A stretch of 64,000 nt of DNA from Bacteroidota bacterium (GTDB lineage: Bacteria > Bacteroidota > Bacteroidia > Bacteroidales > Tenuifilaceae), in NCBI GenBank assembly GCA_029560875.1, contig JAKQKB010000076.1:1-64000 (forward strand), read 5' to 3'. The position numbers and the translations under genes were made by a program. Below are positions 1 to 64,000 of this stretch, piece by piece. The notes under the pieces were generated by a model. That model made no database searches and was not told the origin of the DNA. It saw nothing but the letters and a program-made list of their open reading frames with translations. How positions within the stretch are numbered: position 1 is the stretch's first letter; each line of letters starts with the position of its first letter.

Positions 1-93
1 TGAGTGGTACGAATCAGAACCTTCCTCTAAAAACGAAAGAACTATGCGTTCTTTTTCTTTAATTGAAAATTTGTTTCTTGTTTTCTTTTTCAT
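1..93 (-). CDS. Transposase OrfA N-terminus (partial, runs off left edge)
   Basis: Thirty-one codons are open from the ATG at 93 to the window edge, without a stop. The peptide begins MKKKTRNKFSIKEKERIVLS, which is basic and then becomes a helix typical of the N-terminal helix-turn-helix protein (OrfA) of IS3-type elements. Its position just inside the IS end, transcribed away from hsp20, fits. The body of the protein, and whether the element is intact, cannot be seen. Confidence 0.55.
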   Translation of the reverse strand, partial: MKKKTRNKFSIKEKERIVLSFLEEGSDSYHS

Positions 94-131
94 AAAAAAC
101 ACCCCAAATGTTATGTCTAACTTTTGGGGTG
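94..131 (-). terminator. Hairpin plus T-run inside the IS end
   Basis: CACCCCAAA (100-108) and TTTGGGGTG (123-131) form a perfect 9-bp stem with a 14-base loop. Read on the minus strand the stem is followed by six T residues and then directly by the transposase ATG. This has the form of an intrinsic terminator. It would stop hsp20 transcripts before they enter the transposase gene. Confidence 0.6.
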
Positions 132-152
132 CAGTTCAAAACTGGGCTTTTC

Positions 153-584
153 TTATGAAATCGCGATTTGTTTTACTGGTTTAACCTTAGCCTCATCCTT
201 TTTAGGAATGTTAATGCTTAGGATTCCGTCCTTGTATGAGGCTTTAATCTTATCGGTATCGGCAGTGTCCGGAAGGGTGAAGGTGCGCTTGAACGATGAG
301 TAGCGGAACTCGCGTCTCATAACTTTTTCGTCATTGCTTTCCTCCTTTAATTCCTTTTCGCTGGAGATTTCAAGTACGTTGTTGTTCAAATCAACCTTGA
401 AATCCTTCTTGTCGAAACCGGGAGCGGCAACCTCTATCGAGAAATCTTCTTTTCCTTCTTTGATATTCACCGAAGGAACAGTTACATTCTCGTTTTCGTT
501 GAAAAATCGGTTGAATAGGTCGTCACCGAAGAACTCATCAACGAAACTGGGCAGAGTGTTTCTGCGTCTTAACATGGGTATCAT
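153..584 (-). CDS. Small heat-shock protein, Hsp20/alpha-crystallin family
   Basis: This is an ATP-independent holdase chaperone that binds unfolding proteins in the cytoplasm. The protein (143 aa from this start) has the family plan: a short N-terminal arm (LPSFVDEFF), an alpha-crystallin domain over roughly residues 35-130 with the AAPGFDKKDFKV segment, and the closing GILSINIPK signature with an IxI-like tail. An ATG at 599 would add five residues (MEEKV). I prefer 584 because GGAGGAG lies six bases upstream of it, a strong ribosome site for this phylum. The gene is monocistronic. Its 3' side is occupied by an IS end, and upstream lie a sigma54-like promoter and a palindrome. Confidence 0.93.
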   Translation of the reverse strand: MIPMLRRRNTLPSFVDEFFGDDLFNRFFNENENVTVPSVNIKEGKEDFSIEVAAPGFDKKDFKVDLNNNVLEISSEKELKEESNDEKVMRREFRYSSFKRTFTLPDTADTDKIKASYKDGILSINIPKKDEAKVKPVKQIAIS

Positions 585-640
585 AACTTTCTCCTCCATA
601 TTTAGTTAGACATTCAATTTATTGTTGTACTAACCTATTT

Positions 641-655
641 TCAATGAGTATGCCA
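641..655 (-). promoter_or_regulatory. Candidate sigma54 (-24/-12) promoter of hsp20
   Basis: On the minus strand TTGGCATACTCATTGA matches the spacing of TGGCAC-N5-TTGC. The -24 half is good, and the -12 half reads TTGA instead of TTGC. It lies about 55-70 bases upstream of the preferred hsp20 start. The -12 mismatch keeps this tentative. Confidence 0.3.
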
Positions 656-675
656 ATGAGGTTTTTCTGAAAAAA

Positions 676-711
676 TGACATACTTTGTATTTTGTTGATG
701 TCAAAATGACA
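676..711. promoter_or_regulatory. TGTCA/TGACA palindromic site upstream of hsp20
   Basis: TGTCA-AAA-TGACA (699-711) is a perfect inverted repeat, and a further TGACA half-site lies at 676-680. The cluster sits some 25-70 bases upstream of the sigma54-like box. That is the position expected for an enhancer-binding activator site, though the 5-3-5 dyad could also bind a repressor. Confidence 0.3.
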
Positions 712-840
712 ATGTGTTGGTTTGAATTATCAAAAAGAACCATAAAGAATTCCTCTAACTTCATATTATTTCTCTATATTCCCCCAAATATTCAATTCCT
801 TTCAGAATTAGGCACAACTTATCCACATTTTTTATAACTT

Positions 841-3186
841 TTGCAATCTTTTTTAACCGCAATTTTCTTGAAAACCAACGAGAATTCAACCGGCGTAAAT
901 GCTAAACTTAAGTCTGAGAATGAACTTTTTAGGAGTTTGTTGTTTCAGAACGAGAGTAGTATTTATGTGATACAAAGCCACAGGGTTGTTTTCTGTAACC
1001 CCAGTTTTAATCTTTTAACTGGCTATAATGAGCTTGAGGTTAAGGAGATTTTATTCTTGGATATTGTGCATCCAAAGGATAGAAAGTTAATCAAACTGCT
1101 TTTCCAGAACGATTTTAACGAGATAAAGGCTCGTAAATCTAACAGTTTTACCCTAAGGATACTTACCAAACTCAACGATTTAAAGTGGATTAAATCCAAC
1201 GTTTCAATTATCGATTGGGAAGGTCGTCCTGCACTACTTTGCTCTAGTTACGATATCACCCAGCAAAAGGAGGCAGAAAATAACCTGGTAGAGGAGGAGC
1301 AGAATTTTCGCTTGTTAGTTAATGCATTTGGCGATTTTGTATTTATCGTTAACCATAACGGGAATATAGTACAGGTTAACCAAGCGGTTTTAAATAAGCT
1401 TGGATACAAGGAGCATGAACTGCTATTGGAATCGTTTTGTAAACTTCATCAAAAGAATCAGGAAATAGTTTCATCTACATTAAGCGAAGTTTTTAGTGGT
1501 GCCAGAGGGGCATACACAGCGGAAATGAGAACCCGAAATGGTAAGTATATTCCCGTTGAGGTGAGGATGATTAAAGGAGTTTGGAGTAGGCGAGATGTTA
1601 TTTTTGCTATAGCACAGGATATTAGTCCTAGGTTGGAGGCCGAGAAGGTTGTAAAAGCCTCGGAGGAAAAATTCTCCAAGGCATTCAACACGGCCGCGGT
1701 AATGATGACTATTAGCACCCTGGAAGATGGAGTTTATCTTGATGTTAATGAGGCATTCCTTCAAAAAACCGGATTAAACAAGGATGATGTTATAGGAAAG
1801 GATTCCAAGGAGTTAGATATTTACGTTGATATTGACCGTAGGTCTGAGTTGATAAAACACATAAAAGAGAATGGACGGGTTAGCAATCTGGAAATTAAGA
1901 TTTTAAATACTAAAAAGGAAGAGTTAACAATGTTGTTGTCGGCCGAGGTTGTTGATATTCAGGATAGCAAGTGCTTGTTGGTGGCCATGAACGATATTAG
2001 TATGCGCAAAAAGCAGGAGCAGGAGCTGCTTATTGCCAAGGAGATGGCCGAGGAGGCCAGTAGGGCCAAGGAGCGTTTCCTTTCTACAATGAGCCACGAG
2101 ATTCGTACCCCTATGAACGCGGTAATTGGAATGACCAATTTGTTGTTGCAGGAGAAGCCAAAGCCTGAGCAACTTTCGCATCTAAAAGCTTTAAAATATT
2201 CAGCAGAGAACTTGCTTGCTCTTCTAAACGATATTCTTGATTTTAGTAAGATTGAAGCAGGCCGTTTGGATTTGATTAAATCTGAAATAGATTTACATCA
2301 GATGCACGCAGGACTTATCAGTTCATTCTCTCAGATGGCCAAAGAAAAAGGTTTAGAGTTATTGGGCCACATCGATAAAGATATTCCTCAATATCTTTCG
2401 GGCGATAGGTTACGACTTAATCAGGTGTTCACAAATTTGGTGGGGAATGCCATAAAATTTACCAGCAAGGGCAATGTATCTATCAACTTCAATCTAAATA
2501 AGAAAACTAGTAAAACTGCCACAATTCGCTTTATTGTTTCCGATACAGGGATAGGCATTGAAAAAGAGTTGCAGGATTTAATTTTTCAGGAGTTTACACA
2601 GGTTCATGGACAAATGAGCCGTTTTGGCGGCACTGGACTTGGGTTGGCAATATCAAAGAAACTTGTTGGCATAATGGGCGGCGAGATTAAGTTGCAGAGT
2701 ACTCTTGGTCAGGGTTCCGTCTTTTATTTCGATTTAAAGTTCGATATTATTCCACAGGATAAGGTTCAAACGCCGCAAATAAACCTTGAAGCGGAGCTTC
2801 AAAAGGGCCATAAGTACAATGTGCTTATTGTTGAGGATAATGATTTAAACACGCTTATTGTACAACGTTTCCTTTCTAACTGGGGTATCAATCACGAGCA
2901 TGCCGAGAATGGTTTAGTGGCGTTGGAGATGGTTCAAAAAACCGATTACGATTTGGTTCTTATGGATTTGGAGATGCCAGAGATGAATGGTTACGAGGCT
3001 GCAAAGGCTATTCGAAAACTTGATGACTCAACAAAAAAGGCTGTTCCGATTATTGCGCTTAGCGCATCGGCAATGCAGGATGTGAAGCGCAAGATATTTA
3101 GTTTAGGTATGAACGATTTTGTGCTGAAACCTTTTAATCCTGCGGATTTAAAACAGAAGATTTTGAAGTATATCGTTAAGCAATAG
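841..3186 (+). CDS. Hybrid sensor histidine kinase (PAS x3-HisKA-HATPase-REC)
   Basis: This protein senses an unknown signal and relays phosphate from its own kinase core to a fused receiver. The 781 residues carry three PAS-type domains (about 25-140, 150-265, 275-390), a short coiled linker, and a HisKA domain with the [10 protein letters not shown]-box (His419). An HATPase with N, G1 (DTGIGI) and G2 (GGTGLGLAI) boxes follows, then a C-terminal receiver with LIVEDN and phospho-acceptor Asp709 ([11 protein letters not shown]). No transmembrane segment is seen, so it is probably cytoplasmic. No ATG exists near the N-terminus; TTG at 841 is the likeliest start, but the exact start is uncertain. 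A TlpA-like gene follows after 16 bases and may be co-transcribed. Confidence 0.9.
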
Positions 3187-3202
3187 TAAATCTATTATTA
3201 AA

Positions 3203-4570
3203 ATGATTTCTAAAACAAACATTGCATTAATTGCCTTGCTTTTCTCATCATTTGGTGTTTTTGCACAAACCACAATTGAACTCAAGGTAAAGCAATCCAT
3301 TGGTTCTAAGGCAAAACTTTCGCGTTTTGTAGGTAAGGAAATTGAAGTTGTTGACTCTTGTCGTTCAAACGAGGATGGTGTTTACAAGTTCACATTAACC
3401 AAAAATGCAAATCAGGGTTTATACAGAATGGTTGTGGGAAAACAGAGTTCGTTCGATTTTATTGTAGCTAATGAGCCAGAAATCAAATTCGAGACCGTTG
3501 TTTTTGCTGTAGAGGATAGTTTGAAGGTTCTAGTATCGAAGGAGAATAAGGTATTTGTTGAGTACTCAAAGTTGAAACGTTCATCGGAGCAGCATTTGTG
3601 GATGCTTGGCTCGTTGCAGAATTATTACACTCCCGAGCAACCCTTTGCAGAGCAACTTAGGAACGAAAAACAGCGGGTTGAGTTTGAGTTTTCGCAGAAA
3701 TCGCAGGAATTATCTAGGATTGATACTTCGCTATTTGTATTGAACTACATAAACTTGGATACTAGACCTTTTGTTGTAGGTGCAACCAGCGAGTGCTCTT
3801 ACAAAGCTTTAATGGCAAAGGATTGGTGGAATGGGGTGAATTTAAACGATGATAGATTACTCAATACGCCTTTACTTATCAAGAATGTTTGGGATTACCT
3901 CGAAAATTCAATTTGCGATGATATTTACGACAAGGAGCAGCAGGACTCCATTTTTGCTTTGCAGATTGATTATCTACTGAAAATGCAAATGAGTGAGCGT
4001 ATCCGTTCACAGATTGTTGGTTCCTTGTGCCGCGGATTTATCGATACCGATTATTTTGGAGTGCTAAACTACTTGCTGAATAATGGGGGCGAAGCAGCAT
4101 CAATTTTAAGGAGCGACAATGAGTTTATGGCTCGTTTTGTCCTTGAAAAAAATCTTGCAGTTGGGAATAAATCTTACGATTTTAAGGTAAAACCAATAAG
4201 TGGTAAGCAATTTAAATTATCGGCCGATAAATCTAAGTATAAACTAGTAGTATTCTGGTCCATTTGGTGTCCGCATTGCGTTGAGATGATGCCAAGCATG
4301 ATTAGCATTTACAACGACTACAAGGCGAATGGATTTGAAATAGTTGCTATCTCCATAGATGAGGAGGTTGACCAATGGAAAAAGTTTGTTGCCGATAAGC
4401 AGTTCCCTTGGATAAATATGCAGATTAACGCCGATTACGATAACCCAATCATTATTAAGTATAACGTTGACGAAACTCCAAAGATGTTCCTGGTGGATAA
4501 GAATTTGAAGATTGTTTCGCGACCATCTTCTGCGGAGCAGTTGAGGTTAAAGTTGAAGAAGTTGCTATAA
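3203..4570 (+). CDS. TlpA-like thioredoxin-domain protein, exported
   Basis: This is a periplasmic or outer-envelope thiol-disulfide protein of the Bacteroidota TlpA/AhpC-TSA type. Residues 1-22 form a signal peptide ending FGVFAQ. A long N-terminal region (about 25-310) with a beta-rich start resembles the DUF4369/DUF5106 part of such proteins. The C-terminal thioredoxin fold (about 325-455) has the active site WCPHC (Cys356, Cys359) and the cis-Pro segment DETPKMFLVD. It follows the sensor kinase by 16 bases. A paralogue with the same plan lies at 55507-56916. The substrate is unknown. Confidence 0.88.
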   Translation: MISKTNIALIALLFSSFGVFAQTTIELKVKQSIGSKAKLSRFVGKEIEVVDSCRSNEDGVYKFTLTKNANQGLYRMVVGKQSSFDFIVANEPEIKFETVVFAVEDSLKVLVSKENKVFVEYSKLKRSSEQHLWMLGSLQNYYTPEQPFAEQLRNEKQRVEFEFSQKSQELSRIDTSLFVLNYINLDTRPFVVGATSECSYKALMAKDWWNGVNLNDDRLLNTPLLIKNVWDYLENSICDDIYDKEQQDSIFALQIDYLLKMQMSERIRSQIVGSLCRGFIDTDYFGVLNYLLNNGGEAASILRSDNEFMARFVLEKNLAVGNKSYDFKVKPISGKQFKLSADKSKYKLVVFWSIWCPHCVEMMPSMISIYNDYKANGFEIVAISIDEEVDQWKKFVADKQFPWINMQINADYDNPIIIKYNVDETPKMFLVDKNLKIVSRPSSAEQLRLKLKKLL

Positions 4571-4637
4571 CGTGAGAGGAGAGTAATTCAACAAACCCAG
4601 AGGGTTTGAATATTTATAGCCAAAAGCATATTTAGCG

Positions 4638-4709
4638 ATTCGACTCCAGCCGGAGTCGAATAATCCTTATTAGCAATCATTTCTATTGACATCTGATGCC
4701 GCTGGCATC
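4638..4709. repeat. Two REP-like palindromes in an intergenic gap
   Basis: ATTCGACTCC-AGCC-GGAGTCGAAT (4638-4661) is a perfect 10-bp stem, and GATGCC-GCT-GGCATC (4695-4709) a perfect 6-bp stem. Neither is followed by a T-run, so they are not terminators. They look like extragenic palindromic repeat units, but no other copy is in this window. Confidence 0.4.
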
Positions 4710-4716
4710 GTTAGTC

Positions 4717-4746
4717 AAAAAAAAGACCCCGAAACAAGTTCGGGGT
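4717..4746 (-). terminator. Intrinsic terminator after speA
   Basis: ACCCCGAA (4726-4733) pairs with TTCGGGGT (4739-4746) around a 5-base loop. On the minus strand eight T residues follow within two bases. It lies 38 bases beyond the speA stop. Confidence 0.8.
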
Positions 4747-4784
4747 GACAATAATATGCTTTGAAAAATTGAGAAATCTTACTT

Positions 4785-6677
4785 CTACTCAAGGTAGGTA
4801 TATCCGTACAATCCAGAACGATAGTTGGATAGGAATTCCTTACCCTCTTTGGATGAAATAACACCCGCTTTAACCGACGATGTTACCCAAGTCTCCAGGG
4901 TACGAACCAATTTTTTAGGGTTGTACTGAACGTACTCAAGAACCTCGGCAACAGTTTCGCCGTCAATAATTTGGTCAATTTCGTAGCCTTTGTCGGTAAC
5001 CGAAACGTGAACAGCATTGGTATCGCCAAACAGGTTGTGCAAATCGCCTAAAATCTCTTGGTAAGCACCAACAAGGAAAACGCCAATGTAGTACGAATCA
5101 TTCTGTTTTACTGAGTGTACAGGCAGGTAGTAAGAGATATTCTTGGTTGATATAAAGTTGTCAATTTTACCATCGGAATCGCAAGTAATATCCTGTAGGG
5201 TTGCAGCTCTGTCTGGCTTCTCGTTAAGGCGTTGGATAGGCATTATTGGGAAAATCTGGTCGATAGCCCAAGTATCGGGCAACGACTGGAATAGCGAGAA
5301 GTTACAGAAATACTTATCGGCAAGGAGTTTGGGTAGCACCCTAAACTCATCGGGAACATGCTTAACAGCCGTTGTAATTTGATGAATATCTTTGGCAATA
5401 GACCAGAATAATCGTTCAATCTGTGCGCGTGTTTTTAAATCAAGCAATCCAAGGCTGAAAAGGTCTAACGCTTCTTCTCGGATTTGTTGCGCATCGTGCC
5501 AACTCTCAAGCATTCGGGGCTGATTGAGTTTATCCCAAAGCTCGTAAAGTTCCTGTACTAGTTCGTGGTCGTTCTCGGTGATTTCATCATCTTCCGCCCA
5601 AGTGGGTAGCGATGAAGTTTCCAAAACCTCAAAAATAAGCACAGAGTGGTGAGCCGTTAATGAACGTCCGGATTCGGTTATGATGTTTGGATGTGGAATA
5701 TCGTTTTTATCGCTCGCATCAACTAGGGTTGAAACGGAGTCGTTTACGTATTCCTGCAAGCTGTAATTAATGCTACTCTCGCTGCTCGACGAGCGTGTAC
5801 CGTCGTAATCAACGCCAAGGCCACCGCCAATATCAACAAACTCAATTTTAAAGCCCATTTGGTAAAGCTGAACATAAAATTGTGATGCTTCGCGAAGAGC
5901 GATTTTAATACGACGAATTTTGGTAACCTGACTACCAATATGGAAGTGAACAAGTTTTAACGATTCTTTAAGTTCATTGTTTTCTAGGTAATCGAGAGCT
6001 TGCAAAAGTTCGCTGGATGTTAAGCCGAATTTGCTAACATCGCCACCAGAGTCTTCCCACTTACCGCTTCCGGAGCTAGCCAATTTAACCCGAATACCCA
6101 AGTTTGGTTTAATTTTCAATCGTTGCGATACTTTTGCAATAAGCTTAAGCTCATTCAGTTTTTCCACAACAATGTATATTTTCTTACCCATCTTCTGGGC
6201 AAGTAGTGCTAGTTCAATATAATCCTCATCCTTGTAGCCATTGCAAACAATAAGAGAGTCGCTACTAGGGTTAATTGCTATTACAGCATGTAACTCAGGC
6301 TTAGAACCAGCCTCAAGGCCGATATTGAACTTTTTACCGTGGTTTATAATTTCCTCAACCACAGGGCGCATTTGGTTTACCTTGATAGGATAGATTATAA
6401 AGTTCTGGCCTTGATAACCGTACTCCTCTGCAGCAACTTTGAATGAGCGCGACATATCCTCGATTCTGTTATCGAGAATATCCGTAAACCTAATTAACAT
6501 TGGCGCAGATACATCGCGAATTTGTAATTCATCAACAAGTTCACGGAGGTCAATTTCAACACCGTTGTTTTTTGGAGTAACCACTACATTTCCATCTTTA
6601 TTAATGGAGAAGTACTTTACTCCCCAGCCGTTGATGTTATACATCTCGGCTGAATCCTCAATGCGCCATTTTCTCAT
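4785..6677 (-). CDS. speA: Biosynthetic arginine decarboxylase
   Basis: This enzyme decarboxylates L-arginine to agmatine with pyridoxal phosphate, the first step of the agmatine route to putrescine and spermidine. The 630-residue length is that of the SpeA family (fold III, alanine-racemase-like barrel). The N-terminal PLP-barrel has the Schiff-base lysine in YPIKVNQ (Lys99), followed by VHFHIGSQ and the phosphate-binding DIGGGLGVDY. A helical insert around 370-440 and the C-terminal beta domain follow. It starts MRKWRIED and stands alone, with its own terminator. No agmatine-using gene is adjacent; the unrelated-looking nitrilase at 49328 is of the YafV type and not an obvious partner. Confidence 0.95.
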   Translation of the reverse strand: MRKWRIEDSAEMYNINGWGVKYFSINKDGNVVVTPKNNGVEIDLRELVDELQIRDVSAPMLIRFTDILDNRIEDMSRSFKVAAEEYGYQGQNFIIYPIKVNQMRPVVEEIINHGKKFNIGLEAGSKPELHAVIAINPSSDSLIVCNGYKDEDYIELALLAQKMGKKIYIVVEKLNELKLIAKVSQRLKIKPNLGIRVKLASSGSGKWEDSGGDVSKFGLTSSELLQALDYLENNELKESLKLVHFHIGSQVTKIRRIKIALREASQFYVQLYQMGFKIEFVDIGGGLGVDYDGTRSSSSESSINYSLQEYVNDSVSTLVDASDKNDIPHPNIITESGRSLTAHHSVLIFEVLETSSLPTWAEDDEITENDHELVQELYELWDKLNQPRMLESWHDAQQIREEALDLFSLGLLDLKTRAQIERLFWSIAKDIHQITTAVKHVPDEFRVLPKLLADKYFCNFSLFQSLPDTWAIDQIFPIMPIQRLNEKPDRAATLQDITCDSDGKIDNFISTKNISYYLPVHSVKQNDSYYIGVFLVGAYQEILGDLHNLFGDTNAVHVSVTDKGYEIDQIIDGETVAEVLEYVQYNPKKLVRTLETWVTSSVKAGVISSKEGKEFLSNYRSGLYGYTYLE

Positions 6678-6824
6678 TCTTTTATCAGGATTTACGCTTT
6701 TTAAGTTGTTAAAATTCAGTAATTTATATCAAATGATATTGACTTGCGAAATTAAGCCCTAATTAGTTATAATACAACAGTTATTCTCAAAAATTTCCCA
6801 AACTAAACAGCAATTACTGAAAAA

Positions 6825-8747
6825 TTAAAGTATTTTAACTTCCGTTCTTCTGTTTTGGGCTCTTCCTTCAGGGGTAGTGTTGCTTTCAACTGGTTTTGTT
6901 TCTCCATATCCAGCCCATTTAACTCTGCTTGCTTCTACTTTATTAGCAATAAGGTATTCTGCCACCGATTTGGCTCTGTTTTCGGAGAGTTTTTGGTTGT
7001 ACTCATCGCTTCCTTGGTCGTCGGTATGTCCACCAACCTCAATTTTTATAGTTGGGTTCTGTTTTAGAATTGCAACTAGTTTATCAAGTTCAATGGTCGA
7101 TTCTGGCTTTAGTTCGTATGAGTCGAGCGCGAAGAAGATATTGCGCAAAACAAGAATCTCATCCTTTACAATTGGATTAAGGAGAATCTCCAAGTAGTAG
7201 GGTTTATCGAAGGAGAAAATTCCTTTTAAGTCGAAATGTTCCGAGTGGAATAGGTAGTTTGGTGCCGATGCAAACAAGCCATAAGATTTATTGGTAGGCA
7301 AGCAAACAAGGAACTTTCCATTCGTTGGAGTGGTTGTGTTCATTATCTCTTTCTTGGACGATAAATCTACAAGGGTTATTTGCGCTTCTAGTGATTCCAA
7401 GGTCTTACTATCCTTAACAATTCCTGTAAGATATGATGTAGGTATAGGTTGAATTTTGGGGTAAAGATTAAATGTAAAAATGTCGCGTCCATGTTCCGGA
7501 ATAATATCGGTGGAGTAGTATGCAACAGTTCCTTTTGCATTAACAATAAGCCCTTCCTCGCTTTTGTAGGTATTTATTGGATAGCCAAAGTTTAATGGTT
7601 TAGTCCATTTTCCGGCGGAGTCGAGTCTTGAAACGTAGATATCCATGCTTCCCATTCCTAAATGTCCGTTGGAGGAGAAGTATAGCGTTTGGTTATCGAA
7701 ATGGATAAATGGCGATTGCTCATCGCCCGATGAATTGATTGGTTCTCCAATGTTCACAGCATTACCCCAAGTTCCATCAGGGTTCCTGTCCGATTTCCAA
7801 ATATCGAATCCGCCTAATCCTCCTGGTCTGTTACTTACAAAATATATGGTTCTTCCGTCGGGCGAAATTGATGGTTGTTTCTCAGAATATTTACTTGCAT
7901 TTATTTGTGGTGGGAGTTTTACTGGAGCAGCCCAAGTTCCATCACTTTGCATAACAGATGTGTAAAGATTGCATACACCGCTACATATGGTGTAATACAT
8001 TGTTTTTCCATCGGCAGAAAGCGCCTGAGCCCCTTCATTGATTTCTGTGTTTATTGGCTCGCCAATGGGTGTTCCCTTATCCCAGTCTGATGAATTGTAC
8101 TTGGTACTAACAAAAAAATCTTCCTGCCATTTAGTGTTTCTTATGCCTGTATTGACTGATTTAGGCAGACGAACAGTGTAAACCAGTGTTTTTTCATCAA
8201 CAGAGAGGCTTGGCCAGTATTCGTCCAAATCGGTATTTACGTTTGAGCCTATATTTATTGGGTTATAAGGTACTGGATTTGCAATAGCATTTAGGGCAAA
8301 CCTACAACGCTCAATGGCTTCGTGTGTCGATTTTTCAATTTCCTTTGATTTATCCTTGAGGGTTAGAAAATACTCTAGTTTCTCTTTTGCTTGCCGATAT
8401 TCTCCAATTTGAAGCAAAAATCGACCTAAAGTATAGTATGCTCTAGGGTAAAATTTTGGATTAATAGCTATGGCCTTCTCTAGGTATTCAATTGCGCTGG
8501 GGATATTTCCCATCATATAATATGTTTGCGAGAGAACAAGGTGCGCTTCAATGAATTTTGGCTCAATTCTGATGCTTTCCCTTAATAATCGCTGTGCTTC
8601 AATGTAATCGTATCTATCGTAGGACTTAAGGGCTAGGTTATAATTCTCAATGGCACGTCGGTTATTTACGCTTAACTCTTTTTTTGTTTGCGCTACAGCA
8701 AATAATGGAAATAGAATTACAAGTGTATAAATGATTAATTTTTTCAT
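6825..8747 (-). CDS. TPR-PD40-OmpA envelope protein
   Basis: This is a cell-envelope protein that probably anchors to peptidoglycan through its C-terminal OmpA domain. From the start at 8747 (MKKLIIYTL), 640 residues comprise a signal peptide to FAVAQ, then two to three TPR units (about 20-140). A WD40-like PD40 propeller segment follows (about 170-400) with repeated ADGKTMYYT / PDGRTIYFVSNR / NQTLYFSSNG motifs. A carboxypeptidase-like beta domain comes next (about 415-510), then OmpA (about 530-640) with GGHTDDQGSDEYN and NRRTEVKIL. An ATG four codons earlier (8759) gives a poorer signal peptide. Such proteins are common in Bacteroidota, some with roles in type 9 secretion or gliding, but nothing here assigns one. 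Confidence 0.88.
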   Translation of the reverse strand: MKKLIIYTLVILFPLFAVAQTKKELSVNNRRAIENYNLALKSYDRYDYIEAQRLLRESIRIEPKFIEAHLVLSQTYYMMGNIPSAIEYLEKAIAINPKFYPRAYYTLGRFLLQIGEYRQAKEKLEYFLTLKDKSKEIEKSTHEAIERCRFALNAIANPVPYNPINIGSNVNTDLDEYWPSLSVDEKTLVYTVRLPKSVNTGIRNTKWQEDFFVSTKYNSSDWDKGTPIGEPINTEINEGAQALSADGKTMYYTICSGVCNLYTSVMQSDGTWAAPVKLPPQINASKYSEKQPSISPDGRTIYFVSNRPGGLGGFDIWKSDRNPDGTWGNAVNIGEPINSSGDEQSPFIHFDNQTLYFSSNGHLGMGSMDIYVSRLDSAGKWTKPLNFGYPINTYKSEEGLIVNAKGTVAYYSTDIIPEHGRDIFTFNLYPKIQPIPTSYLTGIVKDSKTLESLEAQITLVDLSSKKEIMNTTTPTNGKFLVCLPTNKSYGLFASAPNYLFHSEHFDLKGIFSFDKPYYLEILLNPIVKDEILVLRNIFFALDSYELKPESTIELDKLVAILKQNPTIKIEVGGHTDDQGSDEYNQKLSENRAKSVAEYLIANKVEASRVKWAGYGETKPVESNTTPEGRAQNRRTEVKIL

Positions 8748-8808
8748 CGCATCGTCCAATTGTTAGCACAAGATAACTTCTTTTTAATAAACAACCATAG
8801 TGCCATTC

Positions 8809-9090
8809 TTAGTCTGTCGGACTTTTTTGTTGTTTAACAAATCCAAATATTTCAATTTGTTCCAAAGTAATCCTAAAGACTATTGTATAGCCTTTGTAGA
8901 TTATATCTCTAATTGAGTTGTCGTCAAAATAAATTGATTTTCTGTATTGATAGGGATTTGTTGGTATTGCTTTGATTCTAATAAGTATATCGTTTTTGAA
9001 TTTTCGTGCTCGTTTAGGGCTATTGAGGCTTATAAATTCAAGATGATTCTCAAGGCGAGTTAAGAAAGTATCTTTAAATACTATTTTCAT
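8809..9090 (-). CDS. RelE/ParE-family toxin
   Basis: The 93-residue product has the size and layout of RelE/ParE toxins: an N-terminal helical hairpin with a basic stretch (SPKRARKFKNDI), then beta strands with FDDNSIRDIIYKGYTIVFRI. Its gene overlaps the upstream 79-codon gene by 17 bases, as is usual for toxin-antitoxin pairs. ParE-type toxins poison gyrase and RelE-type toxins cleave mRNA on the ribosome; the sequence alone does not decide which. Confidence 0.8.
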   Translation of the reverse strand: MKIVFKDTFLTRLENHLEFISLNSPKRARKFKNDILIRIKAIPTNPYQYRKSIYFDDNSIRDIIYKGYTIVFRITLEQIEIFGFVKQQKSPTD

Positions 9091-9313
9091 TTTTCTTAAT
9101 TATGTTCTCAAGCCGTTTTTCTGCTTCGTCATAATCAATAAAAGTGGCATTGTCTTCAATAATATCCTTTAGTTCATTGGTCAAATACTTTTGATTCTGT
9201 GAGTATTCTTTGTCCTCGGCAATAATTTCAAGCTCGTCAGGACTGAATTTTCTCAGAAGCCACATAAGTTTATCGTAAACCTTATCGTTAACTCTAATTC
9301 TTATGGTATGCAT
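9074..9313 (-). CDS. Antitoxin of the ParE/RelE-like pair
   Basis: This is a 79-residue acidic protein upstream of and overlapping the toxin gene. The N-terminus (MHTIRIRVNDKVYDKLMWLL) could form a ribbon-helix-helix-like DNA-binding dimer. The C-terminus (about 45-79) is a charged helix (YDEAEKRLENIIKK) of the kind that wraps a RelE/ParE toxin. No exact family was recognised; the call rests mainly on position, size and composition. Autoregulation is likely but not shown. Confidence 0.72.
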   Translation of the reverse strand: MHTIRIRVNDKVYDKLMWLLRKFSPDELEIIAEDKEYSQNQKYLTNELKDIIEDNATFIDYDEAEKRLENIIKKNENSI

Positions 9314-9327
9314 TGTGCTCTTTTTTA

Positions 9328-9335
9328 CAAATATA
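9328..9335 (-). promoter_or_regulatory. -7 box of toxin-antitoxin operon
   Basis: On the minus strand TATATTTG matches the Bacteroidota -7 consensus TAnnTTTG. It lies 15 bases upstream of the antitoxin ATG, giving a very short leader. No clear -33 TTG is seen. Confidence 0.4.
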
Positions 9336-9367
9336 CTATTATTTCGAGGGTTCTGATTGATAATTCT

Positions 9368-10009
9368 TTACGGTATATGCATAAATTTATGAGCCTGTAG
9401 CGATATTCGCCATTTTGGGTTTTGCATAATGAAATCAACAATGATAGGAACAATTTTTTCGTAAACGCTCCATTCGGGCTGAAGGAATAGCATACAGCTC
9501 GATTTCACCAATTTAGCATTTTCCTCGGCCCAAACCAAATCCTCTGGACTTGTTATTATCACCTTTAACTCATCGGCCTTCATGTGGATGGAGTCCACAG
9601 GTGGTTGCTGGCGTTTTGGCGATAAGCAAATCCAGTCCCATTGACCCGATAAAGGGTACGCACCCGATGTTTCAATGAATGTTTGAATTCCTTTCGCTTT
9701 TAACGTAGAGCATAAATAATCGAGAGGGTAGAGGCTAGGTTCTCCTCCAGTAACCACAACAGCTTTTGCTGGGAACGATGCTGCTCGCTCTACAATCTCA
9801 TCAACATTTACAGGTGGAAATACATCTGGATTCCACGATAAACGAGAATCGCACCAGGAGCAGCCCACATCACATCCACCAATGCGGATAAAGTATGCGG
9901 CACGACCTGTTTGGAAACCTTCGCCCTGTAAAGTGTAAAATTCTTCCACTAAAGGAAGAATTTTACCTGAATCGAATTGCTTTATTGAATCGTTAAAGTT
10001 CATTGCCAT
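9368..10009 (-). CDS. queE: 7-carboxy-7-deazaguanine synthase
   Basis: This radical-SAM enzyme turns 6-carboxytetrahydropterin into 7-carboxy-7-deazaguanine in the preQ0/queuosine pathway. The 213 residues include EFYTLQGEG near the N-terminus and the cluster motif GGCDVGCSWCDS (Cys46, Cys50, Cys53). VVTGGEPSLYPL and a C-terminal LQAHK element, all typical of QueE, follow. The start ATG (or ATG two codons on) overlaps the stop of the upstream 5'-nucleotidase as TAATG, so the two are likely translationally coupled. No other queuosine gene is nearby. Confidence 0.93.
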   Translation of the reverse strand: MAMNFNDSIKQFDSGKILPLVEEFYTLQGEGFQTGRAAYFIRIGGCDVGCSWCDSRLSWNPDVFPPVNVDEIVERAASFPAKAVVVTGGEPSLYPLDYLCSTLKAKGIQTFIETSGAYPLSGQWDWICLSPKRQQPPVDSIHMKADELKVIITSPEDLVWAEENAKLVKSSCMLFLQPEWSVYEKIVPIIVDFIMQNPKWRISLQAHKFMHIP

Positions 10010-11784
10010 TATTCGTTGTTTGATGAGAAAAGCAATTTTTTATCGCGTTCAATTGCTTGGTTAACCCATTCCTCTGGAACAATTTTCCAGGTGTTGAAAC
10101 TGGTTGGGGTAATAACCTTTTTTTCCTCAATATATTTCATTATATAGTACCTTAAATCCTTTTCGGTTGATGTTTTTACTCGGTTTGCCAATTCCTCAGG
10201 AGCAATGCCACTACCTTTTGTGAGATGTCCACCACCGCCATTTCCACGGTAGGAGTTAATTGCAACGGAGTATGTTTTGTTTTCGTCAAATGGTGTTCCA
10301 TTTGCCATTGAGTGGATAGTCACTTTATCTCCATCGGGTTTTGAAACATCTACAGTGTAGATAATTCCTGCAGCGGAGTCGAAGTTGTAAAAGTTAGCGA
10401 ATAGTTGAACTTTCCCTTGTTGATTTCTTTGAATAGAGCCATCGGCATTGGTTTTGAATTTAATCAAATTGTCGTCGGCACTTTTCATAGTATTGAACCA
10501 CACCGAAGCCGAATGCTCAAGGAAACCATCAATCTCTTTACCTGTTAACGACATGGTGTAGAGGAAGTTCTCGAATCGGTATAGTTTAAACATATCGCTT
10601 ACAGTTACTTGTCCCTTTTTTATTGTCGATACAAAAGAAAGGGGTGCAACAAACGAAACATCGGCCTTTGTTAAGTTCAATTGTGCAGAGTGAATAAAAT
10701 CGATAAATTCAGTTGGGCCAAAGTAGGCGTTGGCGCTAGTCATTGTTTGGGTAAACTCGCCAATTGGGCGCTTAACAAAATCCTCAACTTTCTTGTAGTC
10801 GTTGGCAAAGGTTGCCATAAAATCGGCATCGGATTTGAATTTCTTTGTATCGATTAATTCGCCTTTAATAGATTTGCTCTGAAGTTTTCCTTTCTTATCG
10901 AGGTTTACCACTATTGTAGCCTCAGATATTAACCTTGCACCTGAGGTTGGGTCCATAACAAGCACTGAGTCGCCATTTATGTTTGCAAATTTTTTGCATA
11001 GCTTATCGTGGTCGTGTCCAATTAGGATTACATCGAATCCTGGAACTTGTTGTGCAACAAGTAGCGAAGCGTTTTCATTTTTAGGTTCAGTGGCAGAACC
11101 TCCTCCATAGGTTGCATCGTGGCCAGAATGGAATAGTCCAATTATGATATGAGGTTTCTCTTTTTTCTGAATATGTTTAACCCAATAATTAGCAGTAACA
11201 ATCATATCCTCGAAGTGCATATCGGGCCAGAGGATTTTAGGTAACCAATAAGGGATGCCAGGAGTTGTTAACCCAAGAACGGCAACCTTAACACCATCTT
11301 TTTTGATAACGGTGTAAGGTTTAAAGGCAGGCTTTCCTGTTTTGGAGTTTATTGCATTTGCTGCCAACCATGGCATTTTAAGTTCTTTTTCTATTGTGCG
11401 ATAAACTTTTGGGCCTGTTTCAATATCGTGGTTTCCAATTGTTGCTGCATCGTATTGCATATAGTTGAATATCCTAGAAATCAGGTTAGGCTTGGTTTCG
11501 TCTATGAAATTAGAGAAATATACGGGAGGCTGCCCCTGAAGTATATCGCCATTATCAACTAGAATAACTTGCTGATTTGCATTAGCCCGTTCCTGCTTAA
11601 CATAGGTATAAACGTTGGCCAAACCCGCATCCATAGGTTGATTTCTAATAAAATCGTATGGAAAAACAGCTCCGTGAACATCGCTGGTCTGCAAAACTTT
11701 TATGGTTACGCTTTTTTGTGCGAATGCAGATATTGTCAGTAGCAATAAAACTGTTGACAGGATTGATAGTTTAATTGACCTCAT
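10009..11784 (-). CDS. 5'-nucleotidase / cyclic phosphodiesterase family protein, exported
   Basis: This periplasmic metallophosphoesterase probably removes phosphate from nucleotides (UshA/CpdB-like). From ATG 11784 there are 591 residues. A signal peptide (MRSIKLSILS to AFAQ) leads into a calcineurin-like domain with SDVHG, NGDILQGQ, GNHD, HSGHD and GHDHD metal motifs. The 5'-nucleotidase C-terminal domain follows, with substrate-loop text SYRGNGGGGHLT. The frame is open upstream to 11853, but a -7-like box lies inside that extension, and the signal peptide starts at 11784. It is followed by queE in overlapping frame. Confidence 0.9.
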   Translation of the reverse strand: MRSIKLSILSTVLLLLTISAFAQKSVTIKVLQTSDVHGAVFPYDFIRNQPMDAGLANVYTYVKQERANANQQVILVDNGDILQGQPPVYFSNFIDETKPNLISRIFNYMQYDAATIGNHDIETGPKVYRTIEKELKMPWLAANAINSKTGKPAFKPYTVIKKDGVKVAVLGLTTPGIPYWLPKILWPDMHFEDMIVTANYWVKHIQKKEKPHIIIGLFHSGHDATYGGGSATEPKNENASLLVAQQVPGFDVILIGHDHDKLCKKFANINGDSVLVMDPTSGARLISEATIVVNLDKKGKLQSKSIKGELIDTKKFKSDADFMATFANDYKKVEDFVKRPIGEFTQTMTSANAYFGPTEFIDFIHSAQLNLTKADVSFVAPLSFVSTIKKGQVTVSDMFKLYRFENFLYTMSLTGKEIDGFLEHSASVWFNTMKSADDNLIKFKTNADGSIQRNQQGKVQLFANFYNFDSAAGIIYTVDVSKPDGDKVTIHSMANGTPFDENKTYSVAINSYRGNGGGGHLTKGSGIAPEELANRVKTSTEKDLRYYIMKYIEEKKVITPTSFNTWKIVPEEWVNQAIERDKKLLFSSNNE

Positions 11785-11814
11785 GGTAAATCGGGATATT
11801 ATTAAAATGAACTG

Positions 11815-11822
11815 CAAAGTTA
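11815..11822 (-). promoter_or_regulatory. -7 box of 5'-nucleotidase-queE
   Basis: TAACTTTG on the minus strand, 31 bases upstream of ATG 11784, fits TAnnTTTG. A TTG occurs about 25 bases further upstream, slightly longer spacing than usual. The site supports the internal start. Confidence 0.4.
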
Positions 11823-11895
11823 GATTTAAATTATAAATATCTAAAATCAACAAATTGTTTGGAATAAAGTTCCTGATATTGGTTTAAATATTGGC

Positions 11896-11926
11896 AAAAA
11901 AAAGGTGTCTCAATAATAGAGACACC
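11896..11926 (-). terminator. Terminator of the methylmalonyl-CoA decarboxylase operon
   Basis: GGTGTCTC (11904-11911) pairs with GAGACACC (11919-11926) around AATAATA. On the minus strand this is followed by a run of T residues (from 11903-11896). It lies about 27 bases past the oadB stop. Confidence 0.85.
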
Positions 11927-11952
11927 CTTTAAATGTGTAAAATATCTAATTG

Positions 11953-13116
11953 TTACGATAAGAAACTGAGTAGAATACCCGCAGCAACAGCACTACCAAT
12001 AACTCCGGCTACGTTTGGACCCATAGCGTGCATTAGTAGGTGGTTGGTTTTATCGTATTCCAATCCAACAAACTGCGATACGCGTGCACTATCCGGCACT
12101 GCAGAAACCCCAGCGTTTCCAATAAGAGGGTTCATTTTGTTGCCTTCTTTTAGGAATAGGTTGAATATTTTCACAAACATAACACCGCCAAATGTTGCAA
12201 TAACAAATGAAACTGCACCAAGAGCAAAAATTCCTACAGATTTTGCTGTTAAGAAGGTTGTTGCTTGAGTTGATGCACCCACAGTTAATCCAATTAGGAT
12301 TGTTACGATGTCAATCATAGGACCTTTAGCTGTATCGGCCAAACGCTTAGTAACGGTGCTTTCCTTCAATAAGTTTCCAAAGAAAAGCATACCTAGCAAT
12401 GGTAAACCCGATGGAACAATAAAAGTAGTTAAAAGCATACCTACGATTGGGAAAAGTATCTTTTCCAGTTTTGTTACCTGACGTGGAGGTTTCATACGAA
12501 TAACTCTTTCCTTCTTAGTAGTTAAGAGTCTCATAACTGGAGGCTGAATTACAGGCACCAATGCCATGTATGAGTATGCCGATATAGCAATTGCACCCAT
12601 TAACTCAGGAGCCAAGCGCGATGAAAGGAAAATAGCAGTAGGACCATCGGCACCACCTATAATACCGATAGCACCGGCTTCCTCTGGGGCGAATCCAAGA
12701 AATAGTGCGGCCATATATGCACCGAAAATACCTAGCTGCGCAGCAGCACCAATAAGAAGTAATTTTGGATTAGATATTAAGGCACTGAAGTCGGTCATAG
12801 CACCAATTCCCAAGAAGATAAGTGGAGGGTAAACACCCTGTATTACACCAAAATAGAGGTAGTTAAGCACGCTTCCGCTTTCATATATACCAGTTTGGAA
12901 TCCTGGTGTGAAGGGAATATTACCTACAATAATCCCAAACCCAATTGGAACGAGTAGTAGAGGTTCATATTCCTTTTTAATAGCAAGGTATATGAATATT
13001 AAGCCTATGAGAATCATAACTCCGTGTCCCCAGGTCATATTGGCAAAACCTGTATAGGATAGGAATTGTGTAAGATTCTCTATTAGGAACGAGAAAAATC
13101 CGCCTGATTGTTCCAT
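11953..13116 (-). CDS. mmdB: Na+-translocating decarboxylase beta subunit
   Basis: This is the integral-membrane subunit that removes CO2 from carboxybiotin and couples this to Na+ export. The 387 residues form about nine to eleven hydrophobic segments with the family signatures GGADGPTAIF (the conserved Asp is needed for Na+/proton movement in this family) and NPLIGNAGVSAVPDSARV. It is the last gene of the five-gene operon, four bases after the biotin carrier, and precedes the terminator. It would serve oxaloacetate or methylmalonyl-CoA decarboxylase equally; the neighbouring mce and mmdA genes favour methylmalonyl-CoA. Confidence 0.93.
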   Translation of the reverse strand: MEQSGGFFSFLIENLTQFLSYTGFANMTWGHGVMILIGLIFIYLAIKKEYEPLLLVPIGFGIIVGNIPFTPGFQTGIYESGSVLNYLYFGVIQGVYPPLIFLGIGAMTDFSALISNPKLLLIGAAAQLGIFGAYMAALFLGFAPEEAGAIGIIGGADGPTAIFLSSRLAPELMGAIAISAYSYMALVPVIQPPVMRLLTTKKERVIRMKPPRQVTKLEKILFPIVGMLLTTFIVPSGLPLLGMLFFGNLLKESTVTKRLADTAKGPMIDIVTILIGLTVGASTQATTFLTAKSVGIFALGAVSFVIATFGGVMFVKIFNLFLKEGNKMNPLIGNAGVSAVPDSARVSQFVGLEYDKTNHLLMHAMGPNVAGVIGSAVAAGILLSFLS

Positions 13117-13120
13117 AATG

Positions 13121-13558
13121 TTATCCGATAATTAATAGTACGTCACCTTCAAGAACAGAATCGCCTTTGTGGACTTTTACATCGATAACTTTACCTTCTT
13201 TGTCAGAGTCGATGTTGTTCTCCATCTTCATTGCCTCAAGTACAAGAATACGTTGGCCAACTTTAACCATATCGCCAGGTTTTACGTGTACCTCAAGGAT
13301 AACTCCTGGAAGTGGCGATTTGATAGAGCCAGATGTTGCGCTTCCTGGGCTTGCTGTTTTTGCAACAGATGGATGAGAATCTGTTGTTGGGATAGCTTCT
13401 GCTCTAACCAGTTTTGGCGTTTTGGTTTGCTTTAGTTCTTTGTCAATTTCAACCTTGTATGGTGTACCGTTAACTTCAACCTCAGCAATATTTCCTTCCA
13501 CGTTGGCAATGTGTACAGAGTATTCATTGCCATTTATTTTGAACTTAAAATCTTTCAT
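13121..13558 (-). CDS. mmdC: Biotin carboxyl carrier protein of decarboxylase
   Basis: This is the mobile biotin arm that carries the carboxyl group from the alpha subunit to the membrane subunit. The protein has 145 residues: an N-terminal beta domain (1-45), a Pro/Ala/Thr/Ser linker (about 48-78), and a C-terminal biotinyl domain. The EAMKM site puts the biotinylated lysine at Lys111. It lies between the OadG-like gene and oadB. Naming varies between systems (mmdC/gamma), so the symbol follows the biotin-protein usage. Confidence 0.92.
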   Translation of the reverse strand: MKDFKFKINGNEYSVHIANVEGNIAEVEVNGTPYKVEIDKELKQTKTPKLVRAEAIPTTDSHPSVAKTASPGSATSGSIKSPLPGVILEVHVKPGDMVKVGQRILVLEAMKMENNIDSDKEGKVIDVKVHKGDSVLEGDVLLIIG

Positions 13559-13604
13559 TCGTTTAGTATTTATTAATTCTTTAAATTTTAATCACCAATC
13601 AGGT

Positions 13605-14519
13605 TTACTTTTTGGCTTGATTTGAAACCACTCTGTTGGGTACTTGGCGTAATCCATAAATTTTGGAACTCCAAGGAGAATACATTTTTGATACCCTGTT
13701 GATGGTAATTATCGCAGATTCTTGGTCGTGCTTATCGGTTTCGTATAAATGCAATGCTGTTGAAATTGCAGCAAAAACTTCACCTGAAACCTCCTCTTGA
13801 ACCTCGGATACGTTACTTTCTTTTTCCGATTTAGCAGATTTACGTATAACCGCTTTTTGGTTGGCAGTTCCTATTGTTCTAAAAATTCTATAAAGAACCA
13901 TCAACGCTAAGAATACAACTGTCATGGCAATGATAGCCATAATAATGCCAGAAGGGTCAAATTTTAGGAATTTTTCTCCTGCAGATGCTTTCTCAATTCT
14001 ACCTTCGTTGGTTGCGTTTGGAGTGGTAAACTCGCTAATCTCCCAATTTGAACTACCATCGGGTATTCTGCTATAAACCTGGTCGATTCCTAGCATTGGT
14101 AAAGTTACGCTATCAATAACAGTAGTTCCATCGGGGCTAACTAAGGCTATAAATCGATGTGTGCTGTCCAGTGTGAAGTTAAGGTGTAACGTACCGTGCT
14201 CTGTTTTATCATCGGCAAAGAAAACTACAAACTGACGTAAAGAAATTCTAGAGATTGGGTCACCAGAAGGAATCTTGTACTTTTTAGGCTCATTCAAATC
14301 GTTGGTTAGATAGCAGGTCGCTATGTTAACGGAGTTGTAACCTAAGTTCATTATCTCAATCCAAGGACCACGTTGTCCGAAATTGTCGGTGTAGTTGTTG
14401 CTGTTGAAAAGCATCACCTCGTTAATGCGTAAATCGTAAATGCTTTGTGCATTACTTTTACTTACAGAGATGAATACTCCAAGAGCCAGAACTACAATAT
14501 ATTTTAACTTTCTCATCAT
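13605..14519 (-). CDS. Lamin-tail-like/OadG fusion, small membrane subunit of decarboxylase
   Basis: The 304 residues combine two parts. A signal peptide (to SNAQ) and an exported beta domain (about 25-175) resemble lamin-tail domains, with INEVMLFNSN, PWIEIMNLG and later IPDGSSNWE. A single membrane segment (IIMAIIAMTVVFLALMVLY, about 190-215) and a cytoplasmic tail follow. The tail ends EVFAAISTALHLYE...SAIITINR and SPWSSKIYGLRQ, as in OadG/MmdD small subunits. OadG proteins assemble the decarboxylase on the membrane. Its place between mmdA and the biotin carrier confirms the role; the purpose of the periplasmic domain is unknown. Confidence 0.85.
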   Translation of the reverse strand: MMRKLKYIVVLALGVFISVSKSNAQSIYDLRINEVMLFNSNNYTDNFGQRGPWIEIMNLGYNSVNIATCYLTNDLNEPKKYKIPSGDPISRISLRQFVVFFADDKTEHGTLHLNFTLDSTHRFIALVSPDGTTVIDSVTLPMLGIDQVYSRIPDGSSNWEISEFTTPNATNEGRIEKASAGEKFLKFDPSGIIMAIIAMTVVFLALMVLYRIFRTIGTANQKAVIRKSAKSEKESNVSEVQEEVSGEVFAAISTALHLYETDKHDQESAIITINRVSKMYSPWSSKIYGLRQVPNRVVSNQAKK

Positions 14520-14534
14520 TATAAGTTTATTGGA

Positions 14535-16097
14535 TTATAATGGTAAGTTAGAGTGTTTCTTAGCAGGATTTGTATCCTTTTTGGTTGCTAGTGATTGAAG
14601 CGCACGGATAATACGGAAACGGGTATTACGTGGTTCAATTACATCGTCGATATAACCGAATTTAGCAGCAACGTATGGATTAGCAAATTTCTCTTTATAT
14701 TCCTGCTCTTTGCGTAGTAGGAATTCAACTTTTGCTTTTTCGTCCTCAATGCTATCCAACTCACGGCTTAGTAACACTTCAATTGCACCTTTAGGACCCA
14801 TAACTGCAATCTCAGCACTTGGCCATGCGTAGTTGATATCGCCACGTAGGTGCTTAGAACTCATCACATCGTATGCTCCACCGTAAGCTTTACGAAGTAC
14901 AACAGTTACCTTTGGTACAGTTGCCTCGCCGTAAGCGAATAGGAGTTTTGCTCCGTGAATAATAATACCATTGTACTCCTGACCTGTACCAGGTAAGAAA
15001 CCAGGAACGTCAACTAAAGTAACAATTGGAATATTGAATGCGTCGCAGAAACGAACAAAGCGAGCCGCTTTACGCGAAGCGTTAATGTCAAGTACCCCTG
15101 CTAGATATTTTGGTTGGTTTGCCACAATACCTACAGATTGACCGTTGAAGCGTGCAAAGCAAGTAACGATGTTTGCAGCAAAATCGCGTTGTAACTCTAA
15201 ATACTCACCATTATCAACAACAGCAGCAATAACATCCTTGATATCGTAAGGTTTGTTAGCGCTATCTGGAATAATTTCGTTTAGAGCATCTTCAAGTCTG
15301 TCAATTGGGTCGTTGGTAGGTTGAAGTGGAGTTTCCTCAAGGTTGTTTTGTGGTAGGTAGCTTAATAGCTTGCGGATAAGCATAATGCCCTCTTCCTCGC
15401 TATCGGAAACAAAGTGAGCTACACCCGATTTTGCAGAATGAACGCTTGCACCACCAAGTTCCTCGGAGGTTACAGTTTCGCCAGTTACAGTTTTAACAAC
15501 TTTAGGGCCAGTTACAAACATGTAGCTGGTGTTGCGGGACATAATGATAAAGTCAGTTAGGGCAGGAGAGTAAACTGCACCACCAGCGCAAGGACCAAAA
15601 ATTGCAGAAATCTGTGGAATAACACCCGATGCAAGAATGTTACGCTCGAAAATCTCGGCATAACCACCCAAACTCTTAACACCTTCCTGAATACGTGCTC
15701 CACCGCTATCGTTGATACCAATTACTGGCGCACCAACTTTCATGGCCATATCCATTACTTTGCAGATTTTTGCTGCAAACATTTCGGATAATGAACCACC
15801 GAAAACGGTAAAATCCTGAGAGAAAATGTAAACTAAGCGACCATCGATTGTACCGTAACCAGTAACAACACCATCGGATAGGTATGTTTCCTTGTCCAAT
15901 CCAAAGTCGATACAACGGTGCGATACAAACATATCAAACTCCTCGAAACTACCTTCGTCGAGAAGCATTTCAATACGCTCGCGAGCAGTGAATTTACCTT
16001 TTTTGTGCTGAGATTCGATGCGTTTCTCGCCGCCTCCCAGTTTGGCTCTTTCACGTAATTCGATTAACTCTTTAATTTTTTGTCCTTGAGTGCTCAT
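14535..16097 (-). CDS. mmdA: Methylmalonyl-CoA decarboxylase alpha subunit (acyl-CoA carboxyltransferase)
   Basis: This subunit transfers the carboxyl group of (S)-methylmalonyl-CoA to biotin, giving propionyl-CoA. The 520-residue crotonase-fold carboxyltransferase starts with [15 protein letters not shown]. It has both halves of the family: N-lobe GGARIQEGV and [16 protein letters not shown], and C-lobe [12 protein letters not shown] and [12 protein letters not shown] propionyl-CoA carboxylase beta subunit has the same fold, but here the linked biotin carrier, OadG and beta membrane subunit indicate the Na+-pumping decarboxylase. It lies 27 bases after mce and 15 before the OadG gene. Confidence 0.93.
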
Positions 16098-16124
16098 ATT
16101 AAATATGTGTTTGGGTATGGGAAA

Positions 16125-16535
16125 TTATTTGTTTTTGTCTTCGCAGAGTTCGGTTAAAACTCCAATTGTTGATTTTGGATGAAGGAATGCAATATCCAAT
16201 CCTTCTGCACCTTTACGGGGAGCTTTGTCGATAAGAGTTACGCCCTTTTCTTCCATATTCTTAAGTTGCTCCTCAATACCTTTAACGGCAAATGCAATGT
16301 GATGAATTCCTTCGCCTTTTTTCTCGATGAATTTTCCAATTGGGCCTTCGGGGTCGGTCGACTCAAGAAGTTCAATTTTGGTTTGGCCAACCATAAAGAA
16401 TGCTGTTTTTACTTTTTGGTCTTTAACCTCCTCAATGTTGTAGCATTTTAAACCTAGAATATTCTCGTAGAATGGAATTGCATCCTGTAAATTTTTAACA
16501 GCAATGCCAATGTGTTCGATATGCGAGATGCTCAT
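16125..16535 (-). CDS. mce: Methylmalonyl-CoA epimerase
   Basis: This enzyme interconverts (R)- and (S)-methylmalonyl-CoA, linking the B12 mutase product to the decarboxylase. The 136 residues match the glyoxalase/VOC fold: IEHIGIAVKNL at the start with the first metal His, FFMVGQTKIELLE, and GIHHIAFAVKGIE with the second His. A conserved DIAFLHPKST follows near the end. It is the first gene of the operon and starts just downstream of a -7 box. Methylmalonyl-CoA mutase is not in the window. Confidence 0.95.
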   Translation of the reverse strand: MSISHIEHIGIAVKNLQDAIPFYENILGLKCYNIEEVKDQKVKTAFFMVGQTKIELLESTDPEGPIGKFIEKKGEGIHHIAFAVKGIEEQLKNMEEKGVTLIDKAPRKGAEGLDIAFLHPKSTIGVLTELCEDKNK

Positions 16536-16569
16536 AATTAATATAGTTTAAGTTCGTAATTAAGTGCCG

Positions 16570-16577
16570 CAAAGTTA
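16570..16577 (-). promoter_or_regulatory. -7 box of the mce-mmdA operon
   Basis: TAACTTTG on the minus strand matches TAnnTTTG and lies 35 bases upstream of the mce ATG. No convincing -33 TTG was found. Confidence 0.4.
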
Positions 16578-16748
16578 CTTTCAAATGATAAGTTAAACCA
16601 GAAAAAAAGTCATCTATTTAGTTGTTCTTCAACATTGCTAAACAACATGTTTTGGTGTAAATGGAAAGGCAGAAATTGTATCAACGTAAATTAATGAAAA
16701 AGTTGGAGAGATGCAAGAGTAACTTCTGGAAGAGTTATGTTTTTTGAG

Positions 16749-16860
16749 ATGGAGCTTTGGAGTGATGGAGTATTTGAGTAATGGATGTTTGTAGGCATAT
16801 TCAATACTCCAACACTCCATTCATCCAATAATTAATTTCTTAATTAACTTATTGCCTCAT
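16749..16860. repeat. Dispersed GGAGT-type intergenic repeat, copy 1
   Basis: In the 329-base gap between the GH3 gene and mce, the sequence holds short direct units (GGAGTGATGGAGTATTTGAG) followed by their inverse (ATACTCCAACACTCCATTC). A CTCATT-rich tail (ATTGCCTCATTGTCTCATTC) then runs to the stop of the GH3 gene. The same core and tail recur at 20027-20130, 23559-23740 and 38650-38745. The rest of the gap (16578-16748) shows no other feature. Confidence 0.65.
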
Positions 16861-16864
16861 TGTC

Positions 16865-19800
16865 TCATTCTCCAATCGCTCTATAGAACAAATCGTGAAT
16901 TTGTGTGCGGATATTCATGTTGGCCAGTTTAGTGTTGTTGGCATCGGGGTAAACACGGTTCGATAGGAAAACATAAATAAGTCCATTTTCTGGGTCAGCC
17001 CAAACCACAGTACCAGTGAATCCTGTATGTCCGAAGCTAAGCGGCGAAGCCAATTCGCCAGCAGGCGAAGGTTGTCCTTTGGGTGATGGTTTATCGAACC
17101 CTAAAGCTCTGCGGTTGCCATTATTACCATTAGGCGTATTTATGAATGTATTAACTGTTTCTTGGCTAAAGAATCTTTCTCCTCCATAAGTTCCTCCGTT
17201 TAGGAACATCTGCATAAGTTTGGCCATATCGTTGGCGTTGGAAAAAACACCTGCGTGACCTGCAACTCCACCCATCATGGCAGCGGCAGGGTCGTGTACA
17301 TCGCCCCAAATTAGCTGTTTGCGGAATGTTAAGTCGTACTCGGTTGGGACAATTCTTTCTTTATCGAATTTACGGTAGGGCTGAAATTGGGTGTAGTTCA
17401 TTCCAATTTTCTTGTAGAAATAGTTTTCGGAAAGTTCATCGAGCCCCTTATTCTCAACATTCTCGATAATTCGTTGTAGATAAAGAAAACCAAGGTCGCT
17501 ATACTTATATTTTCCAACTTCTTGAAGCGAACTTCTGTTTATACTATTGAAAATGGTGTCTTTTATTCCTTCGCAGGCGAACAGATTCTCTGTACAGCGA
17601 AATGGGAATTTATCGGTCTTTTTCAGACTATAAAAAGTTGGGTTTGCGCCCACGTACTTGTGCAGGAATGTGCGTTCCGAAACCTTAAAAGGATATTCGG
17701 CACTAATTGTTTCCATTGAAACTGGTGTGTTGGGCACAAGTGTTGAAAGTGTTTTAAGGTAGAATGGAATCCAGGGTTGAAGTCCCGATTGATGGAGTAA
17801 AATATCGCCAACTTTAATTGATGCTTTATCCTTATTGTTAATTAGATTGATGAAATTGCCAATTGGGGCGTTAAGTGTAATTCTTTGATTGTCGAATAAT
17901 CGCATAACGAGCGGAACGGTTGTCGATATTTTTGTGATAGATGCAATGTCGTAGAGCATTCGCACATCCACATTTTCCTGAGAGTCGTACGTGGGTTTTC
18001 CAAAACTTTTGTGGTAAAATACTACACCGTTTTTGGCGGCTAAAATTTGCATTCCGGGTGTTACTCCTTGCTGAATAGCATCGAGGGCAATAGAGTCAAC
18101 TTTTTGTAAGAATTTGGAATCAACCCCAATTTCCTCCGGAAGCGAGTACGAAAGCCTTGCTTTACCCTGAGTTTCATTACCTAGTCCTGCAACATACGAG
18201 TTAAATATGGAAACAGGAAGTTTACCCTTTGCGCCAATTCCTCCAAAAATAAGCTGCGCTGCTAAGTTTTGGCTATCGGTGGAGTTATCGTAAGTTATTA
18301 CTATGGAAGCAAAAGAATATGGGTTGAAGAATTTTGAAAGTGAGTAAGGAGACCCGAAGTAGGTTAAAACCACTTTTTTCCGAAATGCTAAGTCGAAAAG
18401 GAAATTTGCTGCTTGGTTGGTTATTCCGTAGTTTTTGCTGAACCGAATATCGGCCGCATGGTATCCTGCAATAACCAGATTGTATGCCTCAAGTGCGTTA
18501 AGCAACGAATCGTATTCTGCAACAGATGATTCTGGATTTATGCTGAACGTTGTTAATGAAGTGTAGAGTTCCAATTGTTCGCGGAAGGCGTCTCCTTTAT
18601 TGCTTCCAATTTCGATATATGCAATTTTAAGGGTGTCCAAGCCTTTAATTGGCAAAATATCTTTATTGGAAACAACGGTTAATGAGTTGGTGATTATCTT
18701 TCTGCGTAGAACTTTTGATGTTTCCCTATTTAAATCCTCGTAAAGATTTGTTAATGCTATAGGCTTGTACTTGTTTAGACCAACATAGTATTTTGCCTCC
18801 AAGATTTTTCGGCATTTTTCGTTGATTTCGGCTTCGGTTATTTCGCCGCTTTTCACAAGCGCCTCAATTTTATCAATAGATTCCTTTACTTTGGAGGGGA
18901 ATAGTAGTATATCGTTACCAGCTTTAAGTGCTAAAACATTGATATCGACAGGGGTGTAATAATCGGCAATGCCTTTCATATTAAGGGCATCGGTAAAAAT
19001 TAGCCCCTTAAATCCAAGGTCGTTTATCAAACTATTTTTAATGATATTGGCGGAAATACTTGCAGGTTTGAGTGAATCTGGCTCTAAACTGGGAACTCTA
19101 AGATGCGCAACCATAATACTATTAATTCCCCCATTTATTAATTGCTTGAAAGGATACTTCTCAATGGAGTCCAATCTTTCGATGCTATGAGAAACAGTGG
19201 GCAATGCTAAGTGAGAATCTTCGTATGTATCGCCATGTCCAGGAAAATGCTTAGCGCAGGCAATAATGCCGTTATTCTGTAAACCTGCCATATAGGCCAA
19301 TCCAAACTTAACAACTCTTTCCCTGTTCTCGCCAAAGGAGCGAGTGTTAATAACAGGGTTTTGCGGATTACTATTAATATCCACAACTGGTGCAAAGTTG
19401 ATATGAACTCCAAGGCGTTTTAGCTGACGGGCAATATCGCTTCCCATTTCGTAAACCAACAACGAGTCCGATGTGGCGCCAAGCATCATTTGGCGAGGGT
19501 AGGAGAATGTGCTATCCAAACGCATTCCTGGACCCCACTCTGCATCCATCGATATTATCAAGGGAACTTTTGCAAGCGACTGGTAATAGTTGGTTTGATT
19601 GGCTTGCCTTACAGGTCCTCCCTGAAAGAATATTAATCCGCCAATTTTTTGATTTCTTACTAAATCGGCAATTTCTTGAATATGCTTATCGTCGCGGTTG
19701 GAGTAGGCCGCAACCATAAAAAGTTGCCCAATACGTTCACGTAGCGTAAGTTTCTTCATTACAGAATCCACCCAGTTAGCCTGCGTAAGAGTATCCTGTT

Positions 19801-19885
19801 TTGCCGTAACAAAGTTCCTTTTGCTAGCAAATAAAGTATTAGTAATCAACACAAATACTAGTAAAAACGCGCTAAAACTCCTCAT
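16865..19885 (-). CDS. GH3 beta-N-acetylhexosaminidase fused to a beta-lactamase-type serine hydrolase
   Basis: This is an exported two-enzyme protein, 1006 residues from ATG 19885. After the signal peptide (MRSFSAFLLVFVL to FASKR), a GH3 domain shows the NagZ-like signature KHFPGHGD (about 212-219) and catalytic-Asp motif FTDALNMKG (Asp299). A GH3 C-terminal domain comes next (about 395-560). A class C beta-lactamase/penicillin-binding fold follows (about 590-1000) with ASITK (Ser-x-x-Lys), YSDLG in the Tyr-x-Asn place and GHTGFTG. It probably trims GlcNAc-anhydroMurNAc or peptidoglycan fragments in the periplasm. The frame is open upstream to 19939, but a -7 box lies in that stretch. Confidence 0.88.
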   Translation of the reverse strand: MRSFSAFLLVFVLITNTLFASKRNFVTAKQDTLTQANWVDSVMKKLTLRERIGQLFMVAAYSNRDDKHIQEIADLVRNQKIGGLIFFQGGPVRQANQTNYYQSLAKVPLIISMDAEWGPGMRLDSTFSYPRQMMLGATSDSLLVYEMGSDIARQLKRLGVHINFAPVVDINSNPQNPVINTRSFGENRERVVKFGLAYMAGLQNNGIIACAKHFPGHGDTYEDSHLALPTVSHSIERLDSIEKYPFKQLINGGINSIMVAHLRVPSLEPDSLKPASISANIIKNSLINDLGFKGLIFTDALNMKGIADYYTPVDINVLALKAGNDILLFPSKVKESIDKIEALVKSGEITEAEINEKCRKILEAKYYVGLNKYKPIALTNLYEDLNRETSKVLRRKIITNSLTVVSNKDILPIKGLDTLKIAYIEIGSNKGDAFREQLELYTSLTTFSINPESSVAEYDSLLNALEAYNLVIAGYHAADIRFSKNYGITNQAANFLFDLAFRKKVVLTYFGSPYSLSKFFNPYSFASIVITYDNSTDSQNLAAQLIFGGIGAKGKLPVSIFNSYVAGLGNETQGKARLSYSLPEEIGVDSKFLQKVDSIALDAIQQGVTPGMQILAAKNGVVFYHKSFGKPTYDSQENVDVRMLYDIASITKISTTVPLVMRLFDNQRITLNAPIGNFINLINNKDKASIKVGDILLHQSGLQPWIPFYLKTLSTLVPNTPVSMETISAEYPFKVSERTFLHKYVGANPTFYSLKKTDKFPFRCTENLFACEGIKDTIFNSINRSSLQEVGKYKYSDLGFLYLQRIIENVENKGLDELSENYFYKKIGMNYTQFQPYRKFDKERIVPTEYDLTFRKQLIWGDVHDPAAAMMGGVAGHAGVFSNANDMAKLMQMFLNGGTYGGERFFSQETVNTFINTPNGNNGNRRALGFDKPSPKGQPSPAGELASPLSFGHTGFTGTVVWADPENGLIYVFLSNRVYPDANNTKLANMNIRTQIHDLFYRAIGE

Positions 19886-19914
19886 AAACTTAAATTTCAA
19901 TAAATATTGGTTAA

Positions 19915-19922
19915 CAAAAATA
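19915..19922 (-). promoter_or_regulatory. -7 box of GH3/beta-lactamase gene
   Basis: TATTTTTG on the minus strand, 30 bases upstream of ATG 19885, fits TAnnTTTG and supports that start. Confidence 0.35.
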
Positions 19923-20026
19923 ATTCCGAAATATTTCATAACCTATGATTTTTGAGGGTTTTAACCAACAGAATGTTGACAAACATCAAAAAAAGAGGAG
20001 TTTTTCAGGAGACTGTTTTTTGATAT

Positions 20027-20130
20027 AGAACGCAGATGACACAGATTTGACCGTTTTACATAGTTTGCAGAACTGTTTGGAGCGTAGGAGTAATGGAGTA
20101 TCACTCCAATCATCCATTGCTCCAATTGCC
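20027..20130 (+). repeat. Dispersed composite repeat, copy 2 (upstream of tricorn gene)
   Basis: The copy has a left module (AGAACGCAGATGACACAGAT, then TTTACATAGTTTGCAGAACTG) and TGGAGCGTAG, followed by the core GGAGTAATGGAGTATCACTC and CAATCATCCATTGCTCCAA. Almost the same order and wording occurs at 23559-23690 in the same orientation, so the tricorn gene lies between direct repeats. Confidence 0.7.
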
Positions 20131-20216
20131 TTTTCGTTAAACTTTTTCGCCCTTTATGCATCAAAAAAAGGTTAACTTTAGTCACTTCATATATTTTCTA
20201 ACCAACATTTATCAAT

Positions 20217-23200
20217 ATGAGAAAAATAACCCTTTTATTTTTTACAGCTTGCTGTTTTTGGATGGCAAGCGTTAATGCTCAGGAGGCAAGGCTGATGCGC
20301 TTCCCTGCAATATCCGGGAATCAGGTTGTGTTTACCTATGCCGGCGACCTTTATACCGTTTCTTTACAGGGTGGTGTGGCTCGTAAACTTACTAATCATG
20401 TAGGTTACGAGATGTTTGCAAAATTCTCGCCCGATGGCAAAACTATTGCTTTTACTGGTCAGTATGATGGAAATACTGAGGTTTTCTCTATTCCATCCGA
20501 AGGCGGTATACCTAAACGTCTTACACATACAGCTACTCTTAATCGCGATGATGTATCGGACCGTATGGGACCAAACAATATTGTGATGACCTGGAGCCCC
20601 GATGGCAAAAGCATAATTTACCGTTCGCGCAAGCAAACATTCAACGATTTTGTTGGTGCACTTTTCAAGGTTTCTGTTGACGGTGGAATGTCCGAGGAGG
20701 TTCCTCTTTCGGGTGGAGGTTTTTGCTCATTCTCTGCCGATGGCAAAAAGTTAGCTTTTAACAGGGTTTTTCGTGAATTTCGTACATGGAAATACTACAA
20801 GGGTGGTATGGCCGACGATGTTTACATTTTCGATTTCGATTCCAAGGAGGTTAAAAATATCACCAACAATATAGCACAGGATTTATTCCCTATGTGGATT
20901 GGCGATGAAATTTTCTTTGCATCGGATAGGGACAGGACAATGAACCTATTCTCCTACAATATTAAGACAGGTACAACTCAAAAAGTAACTAACTTTACTG
21001 AGTATGATATTAAGTTCCCATCTCACTCTGGCAACTCTATAGTATTTGAGAATGGAGGATACTTATACCGTTTCGATGCTACTTCAAAAACATCAACAAA
21101 AATACCTGTTACAATTTTCGACGAGTTTGCGTATTCACGTCCAGAGTATAAGGATGCAAGCAAGAATATTTTTGCAGCAAACATATCGCCAAACGGCGAA
21201 AGGGTTGTGTTCTCTGCGCGTGGCGATGTATTTACAGTTCCCGCCGAAAAGGGTATTACCCGTAATTTGACTCAAAGTTCCGATGCTCACGACAGAGATG
21301 CCAAATGGTCACCCGATGGTAAGTATATAGCCTATATTTCCGATAAATCAGGCGAATACGAGATTTATATTCAAAATCAGGATGGAAGTACGGGAGCAAT
21401 TCAAATAACAAATGGTATTAATAATTATATTTTCGATTTTGAATGGTCGCCTGATAGTAAGAAACTAATGTTTAACGATAGGTTAGGACGACTTCAATAC
21501 ATCGATATTGATACTAGAAAATTAACCTTGGTTGATAAGAATGAGTATGGGCAGATATTTAGTTACAATTGGTCGCCCGATAGCAAATGGATTACTTACA
21601 CTTCCCAAGATGTTAACAGATTTGGAATAATCTACATTTACAATGTTGAAACTTCAGTAAAAAAGGCTGTTACCGACAATTGGTACACATCTTCGCAGGC
21701 AAATTTCTCCAACGATGGGAAATACTTAGTTTTTGTATCCGACAGGGATTTCAACCCAATATATAGTCAAACTGAGTGGAACCATGCTTACAGAGGGATG
21801 AGCAAAATTTATATGGTATTACTTTCAAAAGATACGTCCTCCCCATTTGCATTAGAGAATAACGAGGTTGCAATTAGCCAAAAAACGGAAGAGATAAAGA
21901 AAGATGATTCAAAAAAAGCAGACAAACCTAAAGAAGATACAAAGAAGGAGGTTTCGTCGGTGGTAGTTAAAATTGATTTCGATGATATCATTTCAAGAAT
22001 TATAGCCTTACCAATTGAGGTGGCAAACTATGGAAATCTTTACTGTATTGATGGAAAGGTTTACTATAACTATTTTAGTTTTAATGGTCGTAGGGGTGGA
22101 GCAGCCAAAATGTACGATTTAAAAAATAAATCAGAAGTTGATTTGGGTGAGTCAATAGGCTTTTCAATTTCATCGAATGGTAAAAAAATGCTTGTTTCCA
22201 AAAATGATGACTATTGCGTTATTGATCTTCCATCCGGAAAAATCAATATGGAAAAAATGGTTGACTTAAGTAGTATGAAGGTTTGGGTAGACTATAGTAA
22301 GGAGTGGAAGCAGATTTTTGATGAAAGTTGGCGACAAATGCGCGATTTCTTCTACGTTGAGAATATGCATGGTGTTAATTGGAAAGCAATGCACGATAAG
22401 TATGCTGCGCTTCTACCATATGTTAATCATCGTAACGATTTAACCTATATTATTGGTGAAATGATTGGCGAGTTGAGTGTTGGTCATGCTTATGTGAATA
22501 GTGGCGAGAAACCAGAACCAGATAGAATTAAAGTTGGTTTATTGGGGGCAAAAATCAGCAAACATGCTAGCGGTTATTTTAAAGTTGATAGAATTATTGA
22601 GGGTAAAAACTGGGATATGTCTACTCGCTCACCGTTACAGGATGTAGGTGTGAATGTTAAAGCAGGCGACTTTATTTTAGCAGTAGATGGTCAAAATCTA
22701 CAGAATCTTAGCGATATATACTCTACCTTGGTTGGCAAAGCCAATAAGACTGTTGAGTTGGTTGTAAATAGTAAGCCCGATATGGCAGGAAGCCGCAAGG
22801 TACTTGTAACTCCAATTGCCGATGAGGCTAGTCTTTACTATTACGATTGGGTTCAAAAGAATATCCAGAAAGTGACAGAGGCTACCAATGGCGAGGTTGG
22901 GTATATTCATATCCCCGATATGGGCGTTGAGGGTTTGAACGAGTTTGTAAAATATTACTATCCTCAGTTAACCAAAAAGGGATTGATTATTGACGACCGT
23001 GGTAATGGTGGTGGTAACGTATCTCCAATGATACTGGAGCGATTAAATAGAGAAGTATACCGTCAAACTATGCGACGTGGAAGTGCTTATGCATCGCCAA
23101 TTCCAACTCAAACGCATTATGGGCCTAAAGTTCTTCTTTTGGACCGTTACTCAGCATCGGATGGCGATTTATTCCCATACGGATTTAAGCGTTTGGGAAT

Positions 23201-23498
23201 TGGAACCACCATTGGAACTCGCTCGTGGGGTGGAGTTGTGGGTATTTCGGGCTCATTGCCATTTGTAGATGGTGGCGATCTTCGCAAACCCGAATTTGCA
23301 AGTTTCAGCAGCGAAACCAGCGATTGGATTATTGAAGGCTATGGTGTAGATCCCGATATTTACCTTGATAACGACCCTTACAAGGAGTATATTGGCATTG
23401 ATGATCAATTGAATAAGGCTATTGAGGTGATAAAAGAACAATTGAAGGAATACAAACCACTTCCAGCAATACCTCAGGCTCCAGATAAATCGAAATAA
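20217..23498 (+). CDS. Tricorn-like protease, exported
   Basis: This is a large serine protease that degrades peptides; in this phylum it is usually periplasmic. The 1093 residues begin with a signal peptide (to ASVNAQ). PD40/WD40-like propeller repeats follow (about 30-330, FSPDGKTIAFT) and then a second set (about 330-540, WSPDGKYIAYISDKSGEYE). A charged low-complexity linker (about 565-595, Lys/Asp/Glu) leads to a tricorn C1 domain. A PDZ domain comes next (about 770-860), then the S41-like catalytic core with DDRGNGGGN and YSASDGD (978-984, containing the nucleophile Ser), plus an upstream VGHAYVNSG His. A terminator follows. All elements of the family are present. Confidence 0.92.
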   Translation: MRKITLLFFTACCFWMASVNAQEARLMRFPAISGNQVVFTYAGDLYTVSLQGGVARKLTNHVGYEMFAKFSPDGKTIAFTGQYDGNTEVFSIPSEGGIPKRLTHTATLNRDDVSDRMGPNNIVMTWSPDGKSIIYRSRKQTFNDFVGALFKVSVDGGMSEEVPLSGGGFCSFSADGKKLAFNRVFREFRTWKYYKGGMADDVYIFDFDSKEVKNITNNIAQDLFPMWIGDEIFFASDRDRTMNLFSYNIKTGTTQKVTNFTEYDIKFPSHSGNSIVFENGGYLYRFDATSKTSTKIPVTIFDEFAYSRPEYKDASKNIFAANISPNGERVVFSARGDVFTVPAEKGITRNLTQSSDAHDRDAKWSPDGKYIAYISDKSGEYEIYIQNQDGSTGAIQITNGINNYIFDFEWSPDSKKLMFNDRLGRLQYIDIDTRKLTLVDKNEYGQIFSYNWSPDSKWITYTSQDVNRFGIIYIYNVETSVKKAVTDNWYTSSQANFSNDGKYLVFVSDRDFNPIYSQTEWNHAYRGMSKIYMVLLSKDTSSPFALENNEVAISQKTEEIKKDDSKKADKPKEDTKKEVSSVVVKIDFDDIISRIIALPIEVANYGNLYCIDGKVYYNYFSFNGRRGGAAKMYDLKNKSEVDLGESIGFSISSNGKKMLVSKNDDYCVIDLPSGKINMEKMVDLSSMKVWVDYSKEWKQIFDESWRQMRDFFYVENMHGVNWKAMHDKYAALLPYVNHRNDLTYIIGEMIGELSVGHAYVNSGEKPEPDRIKVGLLGAKISKHASGYFKVDRIIEGKNWDMSTRSPLQDVGVNVKAGDFILAVDGQNLQNLSDIYSTLVGKANKTVELVVNSKPDMAGSRKVLVTPIADEASLYYYDWVQKNIQKVTEATNGEVGYIHIPDMGVEGLNEFVKYYYPQLTKKGLIIDDRGNGGGNVSPMILERLNREVYRQTMRRGSAYASPIPTQTHYGPKVLLLDRYSASDGDLFPYGFKRLGIGTTIGTRSWGGVVGISGSLPFVDGGDLRKPEFASFSSETSDWIIEGYGVDPDIYLDNDPYKEYIGIDDQLNKAIEVIKEQLKEYKPLPAIPQAPDKSK

Positions 23499-23522
23499 CG
23501 GAATATTGAAGTTTGAAATAAG

Positions 23523-23554
23523 AAGTGTCCTCTGTTTGGGGGCACTTTTTGTTT
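23523..23554 (+). terminator. Terminator after tricorn gene
   Basis: AAGTGTCC (23523-23530) pairs with GGGCACTT (23540-23547), with one G-T pair, and is followed by TTTGTTTT. It is 25 bases past the stop codon. Confidence 0.65.
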
Positions 23555-23558
23555 TGAT

Positions 23559-23740
23559 GGAACACAGATAACACAAATTTGACAGATTTACACAGCTTGC
23601 AGAATTGTATGGAGCGTAGTATTAATGGATTGTTGGAGTAATGGAGTATCGCTCCAATCATCCATCACTCCAATACTCTTAATAACTTATTCTCTTATTC
23701 TCTTATTCTCTCATTACCTCACTGTCCAATTGCCCAATTA
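23559..23740 (+). repeat. Dispersed composite repeat, copy 3 (downstream of tricorn gene)
   Basis: The left module (GGAACACAGATAACACAAAT, then GATTTACACAGCTTGCAGAATTG) is followed by ATGGAGCGTAG and the core GGAGTAATGGAGTATCGCTC with CAATCATCCATCACTCCAA. A tail built of TTATTCTC and CTCATT units ends in GTCCAATTGCCCAATTA. It fills most of the 326-base gap before the sigma factor gene; nothing else was seen there. Confidence 0.7.
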
Positions 23741-23824
23741 TTAGGATTCCACCACTTTTTTTCAGAAATTTACAGGGTCAATGCAGCAAATTTGTTTTCG
23801 AAAGAGTCTATAAAATAGAAAGCA

Positions 23825-24400
23825 ATGAAAAAACCTGATCGGGAGATGAATATTCATTCGGAGCTTATTGAGCTATGCCGGCGTGGCGACAGCAAAGCCC
23901 AGTTCGAGTTATATAACTTATACTCAAGGGCGATGTACAATGTAAGCTGCCGAATTTTACCCGATAGGATGGAGGCTGAAGATGCCATGCAAGAAGCGTT
24001 CTTTAAAGCATTTGATAAACTTCACACTTTTCGCAACGAGGTTGCATTTGGTGCTTGGTTAAAACGGATTGTTGTTAATACCTGCATCGATTACCTAAAG
24101 AAAAAGAAGTTGCAATTAACTTCAATTGACGATGTGAAAGGTGTTGCGGATGTTCAGGATGGGACTGATGATTTTGTGCCAGATTCTGTTGAGGATATTA
24201 AGGTTGCGATGACTCAACTCCCCGAGGGATACCGCATAGTGCTAAACCTTCATTTGGTTGAAGGTTATGAGTACGAAGAAATTGCAGAGATGCTCGGAAT
24301 TGCGCAGTCGAGTGTTCGATCGCAGTTTACAAGAGCAAGGCAAAAGTTAATAGAGTTACTAAAGCAAAGCAATAAAACTTTCAATTATGGAAAGGTTTAA
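23825..24400 (+). CDS. ECF-type RNA polymerase sigma factor
   Basis: This is a sigma70-family group 4 factor that would direct transcription of a stress or envelope regulon. The 191 residues have region 2 (about 25-95, DRMEAEDAMQEAFFKAFDKL and FGAWLKRIVVNTCIDYL) and region 4 (about 125-180, LPEGYRIVLNLHLVEGYEYE and EIAEMLGIAQSSVRSQFTRA). It heads a three-gene unit; its end overlaps the next gene by 14 bases, so the pair is coupled. The start at 23825 has no strong ribosome site; an ATG nine codons later (23849) is also possible. Confidence 0.93.
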   Translation: MKKPDREMNIHSELIELCRRGDSKAQFELYNLYSRAMYNVSCRILPDRMEAEDAMQEAFFKAFDKLHTFRNEVAFGAWLKRIVVNTCIDYLKKKKLQLTSIDDVKGVADVQDGTDDFVPDSVEDIKVAMTQLPEGYRIVLNLHLVEGYEYEEIAEMLGIAQSSVRSQFTRARQKLIELLKQSNKTFNYGKV

Positions 24401-24911
24401 CGAATATATCAAGAACAACAGAAGTCTATTCAACGATGAGATTTTGTTGGAAGGTCATCAAGATAGATTTTTGGAAAAAATGAGGCAACGCAATAGGTCT
24501 CATATATTCCGGGTTGCCCTGTCCGCTGCGGCAACGGTGGTTTTAATTCTATCGCTTACAGGGGCTCTAGGATTATTCTACAATCAGGAGTATATACCTC
24601 AGTTCGCTAATGCAATTTTTGGGGAGAGAAGCCAGCAGAGCGTTTTAAAGGAGATGGATAGTTACTACAATAGTCAACTCCTTAGGAAATACAGAGCAAT
24701 AGAGCAAATTGCGTTCAACGCAGACCCTTCAGTAAAGCCCGAAGTCTTAAAGATGCTTGCTGAACTAGAGTTGGAGAAAGAGCAATTAGAGAGTGATTTG
24801 AACCAGAATCCACGAAAAGAGTATGTAGTTGATGCTATCGTTCAGAACTACCAAGTTAGAATGGAAGCATTACAACGGATTCAGGATTCATTGAGCGAAA
24901 CAAAGCAATAA
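24387..24911 (+). CDS. Single-pass membrane protein, possible anti-sigma factor
   Basis: No named family was recognised. The 174 residues have a soluble N-terminus (about 1-45, cytoplasmic if anti-sigma) and one membrane span (about 47-70, VALSAAATVVLILSLTGALG). A helical periplasmic part follows (about 75-174, rich in Glu/Gln/Leu, likely coiled coil). The overlap with the sigma gene and the topology suggest an anti-sigma or sensor role. It lacks the His-x3-Cys-x2-Cys zinc motif of common zinc-type anti-sigma proteins, so any binding mode would be different. Confidence 0.65.
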   Translation: MERFNEYIKNNRSLFNDEILLEGHQDRFLEKMRQRNRSHIFRVALSAAATVVLILSLTGALGLFYNQEYIPQFANAIFGERSQQSVLKEMDSYYNSQLLRKYRAIEQIAFNADPSVKPEVLKMLAELELEKEQLESDLNQNPRKEYVVDAIVQNYQVRMEALQRIQDSLSETKQ

Positions 24912-24957
24912 AAATAAGATATTTTTTCAAATAGTGTAAACGATAAAAATCAATCAT

Positions 24958-26043
24958 ATGAAAACGATGAGAGTTATATCAGCCACTTTAGCCTTTCTGC
25001 TTATGGTTTCGTGTGCCTTTGCTGCTAAAGGTAGATTAAATAAAGTGTTCGACCGTGAGTTTGCTGTGAAGGAATCAACAAAACTTTACGTTGAGAACAA
25101 GTACGGTCAAATAAATGTGGAGAACTGGGATAAAAATCAAATCTCTATTCACGTTGAGGTAAAGGTTGACAATCCAAACGACGAGAAAGCAAAAATTATG
25201 CTCGATGCCATTGATATTGAGTTTTCTGAAACCGACAACGTAGTATCGGCTATTACAAAGTTCAATCAGGATATTATGAAGTCGAACAAAAGATTATTCT
25301 CATCAATCTCAAACGATGAGATGAGCATCGATTATATGATAAAGATGCCTAAGAATGTTGAAGTTGATCTTAATAATAAGTATGGAGATATTTTTATCAA
25401 TGAGCTTACTGGGAAAGTATTGGTTAATTTAAAGTATGGAAATATTCGTGTAAACAAGTTTGAACGTGGTGATGCAAAAGACATTAACACCCTTGTTGTT
25501 GGATACGGAAGTGCTACTCTTGGTGATGTTAACTGGTTGAAAGTTGAAATTAAGTATGGAAACCTTAAAGTTGATAAAGCTCGCGCCATTGTTATCCTTT
25601 CAAAATATTCAAAGGTAAATATCGATAAGGTTAATTCTTTAGTTGTTGATTCAAAGTACGATGATTATACCTTGGGTTCTTTAGCTAATATTGTTGGTGA
25701 ATCAGGATATACAAATATCAGTATAAACGATTTAAGTAAAAAATTAAATCTTACAACAAAATATGGCGATGTAAAGATTTCTAACGTTGCCGATAATTTT
25801 GAGAGTATAGTATTCAACGGTGCATATACAGGCTTAAAAGCTGGAATTAATTCAAATGTATCATATAAAATTGATGCGGTAGTATCGTACGGTAACATTA
25901 AGTTCGATGCGCCAACTGCAAAAATTAATAGAATAGAGCAGAATACAAGCACAGAGTTGAACGGTGTTATTGGAGCATCGGAAGCAACCAATTCAAAAGT
26001 TTATGTAAGAGCAAAGTATGGTAGTGTAACTTTGTCGAAGTAA
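24958..26043 (+). CDS. Exported KYG-repeat protein (DUF4097-like putative adhesin)
   Basis: The 361 residues have a signal peptide (to CAFAAKG) and then an all-beta region. A turn motif KYG or a variant recurs about nine times at roughly 20-40 residue steps (NKYGQINVENW, NKYGDIFINE, LKYGNIRVNK, IKYGNLKVDK, TKYGDVKISN, AKYGSVTLSK). This is the pattern of a right-handed beta helix or DUF4097-type fold. It is the third gene of the sigma factor unit and is possibly a product or sensor of that regulon. The adhesin name is a family label only. Confidence 0.75.
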   Translation: MKTMRVISATLAFLLMVSCAFAAKGRLNKVFDREFAVKESTKLYVENKYGQINVENWDKNQISIHVEVKVDNPNDEKAKIMLDAIDIEFSETDNVVSAITKFNQDIMKSNKRLFSSISNDEMSIDYMIKMPKNVEVDLNNKYGDIFINELTGKVLVNLKYGNIRVNKFERGDAKDINTLVVGYGSATLGDVNWLKVEIKYGNLKVDKARAIVILSKYSKVNIDKVNSLVVDSKYDDYTLGSLANIVGESGYTNISINDLSKKLNLTTKYGDVKISNVADNFESIVFNGAYTGLKAGINSNVSYKIDAVVSYGNIKFDAPTAKINRIEQNTSTELNGVIGASEATNSKVYVRAKYGSVTLSK

Positions 26044-26050
26044 ATTTGAT

Positions 26051-26105
26051 TATTTAAAGATAAACAGGGTGTTTTATTAAAAAGCACCCTGTTTATCTTT
26101 AAATA
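26051..26105. terminator. Bidirectional terminator, 21-bp stem
   Basis: TATTTAAAGATAAACAGGGTG (26051-26071) pairs perfectly with its inverse (26085-26105) around a 13-base loop. The A/T-rich outer part gives a T-run on both strands. It lies between the convergent KYG-repeat gene and the efflux adaptor gene, and overlaps the latter's stop codon. Confidence 0.9.
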
Positions 26106-27208
26106 TTAATGTTGTATGTACCTTTAATTAGAATTTTGCCTTTTAGTTGTTCGTTTAATATTTCCGAAAAGTTATTGTTTTTTCTTCCAGATTCGATATC
26201 TACCTTTCTAAAATAATAATTATTATTCTCTTGTTTATCTAGAACAAGAACAGCGTTACCACTTTCGGTTTTAATTATTGCATCGCTTGGAAGAGCTTTT
26301 ACAGTATCTATACTTGTTATAATTTCGGACTCTACAAATTCATAGGCTATCGGATTTATTGCTATTTTGTCCGTTATTGCCGCATAGCACTCAATTGATT
26401 TTGTTTCGTTATCAATAGAAACACCAATAGAATTTATTGTAGCGAGTTGGTAATTCACCGTGTTGTTCGATTTAAAACGAACAGTTTGCCCTTTTTTCAG
26501 GTCTGCAATTTCATTAGCAAATACTGATAGTTTAACTTGAAGCATATCCGGATTGATAATTTCCAGAAGTTCAACCTGTGAGTCAATATAACTCCCAATT
26601 GATGCATTGAAGTTGGAGATGTTGCCCTTAATTGGCGATTTTAATTGGTATGACGAGTAAAACTCCCCATTCTCAATTTTTGACGTGCTTAATCCTAGTG
26701 ACTCTATTTTCAGTTTCAATCCAGAATATTGAGCCATTGAGGCTTTAAATTCTGTTTCTGCAACAATAAAATCTTTCTCTGCAGTAACCTTTTCATTGTA
26801 TAGAGACTTAACTCGTTCATATTCACTTTTTATTCGTTTGTAATTTGCCGATGCCTCTGCAAATTCCTTTTGAATTTCAATTATCTCATTGCCAGTTATC
26901 TCAATTAGATGCTGATTCTTATCAACAGATTCTCCGTTAGAGCAATTGATACTTTTGATTATACCGCTTATAGGAGCATTAAGTTTTGCAATGCCATTGG
27001 GGAGGGGAACAATAGTTCCATTACACTTCACGATGTTTTCAAAAAGCATTGTTTCAATTTCGCCAAATTGCATGGAATCTGTTTCGAATTGCTGATTTGT
27101 AATTTCTATAAGATCCGATTCTTGTTCTGCAACTTCTTGTTTATTGCCACAGGAAAACATTATAAGTATTACAGTGGCTAGATATAGGAGGTGTTTAATA
27201 GTTTTCAT
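26099..27208 (-). CDS. RND efflux periplasmic adaptor (CzcB/CusB-like), lipoprotein
   Basis: This membrane-fusion subunit bridges the RND pump and the outer-membrane channel. The 369 residues start with a lipoprotein signal peptide ending LIMFSCGN (lipid-modified Cys about 20). A beta-barrel/lipoyl half (LNAPISGIIKSI), a helical hairpin (about 110-170) and the second lipoyl half (YQLKSPIKGNIS) follow, then C-terminal beta domains. It is downstream of the fused RND-TolC gene after a 142-base gap and likely belongs to the same heavy-metal efflux unit. The metal is not indicated. Confidence 0.88.
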   Translation of the reverse strand: MKTIKHLLYLATVILIMFSCGNKQEVAEQESDLIEITNQQFETDSMQFGEIETMLFENIVKCNGTIVPLPNGIAKLNAPISGIIKSINCSNGESVDKNQHLIEITGNEIIEIQKEFAEASANYKRIKSEYERVKSLYNEKVTAEKDFIVAETEFKASMAQYSGLKLKIESLGLSTSKIENGEFYSSYQLKSPIKGNISNFNASIGSYIDSQVELLEIINPDMLQVKLSVFANEIADLKKGQTVRFKSNNTVNYQLATINSIGVSIDNETKSIECYAAITDKIAINPIAYEFVESEIITSIDTVKALPSDAIIKTESGNAVLVLDKQENNNYYFRKVDIESGRKNNNFSEILNEQLKGKILIKGTYNINI

Positions 27209-27350
27209 GTGTTTAGAATTTGTTAAGTTTCAGAATGTCAGTGGTGTTTGTTTTTGATTTTATGTTTGATAATGATTGCGCACACATGGAATACCTATAT
27301 TTTAATAATTGCGTTTGGAGTAAATTATTGCATGGGTATTTCATACGGTT

Positions 27351-30300
27351 CTATTTTGAAATATAGTTAAGTTCAAGTGTTACGTTGGTATAGTTGATCA
27401 GATTGTTTAAATAATCTAATCTTATTTGGAGTGCGGTTTCGGTGCTTGTGGCAAATTTCAGAAAATCAATTTCGCCATTTTCAAAGCTAAGCCTTGCGGT
27501 TCTAGTAATTTCATTGTAAAGGTTTCCACCAATTTCGTTGTAGTAGTCTATTAGTTCTTTTAGCTTTAAGTGTGAACTTAATAACTCTTTTTGTTTCACT
27601 TTTAGTAGTTCAATTTCGAACTCAGCAAGGTTTTTGGTAGCATTCATTGCAAATTTCGACGCTTTTATCTTTGCTTTTTGTGCATTGAAAAATATTGGGA
27701 TTGAAATGCCTGCCTCAAATCCATGATATCTCTGTGCATTCTCATAAGAATTAGTTCCCAGAAAGTAGTTAAATGAAATATTGGGCATAAGTTTGTTCTT
27801 TTCAACGCTGATGTTTGCAATGCTTAGCTCTTCCTGATTTTTCAGCCATAAAAAGTATGACGATGATTCAATTGCCTTTTCGGCAAGGGACAATACAGTA
27901 ATTTCTGGTGAAACAACAAACGAACTATCGTAACCCATTAAGGTTTTAAGCTTTGTCAGGGAGTTTTCCATGTTGTATTTTATTTCGTTGAGCTGATTTT
28001 TTACCTGTTGCTGCTTGGCCTTAATGGTTAGTAAATCGAGATTGGTTATATCGCCCCTACTATTTCGGATAGTTGCTCCTTTTAGAATGTTGAGGTAAAG
28101 GCTATCAATATTTCCGTATATTTTCAATTTTTCGCTTATAACTTGTACTTCAACATAGTTTTGCGATACTTGCTTGATTAAGCTCTCTGTTCTGATTTTC
28201 AACTCGGTTTCGGCAATGCTGTACTCAACTCTTTTGGCTTTCAGCTCTGCGCTGTAAAGTGTGGGAAAGTTTATGCTCTGCGAAACACCCCAAACTTTTA
28301 GCGGGTAGCCATTTTCGGCAATATTATTTTGGTCGTATCCATAGGTAAAGGTTGTTTTATCCAGTGCAATAGCCGAAGGAATCAATGCTTTCTGCTCATC
28401 AACTTTAAGCGTGTAGGCTTTTATTTCTTTATTATTCTGTAATGCAATATTTACAGCATCATTCATTTTTAATTCTTTACTCTGAGCGAAAATACTAAAC
28501 GATGGCAGTATAAGCAACAGAATAATAACGCTTTCCTTTGCTCTTATTAACCGTAAGGGGAATAGCTTTATTCCAATAACATTGTAAAATATATGGAACA
28601 TCAAAGGCAGCGCTATCATTGTAAGCATTGTTGATGTAAATAACCCTCCAATTACCACGGTAGCCAGCGGTCGTTGTACCTCGGCACCAGCACCTGTAGA
28701 TATTGCCATAGGCAAAAAGCCCATTGCCGCGGCACCTGCTGTTAGCATAACAGGTCGTAGCCTATCTTTTGTGCCTTGAATAATTAGTTCGCGCATACTC
28801 ATTGCTCCATTGTGTTTAAGTTCCTTGAGATGTTCAATTAGCACAATTCCGTTTAGTACCGCAATTCCAAATAGGGCAATAAATCCTACGCCTGCCGATA
28901 CACTGAACGGCATGCCCCGTAGCCAGAGGAGTAGCACCCCGCCAACGGTAGCCAAAGGAATTGCTGTAAAAATCATTATGGCATCCTTAAACGACTGGAA
29001 CGCAAAGTGCAGGAATATGAATATAAGCAAAAGCGCAACCGGTACGGCAACAAGTAATCGGTTAGTAGCATTTTGCAAATTCTCAAACTGTCCGCCGTAG
29101 GCAATGTAGGTGCCCGGTTTTAATGTGATGTTCTTATCAACTGTGGCTTGGATATCCTTTACTACCGACTGTAAATCCCTGTTACGCACATTTATGCTTA
29201 CTACCACCCGCCGATGAGTGTTCTCCCTCGATATTTTTGCCGGGCCCGCCGCGTACTGTATATTGGCCAGCTCCGATAGTGGAATCTGACTGCCGTTAGG
29301 GATAGGAACTCTAAGATGCTTAATGTCTTCAATGTTCGTTCTGTTTTGTTGGTTGAACCTTACAACCAGGTCGAAACGTTTCTCCCCTTCAAAAACTACT
29401 CCGGTTGCTACTCCACCAAATGCTGCGGCTAGGTAACTGTTGAGCGTTTTGATATCAACTCCATAGTGTGCAATTTTTGCCCGATTGTAATCAATTTTAA
29501 TTTGAGGAAGTCCGGCAGTTTTTTCCAGAATAACATCACTAGCTCCAGGAATTCCCTCAATTAATTCTTTAATTTCAATTGCTTTTTTGTCGATATACTC
29601 CAAATCATCCCCAAAAATCTTAATGGCAATATCGGAACGAACACCGGTGATTAACTCGTTAAAGCGCATCTCTATAGGCTGTGTAAATTCGTATTCAATC
29701 CCGGGGATAGCCGAAAGTGCTTCTTTGAATTTATCTGCCAATTCCTCTTTGGTTTTTGCGCTAGTCCATGTTTTACGTGGTTTTAGTTTGATAATCATGT
29801 CAATTTCCTCCATCGACATTGGGTCGGTGGGAACCTCGGCTGCACCAATTCGGCTAACTATTTTATCAACCTCAGGGAAGTTCTTTATCAGAATTTGCTC
29901 CATTTTGGTTGTGGTTTCAATGGTTTTTGTTAGCGAAGTGCCCGTTTTTAGTACGGGTTGAATAACAAAGTCGCCTTCATCTAACGTAGGAACAAATTCT
30001 CCTCCAATTCTTGTAAAGAGGAATGCTGTGAAAAGCAGCGAAACCATGGCTGCACCAAGTACAATTTTTTTATGTGAGCAAGACCAGATAATTACAGGTG
30101 AGTAGGACTTGTGGGCAAGATTCATGAACCAATCTGAAATGTTTTTCTTATTCGATTTGGAGGGCTTCAGAAATAGCGATGATGCAACAGGTAACCATGT
30201 TAAACCCATTATCATTGCTCCAATAATTGCAAAGCAGAACGATAAAGCCATGGGCTTAAACATCTTTCCCTCAACTCCAGTTAACGAGAGGATTGGAATA

Positions 30301-31691
30301 AACACTATAAGGATGATTATTTGCCCGAATATGGCAGATTTCATCATTTTTGATGCTCCATCAAACGATATTACATCCATTATGTTCAAACGCTCATCGC
30401 CACTTGTTGCCTCTATTTCACTCTTTTTTACCGATATTTTTAATGCAATAAATTCAACAATAATAACAGCTCCATCAATTATAATCCCAAAATCGAGTGC
30501 TCCAAGGCTCATCAGGTTAGCATCTATTCCAAAAATGTACATCATCGAAATGGTGAAGAGCAGCGCAAGCGGAATCATTGATGTTATTACAAGTGCGGAG
30601 CGGATATTCCCAAGGAGAAGAATTACGGTGAACATTACAATTATTGCACCCAGTATAAGGTTCTCCACAACGGTAAATGTTGTTTTGGCAACCAGCTCGC
30701 TTCTGTCGACAATAGGATTTATAAAAACACCTTCAGGTAGGTTTTCCTGAATTTCTGCTACACGGTTTTTTACTTCAGCAATAACCTCCTTGGAGTTTGC
30801 ATTTTTGAGCATCATTACCTGCCCAAGTATTGTTTCGCCTTTCCCGTTTGCTGTAATAGCACCGTACCTATTGGCGTGTCCAAACTTAACAGTTGCAATA
30901 TTTTTGACGAGAATAGGTGTTCCGTTTGTGTTTTTAACAACAATATTCTCAATATCCTCTACAGATTTTACCTGTCCATCGCCGCGAATAAAGTAACTTT
31001 GGTTTGTTTTCTCGATATAGGAGCCACCCGATATGCTGTTGTTTGCTTCTAGTGCGTCGAATACCTCCATTAGAGTTACATTCATAGCAACCAGTTGCGA
31101 AGGTGTAATCGCTACCTCGTATTGTTTTAAGTAACCTCCCCAGCTATTAATCTCCACTACACCATTAATTCCAGATAATCTTCGTTTTATAACCCAATCC
31201 TGAATGGTTCGTAAATCGGAGGCGGAGTATTTGTTTTCGTATCCTTCTTTAGTGTCTAGTGTATACTGGTAAATCTCCCCAAGTCCTGTTGTAATTGGCC
31301 CCATTTCTGGTTCTCCAAAACCCTCCGGAATTTTTGCCGTAGCACTTTTTATTTTCTCGGAGATAAGTTGCCTTGGAAGGTACGTTCCTAAATCATCCTC
31401 AAAAACTATTGTCACTAAGGATATTCCAAATTTTGATACAGAACGGATTTCCTTTACCCCAGGCAAATTAGCCATTTCCATTTCAACCGGAGCAGTAATG
31501 TACTGCTCAATTTCCTGAGTCGACAAATTCCCCGACGTTGTTATAACCTGTACTTGATTATTGGTAATATCAGGGACGGCACCTACCGATATTTTAAAAA
31601 CTGCGTAAAATCCAAATGAGGCTATTGTTAGTGTAAACAGAATAACTATGAGTTTATTCTTAATGCTGAAGTCAATTATTTTTTCAAGCAT
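27351..31691 (-). CDS. Heavy-metal RND pump (CzcA/CusA) fused to a TolC-like outer-membrane domain
   Basis: This is a proton-driven metal exporter. The 1446 residues are much longer than the usual 1030-1050. Residues 1 to about 1030 form a full HME-RND protein: 12 membrane spans, two periplasmic loops, and LDFGIIIDGAVIIVEF in span 4 with Asp400, Asp406 and Glu413, the hallmark of metal-type pumps. From about 1040 a second hydrophobic segment (SVIILLLILPSFSIFAQ) ends like a signal peptide. It is followed by an OEP/TolC coiled-coil domain (about 1060-1446, NDAVNIALQNNKEI). The frame is open throughout. The fused form joins inner- and outer-membrane parts in one chain. Confidence 0.9.
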   Translation of the reverse strand: MLEKIIDFSIKNKLIVILFTLTIASFGFYAVFKISVGAVPDITNNQVQVITTSGNLSTQEIEQYITAPVEMEMANLPGVKEIRSVSKFGISLVTIVFEDDLGTYLPRQLISEKIKSATAKIPEGFGEPEMGPITTGLGEIYQYTLDTKEGYENKYSASDLRTIQDWVIKRRLSGINGVVEINSWGGYLKQYEVAITPSQLVAMNVTLMEVFDALEANNSISGGSYIEKTNQSYFIRGDGQVKSVEDIENIVVKNTNGTPILVKNIATVKFGHANRYGAITANGKGETILGQVMMLKNANSKEVIAEVKNRVAEIQENLPEGVFINPIVDRSELVAKTTFTVVENLILGAIIVMFTVILLLGNIRSALVITSMIPLALLFTISMMYIFGIDANLMSLGALDFGIIIDGAVIIVEFIALKISVKKSEIEATSGDERLNIMDVISFDGASKMMKSAIFGQIIILIVFIPILSLTGVEGKMFKPMALSFCFAIIGAMIMGLTWLPVASSLFLKPSKSNKKNISDWFMNLAHKSYSPVIIWSCSHKKIVLGAAMVSLLFTAFLFTRIGGEFVPTLDEGDFVIQPVLKTGTSLTKTIETTTKMEQILIKNFPEVDKIVSRIGAAEVPTDPMSMEEIDMIIKLKPRKTWTSAKTKEELADKFKEALSAIPGIEYEFTQPIEMRFNELITGVRSDIAIKIFGDDLEYIDKKAIEIKELIEGIPGASDVILEKTAGLPQIKIDYNRAKIAHYGVDIKTLNSYLAAAFGGVATGVVFEGEKRFDLVVRFNQQNRTNIEDIKHLRVPIPNGSQIPLSELANIQYAAGPAKISRENTHRRVVVSINVRNRDLQSVVKDIQATVDKNITLKPGTYIAYGGQFENLQNATNRLLVAVPVALLLIFIFLHFAFQSFKDAIMIFTAIPLATVGGVLLLWLRGMPFSVSAGVGFIALFGIAVLNGIVLIEHLKELKHNGAMSMRELIIQGTKDRLRPVMLTAGAAAMGFLPMAISTGAGAEVQRPLATVVIGGLFTSTMLTMIALPLMFHIFYNVIGIKLFPLRLIRAKESVIILLLILPSFSIFAQSKELKMNDAVNIALQNNKEIKAYTLKVDEQKALIPSAIALDKTTFTYGYDQNNIAENGYPLKVWGVSQSINFPTLYSAELKAKRVEYSIAETELKIRTESLIKQVSQNYVEVQVISEKLKIYGNIDSLYLNILKGATIRNSRGDITNLDLLTIKAKQQQVKNQLNEIKYNMENSLTKLKTLMGYDSSFVVSPEITVLSLAEKAIESSSYFLWLKNQEELSIANISVEKNKLMPNISFNYFLGTNSYENAQRYHGFEAGISIPIFFNAQKAKIKASKFAMNATKNLAEFEIELLKVKQKELLSSHLKLKELIDYYNEIGGNLYNEITRTARLSFENGEIDFLKFATSTETALQIRLDYLNNLINYTNVTLELNYISK

Positions 31692-31760
31692 TTTTAAAGG
31701 TTTAGGTTACAAGTAGTTCAATATTAGTGTTTTTTCTTGATATATTATTGAAATAAAGTA

Positions 31761-31768
31761 CAAATATA
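31761..31768 (-). promoter_or_regulatory. -7 box of the RND efflux genes
   Basis: TATATTTG on the minus strand, 70 bases upstream of the RND start, matches TAnnTTTG in a very A/T-rich gap. No -33 TTG at the proper distance. Confidence 0.3.
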
Positions 31769-31795
31769 ATAATTAATATATATAGATTATTGTAT

Positions 31796-34060
31796 TTAAT
31801 GGATTGTTAACAAATCTTTTAAAAATCTTGCTGTGTATGAATTATTAAAATTCACAATTTCCTCCGGGATTCCTTGAAAGATAAGTTCTCCACCTTTCTT
31901 GCCGCCTTCGGGGCCCATATCAATAATCCAATCGGCGTACTTGATAATATCGAGGTTGTGCTCAATTATCACAACAGTGTTGTTCTTTGCAACTAGTGCT
32001 TGAACTATCCTGTAAAAATTGTCGATATCGGACATATGAAGGCCGGTGGTTGGCTCATCCATAATGTAGATATTACTCTGGTTATTTAGTTCCGATGCAA
32101 TTTTTAGCCGTTGCGATTCGCCGCCCGAAAGTGTGCTAAGCGATTGCCCCAGTTTTAGGTAACCTAATCCAACCTCCTGCAGTATTTTTAGGTGTTTTTT
32201 GATTTTAGCAACCGAAAAGAACTCGTAGGCTTGGTTTATGGTCATATCAAGAACTTCGGCAATGTTCTTATCTTGATACTTAAGTTCCAGCACCTCGGAG
32301 TGGTAACGTTTACCCTCGCACTCGTCGCAGATGGTTTTAACCGAATCGAGAAAGTGAAGTTCGAAAGTTAATACACCTTGTCCGTTACATTTTGGGCAAG
32401 CGCCCTTGGAGTTGAAGCTAAATAGCGAAGCATCGGCTTTGGTGGCTGTGGCAAACTCCTTTCGGATTAAGTCGAACACGCCAATGAACGTTGCAGCATT
32501 TGCCCTCGACGATTTGCCAATGGGCGATTGGTCTATTACTATGGCCTCGGGATGTTGCTTTGCGAAGCACTCGTGAATTAAGCTGCTTTTGCCGCTACCT
32601 GCAACACCAGTAACGCAGGTGAGTAATCCTTTGGGAATTTTAACCGAAACATTTTTTAGATTATTTGCTGAAGCATTGCGGATTTCGAAGAATTCAGTTG
32701 GCTTTTTACGGTTGAATTTTGGTTTTTCCGTGTTGTGTAGGTATTTCCCTGTGATGCTTTCGGTATGCGCTAATTCGTTGGGTTCGCCATTGTATACGAC
32801 ATTTCCGCCCAGTTTGCCTGCCTTGGTGCCAATATCCACAATCCATTCCGCAGCCCTAATAATATCGGGGTCGTGCTCAACCACAAAAACGCTATTGCCC
32901 TTATCCTTTAGCCTGAAAAGAATGGTAAGCAGTTTTTCCGTATCGCGAGGGTGAAGCCCAATGGAGGGTTCATCGAGCACGTAGAGCATATCGGTAAGGT
33001 TGCAATCCAGCTGTTTCGACATTTTTACCCGTTGCGATTCTCCTCCAGAGAGCGTACTTACAGGACGCTCAAGCGAGAGGTAGCCAACCCCAATCTCAAT
33101 TAGTTGCTCTAGTAGGAATTGGGCTTTACGCAGAATAGGTTTTGATATTTCATCGTCAATATCCGATAGGAATGGTAGAACATCAACCAATTCCATTCTG
33201 CATACCTCATCAATGGATAAACCTTTTAGTTTGACACTACGGGCACGTTCATTAATGCGCGTACCGTTGCATTTATCGCAGGTTTTGTATGTGAAATACT
33301 TTGAGTAGGCGTTTTTCTCATCGTCGGAAGCTTCGTCCTCGGCTTTACCTGTGACCGATTTTTCCAACTTGCGGGCAATACCCTCGAATGTTCGGTTGTA
33401 TGCAAGTTTTTGCTTGGAGTCTTTAACTTGGTATGGCTCTGAGTATAACAGATGATTTAGTTCGTCGTAGGTGAAGTGCTTCAAAGGTTTGTCGGGGTCA
33501 ACTATTCCTAATGTTATTAACTCTTTCCAAAGGAATCCACCTATCTTATAGTGTGGGTGCGTAATTGCTCCTTCTCTAATAGATTTTTCGATATCAAGGA
33601 ATAAATCTAAATCAATCTTTATTTGCTTGCCCAAACCGTGGCAGTGTGTGCACATTCCCTCGGGGTGGTTGAACGAGAAGTAGAACGATGGACCTATGAA
33701 TGGCTTTCCAACTCGCGAGTATAGCAACCGAAGGTATGTGTTAATTTCGGTGGCGGTTCCAACAGTGCTGCGCAGGTTATTGCCCATTCGCTTTTGGTCA
33801 ATAACAATTGCTGTGGATAGGTTGAGGATGTCGTCCACATCGGGGCGGGAGAGTTTAGGCATTCGGGTGCGAGCAAACGTGCTGAAGGTTTCGATAAGTT
33901 GCCGTTGCGCCTCGGTGTAAATGGTATCGAATAGTAGCGACGATTTTCCTGAACCCGATACACCAGTAAAAACAACCAGTTTGTGTTTTGGAATTTCCAC
34001 ATCAATGTTCTTGAGGTTATTGGTGTGGGCGTTTTGAACTATAATTTTATCTCGGCTCAT
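31796..34060 (-). CDS. UvrA-like ABC ATPase, short form
   Basis: This is a DNA-binding ABC ATPase related to excinuclease subunit A. The 754 residues are some 180 shorter than canonical UvrA. It has two ATPase cassettes: Walker [10 protein letters not shown] and GVAGSGKSS, and two signatures TLSGGESQR followed by [13 protein letters not shown] and [13 protein letters not shown]. Cys motifs CTHCHG, CDKCNG, CPKCNG and CDECEG mark zinc modules. The shortened region after the first Walker A suggests loss of the UvrB-binding part, as in UvrA2/drug-resistance homologues. An AraC-type regulator lies immediately upstream on the same strand. Confidence 0.9.
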
Positions 34061-34130
34061 AATTATTTTGATTTACGAGGCTAAAGTAGAGTGGGAGCGA
34101 GACTAAAAATAGTAAAAAACAGACAAAAAA

Positions 34131-34949
34131 TTAAATGCCGAAATCTGTTGCAAGGTGGTCGCAGGAGCAGAGCGATAGGAATTCCTTTGGGGTGTATCCT
34201 GTGTAGTTTTTAAAATCCTTTATAAAATGCGATTGGTCGAAATAACCGTTACGGTACGCGTATTCAGTTAAATCGATATTTCTATCGCGGCTAATATCCA
34301 AAACCACCTCCTGAAAACGAATCAACTTAATGAATTGCTTGGGTGTTTTGCCAAGCAGGACCGAAAACTTGCGCTCAAGGCTTTTGGTTGTAACCGATAG
34401 TTTACCGGATAGTTCCAGTGCACTTATCTGACCTCGGTTTTGTTTTATTAAGTTGATACTATTCTGGATTAGTAGAAGATTACTGTTATGGATTGGTAGC
34501 AGTTTTTTTAGTAGAAAATCTTCAATCACCTCAATTCTTCTACCCATGAGGGTTTCGTTGCAGATTTTTTCTTCAATCTGCATAACCTCTTTATTAAAAA
34601 TATCGCGAAGATTTACGCTTTGGTTTTCGACCTCCATAAGCGGAAACCTAAAGAAATGGCACGCCCCTGTTGGGTTGAATACCACAGCAATAACTCCTGC
34701 CTGACCAGAGGTTGAAACATCGAAATAGGAGTTGTTGATGCCGCTAATTATTGATTTGGGTTGATGCGTAAGTGTTGAGTCGTTATTCTTAACCACGAAT
34801 GGTTTATGGTAGTGAAACATTAGCTGCACATTCGCAGTGGGTATAACACGTTCGCAAACATCACTTTCGAACGTGGACGATTCCATTGTCCAGTAATGCT
34901 TGATGTAGGGTTTAAGCGCCTCGTGTGGTTGAATAAACTGGAATTGCAT
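34131..34949 (-). CDS. AraC-family transcriptional regulator
   Basis: The 272 residues have an N-terminal beta-rich sensing region (about 1-135, HYWTMESS and VIPTANVQLMFHYH, the DUF6597-like type). A C-terminal pair of helix-turn-helices (about 160-260) carries KLSVTTKSLERKFSVLLGKT and AYRNGYFDQSHFIKDFKNYT followed by GYTPKEFL. It is 70 bases upstream of the UvrA-like gene in the same direction and may regulate it. The ligand is unknown. Confidence 0.9.
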   Translation of the reverse strand: MQFQFIQPHEALKPYIKHYWTMESSTFESDVCERVIPTANVQLMFHYHKPFVVKNNDSTLTHQPKSIISGINNSYFDVSTSGQAGVIAVVFNPTGACHFFRFPLMEVENQSVNLRDIFNKEVMQIEEKICNETLMGRRIEVIEDFLLKKLLPIHNSNLLLIQNSINLIKQNRGQISALELSGKLSVTTKSLERKFSVLLGKTPKQFIKLIRFQEVVLDISRDRNIDLTEYAYRNGYFDQSHFIKDFKNYTGYTPKEFLSLCSCDHLATDFGI

Positions 34950-35026
34950 TGGGTGCTAATTGTTTGTAAAAATAGCATTTAGAGGCGAAAATGTGTTAGT
35001 TATCTGAATTAAAATTTATTAAAACA

Positions 35027-35062
35027 AAAAGGGCTTTAGCATTAGTTTGCCAAAGCCCTTTT
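35027..35062 (-). terminator. Terminator after aminopeptidase gene
   Basis: AAAAGGGCTTT (35027-35037) pairs with AAAGCCCTTTT (35052-35062) with a 14-base loop. The A-run upstream gives Ts on the minus strand. It is 20 bases beyond the stop codon at 35082. Confidence 0.75.
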
Positions 35063-35081
35063 ACTATTTCTTTTGATAAAA

Positions 35082-36056
35082 TTAAATTTCAAACCCAATC
35101 ATCTTGCCTTTTTTCATCACAAGTTCATCGTCGAAGTAAACATCAGGCTCTTTAACAAGTCCATCCAGGTGGCTGCTCACAGCAATGCGTCCACCCATGC
35201 TGATATTATTGCCGAAGGCAATATGGATTGTACCAAATACCTTTTCGTCCTCAAGGATTTCGCCGGTTAGGATAGCCTTGTAGTTTGTGCCAATACCAAA
35301 TTCTGCAACGGCTCTAGCGTCGCGTCCAACCTTGTCTACCATAGCGGCAAGTTGCTCGGCCTGTTTACCGCCAGTAATGCTTTCGGCATAACCGTTAACA
35401 ATTTCAATGGTGATTGGTGTTTCAATCATTCCTATTCCGGCCATAGAGCCATCAATTATAAGCTTGCCATTGGTTTGGTCTTCCCAAGGAGCAAGGTAAA
35501 CCTCACCCGAAGGTAAGTTGCCACTCTCGCCCTTATTGCGCATAACGCCCTTGCTAGGAAGAATCTTACGGTCTTTAACAGGCATTACTACATTTGTCCC
35601 TTTTTCAGTGACAACCTTGATGGTGCTAACGCCAACCAGCTTTGCTGCAATAAAATCGGTTAAGGCGATAATCTTTTCGTAATCCGCATTAAGGCAGCGC
35701 ACCATAGTATCGATATTGATACCAGGCATTGTGCCAAAACGAACGCCCAAAGCAGCCGCCTCGCGACGAGCATTGGTGTGAGTTAATGACATTTCGGTGG
35801 GACAAACAACAACATCTACTGCCTTCATCATGGCAGAAACAGAGGCCGGAGGCTCCTGCCCATTAATTTCGCGCGATTTTATCTCAACCAGAATGGATTC
35901 CTGGCAAAGTTCCTTACCTGCTTCGTGAAGTGCTAAGCCTATTTCGCGTTTTATCTCGTCGGTAACAATAAGCAGCGTTTCGGTTTTTTGAAGTCCCATA
36001 CAATCGCGAAGCGCAATTATTGAGGCATCTCTGAGGTCTTTATCGGTGTAATTCAT
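35082..36056 (-). CDS. Aminopeptidase-like protein (M29 / NicX-like fold)
   Basis: The 324 residues resemble the M29 aminopeptidase/NicX superfamily of metal enzymes. The C-terminal half shows the conserved metal-site texts EFGIGTN (about 258-264), a Glu, then GTIHIAFGNN and SHLDGLVKEPDVYFDD. The N-terminal half (MNYTDKDLRDASIIALRDCM) is a Rossmann-like domain. The substrate is not indicated; most homologues are simply called leucyl aminopeptidase. There is no signal peptide, so it is cytoplasmic. It is monocistronic with its own terminator. Confidence 0.75.
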   Translation of the reverse strand: MNYTDKDLRDASIIALRDCMGLQKTETLLIVTDEIKREIGLALHEAGKELCQESILVEIKSREINGQEPPASVSAMMKAVDVVVCPTEMSLTHTNARREAAALGVRFGTMPGINIDTMVRCLNADYEKIIALTDFIAAKLVGVSTIKVVTEKGTNVVMPVKDRKILPSKGVMRNKGESGNLPSGEVYLAPWEDQTNGKLIIDGSMAGIGMIETPITIEIVNGYAESITGGKQAEQLAAMVDKVGRDARAVAEFGIGTNYKAILTGEILEDEKVFGTIHIAFGNNISMGGRIAVSSHLDGLVKEPDVYFDDELVMKKGKMIGFEI

Positions 36057-36128
36057 AATTCAATTTATTTGGATGCAAAATAAACATTTTTTTGAGATTA
36101 GAGGCCGAGTTCTGCTGTATGGCATACT

Positions 36129-36221
36129 ATCCGAGTTTTTACTCGGATTAAAGAATGTGCAGCATAGAATTGCGATGCACGGTATGCCCATTCTAGGCAT
36201 GGTACAGATTTTTTGCATCGC
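36129..36221. other. Structured intergenic sequence of unknown role
   Basis: In the 228-base gap between the aminopeptidase and a membrane protein, ATCCGAGT-TTTT-ACTCGGAT (36129-36148) is a perfect 8-bp hairpin. GCGATGCA (36172-36179) pairs with TGCATCGC (36214-36221), enclosing a smaller ATGCC/GGCAT stem. No coding potential was recognised. It could be a small RNA, a 5' leader or an inserted repeat. Confidence 0.3.
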
Positions 36222-36284
36222 AAAGGAAGTGGATGGTAAGTATCACGCGTCAGGAGGCGCTCGATAGCGTTGGGATAACGATGG

Positions 36285-37094
36285 TTATGACCCAAACTTC
36301 CCGTAACGTTCATACTTCGAAAAAAGCAACAACATCTTTTTCCCATTCTTCTCGAACGGATAGTAATACTTATAATTATTCTTCTCTGTCCAGAAATAAC
36401 TCCCGGTTTTGCCCTTTTCAAAAACCTCAAGCAAATAATCACAATCGTTCATACTGCATTTGTAGAACGAATTGTCGAAGTACGGTTTTTTTAACGATTC
36501 TTTGGTTGTCCAACCCGAAATTTCGAGAAATACAGTTTCATCCTTGTACTTTGCCGATGTTAGTATGGTAATTGTTGGAAATTCTTCCTTTTGATTCGAC
36601 AGAACATTAAGAAATTCGGGAATCTTGCCGAGTTGGGCGGTGTCCTGTATGGATAGGGTTAGTTCCTCTATGGATTTCTCGTAGCGGGCTATCAAATCCT
36701 CGGCCTCGTTAACCAACTTTGCCTTCTCGTTCTGGCGCGATAGGTAATCGCCAACAAAAAGGAATGCAATAAGTAGCGTAACTACTAGGCAACTTGTGTA
36801 GATTACCTTTTTGGTGATTATTGATTTAGAATCATCCAGTTTCATTTCTTGAATTCTGCTGTCGGCAATAAGGCTGATATTAAGGCTTATACTTAGAATT
36901 GCAGCACAGGCCACAAGTACAAATGCAAAGCCTATGGCTGCAAAGAAAAACTCCGATGTTTGACTGGTAAACACGTTTAAATCGAAAGTTACAGATACTA
37001 TAAACCCAATAAACCAAAGAATAATAAGCGCTATGGTTCCTAGCATTATCCAAGTGGTTAGGTTCGATATTTTTACTTTTAGGGATTGTTTCAT
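36285..37094 (-). CDS. Three-span membrane protein of unknown function
   Basis: No family was recognised. The 269 residues have membrane segments at about 12-36 (WIMLGTIALIILWFIGFIVS), 47-72 and 90-112 (VIYTSCLVVTLLIAFLFVGD). A soluble C-terminal half follows (about 115-269) beginning with a helical stretch (NEAEDLIARYEKSIEELTLS) and continuing as mixed alpha/beta with several aromatic residues. The layout suggests a sensor or regulatory membrane protein. It has no clear operon partner. Confidence 0.7.
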   Translation of the reverse strand: MKQSLKVKISNLTTWIMLGTIALIILWFIGFIVSVTFDLNVFTSQTSEFFFAAIGFAFVLVACAAILSISLNISLIADSRIQEMKLDDSKSIITKKVIYTSCLVVTLLIAFLFVGDYLSRQNEKAKLVNEAEDLIARYEKSIEELTLSIQDTAQLGKIPEFLNVLSNQKEEFPTITILTSAKYKDETVFLEISGWTTKESLKKPYFDNSFYKCSMNDCDYLLEVFEKGKTGSYFWTEKNNYKYYYPFEKNGKKMLLLFSKYERYGKFGS

Positions 37095-37152
37095 GGTTGT
37101 TTAATTTGTTTTGATTGCTGACTATTTTATCTCAGAAATAATGAATAATTTA

Positions 37153-37195
37153 ACCACAAAGTCGCTCAAAGTAAATCTTAAAGGCACTCAAAGGA
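37153..37195 (+). repeat. ACCACAAAG-type flank repeat, side A
   Basis: The sequence starts ACCACAAAGTCGCTCAAAG and carries CAAAG-like words (CAAAG, TAAAG) every 10-15 bases. A related sequence lies in the opposite orientation at 37581-37622, beyond the GxxExxY gene, giving imperfect inverted repeats about 430 bases apart. Confidence 0.55.
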
Positions 37196-37198
37196 AAA

Positions 37199-37579
37199 TC
37201 ATAAGACTACTCTTTTTATACCATCTTTTAAGTGTCTTACGTTGAAGTTTACTAATAAGCCTAATTTGCAGTTTGATAATTTTAAGTAGGTTAAAATTTG
37301 TGCTAAATGAATATCCGATAATGAATCAACTGCTTTTATCTCAATGATTATGCTATTCTCAACAATTAAATCAATTCGGTATCCCGTTTCTAATTTTACT
37401 TTTTTGTATACTAATGGCAATGCTTTTTGTTTTTCAACTTTTAAACCGATTTTATTCAATTCATAGTAAAGACATTCTTCGTATGCGCTTTCAAGTAATC
37501 CAGGTCCAAGTGCGGTATGAACTTGAAAAGAACAGTCCAAAATCTTTTTAAATATTTCCTCAATATTCATTTTTGACAT
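37199..37579 (-). CDS. GxxExxY protein (PD-(D/E)XK nuclease-like)
   Basis: The 126 residues belong to the GxxExxY family: GLLESAY gives Gly27, Glu30 and Tyr33, following the LGPG turn. A PD-(D/E)XK-type core comes next with Asp70 (GYRIDLIV) and Glu80-x-Lys82 (IIEIKAV). Members are thought to be small nuclease-fold proteins, and no established function is known to me. The start may be Met1 or Met4. The gene is tightly bracketed by ACCACAAAG-type inverted repeats, which start a few bases outside both ends, suggesting a small mobile or selfish unit. Confidence 0.88.
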   Translation of the reverse strand: MSKMNIEEIFKKILDCSFQVHTALGPGLLESAYEECLYYELNKIGLKVEKQKALPLVYKKVKLETGYRIDLIVENSIIIEIKAVDSLSDIHLAQILTYLKLSNCKLGLLVNFNVRHLKDGIKRVVL

Positions 37580-37580
37580 T

Positions 37581-37622
37581 TACTTTGGGCTACTTTGTGG
37601 AGACCTTTGTTGCCTTCGTGGT
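37581..37622 (-). repeat. ACCACAAAG-type flank repeat, side B
   Basis: Read on the minus strand it begins ACCACGAAGGCAACAAAGG and ends GCCCAAAGTA just before the GxxExxY start codon. It shares the first nine bases (one difference) and the CAAAG periodicity with side A. Confidence 0.55.
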
Positions 37623-37640
37623 AAAAAAAAATCTTATGAA

Positions 37641-38567
37641 TTACCATATCGGATTCACAAACCCATTCTTCCTTATTAGGTTATATGCGGTTAGGCCAAT
37701 ATATGTTACCACAAAATTTAACCCCGAGATTATTGAGGCAAATACAAACAGAGCCCCAAATGTGCCAACCCACTTGTTTATGCCTGTAGCGTAACTTTCC
37801 AGCTTAAAGTAGCTCCACCAGCTGCCAAAGTGTGCGCTTACGCCTGTGGCCTCAAGGCTAAGTATAATAATGTTAAACACCAAGAAGAAAATTACCAGCG
37901 TTAGCAACCCGCGCCAAGCACCCTTAATATCGGGAGGGCTTAGCTCCATATGCGATGAGATACACATTGAGAGGTACAGGAATATCCAGAACTTATAATC
38001 GGCAAAGTTGCTTTTGCGGAACAGCGCGCTAAGTGTGTTCAGCGTGGAGTCCCATAGCGAGCCAAGCACTCCAGTCCACTCGCCACGTACACCACGCACT
38101 AGGCTTTTGCTTTGCTCCTCAATGGACGAGAATACATCGGTGTTGTTGGGTACTAAAAAGTACAGCAGCGCGTACAGAACCATCGCACCAAAAATTATTG
38201 GCCCCACGCCAATAAAGAAATTGCCAATTTTTTGGTAGGTGCTTTTGGTATCGTAGGAGTGGTTAACGTAGCCTATGGTTCCATCGGTGGAGTTGGGGCT
38301 GTAAAGTTTCATTTCGGTTATCTTATGGCGGAAAATCAGGCAGAATATTGCGTGTCCTAGCTCGTGGATTGGTGTGCCAATCCAGCCTGTAATAACAATA
38401 TCGAGCGTTGTACCTGCTGTTTTAACGTATGTAACACGGGTAAAGCGTGCAAAGAGGTAAAGTATCAACCCGAAAATAAAAAGTAATCCTAAAAGCCAAG
38501 TTAACTGGCTGAATGTGGTAATAATAACAAGTTTTAGGAATTCGAGAAATGAGTTAAAATCGCCCAT
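37641..38567 (-). CDS. M50-like membrane metalloprotease-type protein
   Basis: The 308 residues are mostly membrane-embedded, with about six hydrophobic segments. Within the second or third lies PIHELGHAIFC, a HExxH zinc motif (His68, Glu69, His72) in a membrane setting, as in site-2 protease (M50) relatives. A later FFIGVGPIIFG and SPPDIKGAWRG, the latter carrying an Asp, could supply the third ligand. It could be an intramembrane protease, but substrate, partner and a PDZ domain are not evident. It lies between the GxxExxY gene and the LTA-synthase-like gene. Confidence 0.7.
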   Translation of the reverse strand: MGDFNSFLEFLKLVIITTFSQLTWLLGLLFIFGLILYLFARFTRVTYVKTAGTTLDIVITGWIGTPIHELGHAIFCLIFRHKITEMKLYSPNSTDGTIGYVNHSYDTKSTYQKIGNFFIGVGPIIFGAMVLYALLYFLVPNNTDVFSSIEEQSKSLVRGVRGEWTGVLGSLWDSTLNTLSALFRKSNFADYKFWIFLYLSMCISSHMELSPPDIKGAWRGLLTLVIFFLVFNIIILSLEATGVSAHFGSWWSYFKLESYATGINKWVGTFGALFVFASIISGLNFVVTYIGLTAYNLIRKNGFVNPIW

Positions 38568-38649
38568 AGGTTAGTGGTTAGAGTTTGGTGACTCTAAGAT
38601 AGATAATTTTAGTTTGAAAATAAGGAGAATTTGAGAATTTGAAATGGTA

Positions 38650-38745
38650 CGGAGGTGGAATGTTGGAGGAATGGAGGAATGGAGAGATGGAGTAATGGAG
38701 TAATGGAGTGTTGGAGTTTTGCTCCAATCATCCAAATCTCCATCA
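38650..38745. repeat. Dispersed GGAGT-type intergenic repeat, copy 4
   Basis: Tandem AATGGAGG/AATGGAGT octamers are followed by TTGGAGTTTTGCTCCAATCA and CCAAATCTCCATCAA. The hairpin TTGGAG-TTTTG-CTCCAA matches the core of copies 2 and 3. A second short tandem array (GTCACCT units, about 38765-38792) follows. Nothing else was seen in the 229-base gap. Confidence 0.6.
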
Positions 38746-38796
38746 ATCCTTTTATGTCACTTTTTGGGTCACTTGTCACCTGTCACCTGTCACCAA

Positions 38797-40632
38797 CTAC
38801 AACCCCAAAAACACATCTTGATAAACATAGAAGAAAGCGCTTGCTTTATCGGTTGTTTTTTCGGTTTCAACTCCATTCTGCATGATGTATTGGCGGCTTA
38901 CGTGGTCGTAAATAATGGTATCGGTGGCCGATACAAAGCCGTAACCGTTGTTAAATGCATAGTACGCGAATGGTTGTGTGTGCTGGTTAAGGATGTCTTT
39001 GGAGAATACGAAACTAGAATGGTTCAAGTTTAATTGATTTAGTAGCGTTGAGGCTAAGTCAATCTGCGAGCAAACTTTATCAATCCTTGCTGGTTCGGTA
39101 TTTAATGCGCCACCTAGCCAAAGCATAGGAATGGAAAATTTATCGGTAGAGTAGTTTGTGCTTTTTCCCAAGTGTCTGTGTCCGTGGTCGGCAATAAGTA
39201 TAAAAAGTGTGTTGTTGTACCAATCGCGTTTTTTTGCGTCGGCAAAGAAGTTGCCCAGGCTGCTATCAGTGTAAAAAGCAGAACTTAAGAATTGGTTAAC
39301 CTCCTCTGTTCCTGGGTATTTTGATTTTGTAGGGATTTCGAAAGGTTCGTGGTTGCTCAGTGTAAAAAACATCTTGAAGAATGGTCCTTTGGCAGTATCG
39401 ATATCGTTTAAAAGATACTTGAAAACGTGTTCATCGTGAACGCCCCACTTGGAATTGCGGTAGTTACGTGGAAAATCATCCTGAGTAATAATTCTGCTAA
39501 ACTTTGCTGAGTATAGGTACGAACGGATATTGGCGAAATCGGGGTCGCCACCGTAGTAGAATGATGCGTTATAGCCAGCATCAACAAGTGCCCCGCTAAT
39601 GGTTGCTAGTTTTCGGGACTTTGTTGGGTATTTTATAACCGATTGTGTTGGTTGTGCAGGAAATCCTGAAACTATGGCAATAATACCCTTATCGCTGCGG
39701 TCGCCACTCGATATCATTTTGGTGAAGAATAGACCTTCGTTACTTAGCGCATTGAAGTTAGGAGTAACACCCTCTTTCCCACCAAGTGTTTCAATTAACT
39801 TAGAGCTGAAACTCTCTAACATAATCAACACAATGTTTGGTCTGTCCGTTCTAAGAACCTTAGTAGAATCGGGATTATTCTGCATTAGTTCAGCGAAAAG
39901 AGCCTGCGCTTTTTCTTTTCCAATGGAATCGGGATATCGCTTATTCATTTTACCCGATTTTGAGATGGAATACATCATATTCCAGGGGGCATTCAACGCA
40001 GCGTGATTACAGTATGTATTAGAGCTGAAATAAACCTTTCCTGGATTCATTGGAGCAATTCCCAAGCCTCCGCGTATAGGTAGAATCATAGTTCCTGCAA
40101 TAACAATAAAAATAGGAGCGTACCACCATTTTCCGTTTTCAACCCTATTTAATGTGCTAGCAATCCATTTCCTATAAGCCCAATAAAGGCCAATAATAGT
40201 GAGAATTGTAACTATCACAAAAATGATAATCATAAAGGTTTCCATTGATGCCATTGCTTCTTTGGGTGTTTTAAGGTAGAGCAGGGGAGTTGCATCAATC
40301 CGAAAGCCCCAGTTACGGTAAAGTTCAATGTCGGAAATCGATATAAGAGATATTATTGTAAGTAAAAGTATAGTTTGAAATGCAAGGTAACCCTTTAGCC
40401 ATTTTTTGTTTGCAAGGAGTAGGATTCCTATAAATATTGATGTTAGAAGTGTTATATATCCTGTTAACGATAAATCCATCCATGCACCACGTACTATAAT
40501 GTTGACGAAATCATTAAAAGTAATCTGTAGGGTTTGTTTTAACTGGTAAACCATAAATGCTAGGCGAAATAAGGCAAATGTAAGCATCCAGAAGATGGAA
40601 TATTTTAGTATAAAAAGGAGTCTGTTCTTCAT
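38797..40632 (-). CDS. LTA-synthase-family sulfatase (phosphoglycerol transferase-like)
   Basis: This is a membrane enzyme with a periplasmic alkaline-phosphatase-fold domain that may transfer phospho-alcohol groups to envelope lipids or glycans. The 611 residues have five membrane spans (about 10-190), then the catalytic domain from about 262. VLIMLESFSS supplies a metal Glu (Glu273), GDRSDKG has Ser313 where the LtaS nucleophile is Thr, and NHEPF and IADHGHRH carry metal residues. Gram-negative members have varied roles and the substrate is unknown here. It is monocistronic with a -7 box upstream. Confidence 0.85.
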   Translation of the reverse strand: MKNRLLFILKYSIFWMLTFALFRLAFMVYQLKQTLQITFNDFVNIIVRGAWMDLSLTGYITLLTSIFIGILLLANKKWLKGYLAFQTILLLTIISLISISDIELYRNWGFRIDATPLLYLKTPKEAMASMETFMIIIFVIVTILTIIGLYWAYRKWIASTLNRVENGKWWYAPIFIVIAGTMILPIRGGLGIAPMNPGKVYFSSNTYCNHAALNAPWNMMYSISKSGKMNKRYPDSIGKEKAQALFAELMQNNPDSTKVLRTDRPNIVLIMLESFSSKLIETLGGKEGVTPNFNALSNEGLFFTKMISSGDRSDKGIIAIVSGFPAQPTQSVIKYPTKSRKLATISGALVDAGYNASFYYGGDPDFANIRSYLYSAKFSRIITQDDFPRNYRNSKWGVHDEHVFKYLLNDIDTAKGPFFKMFFTLSNHEPFEIPTKSKYPGTEEVNQFLSSAFYTDSSLGNFFADAKKRDWYNNTLFILIADHGHRHLGKSTNYSTDKFSIPMLWLGGALNTEPARIDKVCSQIDLASTLLNQLNLNHSSFVFSKDILNQHTQPFAYYAFNNGYGFVSATDTIIYDHVSRQYIMQNGVETEKTTDKASAFFYVYQDVFLGL

Positions 40633-40661
40633 TTTGAGTTACTTAAATTGATTTTCGAGTG

Positions 40662-40669
40662 CAAACCTA
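40662..40669 (-). promoter_or_regulatory. -7 box of LTA-synthase-like gene
   Basis: TAGGTTTG on the minus strand, 30 bases upstream of the start, fits TAnnTTTG. Confidence 0.35.
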
Positions 40670-40742
40670 ATTAATTTTAGAATATTTTTTAGGATATTTT
40701 TTGATATCAATATGTAATCTCAAGTCTCATTAAGCACTAGAC

Positions 40743-40768
40743 CTTCCAAATTCTGTAGGACTTGGAAG
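40743..40768. repeat. REP-like palindrome
   Basis: CTTCCAA (40743-40749) pairs with TTGGAAG (40762-40768) in the 248-base gap between divergent genes. No T-run follows. It is similar in style to the other extragenic palindromes in the window but not identical. Confidence 0.3.
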
Positions 40769-40852
40769 CATCTAGAAGATTAGTTGCCCAAGCTATGATG
40801 TACCAAATATGTTAAAATCAGAACAAATCATACAACCTATTATCTTCCTTAC

Positions 40853-40860
40853 TATTTTTG
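40853..40860 (+). promoter_or_regulatory. -7 box of isoaspartyl peptidase gene
   Basis: TATTTTTG fits TAnnTTTG, 20 bases upstream of the ATG at 40881. No clear -33 TTG. Confidence 0.35.
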
Positions 40861-40880
40861 AGAAACCTTAACCCATAACT

Positions 40881-41837
40881 ATGAAACCTTTTAAAACAAT
40901 ACTATCCTTCATTGTTATAATTCTTTTAGCCAACTCATTACTTGCACAAAAGTGGAGTATTGTCCTGCATGGTGGTGCAGGTGGTATGAAAAAAGAGAAC
41001 TTTACACAGGAACAGATAGATAACTACCAAGCAGAGCTACTTAAAGCATTAGAAATTGGAAAAAATATTCTTATCAATGGCGGAACTAGTCTCGATGCTG
41101 TTGAGCAGGTTGTCCGATACTTGGAGGATTGCCCATTGTTTAACGCAGGCAAGGGCGCTGTTTTTACGCACGATGGTAAGAATGAACTTGATGCAGCCAT
41201 AATGGACGGAAGAAATCTTATGGCTGGTGCCATAGCAGGTGTTGGCGATATAAAGAACCCAATTTCTACTGCGCGGTTGGTTATGGAAAAATCAGCCCAT
41301 GTAATGATCGTAGGTAAGGGAGCATCGGATTTTGCTAGGAGTATGGGTGCAGAGATGGTTGATAGTAGTTACTTTTTCACTCAATCCCGATGGAACGATT
41401 TGCAAAAATATCTTGATAAAGAGAAAATGGGAACAGTTGGTTGCGTTGCGCTCGATATTCACGGAAACCTTGCGGCGGCAACATCAACTGGTGGAATGAC
41501 TAATAAGCGCTACAATCGAGTTGGTGATGCTCCAGTAATTGGAGCTGGAACCTATGCTAATAATGCAACCTGTGCAGTTTCAGCAACTGGTCATGGCGAG
41601 TTCTTTATCCGTTACACTGTTGCACACGATATTTCTGCACTAATGGAGTATAAAGGTATGAGTTTGGTCGATGCTGTTAATCTGGTAATCAACGGTAAAC
41701 TTGAAAAAGTTGATGGCCGTGGAGGTGTAATTGCGGTGGATAAGGATGGAAATGTTTGTATTGATATGAATACTACCGGAATGTTTAGGGCTTACGAAAA
41801 ATCGACGGGAGAAAAGGGTGTGGAAATTTTTAAGTAA
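40881..41837 (+). CDS. Isoaspartyl peptidase / L-asparaginase (Ntn-hydrolase), exported
   Basis: This enzyme cleaves beta-aspartyl dipeptides and asparagine. The 318-residue precursor has a signal peptide (to NSLLAQ) and WSIVLHGGAGG at the mature start. The self-cleavage site GTVGCVALD has nucleophile Thr185, which becomes the N-terminus of the beta chain. TSTGGMTNKRYNRVGDAPVI and SATGHGEFFIR, the substrate-binding segments of the plant-type family, follow. Length and motifs are complete. It is followed by a small membrane protein on the same strand after 111 bases with its own promoter-like site. Confidence 0.93.
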   Translation: MKPFKTILSFIVIILLANSLLAQKWSIVLHGGAGGMKKENFTQEQIDNYQAELLKALEIGKNILINGGTSLDAVEQVVRYLEDCPLFNAGKGAVFTHDGKNELDAAIMDGRNLMAGAIAGVGDIKNPISTARLVMEKSAHVMIVGKGASDFARSMGAEMVDSSYFFTQSRWNDLQKYLDKEKMGTVGCVALDIHGNLAAATSTGGMTNKRYNRVGDAPVIGAGTYANNATCAVSATGHGEFFIRYTVAHDISALMEYKGMSLVDAVNLVINGKLEKVDGRGGVIAVDKDGNVCIDMNTTGMFRAYEKSTGEKGVEIFK

Positions 41838-41860
41838 CTTATAACATTAACTATATTTCC

Positions 41861-41890
41861 TTGTTATAATAAGAAATAGCCGTAATTTTG
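41861..41890 (+). promoter_or_regulatory. Full Bacteroidota promoter (TTG-N19-TAATTTTG)
   Basis: TTG (41861-41863), 19 bases, then TAATTTTG (41883-41890) matches the -33/-7 consensus in both boxes and spacing. It precedes the 41949 gene by about 58 bases. Confidence 0.6.
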
Positions 41891-41948
41891 ATTGATAATT
41901 TGCTGTATAGAATAACGAACTACAAACCATTAAACCAAATAAATAGCC

Positions 41949-42464
41949 ATGGCACTATCCGTTCACAGTCAGGATGCAAAAAGTAAAGGACAAATTGAAA
42001 TTTTTTTCCTTCATTTCTTTTTTGCACTAGTAATGATGGCAATACTCCTACTAATTATTCAATTGATTGGAGGTGCATTAACTTGGGATAATTATTCAAA
42101 ATACTATATTATATTGATTCCAATAACGGTCATTCTTCCTTTAATTATTGCAGTTACAACTGCATTTTCATATAAAAAGGTTATCTTAACCATTTCGCCG
42201 TTAGCAAATCTTAACCAAGAAAAGTTGAAAGAGTTTTTCTTTAAGGAGGATTACAAGGCTGTTAAACAGGCCGATGGTAAAGTTGTATTTGAGCGGGCAC
42301 GATTATTACCTCGTTTTTTAAGCCTTAACTTCGATAAGCCTTATATTGAGATAACTTCTACCGAGGCAAAAGTTTATATGCTCAAGCGATTATCGTTAGT
42401 TTTGATTCCTCAAATTCAAATGGGTAAACGTTTCGAAATTAATCCAGACCAACACAATGCATAG
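41949..42464 (+). CDS. Two-span membrane protein of unknown function
   Basis: Not recognised. The 171 residues have two membrane segments (about 18-43, FALVMMAILLLIIQLIGG, and 52-75, IILIPITVILPLIIAVTTAF). A soluble C-terminal region follows (about 80-171) with beta strands and several basic residues. The end overlaps the start of the following PLP-enzyme gene by eight bases, so the two are co-translated, but a functional link is not apparent. Confidence 0.7.
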   Translation: MALSVHSQDAKSKGQIEIFFLHFFFALVMMAILLLIIQLIGGALTWDNYSKYYIILIPITVILPLIIAVTTAFSYKKVILTISPLANLNQEKLKEFFFKEDYKAVKQADGKVVFERARLLPRFLSLNFDKPYIEITSTEAKVYMLKRLSLVLIPQIQMGKRFEINPDQHNA

Positions 42465-43551
42465 ACTTCCATTTCTTCTTTTAGATACCGATACTTGTAA
42501 AAGAAATATTGATAGAATGGCCTCCAAGGCCATTCTGCATAAATTGGTATTACGTCCACATTTTAAAACTCATCAAAGTGCTCAAATTGCCGAATGGTTT
42601 CGCAATTTTGGCGTAAACAGTTGCACTGTTTCATCGGTAAAAATGGCCGAGTACTTTGCCAATGCCGGATGGACAGATATTACAATTTCATTCCCAGTTA
42701 ATCCTTTCGAGGTTGACGCCATAAATAGCTTGGCTAAAAAGGTAAGTTTAAATGTGATTTTTTCATCGGCATCCAATCTGCTGAAATCCATTAACCAGTT
42801 AAAGGAAAATATTGGGGTTTTTATTGAGATAGATGTTGGGCATAACCGTTCTGGGCTCAGTCCTGATAATACTCGCGAAATTGCTCTGATGGTTAACCAG
42901 ATTGAGGGAAATTCAAGTTTGAAGTTTAAAGGATTCCTAAGTCACGCAGGCCATACCTACAAGGCAACGTCAACCGATGAGGTTCTAAAAATTCATCGCG
43001 ATTCGTTGAGCAAGTTAACCAAGCTAAAGGCATTTTGGAAGGAATCGCATCCCGATATTGTTGTATCGTACGGCGATACCCCTTCGTGTTCCATTGCCGA
43101 TGAATTTTGGGGAGTTGACGAGATTCGTCCTGGGAACTTCGTTTTTTATGATGTTATGCAGAGTCAAATAGGTTCGTGTACCATAAGTGATATTGCTGTA
43201 GCAATGATTTGTCCGGTGGTTGATATCAACCAGAGTAGGCGAGAGGCTGTAATACATTGCGGAGCGGTTCATCTATCAAAGGATAATATCAAACTACCGA
43301 ATGAAGAAACTTCATTCGGCGTGGTTTGTGGTTTTGATGGAAATGCTTGGGGCGAGCCACTTGAGGGTTTGTACGTTAAATCGTTAAGTCAGGAGCACGG
43401 ACTTATTTCATTTCCCAATGAGTTTCCATTCAAAGTAGGCGATTTAGTGGCCATACTCCCCATTCACAGCTGCCTTACTGTTGATTTGATGGGCGAGATT
43501 AAACTAAACGATGGCTCTACAATCCAAACAATGAGACAGCACACGTTTTGA
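42457..43551 (+). CDS. D-threonine aldolase / D-serine dehydratase-like PLP enzyme
   Basis: This is a fold-III PLP enzyme acting on D-amino acids. In the 364 residues the cofactor lysine lies in RPHFKTHQS (Lys37). FIEIDVGHNRSG and VVSYGDTPSCS are barrel strands of the family, and the C-terminal HCGAVHLS and PIHSCLTVDL provide His and Cys metal ligands, as in DSD1/D-threonine aldolase. Which D-amino acid it uses is not decided by the sequence. It follows an overlapping membrane-protein gene and precedes an M64 peptidase gene by 27 bases. Confidence 0.88.
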   Translation: MHRLPFLLLDTDTCKRNIDRMASKAILHKLVLRPHFKTHQSAQIAEWFRNFGVNSCTVSSVKMAEYFANAGWTDITISFPVNPFEVDAINSLAKKVSLNVIFSSASNLLKSINQLKENIGVFIEIDVGHNRSGLSPDNTREIALMVNQIEGNSSLKFKGFLSHAGHTYKATSTDEVLKIHRDSLSKLTKLKAFWKESHPDIVVSYGDTPSCSIADEFWGVDEIRPGNFVFYDVMQSQIGSCTISDIAVAMICPVVDINQSRREAVIHCGAVHLSKDNIKLPNEETSFGVVCGFDGNAWGEPLEGLYVKSLSQEHGLISFPNEFPFKVGDLVAILPIHSCLTVDLMGEIKLNDGSTIQTMRQHTF

Positions 43552-43578
43552 TTTAAATCATAACTAATTACAGTAAAA

Positions 43579-44922
43579 ATGAAAAAAGTATCATTGTTTA
43601 TTTTAACAATAGGATTGGTTGTATTAATCAATTCTTCCTTTGCTCAAGTTACCGATAAGGTTGATTTTGAATCGTATTTTGTCGATAAAACAATGCGTTT
43701 GGACTATATCCACAGAGGTGATGTTTCAAGCGAGAAGTTTGAACTGGTTAGCGCGAAGCCCGAGGGCGTTTGGGCTGGCAAAACCTACCATTTAACAGAC
43801 CCTTACCAGTTAGGGCTTTATTTCTATGAGGTTTACGATGCTGCAACAAATAAACTAATATTCTCACAGGGTTTTTGCAGTGTTTTTGGCGAGTGGCAAA
43901 CAACCGCTGAGGCTAAGGAGAAAACCCTTCCGTTCAAGGAGTCAATTCGCATACCTTGGCCAAAAGCAAAGGTGAATATTGTGATGAAAAAACGCGATGC
44001 CAAGAACATTCTTCAACCAATATGGAATTTCGAAGTAGACCCAACTGGCTTTAATGCAGAGCAGAAACTTTCTGCTTTAAAAGTAAATCAGTTGGTGAAT
44101 AGTGGCGATGTAAAATCAAAAGTTGATATTGTTATTCTGGGTGATGGTTATGCTGCCGACGAGATGAGCATTTTCCGCGAGGATGCCAATAAATTTGTGG
44201 AGTATTTCTTTGCGGTTGACCCCTACAAAGCACGAAAAAATGACTTTAATGTTTGGTCTGTTGAGGTCGTTTCTCCTGAAAGTGGAATAGCAAATCCCAA
44301 CAAGAATTTCTTTCCAAAAAATCCATTGGAAACAACTTACAATACCTTTGGAGTTGATAGGTATGTGCTTTCTAATAATGATTGGACAGTTAGGGATTAT
44401 GCTGGCGCAGCCCCATACGATTTTATAGTGATTCTTCTGAATTCCAATAAGTACGGTGGTGGTGGAATTTATAATCTTTACATCACAGCCGCTGCGCGTT
44501 CCGATTTTAACGACTACGTTTTTGTTCACGAAATGGGCCACCACATTGCCGGCTTAGCCGATGAATACTATCAAAGCCACGTGGCGTACGACCCAGCAAA
44601 TACAAGTGTGGAGCCATGGGAGTTTAATGTTACCGCATTGCTAAATCCAGAAAATTTAAAGTGGAAAGATATTGTTACATTTGGTATTCCAATTCCAACA
44701 CCTTGGAATAAGGCAGAGTATGAGAAAAAGGATTCAAACAAAACAAAAGTGCTAGAAAATGACCCTTATGCAGGAAAAGTTGGAGCATTTGAAGGGGCTA
44801 ATTACCTTAGCAATGGAATGTACCGCTCCGAGGTGGATTGTATCATGTTCTCAAAATCGTTGCGATTCTGCAGAGTTTGTGAACGCGGGTTGAATCAGGT
44901 GATAGATTTATACTGTAAGTAG
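43579..44922 (+). CDS. M64-family metallopeptidase, exported
   Basis: This is a secreted zinc peptidase of the IgA-peptidase (M64) type. The 447 residues have a signal peptide (to NSSFAQ), then an N-terminal beta domain (about 25-165) typical of Bacteroidota M64 proteins. The peptidase domain follows with DIVILGDGYAADEM and the zinc helix FVHEMGHHIAGLADEYY (His317, Glu318, His321, with the downstream Asp of GLADEYY likely a ligand). The conserved closing segment ends CIMFSKSLRFCRVC. IgA as a substrate is known for one family member only and is not implied. A terminator follows. Confidence 0.9.
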   Translation: MKKVSLFILTIGLVVLINSSFAQVTDKVDFESYFVDKTMRLDYIHRGDVSSEKFELVSAKPEGVWAGKTYHLTDPYQLGLYFYEVYDAATNKLIFSQGFCSVFGEWQTTAEAKEKTLPFKESIRIPWPKAKVNIVMKKRDAKNILQPIWNFEVDPTGFNAEQKLSALKVNQLVNSGDVKSKVDIVILGDGYAADEMSIFREDANKFVEYFFAVDPYKARKNDFNVWSVEVVSPESGIANPNKNFFPKNPLETTYNTFGVDRYVLSNNDWTVRDYAGAAPYDFIVILLNSNKYGGGGIYNLYITAAARSDFNDYVFVHEMGHHIAGLADEYYQSHVAYDPANTSVEPWEFNVTALLNPENLKWKDIVTFGIPIPTPWNKAEYEKKDSNKTKVLENDPYAGKVGAFEGANYLSNGMYRSEVDCIMFSKSLRFCRVCERGLNQVIDLYCK

Positions 44923-44943
44923 TCCGATATTGTAAATAAAATT

Positions 44944-44977
44944 AGCCCTGGTAGAAATTGCTCTGTCAGGGCTTTTT
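44944..44977 (+). terminator. Terminator after M64 peptidase gene
   Basis: AGCCCTG (44944-44950) pairs with CAGGGCT (44967-44973) and TTTT follows. The 16-base loop is long but the site is 21 bases past the stop. Confidence 0.65.
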
Positions 44978-47203
44978 CTATGAAATTTTTATTCCAAGGA
45001 AAGTAACATCATCAACCTGAACATTATTTCCTTTCCACTGAGTAAACGATTCTATTAGTTGGTCTTTTTGCTTACACATTGGTTGGTTTGCAATACTGCA
45101 AAGCAATGTTCTGAGCTCGGTGTAACGGAATTTCTTCCCATTTGGTCCCCCAAACTGGTCTGTGTAACCATCGGTAAATATGTATATCGTATCTCCTTCA
45201 AGTAGTTGTACACTATGGGTTGAGAATGGGCTTCTGTCCAGAACGTATCCAATGGATTGCTTATCGCACTTTATTTGGTAAAGTGTATGCTCATCCGAGT
45301 TATGTAAAATAATTGATGACGGTGCAGGAGCAGATGATTTGCGTAAAATATGTAAGTAGATATTCGCCCCAGAAAATTTTAGTTCCTTTGTTTTTGGGTT
45401 GTAGTTACAGAATGCTATGTCCATTCCATCAAAAATTTCTGCCCCTTCGCGTTGTTCAAAGGAGTTGTGGAATAGCTCGTTAAGTTCGTTTAGTACATCA
45501 CCCGGATGGGTTTCGCCCATTTCACTTACAATTTGGTTTAACCCAAAAGTACCAATAATGCTCATAAAAGCACCTGGTGCGCCATGGCCAGTACAATCGG
45601 CAACCGCAAAAAGAATTTGTTCATTAACTGATTTTAGCCAGTAAAAGTCGCCACTAACCAATTCCTTTGGTAGGAATATAAGGAAGGATTCCTTGAAAAA
45701 ATCTTCGGGTTGCTGGGCTGAGCGTAGTATGGCTTTTTGGATTCTGCGGGCGTAATTTAAACTATCTGTAATATCTCTGGTTCTGTTTTCCAGAAGATTT
45801 TTTTGTTTTTCTATTTCTGTTTTTTGGTTTGTAAGTAGGGCATTTGCTTTTTTCTTTATTCTGTATTCTCTAATTGCAAATGCAATAACACCAAATGAAA
45901 GGGCAAGGATTATAACGAGTAACCGAACCTTTAATTTTTGCTGTTTCAGTTTTTCGTTGTTGCGAATAAGAAGTTCATTCTGATTGAAGATTTCTTTTTC
46001 CTTGATTCTTATGGTGGCTTGGTTCTCAAGTCGGTTTGCTTCGCTTATCTTTTGTAAGTTAAATAGGCTATCCGTTATGTTTACATATCTATTTAAATTG
46101 CTATAAGCCTGATTTTGTTGACCACTTAAACCGTAAATTTTTGCTAATCCTTTATATGCCTGACGTGTAAAATTATTGAGATTTCCTTCTCTTGCAATCC
46201 TTACGCATTGGTTATACGAATCAATAGCCTTTAAATTATTTCCAGATTCTTTGTAGGCATTGCCAAGGTTAAAAAGGGTGGTGGCTAACCCGAATTTATC
46301 GTTAATGTTTGTTTGCTCTCGGGTTACACTATTAAAAGTTTCAATGGCCGAGGTGAACTTTCTGTTTTTTAGTAAAACTTGCCCGTTTAATGTTTTTGCA
46401 CGCAAGTGGAATTTTTTACTAATTGGTTGAAGTATCAAACTGGCTCTTTTAAGGTGACTTTGAGCTTCAAATAACTTTTCCTTCTGTAACTCAAGCGTTA
46501 CAAGACTTAAGTAAGCCAAACCTATATTTAGCGAATCGTTTGCAGAGCTCAAGAGTGCAATTGATTTTTCAATGTACGATTGTGCTGTAGTATAGTTTCC
46601 AAGTTCGGTATGAACAACCCCTTGCGCTCTATGTATTTTAGCCAGACTAAGCGAGTCTCCAGTATTTTTAAAAAATTCAATGGCCGTAAGGTTTATTTCC
46701 ATTGAATTTGATAAACGCCCCAAGTATTCCTCTGCATTTGCAATTGCAAGTAAATACCAGGTAATTTTTGATGTATCCTTTATTGCCTCGCTAAGTCTAT
46801 ATCCATTATATAGGTATTCTGTTGATTCCCAAATAAGGTCTTTCGCGAAATGTATCTCACTCAGCAAATGGTATACTATCTCGGTTTGCTGTTCTCTGCC
46901 TACTTCATTCGCAACCATTAATGCCTGGTTGGCATAGATTAGTGCGTTCTCTAAATCATTACTGTTGTAGTAAAGTCTTGCTTTTAAAGTAAGAGCATCT
47001 ACTAAACCCGACCTATTTCCAGATGCCTCAAGTTGAAGTATTTTATTATTTATGCTATTAAGGGAGTCTTGATTTATACTAGGGGATTGATTTGCTGACG
47101 ATTTTATAACATTAGACGTTTCTGCCCATAAGTATTTTGGAGCACAAATAATTGCCACAAATAGAAAAGTATACGATAGGATTTTAATAGTTCTATTCTG
47201 CAT
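44978..47203 (-). CDS. TPR-domain SpoIIE-type serine phosphatase, membrane-bound
   Basis: This is a regulatory PP2C-like phosphatase. From ATG 47203 (MQNRTIKILSY) there are 741 residues: a signal peptide or anchor (to YLWA), about seven TPR units (roughly 40-370), a membrane span (about 420-440) and a coiled linker. A SpoIIE domain follows (about 490-741) with LPKELVSGDFYW, VADCTGHGAPGAFMS and YIFTDGYTDQFGG. It senses in the periplasm and acts in the cytoplasm, probably on an anti-sigma antagonist or a partner-switch protein not seen here. The ORF is open to 47227. The hybrid kinase gene upstream ends 63 bases before this start on the same strand, suggesting a signalling pair. Confidence 0.88.
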   Translation of the reverse strand: MQNRTIKILSYTFLFVAIICAPKYLWAETSNVIKSSANQSPSINQDSLNSINNKILQLEASGNRSGLVDALTLKARLYYNSNDLENALIYANQALMVANEVGREQQTEIVYHLLSEIHFAKDLIWESTEYLYNGYRLSEAIKDTSKITWYLLAIANAEEYLGRLSNSMEINLTAIEFFKNTGDSLSLAKIHRAQGVVHTELGNYTTAQSYIEKSIALLSSANDSLNIGLAYLSLVTLELQKEKLFEAQSHLKRASLILQPISKKFHLRAKTLNGQVLLKNRKFTSAIETFNSVTREQTNINDKFGLATTLFNLGNAYKESGNNLKAIDSYNQCVRIAREGNLNNFTRQAYKGLAKIYGLSGQQNQAYSNLNRYVNITDSLFNLQKISEANRLENQATIRIKEKEIFNQNELLIRNNEKLKQQKLKVRLLVIILALSFGVIAFAIREYRIKKKANALLTNQKTEIEKQKNLLENRTRDITDSLNYARRIQKAILRSAQQPEDFFKESFLIFLPKELVSGDFYWLKSVNEQILFAVADCTGHGAPGAFMSIIGTFGLNQIVSEMGETHPGDVLNELNELFHNSFEQREGAEIFDGMDIAFCNYNPKTKELKFSGANIYLHILRKSSAPAPSSIILHNSDEHTLYQIKCDKQSIGYVLDRSPFSTHSVQLLEGDTIYIFTDGYTDQFGGPNGKKFRYTELRTLLCSIANQPMCKQKDQLIESFTQWKGNNVQVDDVTFLGIKIS

Positions 47204-47266
47204 AACAACTCCAAGTAAAAGGGTCAATAATTGTTTTAAATATTTAGCAATTACAATATTACTAAA

Positions 47267-49237
47267 TTAACTTTGAACTAGTACCTGATTTAACAAATAT
47301 AATAAAGCATCGGCTGATATTGGTTTTGCCAAGTAATAATCGCATCCAGCATCAAGGGCTTTAGCCCTTTCGTCGGCAAGCGCATAGGCTGTTTGAGCAA
47401 TTACTGGAACGGCTGGTTTTATCTTTTTTATTCTTTGTGTGGCCTCAAATCCATCCATCTCTGGGAGTTGTATGTCCATTAGAATTATATCAATATTGGC
47501 TTTATGTGAAATACAATCCACCGCTTCCTTCCCATTAAGTGCTCTAATAATCTTTAATCCTGTTGGTTTTAGCAATTCTTGTAAATAAATAAAGTTAGCT
47601 TCGTTATCCTCAACAATTAATGCGGTTTTGCCTAAATATGATTTTGATAAATTACTTGGAACTATTTTTTCTAATGGCTGTTTGTTACCTAAATCTGGAA
47701 TAATTAGAGGTAGTGTAAACATAAACTTGGAACCAATATTAGGGGTTGATTCAACCCAAATACGTCCGCCCATTAATTCTACTAATTTTTTTGTTATGGC
47801 TAATCCCAGCCCTGTGCCCCCAAATTGGCGAGTGGCAGAATCGTCGGCTTGACGGAACCTGTCGAAAATTATTTGTTGCTGCTCGGGGGAGATTCCTATA
47901 CCGCTATCCTTAACGTAAAACTGAATGGTTGCATTGTTCGGGATTTCATATCCAAACTCAATACTACCTGCAAATGTGAACTTAAGTGCATTGCTCAAAA
48001 GGTTAAGCAGTACTTGCTTTAAGCGGAAACTATCGCAAAGTAGCCACTGAGGATTTCCGTCCCTGTTGCTCTGTCTTACTATTTGAATATCGTCTTTCTT
48101 GAGTCGTTTTTTTTCAGATATGCATGTGTGCTGAAGTTCGTTTAGTAGCTCATCAATATTCGATGTGCTTCGCTTCATTTTTAGCTGTCCTGCTTCAATC
48201 TTCGCTAAATCAATAATATCGTCAACTAAATTTAAGAGTAGTTTGCCGTTATTAACAATATGCTGTGTGTATACCTCTCGTTTTTCAGTTTGAATGTTTT
48301 TGCGAGATATTAGTTCCGAAAACCCCAGAATTGCGTTCATTGGGGTTCGGATTTCGTGGCTCATATTGGCCAAAAATGCCGATTTTAAGGTATCCGATTC
48401 AACAGCTTTTTCTTTTGCAAGTAGAAGTTCTGCTTCGTTTTCCTTTCTTTGAATACTAGTTGCAATTTGAGTTGAAATGAATTTTAAAACATCCAAATCT
48501 TCTTGATTGAAAGCATTAATGTTCTGATAATTTTGAACTACAATAACGCCAATTATATCATTTTTTATTTTAAGCGGAACGCCCATCCAGCATAGCGCAT
48601 CAGGGCCATAAAATTCTAGGTTGTGTTTCTTTTGTATTCGCTTTATCTGCTTTTGATTAAGAATAACTGCTTTCCCTGTTTTAGCAACTAGTAGTGCAAA
48701 TGTATTTCCTTTAGGGTACAGCTCTTTAATGTTGTGTGAATCTGAAAGATATGCGAGATTTAGACTTAATCGAAATTTATCAAAAAGAACGATGTAGAGG
48801 TTATTCGCATCAAAAAGGTTGTTCAGTTCATCCTGAATTGTTCTGTAAAAGTGTGTGAGATTTTTTGATTCTGACTCGAATTGAGAGATATTGAGCAGAA
48901 GTTTATTTATCCGTTCCTGCCTGAATTCTGTTGTTATATCCTTAAACCAAACAATGTATTTCTCATTTTTTTGTGAATCAATATTTTTTACAACAACTTT
49001 AAACCTAAAGGATTGGTTGTTTGAGTGATGTGTAAATTCAAAATCGTTTAATCGGGCAATGCTCCGCCGTTTAATGCTTGGAAAAATTCCTCGAATTTTT
49101 GTCCCTTCCGCACATTGATTATTGGTTATGTTTTTAAGTTGATTTGTACAACGGATTACAATTCCCTTTGCGTTTACAGTAATACCATAATCTGGAATAC
49201 TTTCAAATACACCATTATGATTTTCTTCAACTTGCAT
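47267..49237 (-). CDS. Hybrid sensor histidine kinase (PAS-GAF-HisKA-HATPase-REC)
   Basis: The cytoplasmic sensor kinase has 656 residues: a PAS-like domain (about 10-125) and a GAF domain (about 140-270, GVPLKIKNDIIGVIVVQNYQ). HisKA carries [11 protein letters not shown] (His294), and the HATPase has DSGIGISPEQ and [10 protein letters not shown] receiver (about 535-656) has LIVEDNE and Asp588 in LMDIQLPEMDG. The receiver is fused, so an external output partner (histidine phosphotransferase or the adjacent phosphatase) may exist. It lies upstream of the TPR-SpoIIE gene. Confidence 0.92.
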   Translation of the reverse strand: MQVEENHNGVFESIPDYGITVNAKGIVIRCTNQLKNITNNQCAEGTKIRGIFPSIKRRSIARLNDFEFTHHSNNQSFRFKVVVKNIDSQKNEKYIVWFKDITTEFRQERINKLLLNISQFESESKNLTHFYRTIQDELNNLFDANNLYIVLFDKFRLSLNLAYLSDSHNIKELYPKGNTFALLVAKTGKAVILNQKQIKRIQKKHNLEFYGPDALCWMGVPLKIKNDIIGVIVVQNYQNINAFNQEDLDVLKFISTQIATSIQRKENEAELLLAKEKAVESDTLKSAFLANMSHEIRTPMNAILGFSELISRKNIQTEKREVYTQHIVNNGKLLLNLVDDIIDLAKIEAGQLKMKRSTSNIDELLNELQHTCISEKKRLKKDDIQIVRQSNRDGNPQWLLCDSFRLKQVLLNLLSNALKFTFAGSIEFGYEIPNNATIQFYVKDSGIGISPEQQQIIFDRFRQADDSATRQFGGTGLGLAITKKLVELMGGRIWVESTPNIGSKFMFTLPLIIPDLGNKQPLEKIVPSNLSKSYLGKTALIVEDNEANFIYLQELLKPTGLKIIRALNGKEAVDCISHKANIDIILMDIQLPEMDGFEATQRIKKIKPAVPVIAQTAYALADERAKALDAGCDYYLAKPISADALLYLLNQVLVQS

Positions 49238-49327
49238 CCAATATCAATTTAAATTGTATAGCTCTATAAATATAGCATTTATTTGTGAATTGGATTTGAA
49301 TAGAATAGTGTATCGAAATTAAAAATA

Positions 49328-50095
49328 TTATAGAATTTCGAATCTATCCGCATCCAAATGAACAGGAAAACTCTCGCGGATTTTTTTAAGATTATCCAGA
49401 GATAATGTTGCAGTTATTATTTCGTCCCGATTTGGGTTTGCAATTGCAATAGGTTGACCCAGCGGGTCAATTATCTGGGAATCGCCAAAATGCTTAACAC
49501 CATTGCCATCGTCACCGACTCTATTGCAAGCGGCTACGTAGCACTGATTTTCAATTGCTCGGGCAACTAGCAATGAGTTCCATGCATATCGCCTGCGTTC
49601 TGGAAAGTTTGCAACAAGGAGTATTAAATCGTAATCGTTTCTATTTCGGCTCCATACTGGGAAACGTAAATCGTAACATACGAGTAGCAGAATTCTCCAC
49701 CCCATATAGTTAACCACAACTCTTTTGTTTCCAGCGCTGTAGTTTTTATCTTCGCCGGCCATTCTAAACAGGTGCCTTTTGTCGTAGTAAACTATATCGC
49801 CATTGGGATATGCAAAAATCATTCGGTTAAAATAATTACTGTTTTCTTTCGCAATGTAGCTTCCCGTTAGGGCTATGCTATTCTCAGTGGCCATTTTGCT
49901 CATCCATGCTGATGTTTCGCCAGGGTATAAATCGGCAAATCCTTGTGGGTTCATGCTAAAACCAGTTGTAAACATCTCAGGCAGTAGAATTAAATCGGAG
50001 TTGTGTGCAACTTCTTTTATCTTTTTTTCAAAGTTGATTTTATTGGCATTTGGATTTTCCCATTCAAGCCCAGATTGTATTATAGTTACCCGCAT
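49328..50095 (-). CDS. Nitrilase-superfamily omega-amidase (YafV-like)
   Basis: This carbon-nitrogen hydrolase probably deamidates alpha-keto acid amides (methionine-salvage/repair type). The 255 residues carry the full triad: Glu40 (LLPEMF), Lys106 (YYDKRHLF) and Cys140 (LLVCYDLRFPVW). It starts MRVTIIQSG and is followed in the same direction by nothing close; upstream on the same strand lies an aminotransferase gene, 24 bases away. Pairing of an omega-amidase with an aminotransferase is common in glutamine-transaminase pathways. Confidence 0.88.
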   Translation of the reverse strand: MRVTIIQSGLEWENPNANKINFEKKIKEVAHNSDLILLPEMFTTGFSMNPQGFADLYPGETSAWMSKMATENSIALTGSYIAKENSNYFNRMIFAYPNGDIVYYDKRHLFRMAGEDKNYSAGNKRVVVNYMGWRILLLVCYDLRFPVWSRNRNDYDLILLVANFPERRRYAWNSLLVARAIENQCYVAACNRVGDDGNGVKHFGDSQIIDPLGQPIAIANPNRDEIITATLSLDNLKKIRESFPVHLDADRFEIL

Positions 50096-50119
50096 TTTGT
50101 TTACAGTTTATTTGCAATT

Positions 50120-50959
50120 TTATACCAATTTCCAGCGGTTTATTTCATTTTGCACAAGCGTATCGTACTCTGTGCTAATCTGTTTGATTAAATCGATATT
50201 GACGTTTAATTCAATGTCATCAATTTTATTAATTGCAAGTACTCCTGGCGATGTTCCAGTTATAAAGGCGCCATCAATTTCAGTGAGTTGCTTTTCGTTC
50301 AAGCATTGCTGTGCAATATCAATGTTTAATTTTTTGCAGATATCTATTACCTTAAGGCGAGTGATTCCTCCTAGCACCAAATTTAGAGGTGCTGTGTAAA
50401 GTTTTTTGTTAGCAACAAAAAATACATTGGAGCGGCTACCCTCGGTTATCTGCCCTGTCTCGTTTATCATTAAAACCTCGTAGCATAGGTTGTTTGCAAT
50501 TACCTTATCGGCATAGGTTCTAAGGGTTTTATTTTCGGCTTTAACCTCAGGGTTATTTCTAGTTGCCGAAATTGTTTTTACATAAACACCATTTATCTTA
50601 TCGTCTGTGCTAGGGTATTTTGAAGGAATAAAGAATACCGTTATGTTTGGCTGTGCGTTTTCAGCCTTATAGGATGCTATTAACTTGATGTTTTGCTGTT
50701 CAACAGGGTTTATATGTAAAAGTTCTTTTATAGATTTTCTGAGTGAATTTAAATCGATAGTTTTAAATTTGCTGAGTTCAATGGATTGCCTCATTCTACT
50801 TAAATGCTCATCCAGAAAAATAGGGGCAGAGTCACTAATTTTAATTACTTCGTAAATTACCTTCTCTCCACTTATAATATTATCGTTAAATTCCGAAATG
50901 GTTTTTAACCTTCCATTGTGAAGAAAATATTGTGGGTTTGAATTAACCAATTTGCTCAT
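50120..50959 (-). CDS. Class IV aminotransferase (BCAT/ADC lyase-like)
   Basis: This is a PLP fold-IV enzyme. The 279 residues have SGEKVIYEVIKI near the start, a PLP lysine in NKTLRTY (Lys144), and the ITEGSRSNVFFV signature. GGITRLKVIDICKKL and TGTSPGVLAIN follow. The family includes branched-chain aminotransferase, D-alanine aminotransferase and 4-amino-4-deoxychorismate lyase, which cannot be told apart here. It lies 24 bases upstream of the omega-amidase gene, probably one transcript. Confidence 0.85.
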   Translation of the reverse strand: MSKLVNSNPQYFLHNGRLKTISEFNDNIISGEKVIYEVIKISDSAPIFLDEHLSRMRQSIELSKFKTIDLNSLRKSIKELLHINPVEQQNIKLIASYKAENAQPNITVFFIPSKYPSTDDKINGVYVKTISATRNNPEVKAENKTLRTYADKVIANNLCYEVLMINETGQITEGSRSNVFFVANKKLYTAPLNLVLGGITRLKVIDICKKLNIDIAQQCLNEKQLTEIDGAFITGTSPGVLAINKIDDIELNVNIDLIKQISTEYDTLVQNEINRWKLV

Positions 50960-50981
50960 TTTTTTGAAAAAAGTAATCGTG

Positions 50982-50989
50982 CAAATTTA
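50982..50989 (-). promoter_or_regulatory. -7 box of aminotransferase-amidase genes
   Basis: TAAATTTG on the minus strand, 23 bases upstream of the start, fits TAnnTTTG. Confidence 0.4.
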
Positions 50990-51033
50990 GTAATCATTTG
51001 CAGTTTGATATTGATTTTAATCCTTTGGAACAA

Positions 51034-52188
51034 TTACTTTTTTACAATTTTATTCTTATAATAATCGTCTAGAATGCTTTCGATTAATGGAGTGTAGAAT
51101 GTATTGAAGAATTCTGTTTTTTCCGTTTTCTTCTGTAGCAACTTGTTCCAGAATTTGCCATAGGCAATTTTGGATGTTGAGGTTTTAACAGGGTTCTCGG
51201 CAAAATCGCCAGCAAAATAGAAGGTTGGTTCATTTTCGGATGCTTGAATTATAGCAGGAAAACTTGCATTAAGACCAAGTTTGTTGAGTTGTTCTTTACC
51301 TTTTTCGGTTAAATCGAGATTGAAATTTGCATGAACAGTTGCTGTAACGCTTGGAACAATAAATTCGAACCAGCAAGGGTATAGTGTTTTCTTTGGAAGT
51401 TTAAATTGCTTTTCGCCGCTAGCAGTAGCTTCAATAATAGGGGTTAAGGTTTTTAGCGATTCCTCCAGTTCTAAAACATCAATTAAACCATCGTTGCTAA
51501 TAAGAATAATTCCTTTACTCTGCTTTGGCCAAGGTTTTAGGTGTTGCGATTCATATAGTTTAGGAATCCATTCTGCAGGCCCGTATGGTTTTTCAGGGTC
51601 TAGTGTGTTAAAAACCCGTCCACACCAGCCTGTCCACATAAGATTGAATAGTTGTTCTGTTTTACTTCGGATTAGCGCATTGGTGGGGGTGCTGAACATA
51701 TTGTATTCGCCAATTATTAACTTACCGCTCTCCTTCATTTTTTTTAGGAGCAAAAAGTCGTTTTGGTTTAATCCGCCGTACACTTTTGACGAGTGAATAG
51801 GCTGTGTAATATTTTTGTACCACTCAAAAGAGTAAACACCATAACAATCGGTATAATAGGCCGCATCGTAAGCGGCGGCATAAGCATCAACCTCATTAAT
51901 ACGAATAGCCTTAAAATCAAAAATCTCGTTTTCTAAATCAATCGGAAAGAACCCCCAGTAGTCTCTGGAAACGGAGTATGGTTCGCCATCGGGGCCAACA
52001 TATCGGTTCTGATTTAACAACCAAACAAATGCCTTATGCTCAGGCCTATCTGAACGGATTACTGTTTTATCGAGTATGTAAATGTTGAGTTTTTTCTTAG
52101 GTTGAAATTTCCAAACAAAGAAAAGGGAAACAATGAGAAGTAAAACCAATATCAAAAGGATTGATACTTTTTTAATCAGTTTTTTCAT
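51034..52188 (-). CDS. Membrane-anchored protein of unknown function
   Basis: Not recognised. The 384 residues begin with a basic end (MKKLIKKV) and a membrane span (about 8-27, ILLILVLLLIVSLFFVWKFQ), so it may be anchored with the rest outside. The exported part (about 35-384) is alpha/beta, with many aromatic residues (DYWGFFPIDLENEIF, AAYDAAYYTDCYG, YGGLNQNDFLLLKKMKES), two Cys around 115 and 190, and a C-terminal helical tail. A glycosidase-like or receptor fold is possible but I see no catalytic signature. No operon partner is evident. Confidence 0.7.
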   Translation of the reverse strand: MKKLIKKVSILLILVLLLIVSLFFVWKFQPKKKLNIYILDKTVIRSDRPEHKAFVWLLNQNRYVGPDGEPYSVSRDYWGFFPIDLENEIFDFKAIRINEVDAYAAAYDAAYYTDCYGVYSFEWYKNITQPIHSSKVYGGLNQNDFLLLKKMKESGKLIIGEYNMFSTPTNALIRSKTEQLFNLMWTGWCGRVFNTLDPEKPYGPAEWIPKLYESQHLKPWPKQSKGIILISNDGLIDVLELEESLKTLTPIIEATASGEKQFKLPKKTLYPCWFEFIVPSVTATVHANFNLDLTEKGKEQLNKLGLNASFPAIIQASENEPTFYFAGDFAENPVKTSTSKIAYGKFWNKLLQKKTEKTEFFNTFYTPLIESILDDYYKNKIVKK

Positions 52189-52267
52189 TTTATGAGGGGT
52201 TATCGGATTATTAACTAAATCAACCTTATAGGAGGGAAAAATACAAAAAAATATTAACTATACCTTG

Positions 52268-52348
52268 TTTGCAAGGTAAATTTCTGGTAATGTTACTAAA
52301 TTATAGTAAGACTTGTAGTGTATTGGGTGATTCTGGAATGCAAGTCTT
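52268..52348. repeat. REP-like palindromes near methyltransferase stop
   Basis: A CCTTG/CAAGG hairpin near 52263-52276 and AAGACTTG (52308-52315) pairing with CAAGTCTT (52341-52348) lie in this gap. The second overlaps the stop codon of the downstream-reading methyltransferase gene. It lacks a T-run. Confidence 0.3.
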
Positions 52349-53225
52349 AAAACCTTGCAAATACTCCGTTCGGCATTATTCTCCCATAATTATCTGGAAC
52401 AACCAGTTCCCCTGATTCAATATTTTCCTTCTTAAAAATTGTATAGAGTAAACTTTTTGCAACATTGGACGAAAAGCCCATTGAGTAAAGGTTTAAAACA
52501 ATGAAGAAATTGTTTTTATCTGAAATTTCATAACAAACTTTCAGTAACTCATTCACTGATTTTTCAAGAATCCATTTCTCGCCACTGGGGCCACGTCCGT
52601 ATGCTGGAGGGTCTAGAATTATTCCATTGTAGGTTTTTCCTCGTTTAGCTTCGCGGTTTGCGTATTTTAGAGCATCCTCAATAACCCAGCGGATGTTTGA
52701 GAGACCCGATAGATTCATATTCTCATTGGCCCAGGTAACTGTTGGCTTAACTGAATCAACGTGGGTTACATCGGCACCTGCAGCGCAAGCCGCAAGCGAT
52801 GCTCCTCCAGTATAGGCAAATAGGTTCAGTACGGTTGGCTTTTGTAAGTTAAAACTTTTAACTCGGTCGTAAATAAAATTCCAGTTCGATGCCTGTTCCG
52901 GAAAAATTCCAACGTGCTTAAATGCGGTTAGACCAAGTCGGAACTTCAACTTCATTTCCTTGTAGTTATACTCCACGTACCATTGCTTTAGAGCGTTGGG
53001 CTTGCTTTCCCAATCGCCTCGCTCTGCTTCGGCCACATAATTGCCCTGTTTGTATATGAACGTTGAGTTGGCAAGTTTTTGCCACTCCTTTTGGGGTAGT
53101 GCCTTATCCCAAATTGCTTGGGGTTCGGGGCGTGCAACTACTTGATTTCCGAAACGTTCAAGTTTTTCGAAATTACCAGAGTCAATTAATTCGTAATCGG
53201 GCCAATTGGGTTGTAACTGGAGCAT
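52347..53225 (-). CDS. SAM-dependent methyltransferase (RlmI/RlmL-type rRNA methylase-like)
   Basis: The 292 residues end in a Rossmann methyltransferase domain: LNLFAYTGGASLAACAAGAD (SAM loop), THVDSVKPTVTWANENM, and the catalytic-type IILDPPAYGRG. The N-terminal part (about 1-110) is a compact beta-rich domain with few signatures. This arrangement matches 23S rRNA cytosine-5-type methylases, but the target base is not determined. It is monocistronic with a -7 box (53242-53249). Confidence 0.82.
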   Translation of the reverse strand: MLQLQPNWPDYELIDSGNFEKLERFGNQVVARPEPQAIWDKALPQKEWQKLANSTFIYKQGNYVAEAERGDWESKPNALKQWYVEYNYKEMKLKFRLGLTAFKHVGIFPEQASNWNFIYDRVKSFNLQKPTVLNLFAYTGGASLAACAAGADVTHVDSVKPTVTWANENMNLSGLSNIRWVIEDALKYANREAKRGKTYNGIILDPPAYGRGPSGEKWILEKSVNELLKVCYEISDKNNFFIVLNLYSMGFSSNVAKSLLYTIFKKENIESGELVVPDNYGRIMPNGVFARF

Positions 53226-53241
53226 ATAAAATAAATTTTTG

Positions 53242-53249
53242 CAAAGGTA
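53242..53249 (-). promoter_or_regulatory. -7 box of methyltransferase gene
   Basis: TACCTTTG on the minus strand, 17 bases upstream of the start, fits TAnnTTTG. Confidence 0.35.
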
Positions 53250-53355
53250 ATGGTTTTATTTTATAGTCCATATTCTATTGTCCATAGTCCATCAATAAAG
53301 GCAAATCTTAATTATCTATGAGCCCCTGTTAATAGTAAGGATTAAGTGTCTGGGT

Positions 53356-55341
53356 TTAAATTGCAATTTGGTTTATTTGATTTACTATAGCCCCTATTTC
53401 TTTTTCGGGTTTTAAGCAGGAATTGCCATAACAGATTTGAATTTCCGATTTCTTTTCGTCATCAATATGTTTATAAATAACATAAGGATGAATTACCCCT
53501 TTTTGAATTTCAATTAAGTCACCCATGCTTTTACCAACTTTTCCAATATGAACAACCCCTAGCGATTGTGCCAGAAACAGTTCTGTCCAAGCATAAACAA
53601 ATACTCCTCCGCTTTTTGTTATCTCCTCGATGTTAGCAAGCATTTGCAATGCCATCTTTTTGTAGGATTCGTTCGGAATAATTTCTGCCAAAAGAAATAG
53701 GTTAAAAGCCATTACTGCATTTGCCGAAGGCAAAACACCATCCATGAGTTCCATTTTACGGGCAATTAGCCTATTGCTGGTTGGGGTGTAGAAAAACATC
53801 CCTGAATTATCATCATAAAAATTGATAATTGTACTTTCTAGCAGTTGGTTAGCCTTGTCAATCCAACTCTTATCAAAAGTAGCATTGTAAAGCATTATTA
53901 GTGCTCGGATATAGTTGGCGTAATCGTCCAAAAGGGGTTCGGTATAAACCTTTCCTTTGCAAGAAATTCTATTCAGTTTTCCATTTACAAAATGGGTATC
54001 CTCAATATACCTGTTTGCCAGTAAGGCAAGGTCAAGGTAATTTCTATCTCCAAAACTAATATAGGCCTGAACCAAGGCGGAAATCATAAGCCCATTCCAC
54101 GATGTTATAATTTTATCGTCAACTAGAGGTGGAACTCTATGATTTCTGATATTATAAAGTTTCTCTAAACTTCTATTTAACCTGTACTCAATTTCTTTAG
54201 CGGGAATATTGAAAATGCTCTCAAGTTGTTCATCTGTGCTACATCGCATTAATACATTGGTGTTTTCCCAATTACCAGCAGGTGTAATGCCAAACGCTGC
54301 ACAGAAAATTTCCGAATCGTATCCCAACTCTTTTTCAACCTCGTCCTTTTTCCAGGTGTAGTATTCTCCTTCCTGACCATTGCAATCAGCATCCAATGCG
54401 CTGTAGAATCCGCCCAATGGCGATTGAAGTTTTTTGGTTATAAACTTAATTGTTTCATCAACCACTTTCTTGTATAGTGGGTTTGGGTTAACTCTATATG
54501 CTAATGAGTATAACTCAATGAGCTGAGCATTGTCGTAAAGCATTTTCTCAAAATGAGGCACATGCCATTTATCGTCCACAGAGTATCGGAAAAAACCTCC
54601 GCCTACGTGGTCGTATATACCACCTTCGGCAATTCGTTCAAGTGTTACTCCTACAAAATTGTTTATCTCGCTGCACTTAGAATGGTTGGAGTACTCAAGC
54701 ATCAACTTCATAAAACTTGGCATCGGAAATTTGGGTGCACCTTTTGTTCCTCCAAACTTATAGTCTAAGGTTCTTTTTATTACATCGATATTCTCCTTTA
54801 ACGATTCATTAGGGCTTTTAATACCAATATCTGCCTTACTATAGACTATCTCAGAGTTTGCAATTCCCTGTTCAAGTTCCTCTGCAACCTCTATAACTCT
54901 TTGTGGGTCTCTTAACCAGGTTTCGTTTAAACTATCCAGAATGTTTTTCCATTGCTCTTTAGGAAAGTAAGTTCCTCCGTAAACAGGTTTACCATCGGGT
55001 AAAGCAAAACAGTTCAAGGGCCAACCGCCGCGCCGGGTAATTATTTGAACGGCATTCATGTAAATCTGGTCAATATCGGGACGTTCCTCGCGGTCAACTT
55101 TTACACAAACATACTTGCTGTTCATAATTTCTGCCACCTCGAAGTCCGTAAACGATTCGTGCTCCATAACATGGCACCAATGGCAACTACTGTAGCCAAT
55201 GCTTATCAGAAGCAGTTTATTCTCTCGTTTAGCAATCTCAAAGGCTTCATCGCCCCATGGGTACCATTTAACTGGGTTGTAGGAATGTTGAAGTAAATAT
55301 GGGCTTACCTCGTTAACTAGGCTGTTTGGTTCATTTAACAT
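53356..55341 (-). CDS. YyaL/SSP411-type thioredoxin-domain protein
   Basis: The 661 residues have an N-terminal thioredoxin-like domain with [14 protein letters not shown] (Cys53, Cys56), [12 protein letters not shown] and [21 protein letters not shown] long alpha/alpha-barrel region follows (about 200-640, [14 protein letters not shown] and [20 protein letters not shown]) like N-acylglucosamine 2-epimerase folds. The family is widespread and its reaction is unknown; a role in thiol or sugar metabolism is only guessed. It is cytoplasmic. Confidence 0.9.
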
Positions 55342-55432
55342 AAGAAATATGTTTTAGGCATATTGTTTGTTCTCTCTTTTAACAAGAAAAGTGCTGGATT
55401 GTTGAAGTTCTTATAACTTATCTTTTTATTTT

Positions 55433-55465
55433 TTGATGTTCAATGTTCTTTTTTAACTATTTTTG
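55433..55465 (+). promoter_or_regulatory. Promoter of second TlpA-like gene
   Basis: TTG (55433-55435) and TATTTTTG (55458-55465) with 22-base spacing fit the Bacteroidota -33/-7 pattern; the ATG is 42 bases past the -7 box. Confidence 0.45.
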
Positions 55466-55506
55466 ATGTACTTAAAACCACTCAATACATTATAAATACT
55501 ATTGAT

Positions 55507-56916
55507 ATGAGGAGATTAATTGCTTTTATAGTACTAGTTACCTTGGTAAGCGTGGCTGTTTTTGCTCAAAAGCCTGCTTATAGAATTGAGGTACAAATAG
55601 AGGGATTGAAGGATACATCCTTGTTGCTTGGATACCATTTTGGTGATAAAAAATTTGTAAGCGATACCGCTAAAGTTGACTCTAAAGGGGTTGCTGTTTT
55701 TACTGGCGACTCATTGCTTAAAGGCGGTATTTATCTGGTTATAATGCCCGGTAAAACTTACTTTGAGGTACTTGTTGGCAACAATCAGAATTTCAAGGTA
55801 AAAACAACAAAGGAGAATTTCTTTAATAACCTCAAGTTTTTTAATTCCGAAGAAAACACTGCATTTCTTGAGTATCAAAAATTTATGGTTGAAATGCAAA
55901 AGAAGAACAAAGAATTATCCGACCAGATGAAGGAGGCCATTAAGGATACCGTTAAGGCTCGCGAACTCAGAGGTAAACTAAACGACCTCAATACCGAGGT
56001 GGTTAAATACTGGGATAGCGTTATCGATAAGCACAAAGGTCAACTTCTATCATCGTTAATTAAAGCCATGAAGAATGTTGATGTTCCTGAGTTTACGACT
56101 CCAAAGGAAACTCCAAAATACGATTCTTTACAATGGGCTCATAGCTATCAGTTCAATAAGGTTCATTACTTTGATAATATAGATTTTTCTGATAGTCGGT
56201 TGTTGCGCACCCCAATTATTGAAGGTAAAATTAATACCTATTTCGATAGAGTTCTAATTCCACACCCCGATAGTATTACTCCACAGGCTATTGCTTTGGT
56301 TGAGAAATCGAAGGCGAATAAGGAGGTTTATCAGTATGTGCTGTCATTTTTGATAAATAAGTTTCTAAGTTCCGAACAAATGGGGATGGATGGTGTTTTT
56401 GTGGCGCTTTCTGAGAAGTACTATCTTGCAGGTCAGGCATGGTTTGCTGATCAGAAAATTGTTGATAAAATTGCTGAACGAGTAAAGGCCTTAAAGCCTA
56501 ACCTAATTGGAAATTTGGCTCCCGATTTATGGCTTCCTAATCCTTATGGTAAGTACTTTAGATTGAGCGAAGTAAAATCAAAGGTAACTGTGGTTTATTT
56601 TTGGGATCCAGAGTGTTCGCATTGTAAAACTGTTACCCCAAACCTTAAGAAAACGTACGATAAATTTAAATCTAAAGGATTTGAGGTTTATGCGGTATTT
56701 ACCCAAGGAGACCAGCCAAAGTGGATGGATTACATAAGTAAGCATGAGTTAGGTTGGATTAATGTTTGGGATCCAACATTTAGTTCAAACTTCCGTAACC
56801 TTTACGATATATACGCTACGCCCGTGATATATGTGCTTGATGCCAACAAAAAAATAGTGATTAAAAGAATTAGCGTTGAAACTCTCGACCAATACCTAGA
56901 GGCTGAGTTAAAGTAA
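55507..56916 (+). CDS. TlpA-like thioredoxin-domain protein, exported (paralogue)
   Basis: The 469 residues have a signal peptide (to AVFAQ) and a DUF4369-like beta domain (about 25-115). A helical middle follows, then a C-terminal thioredoxin fold (about 335-469) with DPECSHC (Cys370, Cys373) and ATPVIYVLDANKKI as the cis-Pro segment. The active-site pair reads CSHC, not the CPHC of the paralogue at 3203. It is monocistronic with a promoter and terminator. Such proteins are commonly linked to envelope thiol exchange in Bacteroidota. Confidence 0.88.
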   Translation: MRRLIAFIVLVTLVSVAVFAQKPAYRIEVQIEGLKDTSLLLGYHFGDKKFVSDTAKVDSKGVAVFTGDSLLKGGIYLVIMPGKTYFEVLVGNNQNFKVKTTKENFFNNLKFFNSEENTAFLEYQKFMVEMQKKNKELSDQMKEAIKDTVKARELRGKLNDLNTEVVKYWDSVIDKHKGQLLSSLIKAMKNVDVPEFTTPKETPKYDSLQWAHSYQFNKVHYFDNIDFSDSRLLRTPIIEGKINTYFDRVLIPHPDSITPQAIALVEKSKANKEVYQYVLSFLINKFLSSEQMGMDGVFVALSEKYYLAGQAWFADQKIVDKIAERVKALKPNLIGNLAPDLWLPNPYGKYFRLSEVKSKVTVVYFWDPECSHCKTVTPNLKKTYDKFKSKGFEVYAVFTQGDQPKWMDYISKHELGWINVWDPTFSSNFRNLYDIYATPVIYVLDANKKIVIKRISVETLDQYLEAELK

Positions 56917-56940
56917 TATTTGCAATTTATAGCCATATGA

Positions 56941-56971
56941 AAGGGATACCTCATGGTATCCCTTATTTTTT
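56941..56971 (+). terminator. Terminator after second TlpA-like gene
   Basis: AAGGGATACC-TCAT-GGTATCCCTT is a perfect 10-bp stem followed by ATTTTTT, 24 bases beyond the stop. Confidence 0.9.
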
Positions 56972-56991
56972 AGAGGCATATTGGTAAGGTA

Positions 56992-57022
56992 TTGACATTG
57001 CTATTGTTCCGATGTAAATTTA
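56992..57022 (+). promoter_or_regulatory. Promoter of phosphofructokinase gene
   Basis: TTG (56992-56994), 20 bases, then TAAATTTA (57015-57022) matches the -33/-7 pattern except the last base (A for G). Confidence 0.45.
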
Positions 57023-57044
57023 TAGTTTACTAAAACATAATGGG

Positions 57045-58250
57045 ATGGATAATTTAGCAAAATCGAAACCAGTTATAGCGATTCTTACTGGCGGGGGCGA
57101 TGTTCCTGGGTTAAACCCAGCAATACGTGCAATTACAATACGTGCACTGCGAGAAGGATTTGATGTTATAGGTCTTAGGCGGGGATGGGCTGGACTAATT
57201 GAGATTATTCGCGATAAGGTGGCCGATAATAGCAATTGTTTTGAGGTGTTGACCGAAGAACGGGTAAATAAAGCCTTCAGAACAGGGGGGACGTTCCTGC
57301 ATACATCGCGTACAAATCCTGCAAAGGTTGCAAAGGATAGCGTGCCAGAACATCTGAAATCCAAGTACAATAAACCTATAAACGATTTAACCCCCGATGT
57401 TATTAAAAATCTTGCATTTCTTGGAATTGATTATCTTATTCCCATTGGTGGTGACGATACACTAAGTTATGGCGTTAGGCTTTACCAGGAGGGATTTAAG
57501 GTTATTGCCATTCCTAAAACCATGGATAATGATGTTCCTGGAACCGATTACTGCATTGGATTTAGTACATGTGTAACTCGTACAATAGCATTGACTGATA
57601 TGCTTAGAACCTCAGCTGGTTCGCATGAGCGTATTCTGGTGATGGAGGTTTTTGGGCGCTATGCTGGTTTTACCGCTATGCTTCCAACGATGGCCGGTGT
57701 GGCAAATAGGTGTGTAATTCCCGAGTTTAAGTTTAGCTTGGAGCGATTAACTGAACTTTTAATCGACGATAGAAACCATAATCCAAGCAAGTATTCAACT
57801 GTTTTAGTTTCGGAGGGTGCCACTTTTGAGGGTATGGAGCAAATGTCGGTTCAAGGAACCGAACGCGATGCCTTTGGTCATGCTAAGTTGGGTGGAATTG
57901 GCGATATCGTTTCAAGGCAGGTAAAGGAATTGTCTGCAAAGTACAATAAGGGTAAAACTGTAAACATTATCAGCCAGAATTTAGGCTATTTGGTTAGAGG
58001 TGGGGAACCCGATGCCATTGATTCCATTGTGCCAATGGCATTTGGAAATCTAGCCCTAGACTTAATACTAAAGGGAATTCATGGTCGCTTGGTGGTACTT
58101 AAAAATGGTCGCTACGACAATATGCCTATTGATGTTGTTGTGAGCCAGAAGAAGATTGTGAACGTTGCTCGATACTACAATACTGAACGTTTACGTCCTT
58201 TCTATAAGAGTTTTGAGATGCAACCGCTATTTATTATGACTAGTGAGTAG
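57045..58250 (+). CDS. 6-phosphofructokinase, PPi-type residues
   Basis: This enzyme phosphorylates fructose 6-phosphate in glycolysis. The 401 residues have ILTGGGDVPGLNPAIRAI at the nucleotide/phosphate site, PIGGDDT (residues 133-139) and PKTMDNDVPGTDY (157-169, catalytic Asp161). In ATP-dependent enzymes the second loop residue is Gly and the Lys is Gly; here Asp138 and Lys158 are the pair known for pyrophosphate-dependent enzymes. The substrate phosphoryl donor is therefore probably PPi. It is followed by the convergent chemoreceptor gene with a shared terminator. Confidence 0.9.
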   Translation: MDNLAKSKPVIAILTGGGDVPGLNPAIRAITIRALREGFDVIGLRRGWAGLIEIIRDKVADNSNCFEVLTEERVNKAFRTGGTFLHTSRTNPAKVAKDSVPEHLKSKYNKPINDLTPDVIKNLAFLGIDYLIPIGGDDTLSYGVRLYQEGFKVIAIPKTMDNDVPGTDYCIGFSTCVTRTIALTDMLRTSAGSHERILVMEVFGRYAGFTAMLPTMAGVANRCVIPEFKFSLERLTELLIDDRNHNPSKYSTVLVSEGATFEGMEQMSVQGTERDAFGHAKLGGIGDIVSRQVKELSAKYNKGKTVNIISQNLGYLVRGGEPDAIDSIVPMAFGNLALDLILKGIHGRLVVLKNGRYDNMPIDVVVSQKKIVNVARYYNTERLRPFYKSFEMQPLFIMTSE

Positions 58251-58261
58251 TGGAGTTGCTC

Positions 58262-58300
58262 AACCGTATGGTATTAAAATGGAGTAATGGATTGATGGAG
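58262..58300. repeat. Degenerate fragment of the GGAGT-type repeat
   Basis: GGAGTAATGGATTGATGGAG (58281-58300) repeats the core wording of copies 1-4 but lacks the inverse half and the tail. It sits directly before the terminator hairpin. Confidence 0.4.
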
Positions 58301-58301
58301 A

Positions 58302-58340
58302 AAAAGAAGGAGATGCTTATGCATCTCCTTCTTTTATTTT
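58302..58340. terminator. Bidirectional terminator between pfk and chemoreceptor
   Basis: AAAAGAAGGAGATGC (58302-58316) pairs with GCATCTCCTTCTTTT (58321-58335) around TTAT, with T-rich sequence on both strands. It separates the convergent genes. Confidence 0.85.
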
Positions 58341-58349
58341 TAGGCTATG

Positions 58350-60245
58350 TTATGCTTTAAAATAAGCAACCATTTCTTTGAGTTGCTGTGCTTGGCTTAG
58401 CAATTCCTCTGCACTCGATGCTATTTCCTCAGCTAACGATGCGTTATGCTGTGTTAATTGGTTTAGTTGCTGAATTGCATTATTAACTTGGTCGGCTCCT
58501 CCGTTTTGCTCAACACTTGCCGCGGCAATTTCCTGAACCAATTGAGCCGTTTTTTCAATCTGAGGAACAATGGACTGCAATTCTTTGCCCGCAGTTTCTG
58601 CGGTTGATACACTGTAAGTGGAGAACTTACTGATTTCATCCGCAGCAATTTTACTTCGTTCAGCAAGTTTTCGTACTTCAGCAGCAACTACTGCAAAGCC
58701 TTTGCCGTGTTCGCCTGCTCTTGCCGCTTCAACAGCAGCGTTAAGTGCAAGAATATTGGTTTGGAATGCAATATCGGTAATAACGCCAATCTTTTGCGCA
58801 ATTTGCATCATGGAGTTAATTGCAACATCAACGGACTCTTTCCCCTTTTTGCCACCAACCGATGCTAAGTTTGAAATTTTCTCAGTTTCGCGGGCATTAT
58901 CAGTATTTTGCTGAATGCTGGAAACCATTTCCTCCATTGAACTGCTAACCTCTTCAACTGATGACGCTTGCTCGTTAGTACGTTCGGAGAGTTGTTGACT
59001 ACCTTGGCTCATCTGGGTTGCTGCAGCGGAAAAACTCTCTGCTGCTTCGCGGATTGATGTTATTATTTGTTTTAGTTTCTCGGCCATATCGTGAACCGAT
59101 TTGTAAACCAAGCCAATTTCATCGTTTCTAATATCATCTTTACGTTGAATGTTTAACTCTCCGTTGGCTATTTGTGTTGTAACATCAACCAATGAGTAAA
59201 TTGGCTTAATTGTTTGGCGAAGTACATAAATTAGGATTCCTATACTTATTGCAAATAGTACAGCCCCAAGAATAATCTGATACCACATTTGGCTTACAGC
59301 TTTCTGGGTGATAATTTCCATTGGGATTGACATTCGTACCTGCCAAGGCAATTTGCTTTTTCCAACATAAATAGGGACAAATACGCTAAGTAAATTATCC
59401 GTTTCAAGAATAACCTCTTCTCCTTCTTTGAGTTCTTTAATTTGGTTGTTAAAAGTTGAGGCATTATCTTCCTGTATGCTTTTGCCAATTAAATCGGCTT
59501 TAGCCGAATTTGCAGCGTAAACGCCTTCGTAACTTACAATGGCAATTTTAGCCTTTCCTTCGTAAAATTTTGAGTTCGATACAAGTTCTTGTAAGAAATC
59601 GATAGAATAGTCAATACCTGTAACTCCCATAAATTGAGAATTTCCAATAATTGGAGCCATGAAAGAAACCATAAAAACCATTTTGCCCTGAATTGGATAA
59701 TGTACGGGTTCTGTTACAAAATCTGTCATCAACTCTTTAGGCTTCCAGTACCAAGGAGCTGCATCCTGCTTGTCATAATCAATTAATGCTTCAACTACAT
59801 ATCCACCCGATCCGTTTTTGGTAAGATATGAAACAAATCTACCTGAATTATCATGACCGGCAGCGTTCACATACCTTGAATCCATTCCATCGAAGACATT
59901 AGGTTCGAAGCAAATGGTAAAACCAAGATTATCTGAATTGCTTAGAAGTACCCTTGAGGCCATCAATTGAGCCTGTTCACGACTAATTGCCTTGTCTTTT
60001 TTTCCAGCAACATAACTCAAGGCATCGGCCATGGCACTAGCCGAAAGCATAGCTTTATCCATCCTAGACTTTACCTCGCCAGCATAATTCTTTGAAACAG
60101 CAATGGCCTCTTCCTTTGCCGCACTTATGGCAGTTTTCATGGCATTAATTGTGCTGAAAAGCACAAGTGCCGCCACAGTAAGAAATACACCAACACCAAC
60201 TAACATTGTTAATCGGAGTTGAATGGAAAAGAATCTTCCTTTCAT
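58350..60245 (-). CDS. Methyl-accepting chemotaxis protein (Cache-HAMP-MCP)
   Basis: This inner-membrane chemoreceptor feeds the CheA/CheW pathway. The 631 residues have an N-terminal span (about 10-33), then a double-Cache-like periplasmic sensor (about 40-320, [16 protein letters not shown]). A second span (about 325-345), HAMP (about 346-400) and an MCP domain follow. The MCP hairpin tip reads [20 protein letters not shown], the form of the hairpin that contacts CheA/CheW. No CheA or CheW gene is in the window. The ligand is unknown; Cache domains commonly bind amino acids or organic acids. Confidence 0.92.
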
Positions 60246-60256
60246 ATATAATTAGA

Positions 60257-60976
60257 TTATAGAGTTATACCAACTACAAAAAAAACATCTTCTTTAGCGG
60301 GGTTCACAACAAAAGTAGCACTTACTGGAAGTTTGAATTTCTCTGTAATTTCAATCTCCTTAGTTGTTTTAAACCCAACATTAACAACATTGGGTTCGTG
60401 GTGATAGAATCCTTCATTTAGCGTACCTCCAACAAATAAATCGAAATTATAATCTCCTATTTTAACAGGATAGCCTAATTCTAAGTACGTTGAGTAATTT
60501 TGATCGCCATTATTATCGGTATCGTATCCATAAAAGAACGATGCCAGAGTTACACTTAGTGGAAAACTCTCGGTTCCAGCCCAAGCCAGCGTTCCCTCAA
60601 GTAAATGCCCTGTGGTATTCTTATCCCAGTTGAAGTAATCAACAGAGTCTAGCTTCCATTCGTACTCGTTATAGTAATCGTATAAAGTAAAGGATAAATT
60701 TCCAATGGTATAGGTGGCGAATAAATCAATTTCCGAATACTCCTGCGATGTTCCAAACGATGCCCAACTACCAAGAGTAAGCCCTCCTGCTGTAAGAGAG
60801 ATTGTAGGTTGAATGTTTGGATTTGAACCATAAAGCAAGCCCCTCCATACATACCTACTTACGAAGTCGACACTGTAGTCGACACTTACCTTACTGTTCT
60901 GATTTTCTTCCTGTGCTATAACAAGATTACAGCCTAAAAAGAGCAATATTATTCCGCTCAATAGAGTTTTTTTCAT
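60257..60976 (-). CDS. TorF-like outer-membrane beta-barrel protein
   Basis: The 239 residues (start MKKTLLSG, or one codon earlier at 60979) have a signal peptide (to LVIAQ) and a beta-rich body with alternating hydrophobic strands. VDFVSRYVWRGLLYGSNPNI near the N-terminus is characteristic of the TorF family (putative porins). The chain ends in an aromatic/hydrophobic C-terminus (VVGITL). A transported substrate cannot be named. It lies 11 bases upstream of the chemoreceptor gene on the same strand and may be co-transcribed with it. Confidence 0.8.
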   Translation of the reverse strand: MKKTLLSGIILLFLGCNLVIAQEENQNSKVSVDYSVDFVSRYVWRGLLYGSNPNIQPTISLTAGGLTLGSWASFGTSQEYSEIDLFATYTIGNLSFTLYDYYNEYEWKLDSVDYFNWDKNTTGHLLEGTLAWAGTESFPLSVTLASFFYGYDTDNNGDQNYSTYLELGYPVKIGDYNFDLFVGGTLNEGFYHHEPNVVNVGFKTTKEIEITEKFKLPVSATFVVNPAKEDVFFVVGITL

Positions 60977-61082
60977 CATAGTTGTACGGTTTAAGGTTAT
61001 GCCAACAATTTATGGCAAAATTCAAAACAGACGGCGAGACTATGATGTTTTTTTAGTTGTTATACAGATGATTTACATCACC

Positions 61083-61775
61083 TCAATTAGGCTTGATTTT
61101 CTCTGATAAGGCAGCAGTTAAGGAATGGAGAAGTTTTACATCCTCAGCATCGAGTTCTGTAATTCGTTCAATAAGCCTTCCATTAATTAGTTTGTCGGGG
61201 CCTAGTTCAATTGCACTTAAAATCGTCTGAACCTTAACGATTAAGGCTTTAAGGCTATCAGGATTTTGATTTTTTATTTGTTTTTCTGGGCTTTCGATAT
61301 TCAAGAATGAAAGTGTGTAAGCATAAATCATTACAGATTGTGCTAGGTTTAACGATGGATACTGCGTTTTTAATGGGATGTTAGAAACTCTATGGCACAG
61401 AGCTATTTCCTCGTTGGTTAGGCCCGATTCCTCTCTACCAAATACAATGGCTATGCTGTTTATGGTATCGCCTTTTTTTTCAATGAAATCGGTTAATTCG
61501 TTGCATGGAATAATATCGAGTTTAACCCAGCGCTGCTTTGCCGATGTGGCAAAAACAAAATCTACATCCTTAATTGCCTCCTCTAACGATTGGTAAACCT
61601 TAGCGCTCTCCAGAATATCGTTGGATGCGTGGGCAAGCATTCGGGCTTTCATTTCCAAATGGTCGCAGGGGTTTACAAGGCGTAAGTCGCCAAAGCCCAT
61701 TGTTTTTATTGCACGCGCAGCGGCTCCAACATTCTCGGGAACTGCAGGTTCAACCAGTATAAAGCTAACTTCCAT
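61083..61775 (-). CDS. TrmJ-type RNA 2'-O-methyltransferase (SPOUT)
   Basis: This is a SPOUT-fold methylase, probably acting on a tRNA ribose. The 230 residues begin MEVSFILVEPAVPENVGAAA (first family motif) and have FGREESGLTNEEIALCHRVS (motif 2) and PSLNLAQSVMIYAYTLSFL (motif 3, knot). A short C-terminal extension follows. The start abuts the MutS-like stop codon (TAAATG). TrmJ (residue 32 of tRNA) is the best match but other TrmH-type targets are possible. Confidence 0.88.
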   Translation of the reverse strand: MEVSFILVEPAVPENVGAAARAIKTMGFGDLRLVNPCDHLEMKARMLAHASNDILESAKVYQSLEEAIKDVDFVFATSAKQRWVKLDIIPCNELTDFIEKKGDTINSIAIVFGREESGLTNEEIALCHRVSNIPLKTQYPSLNLAQSVMIYAYTLSFLNIESPEKQIKNQNPDSLKALIVKVQTILSAIELGPDKLINGRLIERITELDAEDVKLLHSLTAALSEKIKPN

Positions 61776-63119
61776 TTATTGTGGCGGTGTTAATAGTGTT
61801 TCGATATTTTCGTTTTGCAAAATTATCAATCCTAAGCGTTCGTTCGATTTTCCTTCGCGAATTTTATAGCTGAATGCTGGTTTCCCGTTTTCTACAGAGG
61901 AGTCAAAATATCGGAAAAATACGTTGGGTATTCCATCAATCTCCTTTGATATTTCCGTGATATGCGATGCAAGGATAAACATACTCGATTTCCATTGCAA
62001 TAGTCCATTGATTACAAGCATTGAGCCATCAAATGCGTCCTTTATATTGGTACCCTTGAACAGTTCATCAAAAATCATAAACACTTTCTTCTCCTTTTGC
62101 AGGGTTTCCGCTGCTTTTCGAACACGCATAACCTCGCTGTAGAAGTAACTGTAGCCAATGCTAAGGTTATCGGTAGTATTTAAACTGCTGAATAGTGCGT
62201 TGAATGGCGATATTTTCATTGATTTTGCAGGAACAGCCATTCCCAACTGTGCCATATAAATAGCAATTCCACACGATTTTAGGAATGTTGTTTTTCCTGC
62301 CATATTTGGCCCAGTGAGGAATAGGAATTGCTTACCGGCATCGTACTTAATGCTATTGGCAATAGGATTCTTTATGAATAGATGGAATAAATCTTCAATT
62401 TCGAGAACAGAATCTTCGGAGTCAACTATCTCTGGAAAATTCAAATTGTATTGTTTAATAGATTCAGCCATCGATGTGTAGGCTTCAAAACTATATGCAA
62501 TTTCCAGCAGAGTCAGTATTTTAAGTTTATGGGTAGAGCGGAACCATTGGTCAATAGTAATTAAATCGACAAAATCAAGTGATTGGATATCCTTAATCTC
62601 GCAGGCGGTTCTTATGTCTTTTTCATTAAAAATTTCGTTTGCTGAGCTATATGCATCCTTTAGTAATTTGGGGAGTTTGCTGGAATCAAAACCATCAAAA
62701 TACTTTTTCATAATTTGCACAAAGTGCAATGTGTTCTTAGAGCCTTTTAGTGCGGTTCCTTTAAAATCCTTGTACTTTATCCTATAAATTAAACCCTCAA
62801 AGAATCGTGAAATGGGGTTGGTGCTAATTAAAACCTCACTTTTAGAGAAGTAGTAAACCTCAATACTATCCATCAACTCTTTGGAGAATGGGACTGTAAA
62901 CTTTGCAGGTTCTGCAATTATTGCCTTAAGGGCGTCCTGCATATTTCTTATATCATCAGCATTGGTATAAGGATTTTGAAATTGATTTTTAAGGAAATCC
63001 CGTCCGCCCGATGTAACTGTTTTGTCAATTAAATCGAAGATGTTAAAACCCGACTTATCGTCGCGGAAAATTTCCAATTCCGTTAAGGTTTGTCTGTCGG
63101 TGTAAAGTTTCTTTTGCAT
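61776..63119 (-). CDS. MutS-like ATPase without mismatch-reading domain
   Basis: The 447 residues include a core/lever part (about 30-240) and a C-terminal MutS ATPase with TGPNMAGKTTFLKS (Walker A, about 266-279), MIFDELFKGTN (Walker B) and ASHITEISKEI. The N-terminal mismatch-recognition domain I and connector of full MutS are absent, so this is a MutS-related protein such as the short Bacteroidota type rather than the repair protein. It is directly followed by the TrmJ-like gene, the two being coupled by TAAATG. Confidence 0.85.
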   Translation of the reverse strand: MQKKLYTDRQTLTELEIFRDDKSGFNIFDLIDKTVTSGGRDFLKNQFQNPYTNADDIRNMQDALKAIIAEPAKFTVPFSKELMDSIEVYYFSKSEVLISTNPISRFFEGLIYRIKYKDFKGTALKGSKNTLHFVQIMKKYFDGFDSSKLPKLLKDAYSSANEIFNEKDIRTACEIKDIQSLDFVDLITIDQWFRSTHKLKILTLLEIAYSFEAYTSMAESIKQYNLNFPEIVDSEDSVLEIEDLFHLFIKNPIANSIKYDAGKQFLFLTGPNMAGKTTFLKSCGIAIYMAQLGMAVPAKSMKISPFNALFSSLNTTDNLSIGYSYFYSEVMRVRKAAETLQKEKKVFMIFDELFKGTNIKDAFDGSMLVINGLLQWKSSMFILASHITEISKEIDGIPNVFFRYFDSSVENGKPAFSYKIREGKSNERLGLIILQNENIETLLTPPQ

Positions 63120-63160
63120 AGTTTTTTGATATCTATTTTGGTAAATATATGCCTAATTTC

Positions 63161-63194
63161 CGAAAAAAAACGGCTGCCAATTATTGGCAACCGT
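63161..63194 (-). terminator. Terminator after partial metallopeptidase gene
   Basis: ACGGCTGCCAA (63170-63180) pairs with TTGGCAACCGT (63184-63194) with one mismatch, and eight Ts follow on the minus strand. It is 26 bases past the stop. Confidence 0.75.
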
Positions 63195-63219
63195 TACTTT
63201 ATGTTAAGAGGAAAATAAT

Positions 63220-64000
63220 TTACTTGGACAATGTTCCGATTGCTTTTCCCGATGCCTCAAGGATTGGCTTAACCGATAAAGGCTCGCCAACGCCGTTCTT
63301 TAACCACAATTGTGGTACAAGACGTCCTTGTGCATAAATTCTATCAACCTCGTTGGCAAACGATTTTCCAACGAATTGTTTCTCCAGTTGGAAATCGATT
63401 AGGTGACCAATTGGGTATGCCGATAGGTAAAGAGGGTTATCAATCATATGTGAGTAAATGGCTAGGATTGGTTCATCCTTCGATCCGAATACATCGGCAT
63501 AGTACTTATTCCAGATATCCTTTGCAATTGTAAGAGTAGCCTCTTTTACTTGCTCTGCAGTGGCATTTGGGTTGTTGTATAGCCATTTCCAAAGGTTGAT
63601 ATCAACCAATGAAACACCCATGATTTCGTAGCACGACCAAAGGTTATCAAGAGTTTCTAATGCTTCCTTATCGGGATTGGTTTCCTTGAATCCAAGAACA
63701 CTCAAGTCGCGTTTTTGGAATACAAAAGCCAACGCCTCAGTGAAGGCAGTGTTTGGAACACCGTGCATAATGTAGTTATCCACATCGTGTAAAGTGATTG
63801 TTTGTTCTACGTTATGGCCAAACTCGTGCATTGCAATGTTGAATCCTTTGTAGTTCATTCCGTTAGCTGGAACTCTAGTACGAAGCAATGCGTTATCCTT
63901 ACGCATTTCGCCACCCCAAGCGTGACCTGCACCTCTTGATGATTCTACCTTAACTCTGTCGCCAATAAATTTGGCCTTTTCCTTGCTCCAACCCAACGAT
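63220..64000 (-). CDS. Gluzincin-type metallopeptidase-like protein (partial, runs off right edge)
   Basis: The reading frame is open to the right edge, so the N-terminus is missing; TTG at 63996 is interior and not a start. The visible 260 residues contain MHEFGHNVEQ, a HExxH zinc motif, followed about 27 residues later by TEALAFVFQ whose Glu could be the third ligand. A mostly helical C-terminus follows (YPIGHLIDFQLEKQFVG). This fits M3-like gluzincins in layout, but the family is not certain. A terminator follows. Confidence 0.72.
   Translation of the reverse strand, partial: SLGWSKEKAKFIGDRVKVESSRGAGHAWGGEMRKDNALLRTRVPANGMNYKGFNIAMHEFGHNVEQTITLHDVDNYIMHGVPNTAFTEALAFVFQKRDLSVLGFKETNPDKEALETLDNLWSCYEIMGVSLVDINLWKWLYNNPNATAEQVKEATLTIAKDIWNKYYADVFGSKDEPILAIYSHMIDNPLYLSAYPIGHLIDFQLEKQFVGKSFANEVDRIYAQGRLVPQLWLKNGVGEPLSVKPILEASGKAIGTLSK

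Follow-up and report, generated by a model that had tools for sequence, protein, structure and literature searches.

Imperfect hairpins built on the octamer TGGAGTRN between genes of a Tenuifilaceae genome, and the same word in distant phyla

The window, a stretch of 64,000 nucleotides analysed at its full length (contig JAKQKB010000076.1 of a Bacteroidota bacterium of the family Tenuifilaceae), carries related repeats at five sites (16749, 20027, 23559, 38650 and 58262). All five lie between long ORFs, as a first-pass annotation had reported, with short mechanical ORFs overlapping some of them. The repeat unit, which that annotation had missed, is the octamer TGGAGTRN, and the window arrays have a period of 8 (or 16) bp. 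At four of the five sites, a short loop separates a (TGGAGTRN)n array from an inverted (CTCCANNN)n arm that comes after it; these intergenic repeats are imperfect hairpins. The "inverse half" described earlier is the other arm of such a hairpin, and the 58262 site lacks it. The repeats were rightly separated from CRISPR, since their degenerate 8-bp units abut without spacers, whereas CRISPR combines identical repeats with unique spacers of like length. The features of the window are as follows.

16750–16794, + strand: TGGAG-type arm of 6 octamer units, with 3 mismatches to TGGAG (from the sequence)
16807–16827, − strand: inverted CTCCA-type arm of 3 units, with a 12-nt loop between the arms (fold z −5.07)
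16851–16869, no strand assigned: ATTGCCTC octamer tail adjoining the hairpin (period analysis)
20027–20070, + strand: ACACAGAT-type block left of the hairpin, common to the 23559 copy (alignment)
20078–20098, + strand: TGGAG-type arm of 3 units
20104–20124, − strand: inverted CTCCA-type arm of 3 units, loop of 5 nt (fold z −3.75)
23563–23610, + strand: ACACAGAT-type block left of the hairpin in the 23559 copy (alignment with the 20027 copy)
23626–23646, + strand: TGGAG-type arm of 3 units
23652–23672, − strand: inverted CTCCA-type arm of 3 units, loop of 5 nt (fold z −4.60)
23676–23715, no strand assigned: CTTATTCT octamer tail adjoining the hairpin (period analysis)
38656–38716, + strand: TGGAG-type arm of 8 units, the longest in the window
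38722–38742, − strand: inverted CTCCA-type arm of 3 units, loop of 5 nt (fold z only −1.93)
38768–38794, no strand assigned: GTCACCT heptamer array adjoining the hairpin (period analysis)
58280–58300, + strand: TGGAG-type array of 3 units, with no inverted arm

The fold z was −3.68 or lower in nine of the ten hairpins chosen for folding. The CTCATT-type tails, which had been counted as part of the repeat, do exist, but as a separate short-unit sequence next to the arrays and outside the hairpin. The similarity of the 20027 and 23559 copies extends leftwards beyond the hairpin, where 88 of 104 aligned bases agree and both carry an ACACAGAT-type block. Concerted evolution of these two copies was considered and rejected: one shared base hinted at it, four sites grouped by locus, one by genome and none crossed.

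Counts revealed that the repeats are real and far more frequent than expected by chance in both the window and the genome. Allowing up to 2 mismatches, GGAGTAATGGAGT had 17 matches in the window, compared with a mean of 1.05 and a largest value of 4 among 100 shuffles. Throughout the genome (3.99 Mb, 237 contigs), an exact 13-mer had 9 matches and its reversed word 0, and TGGAGTAATGGAGTAATGGAG with up to 3 mismatches had 41 matches versus 2 for the reversed word, an excess that bears out the proposal of a dispersed family and goes against the outcome, a frequency at chance level, that the first-pass annotation had named as refuting it. When TGGAGTAATGGAGTAATGGAG matches nearer than about 200 bp were merged by eye, they formed 22 places with regional clustering, seven on contig C227 (99 kb) and four on C16 (18.5 kb). 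Not contained in the first-pass annotation were the octamer unit, the hairpin layout, the occurrence of the word across many phyla and the related MITE from a different genus.

Analysis of this genome (G000) together with that of a sister species (G001, 82–92% identical) showed arrays of 2–11 units each, with loops of 5–42 nt in G000. Neighbouring arrays followed the order TGGAG-then-CTCCA 19 times and the reverse order never, with one pair on the same strand; unpaired arrays also occurred. With simple long ORFs taken as genes, clusters were intergenic in 22 of 25 and 14 of 15 cases; the flanking spacers were of all kinds (co-directional, convergent and divergent), and 3′ ends of genes were somewhat nearer than starts in G000 (medians 68 and 156 bp). 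No TGGAG pairs were found in a 400-kb sample of G000, which is weak evidence because this hand-picked sample comes from six long contigs and contains none of the sites known to lie there. The sister genome keeps arrays at all four window sites tested, changed by whole octamers. Both arms differed by +8 bp at the orthologous site C51/C456, a whole extra hairpin was present at C49, the two arms at the 16749 site had changed length independently, and an expanded ACTCCAAT run was found in G001 only, at the inverted arm of the 23559 copy. A more distant congener (G002) was nearly devoid of arrays. The orthologous spacers of G001 and G002 yielded no clean empty site bearing a target duplication, those of G002 being too diverged.

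In a scan of named genomes, at least 14 unrelated phyla, judged by record titles, gave matches to the word. Its distribution was patchy, and the inverted layout recurred often, in at least 5 phyla. Among the matches listed, 120 cross-phylum stretches were chosen by the word, and 36 genomes through them. The partner arm lay downstream in 39 of these 120 stretches and upstream in one, and 78 had no second array within 80 bp; loops in the word-oriented loci of other phyla measured 7–51 nt. Reversed-word matches numbered zero in 34 of the 36 genomes, which were themselves chosen by the word, and triple-octamer matches exceeded 200 in G066 (225) and G073 (235). Of 395 genomes sampled from the phylum, only 5 contained the word. 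Several of the partnerless stretches inspected were plain perfect arrays, which slippage alone can make. Three inspected records have titles that give a strain name and are not marked as MAGs: those of Robertkochia and Budvicia contain plain perfect arrays without a partner arm, and that of Corynebacterium has its array inside a stop-free stretch of 381 codons. Outside the genus, the evidence for the hairpin layout itself thus comes from metagenome assemblies. The Robertkochia genome had more matches to the reversed word (8) than to the word (2). Viral contigs yielded 38 stretches for the word and 11 for one permuted word.

Comparison of the arms revealed conservation at specific positions. 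In partner arms, constrained by the search at TGGAG only, 118 of 126 units carried a purine at position 7; the base at position 8 was mixed. Neither position 7 (0.442 vs 0.481 for swapped arms) nor the linkers showed covariation between arms. At position 8, the arms of 39 hairpins matched less than swapped arms (0.168 vs 0.298, P = 0.0004); the difference was smaller with the first hairpin of each of 21 assemblies (0.224 vs 0.311, P = 0.068), and a looser run over 25 assemblies gave P = 0.0076. This avoidance was not seen in G000 or G001, where the P values for as few matches, derived from figures giving the upper tail only, were at least 0.3 and about 0.06–0.1, respectively.

The flanks of the window copies contained no terminal repeats: their scores averaged 8.5 and reached 13.0 at most, with mismatched flanks having their 95th percentile at 13. 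We therefore rejected the idea that these copies are themselves MITEs with terminal inverted repeats. In another genus of the family (g4), a hairpin of a related word, TGGAATAA, is located inside a typical MITE, with paired ends in 10 of 12 loci (9 distinct elements) and duplications of 4–6 bp in seven of the nine elements, 3 bp in one and none in one. The ends of this MITE had 102–233 matches per genome in three genomes, and none, with as many as 2 mismatches allowed, in stretches of G000 totalling 557,839 bases; that the related word occurs inside the MITEs of a single genus may be secondary. Longer foldback elements with loops of 43–44 or 51–52 nt accounted for 11 of 13 hairpins in G085 and G094, and G085 also contained many period-7 arrays. 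No transposase was tied to the word, and the ten neighbouring proteins scanned contained no transposase domain. A RAYT/REP link was not supported: no TGGAG/TGGAT pair was present in the fetched surroundings of the six Y1-transposase matches of G000; five of 38 genomes searched lacked a Y1 match, including G061 with 82 word matches; and across 36 genomes the Spearman coefficient was 0.33 for raw counts (P = 0.049) and 0.18 for counts per Mb (P = 0.30). On visual inspection, the 20027 and 23559 hairpins have GTAG on their left side, and the other two window hairpins with both arms do not. The window gave no Rfam match at gathering score.

Our tentative reading, given with limited confidence, is that the repeats are non-autonomous elements, dispersed and non-coding, that consist of DNA hairpins whose octamer is recognised by some factor and whose arms are remodelled by slippage. 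Each has a short TGGAGTRN array, a loop and an inverted array of this octamer, and either strand can thus fold back. Such elements may have been dispersed as passengers unable to move by themselves, in some lineages carried inside MITE-like elements on which a transposase acts in trans; the octamer would be kept through recognition by some DNA- or RNA-binding factor, and the arms would grow or shrink after insertion by octamer slippage or fold-back copying. The window copies would then be old and settled, with ends that are no longer recognisable. This reading is supported by the fixed order of arms (19 to 0 in the two genomes and 39 versus 1 among the cross-phylum stretches listed), the strong folds, the intergenic clusters, the octamer-wise changes between orthologues, the extra hairpin at C49, the MITE carriers in g4, the foldback elements of G085 and G094, and the conserved position 7 of the partner arm. 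It is weakened by the window copies without terminal repeats, the lack of an empty site or a tied transposase, the independent arm change at 16749, and the many partnerless arrays, several of them plain and perfect. The octamer-wise indels, the gain of 8 bp in both arms at C51/C456, the ACTCCAAT run, the other short-unit words beside arrays, the period-7 arrays of G085 and the perfect partnerless arrays of other phyla would also follow from plain slippage with fold-back template switching, by which spacer arrays would expand by octamers and the inverted arm be copied from the first, with neither recognition nor mobility. We consider this rather unlikely, given the same word in unrelated phyla with no reversed-word matches in 34 of the 36 word-chosen genomes, the position-specific conservation in the partner arm, the CTCCA-then-TGGAG order that never occurs in G000 or G001, and the near-constant loop length in the G085 and G094 elements.

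The arrays could instead be candidate binding sites of a global DNA-binding protein in inverted pairs, as proposed for Geobacter metallireducens, a view consistent with the conserved core and free eighth base and with a matching layout of tandem octamers in opposite-strand pairs at variable distance, as described there (PMC2700814). It seems unlikely in view of the absence of a promoter tie (all spacer types are represented, and the nearer gene ends tend, if at all, to be the 3′ ones), the congener nearly without arrays, and the rarity of the word in genomes drawn from the phylum. We also doubt, though it deserves mention, that TGGAGTRN and its sister TGGAATRN are words of a small vocabulary of 7–9 bases, recognised or written in inverted pairs by a horizontally scattered bacterial machine; the same words would then arise or persist independently in many phyla, and the eighth-base mismatch between arms would be a structural signal. 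Strong predicted folds and the somewhat nearer 3′ ends would fit transcribed RNA hairpins at transcript ends, acting as terminator, stabiliser or processing site, but this is very improbable: there is no Rfam match in the window, no linker covariation and no fixed gene orientation. Within 16600–23900, the part scanned, no terminator-like site coincided with the hairpins, so that a terminator role was rejected, and such sites were no commoner than in shuffles (6 vs 6.3).

Earlier work has reported short-unit intergenic arrays one genome at a time, with a different explanation in each case. A single word that occurs in at least 14 phyla, and in at least 5 of them with the inverted layout, replaces such local curiosities with one question open to testing: whether anything recognises TGGAGTRN, and if so what, and whether word-rich genomes have a gene in common. 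G066 and G073, with their numerous triple-octamer matches, provide material for this test.

Among the titles listed, a literature search by the sequence word showed nothing on bacterial repeats. Paired octamer arrays have already been published with other words, and TGGAGTRN is a new word of a known, unexplained kind. The closest are the paired octanucleotide sites of G. metallireducens (classes 1 and 2), with 3–4 tandem octamers at tens of places, proposed as sites of a global regulator and described as unique to that genome; the insertion sequences ISGme8 and ISGme9 lie at a fixed distance from some class 1 sites (PMC2700814). They share with our repeats the short tandem octamer arrays, the opposite-strand pairs and the variable distance, and differ in word (published as GTTGCTYN and TCTCCGTS[Y]; PMC2700814). 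TAACTGA heptamer arrays, reported from Beggiatoaceae, Cyanobacteria and some Bacteroidetes, are likewise intergenic arrays of one short word scattered over distant phyla, whereas their unit has 7 bases and their arrays are direct, with 169 direct sets versus one indirect set, mostly just upstream of start codons, in the genome described (PMC4679880). REP palindromes, tagged by GTAG/CGTC, resemble our repeats as short dispersed extragenic hairpins, but tandem octamers are not part of their description in the source (PMC3733652), and our repeats have no tie to a Y1 transposase. BrickBuilt of Porphyromonas gingivalis, a MITE with a minisatellite, has a 23-base unit, and its abstract does not describe inverted octamer arms; it is like the TGGAATAA MITE of g4 in carrying an intergenic tandem array inside a MITE (PMC4596501).

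The five intergenic repeat sites reported in the first-pass annotation (16749, 20027, 23559, 38650 and 58262) were all found at those positions in the window, which contained 17 matches to GGAGTAATGGAGT with up to 2 mismatches against a shuffle mean of 1.05. The genome-wide count that the annotation had proposed as a check confirmed the excess, as exact GGAGTAATGGAGT occurred 9 times and its reversed word not at all, and TGGAGTAATGGAGTAATGGAG with up to 3 mismatches occurred 41 times versus 2 for the control. Tandem Repeats Finder gave a period of 8 or 16 at the window sites, and 24 in one of two rows at 38656, indicating that the repeat unit is an octamer, TGGAGTAA, which varies chiefly at its last bases.

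At four of the five sites, a TGGAG array (first arm) was followed by a loop and a CTCCA array (inverted partner arm), the loop being 5 nt at three sites and 12 nt at 16749. Among 40 array clusters, 25 from the window's own genome (G000) and 15 from the sister species (G001), arrays no more than 60 bp apart were arranged as TGGAG-then-CTCCA in 19 cases, never in the reverse order, and on the same strand once. Ten hairpins picked for having both arms (eight from G000 and two from G001) yielded z-scores from −1.93 to −7.66 when folded as RNA; nine lay at −3.68 or below, and the weakest was window site 38656. Pairing of the arms was imperfect: the octamer core was paired and the linker often was not. 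Other short-unit blocks adjoined the hairpins:

20027 and 23559: ACACAGAT-type blocks
16851 and 23686: ATTGCCTC and CTTATTCT octamers
38768: GTCACCT heptamers

The GTCACCT array (38768–38798) also matched places in G001 and in a more distant congener (G002) at 94%, and is thus a separate dispersed short-unit word. Two further dispersed intergenic sequences were observed in the window: parts of 36131–36274, in the spacer 36057–36284, had 15 matches elsewhere, of which 13 lay in G002 and 2 in G001 (72–85% identity), and 27194–27346, in the spacer preceding the 27351–31691 ORF, had five matches, all in G001 and G002 (68–85% identity).

Alignments to the window over 80 bits showed 82–92% identity in G001 and 73–92% in G002. 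The 21-mer with up to 3 mismatches had 39 matches versus 1 for the control in G001 and 2 versus 0 in G002, and any match in 12 of the 60 relatives searched. All four sites compared in G001 (16749, 20027, 23559 and 38650) carried arrays, which differed from those of G000 by whole octamers: a run of ACTCCAAT units at 23559 was present in G001 and absent from G000, each arm was one octamer longer in G001 in one contig pair (C51 vs C456), and the two arms at 16749 had changed independently. A second hairpin was additional in G000 in another contig pair (C49 vs C233), and the G000 hairpin at C227:65785 had no counterpart in the aligned G001 spacer, where the sequence beyond also differed. The orthologous spacers of G002 contained no array at 16749, 20027, 23559 or 58262, and a remnant at 38650. 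Across the three genomes, arrays are thus positionally stable in the short term, altered octamer by octamer, and gained and lost in the longer term.

With genes called as simple long ORFs, 22 of the 25 G000 clusters and 14 of the 15 G001 clusters were intergenic, in co-directional, convergent and divergent spacers alike and without a fixed side relative to genes. Gene 3′ ends lay closer to arrays than starts (medians 68 vs 156 bp in G000, 50 vs 105 bp in G001). Domains of the neighboring window proteins were ordinary (carboxyl transferase, glyoxalase, glycosyl hydrolase 3 with beta-lactamase domain, tricorn-type protease, ECF sigma factor, sulfatase, phosphofructokinase and chemotaxis receptor); two of the ten scanned had no match at the cut-off, and none had a transposase domain. 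No part of the window matched an Rfam family. G000 has six Y1-transposase matches, whose fetched surroundings contained no TGGAG/TGGAT pair at octamer spacing. A Y1-transposase ORF of G000 (1471–2049; L045:626–2396) has its own repeated flanks, seen as repeated translations on either side, and is unrelated to the TGGAG word.

A TGGAGTRNTGGAGTRNTGGAGTRNTGGAG scan of a named genome collection returned at least 120 stretches, the first 80 from 63 assemblies. Grouped by record titles, these 80 included Bacteroidota, Verrucomicrobiota with Lentisphaerae and Pontiellaceae, Planctomycetota, Cyanobacteria, Desulfobacterota and other delta-proteobacterial bins, Cloacimonadota, Ignavibacteriota, Acidobacteriota, Armatimonadota, Nitrospinota, Chlamydiota, Neomarinimicrobiota, Patescibacteria and one gammaproteobacterium; the other 40 listed added Clostridia, Calditrichaceae, Elusimicrobia and Corynebacterium. 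Metagenome bins supplied almost all of the 120, and the three strain-named records had plain arrays or a location in a long open frame. In 36 genomes drawn from the stretches listed, the three-unit word occurred 2 to 235 times per genome and the reversed word was absent from 34, exceeding the word only in G076 (8 vs 2). Among 395 genomes sampled evenly from the phylum to which the window belongs, Bacteroidota, only 5 contained the word, its own genome included (44 matches in total; two single hits for the control), indicating a patchy distribution. In viral contigs (L269–L306), the three-unit word was found in 38 stretches versus 11 for one permuted word.

A CTCCA array lay within 80 bp downstream in 39 of the 120 stretches listed and upstream in 1, and 78 had no second array within 80 bp. 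When any hairpin at the 80 titled loci was counted, 25 of the 63 assemblies had one; these belonged to Verrucomicrobiota with Lentisphaerae and Pontiellaceae, delta-proteobacteria and Desulfobacterota, Ignavibacteriota, Bacteroidota and Neomarinimicrobiota, with one unassigned, placing the inverted layout in at least five phyla. Of 126 partner-arm units, required only to resemble TGGAG, 102 had T at position 6 and 118 a purine at position 7, and position 8 varied (67 A, 31 T, 15 C and 13 G); one locus per assembly gave 54/62 and 60/62 for positions 6 and 7. The word is therefore TGGAGTRN in both arms. Two single-contig delta-proteobacterial genomes (G085 and G094) carried hairpins inside longer foldback elements, with loops of 43–44 or 51–52 nt in 11 of 13. 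In 400 kb of G085 sampled at even steps (L348–L367), TGGAG or TGGAA words made up 8 of 12 period-8 arrays above threshold (about six places); at a lower threshold, period-7 arrays of other words numbered 45 versus 13 of period 8. These heptamers included AGATTNN, GGTGTCA and GGCATAG, and similar ones adjoin arrays in other phyla.

Four genomes (G005, G011, G016 and G019), all from a single other genus of the family, contained hairpins of TGGAATAA. At 10 of 12 tested loci (nine distinct elements in G005, G016 and G019), the hairpin lay in the middle of an element of 199–291 bp, whose inverted ends closely resembled AACGTSAGTTCGAYRTAA; exact direct duplications outside were 4–6 bp in seven, 3 bp in one and absent in one. 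With up to 1 mismatch, the end sequence occurred 131 times in G016, 233 in G019, 102 in G005, and 3 each in G011 and G022, and the reversed sequence in none of the five. By anatomy, this element is a MITE. Its ends were absent from 557,839 bases of G000 stretches.

Taken together, the sharing of one word, its patchy spread, the fixed inversion, the MITE-like carriers and the absence of a consistent side relative to genes are somewhat better explained by non-autonomous DNA hairpin elements than by a regulatory site or by slippage alone. From the position-specific conservation, we infer that the octamer may be recognized by some factor. Slippage alone may account for the perfect arrays without a partner arm in several phyla. 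Octamer-wise differences between orthologues indicate that slippage or fold-back copying subsequently reshapes the hairpin elements.

In the literature searched by sequence word or theme, no paper on the TGGAGTRN word was found. In a genome of another family of the order (G028, L064:1500–1600), an array of TTGAGTAA/CTGAGTAA octamers precedes an inverted TTACTCAA arm, alike in layout to the TGGAG hairpins but different in word. Known repeats include a MITE with a 23-base array, BrickBuilt (PMC4596501), GTAG/CGTC palindromes (PMC3733652), a repeat of Xanthomonas and Nostoc (PMC4692102), TAACTGA heptamers scattered across Beggiatoaceae, Cyanobacteria and Bacteroidetes (PMC4679880), and numerous multicopy intergenic sequences in Geobacter bemidjiensis and Pelobacter carbinolicus (PMC2996986, PMC3543383). 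Geobacter metallireducens has opposite-strand site pairs in which octamers are repeated in tandem, with GTTGCTYN in 24 pairs and TCTCCGTS[Y] at 21 places, as well as heptamer sites; a role as global regulator sites was proposed for them (PMC2700814).
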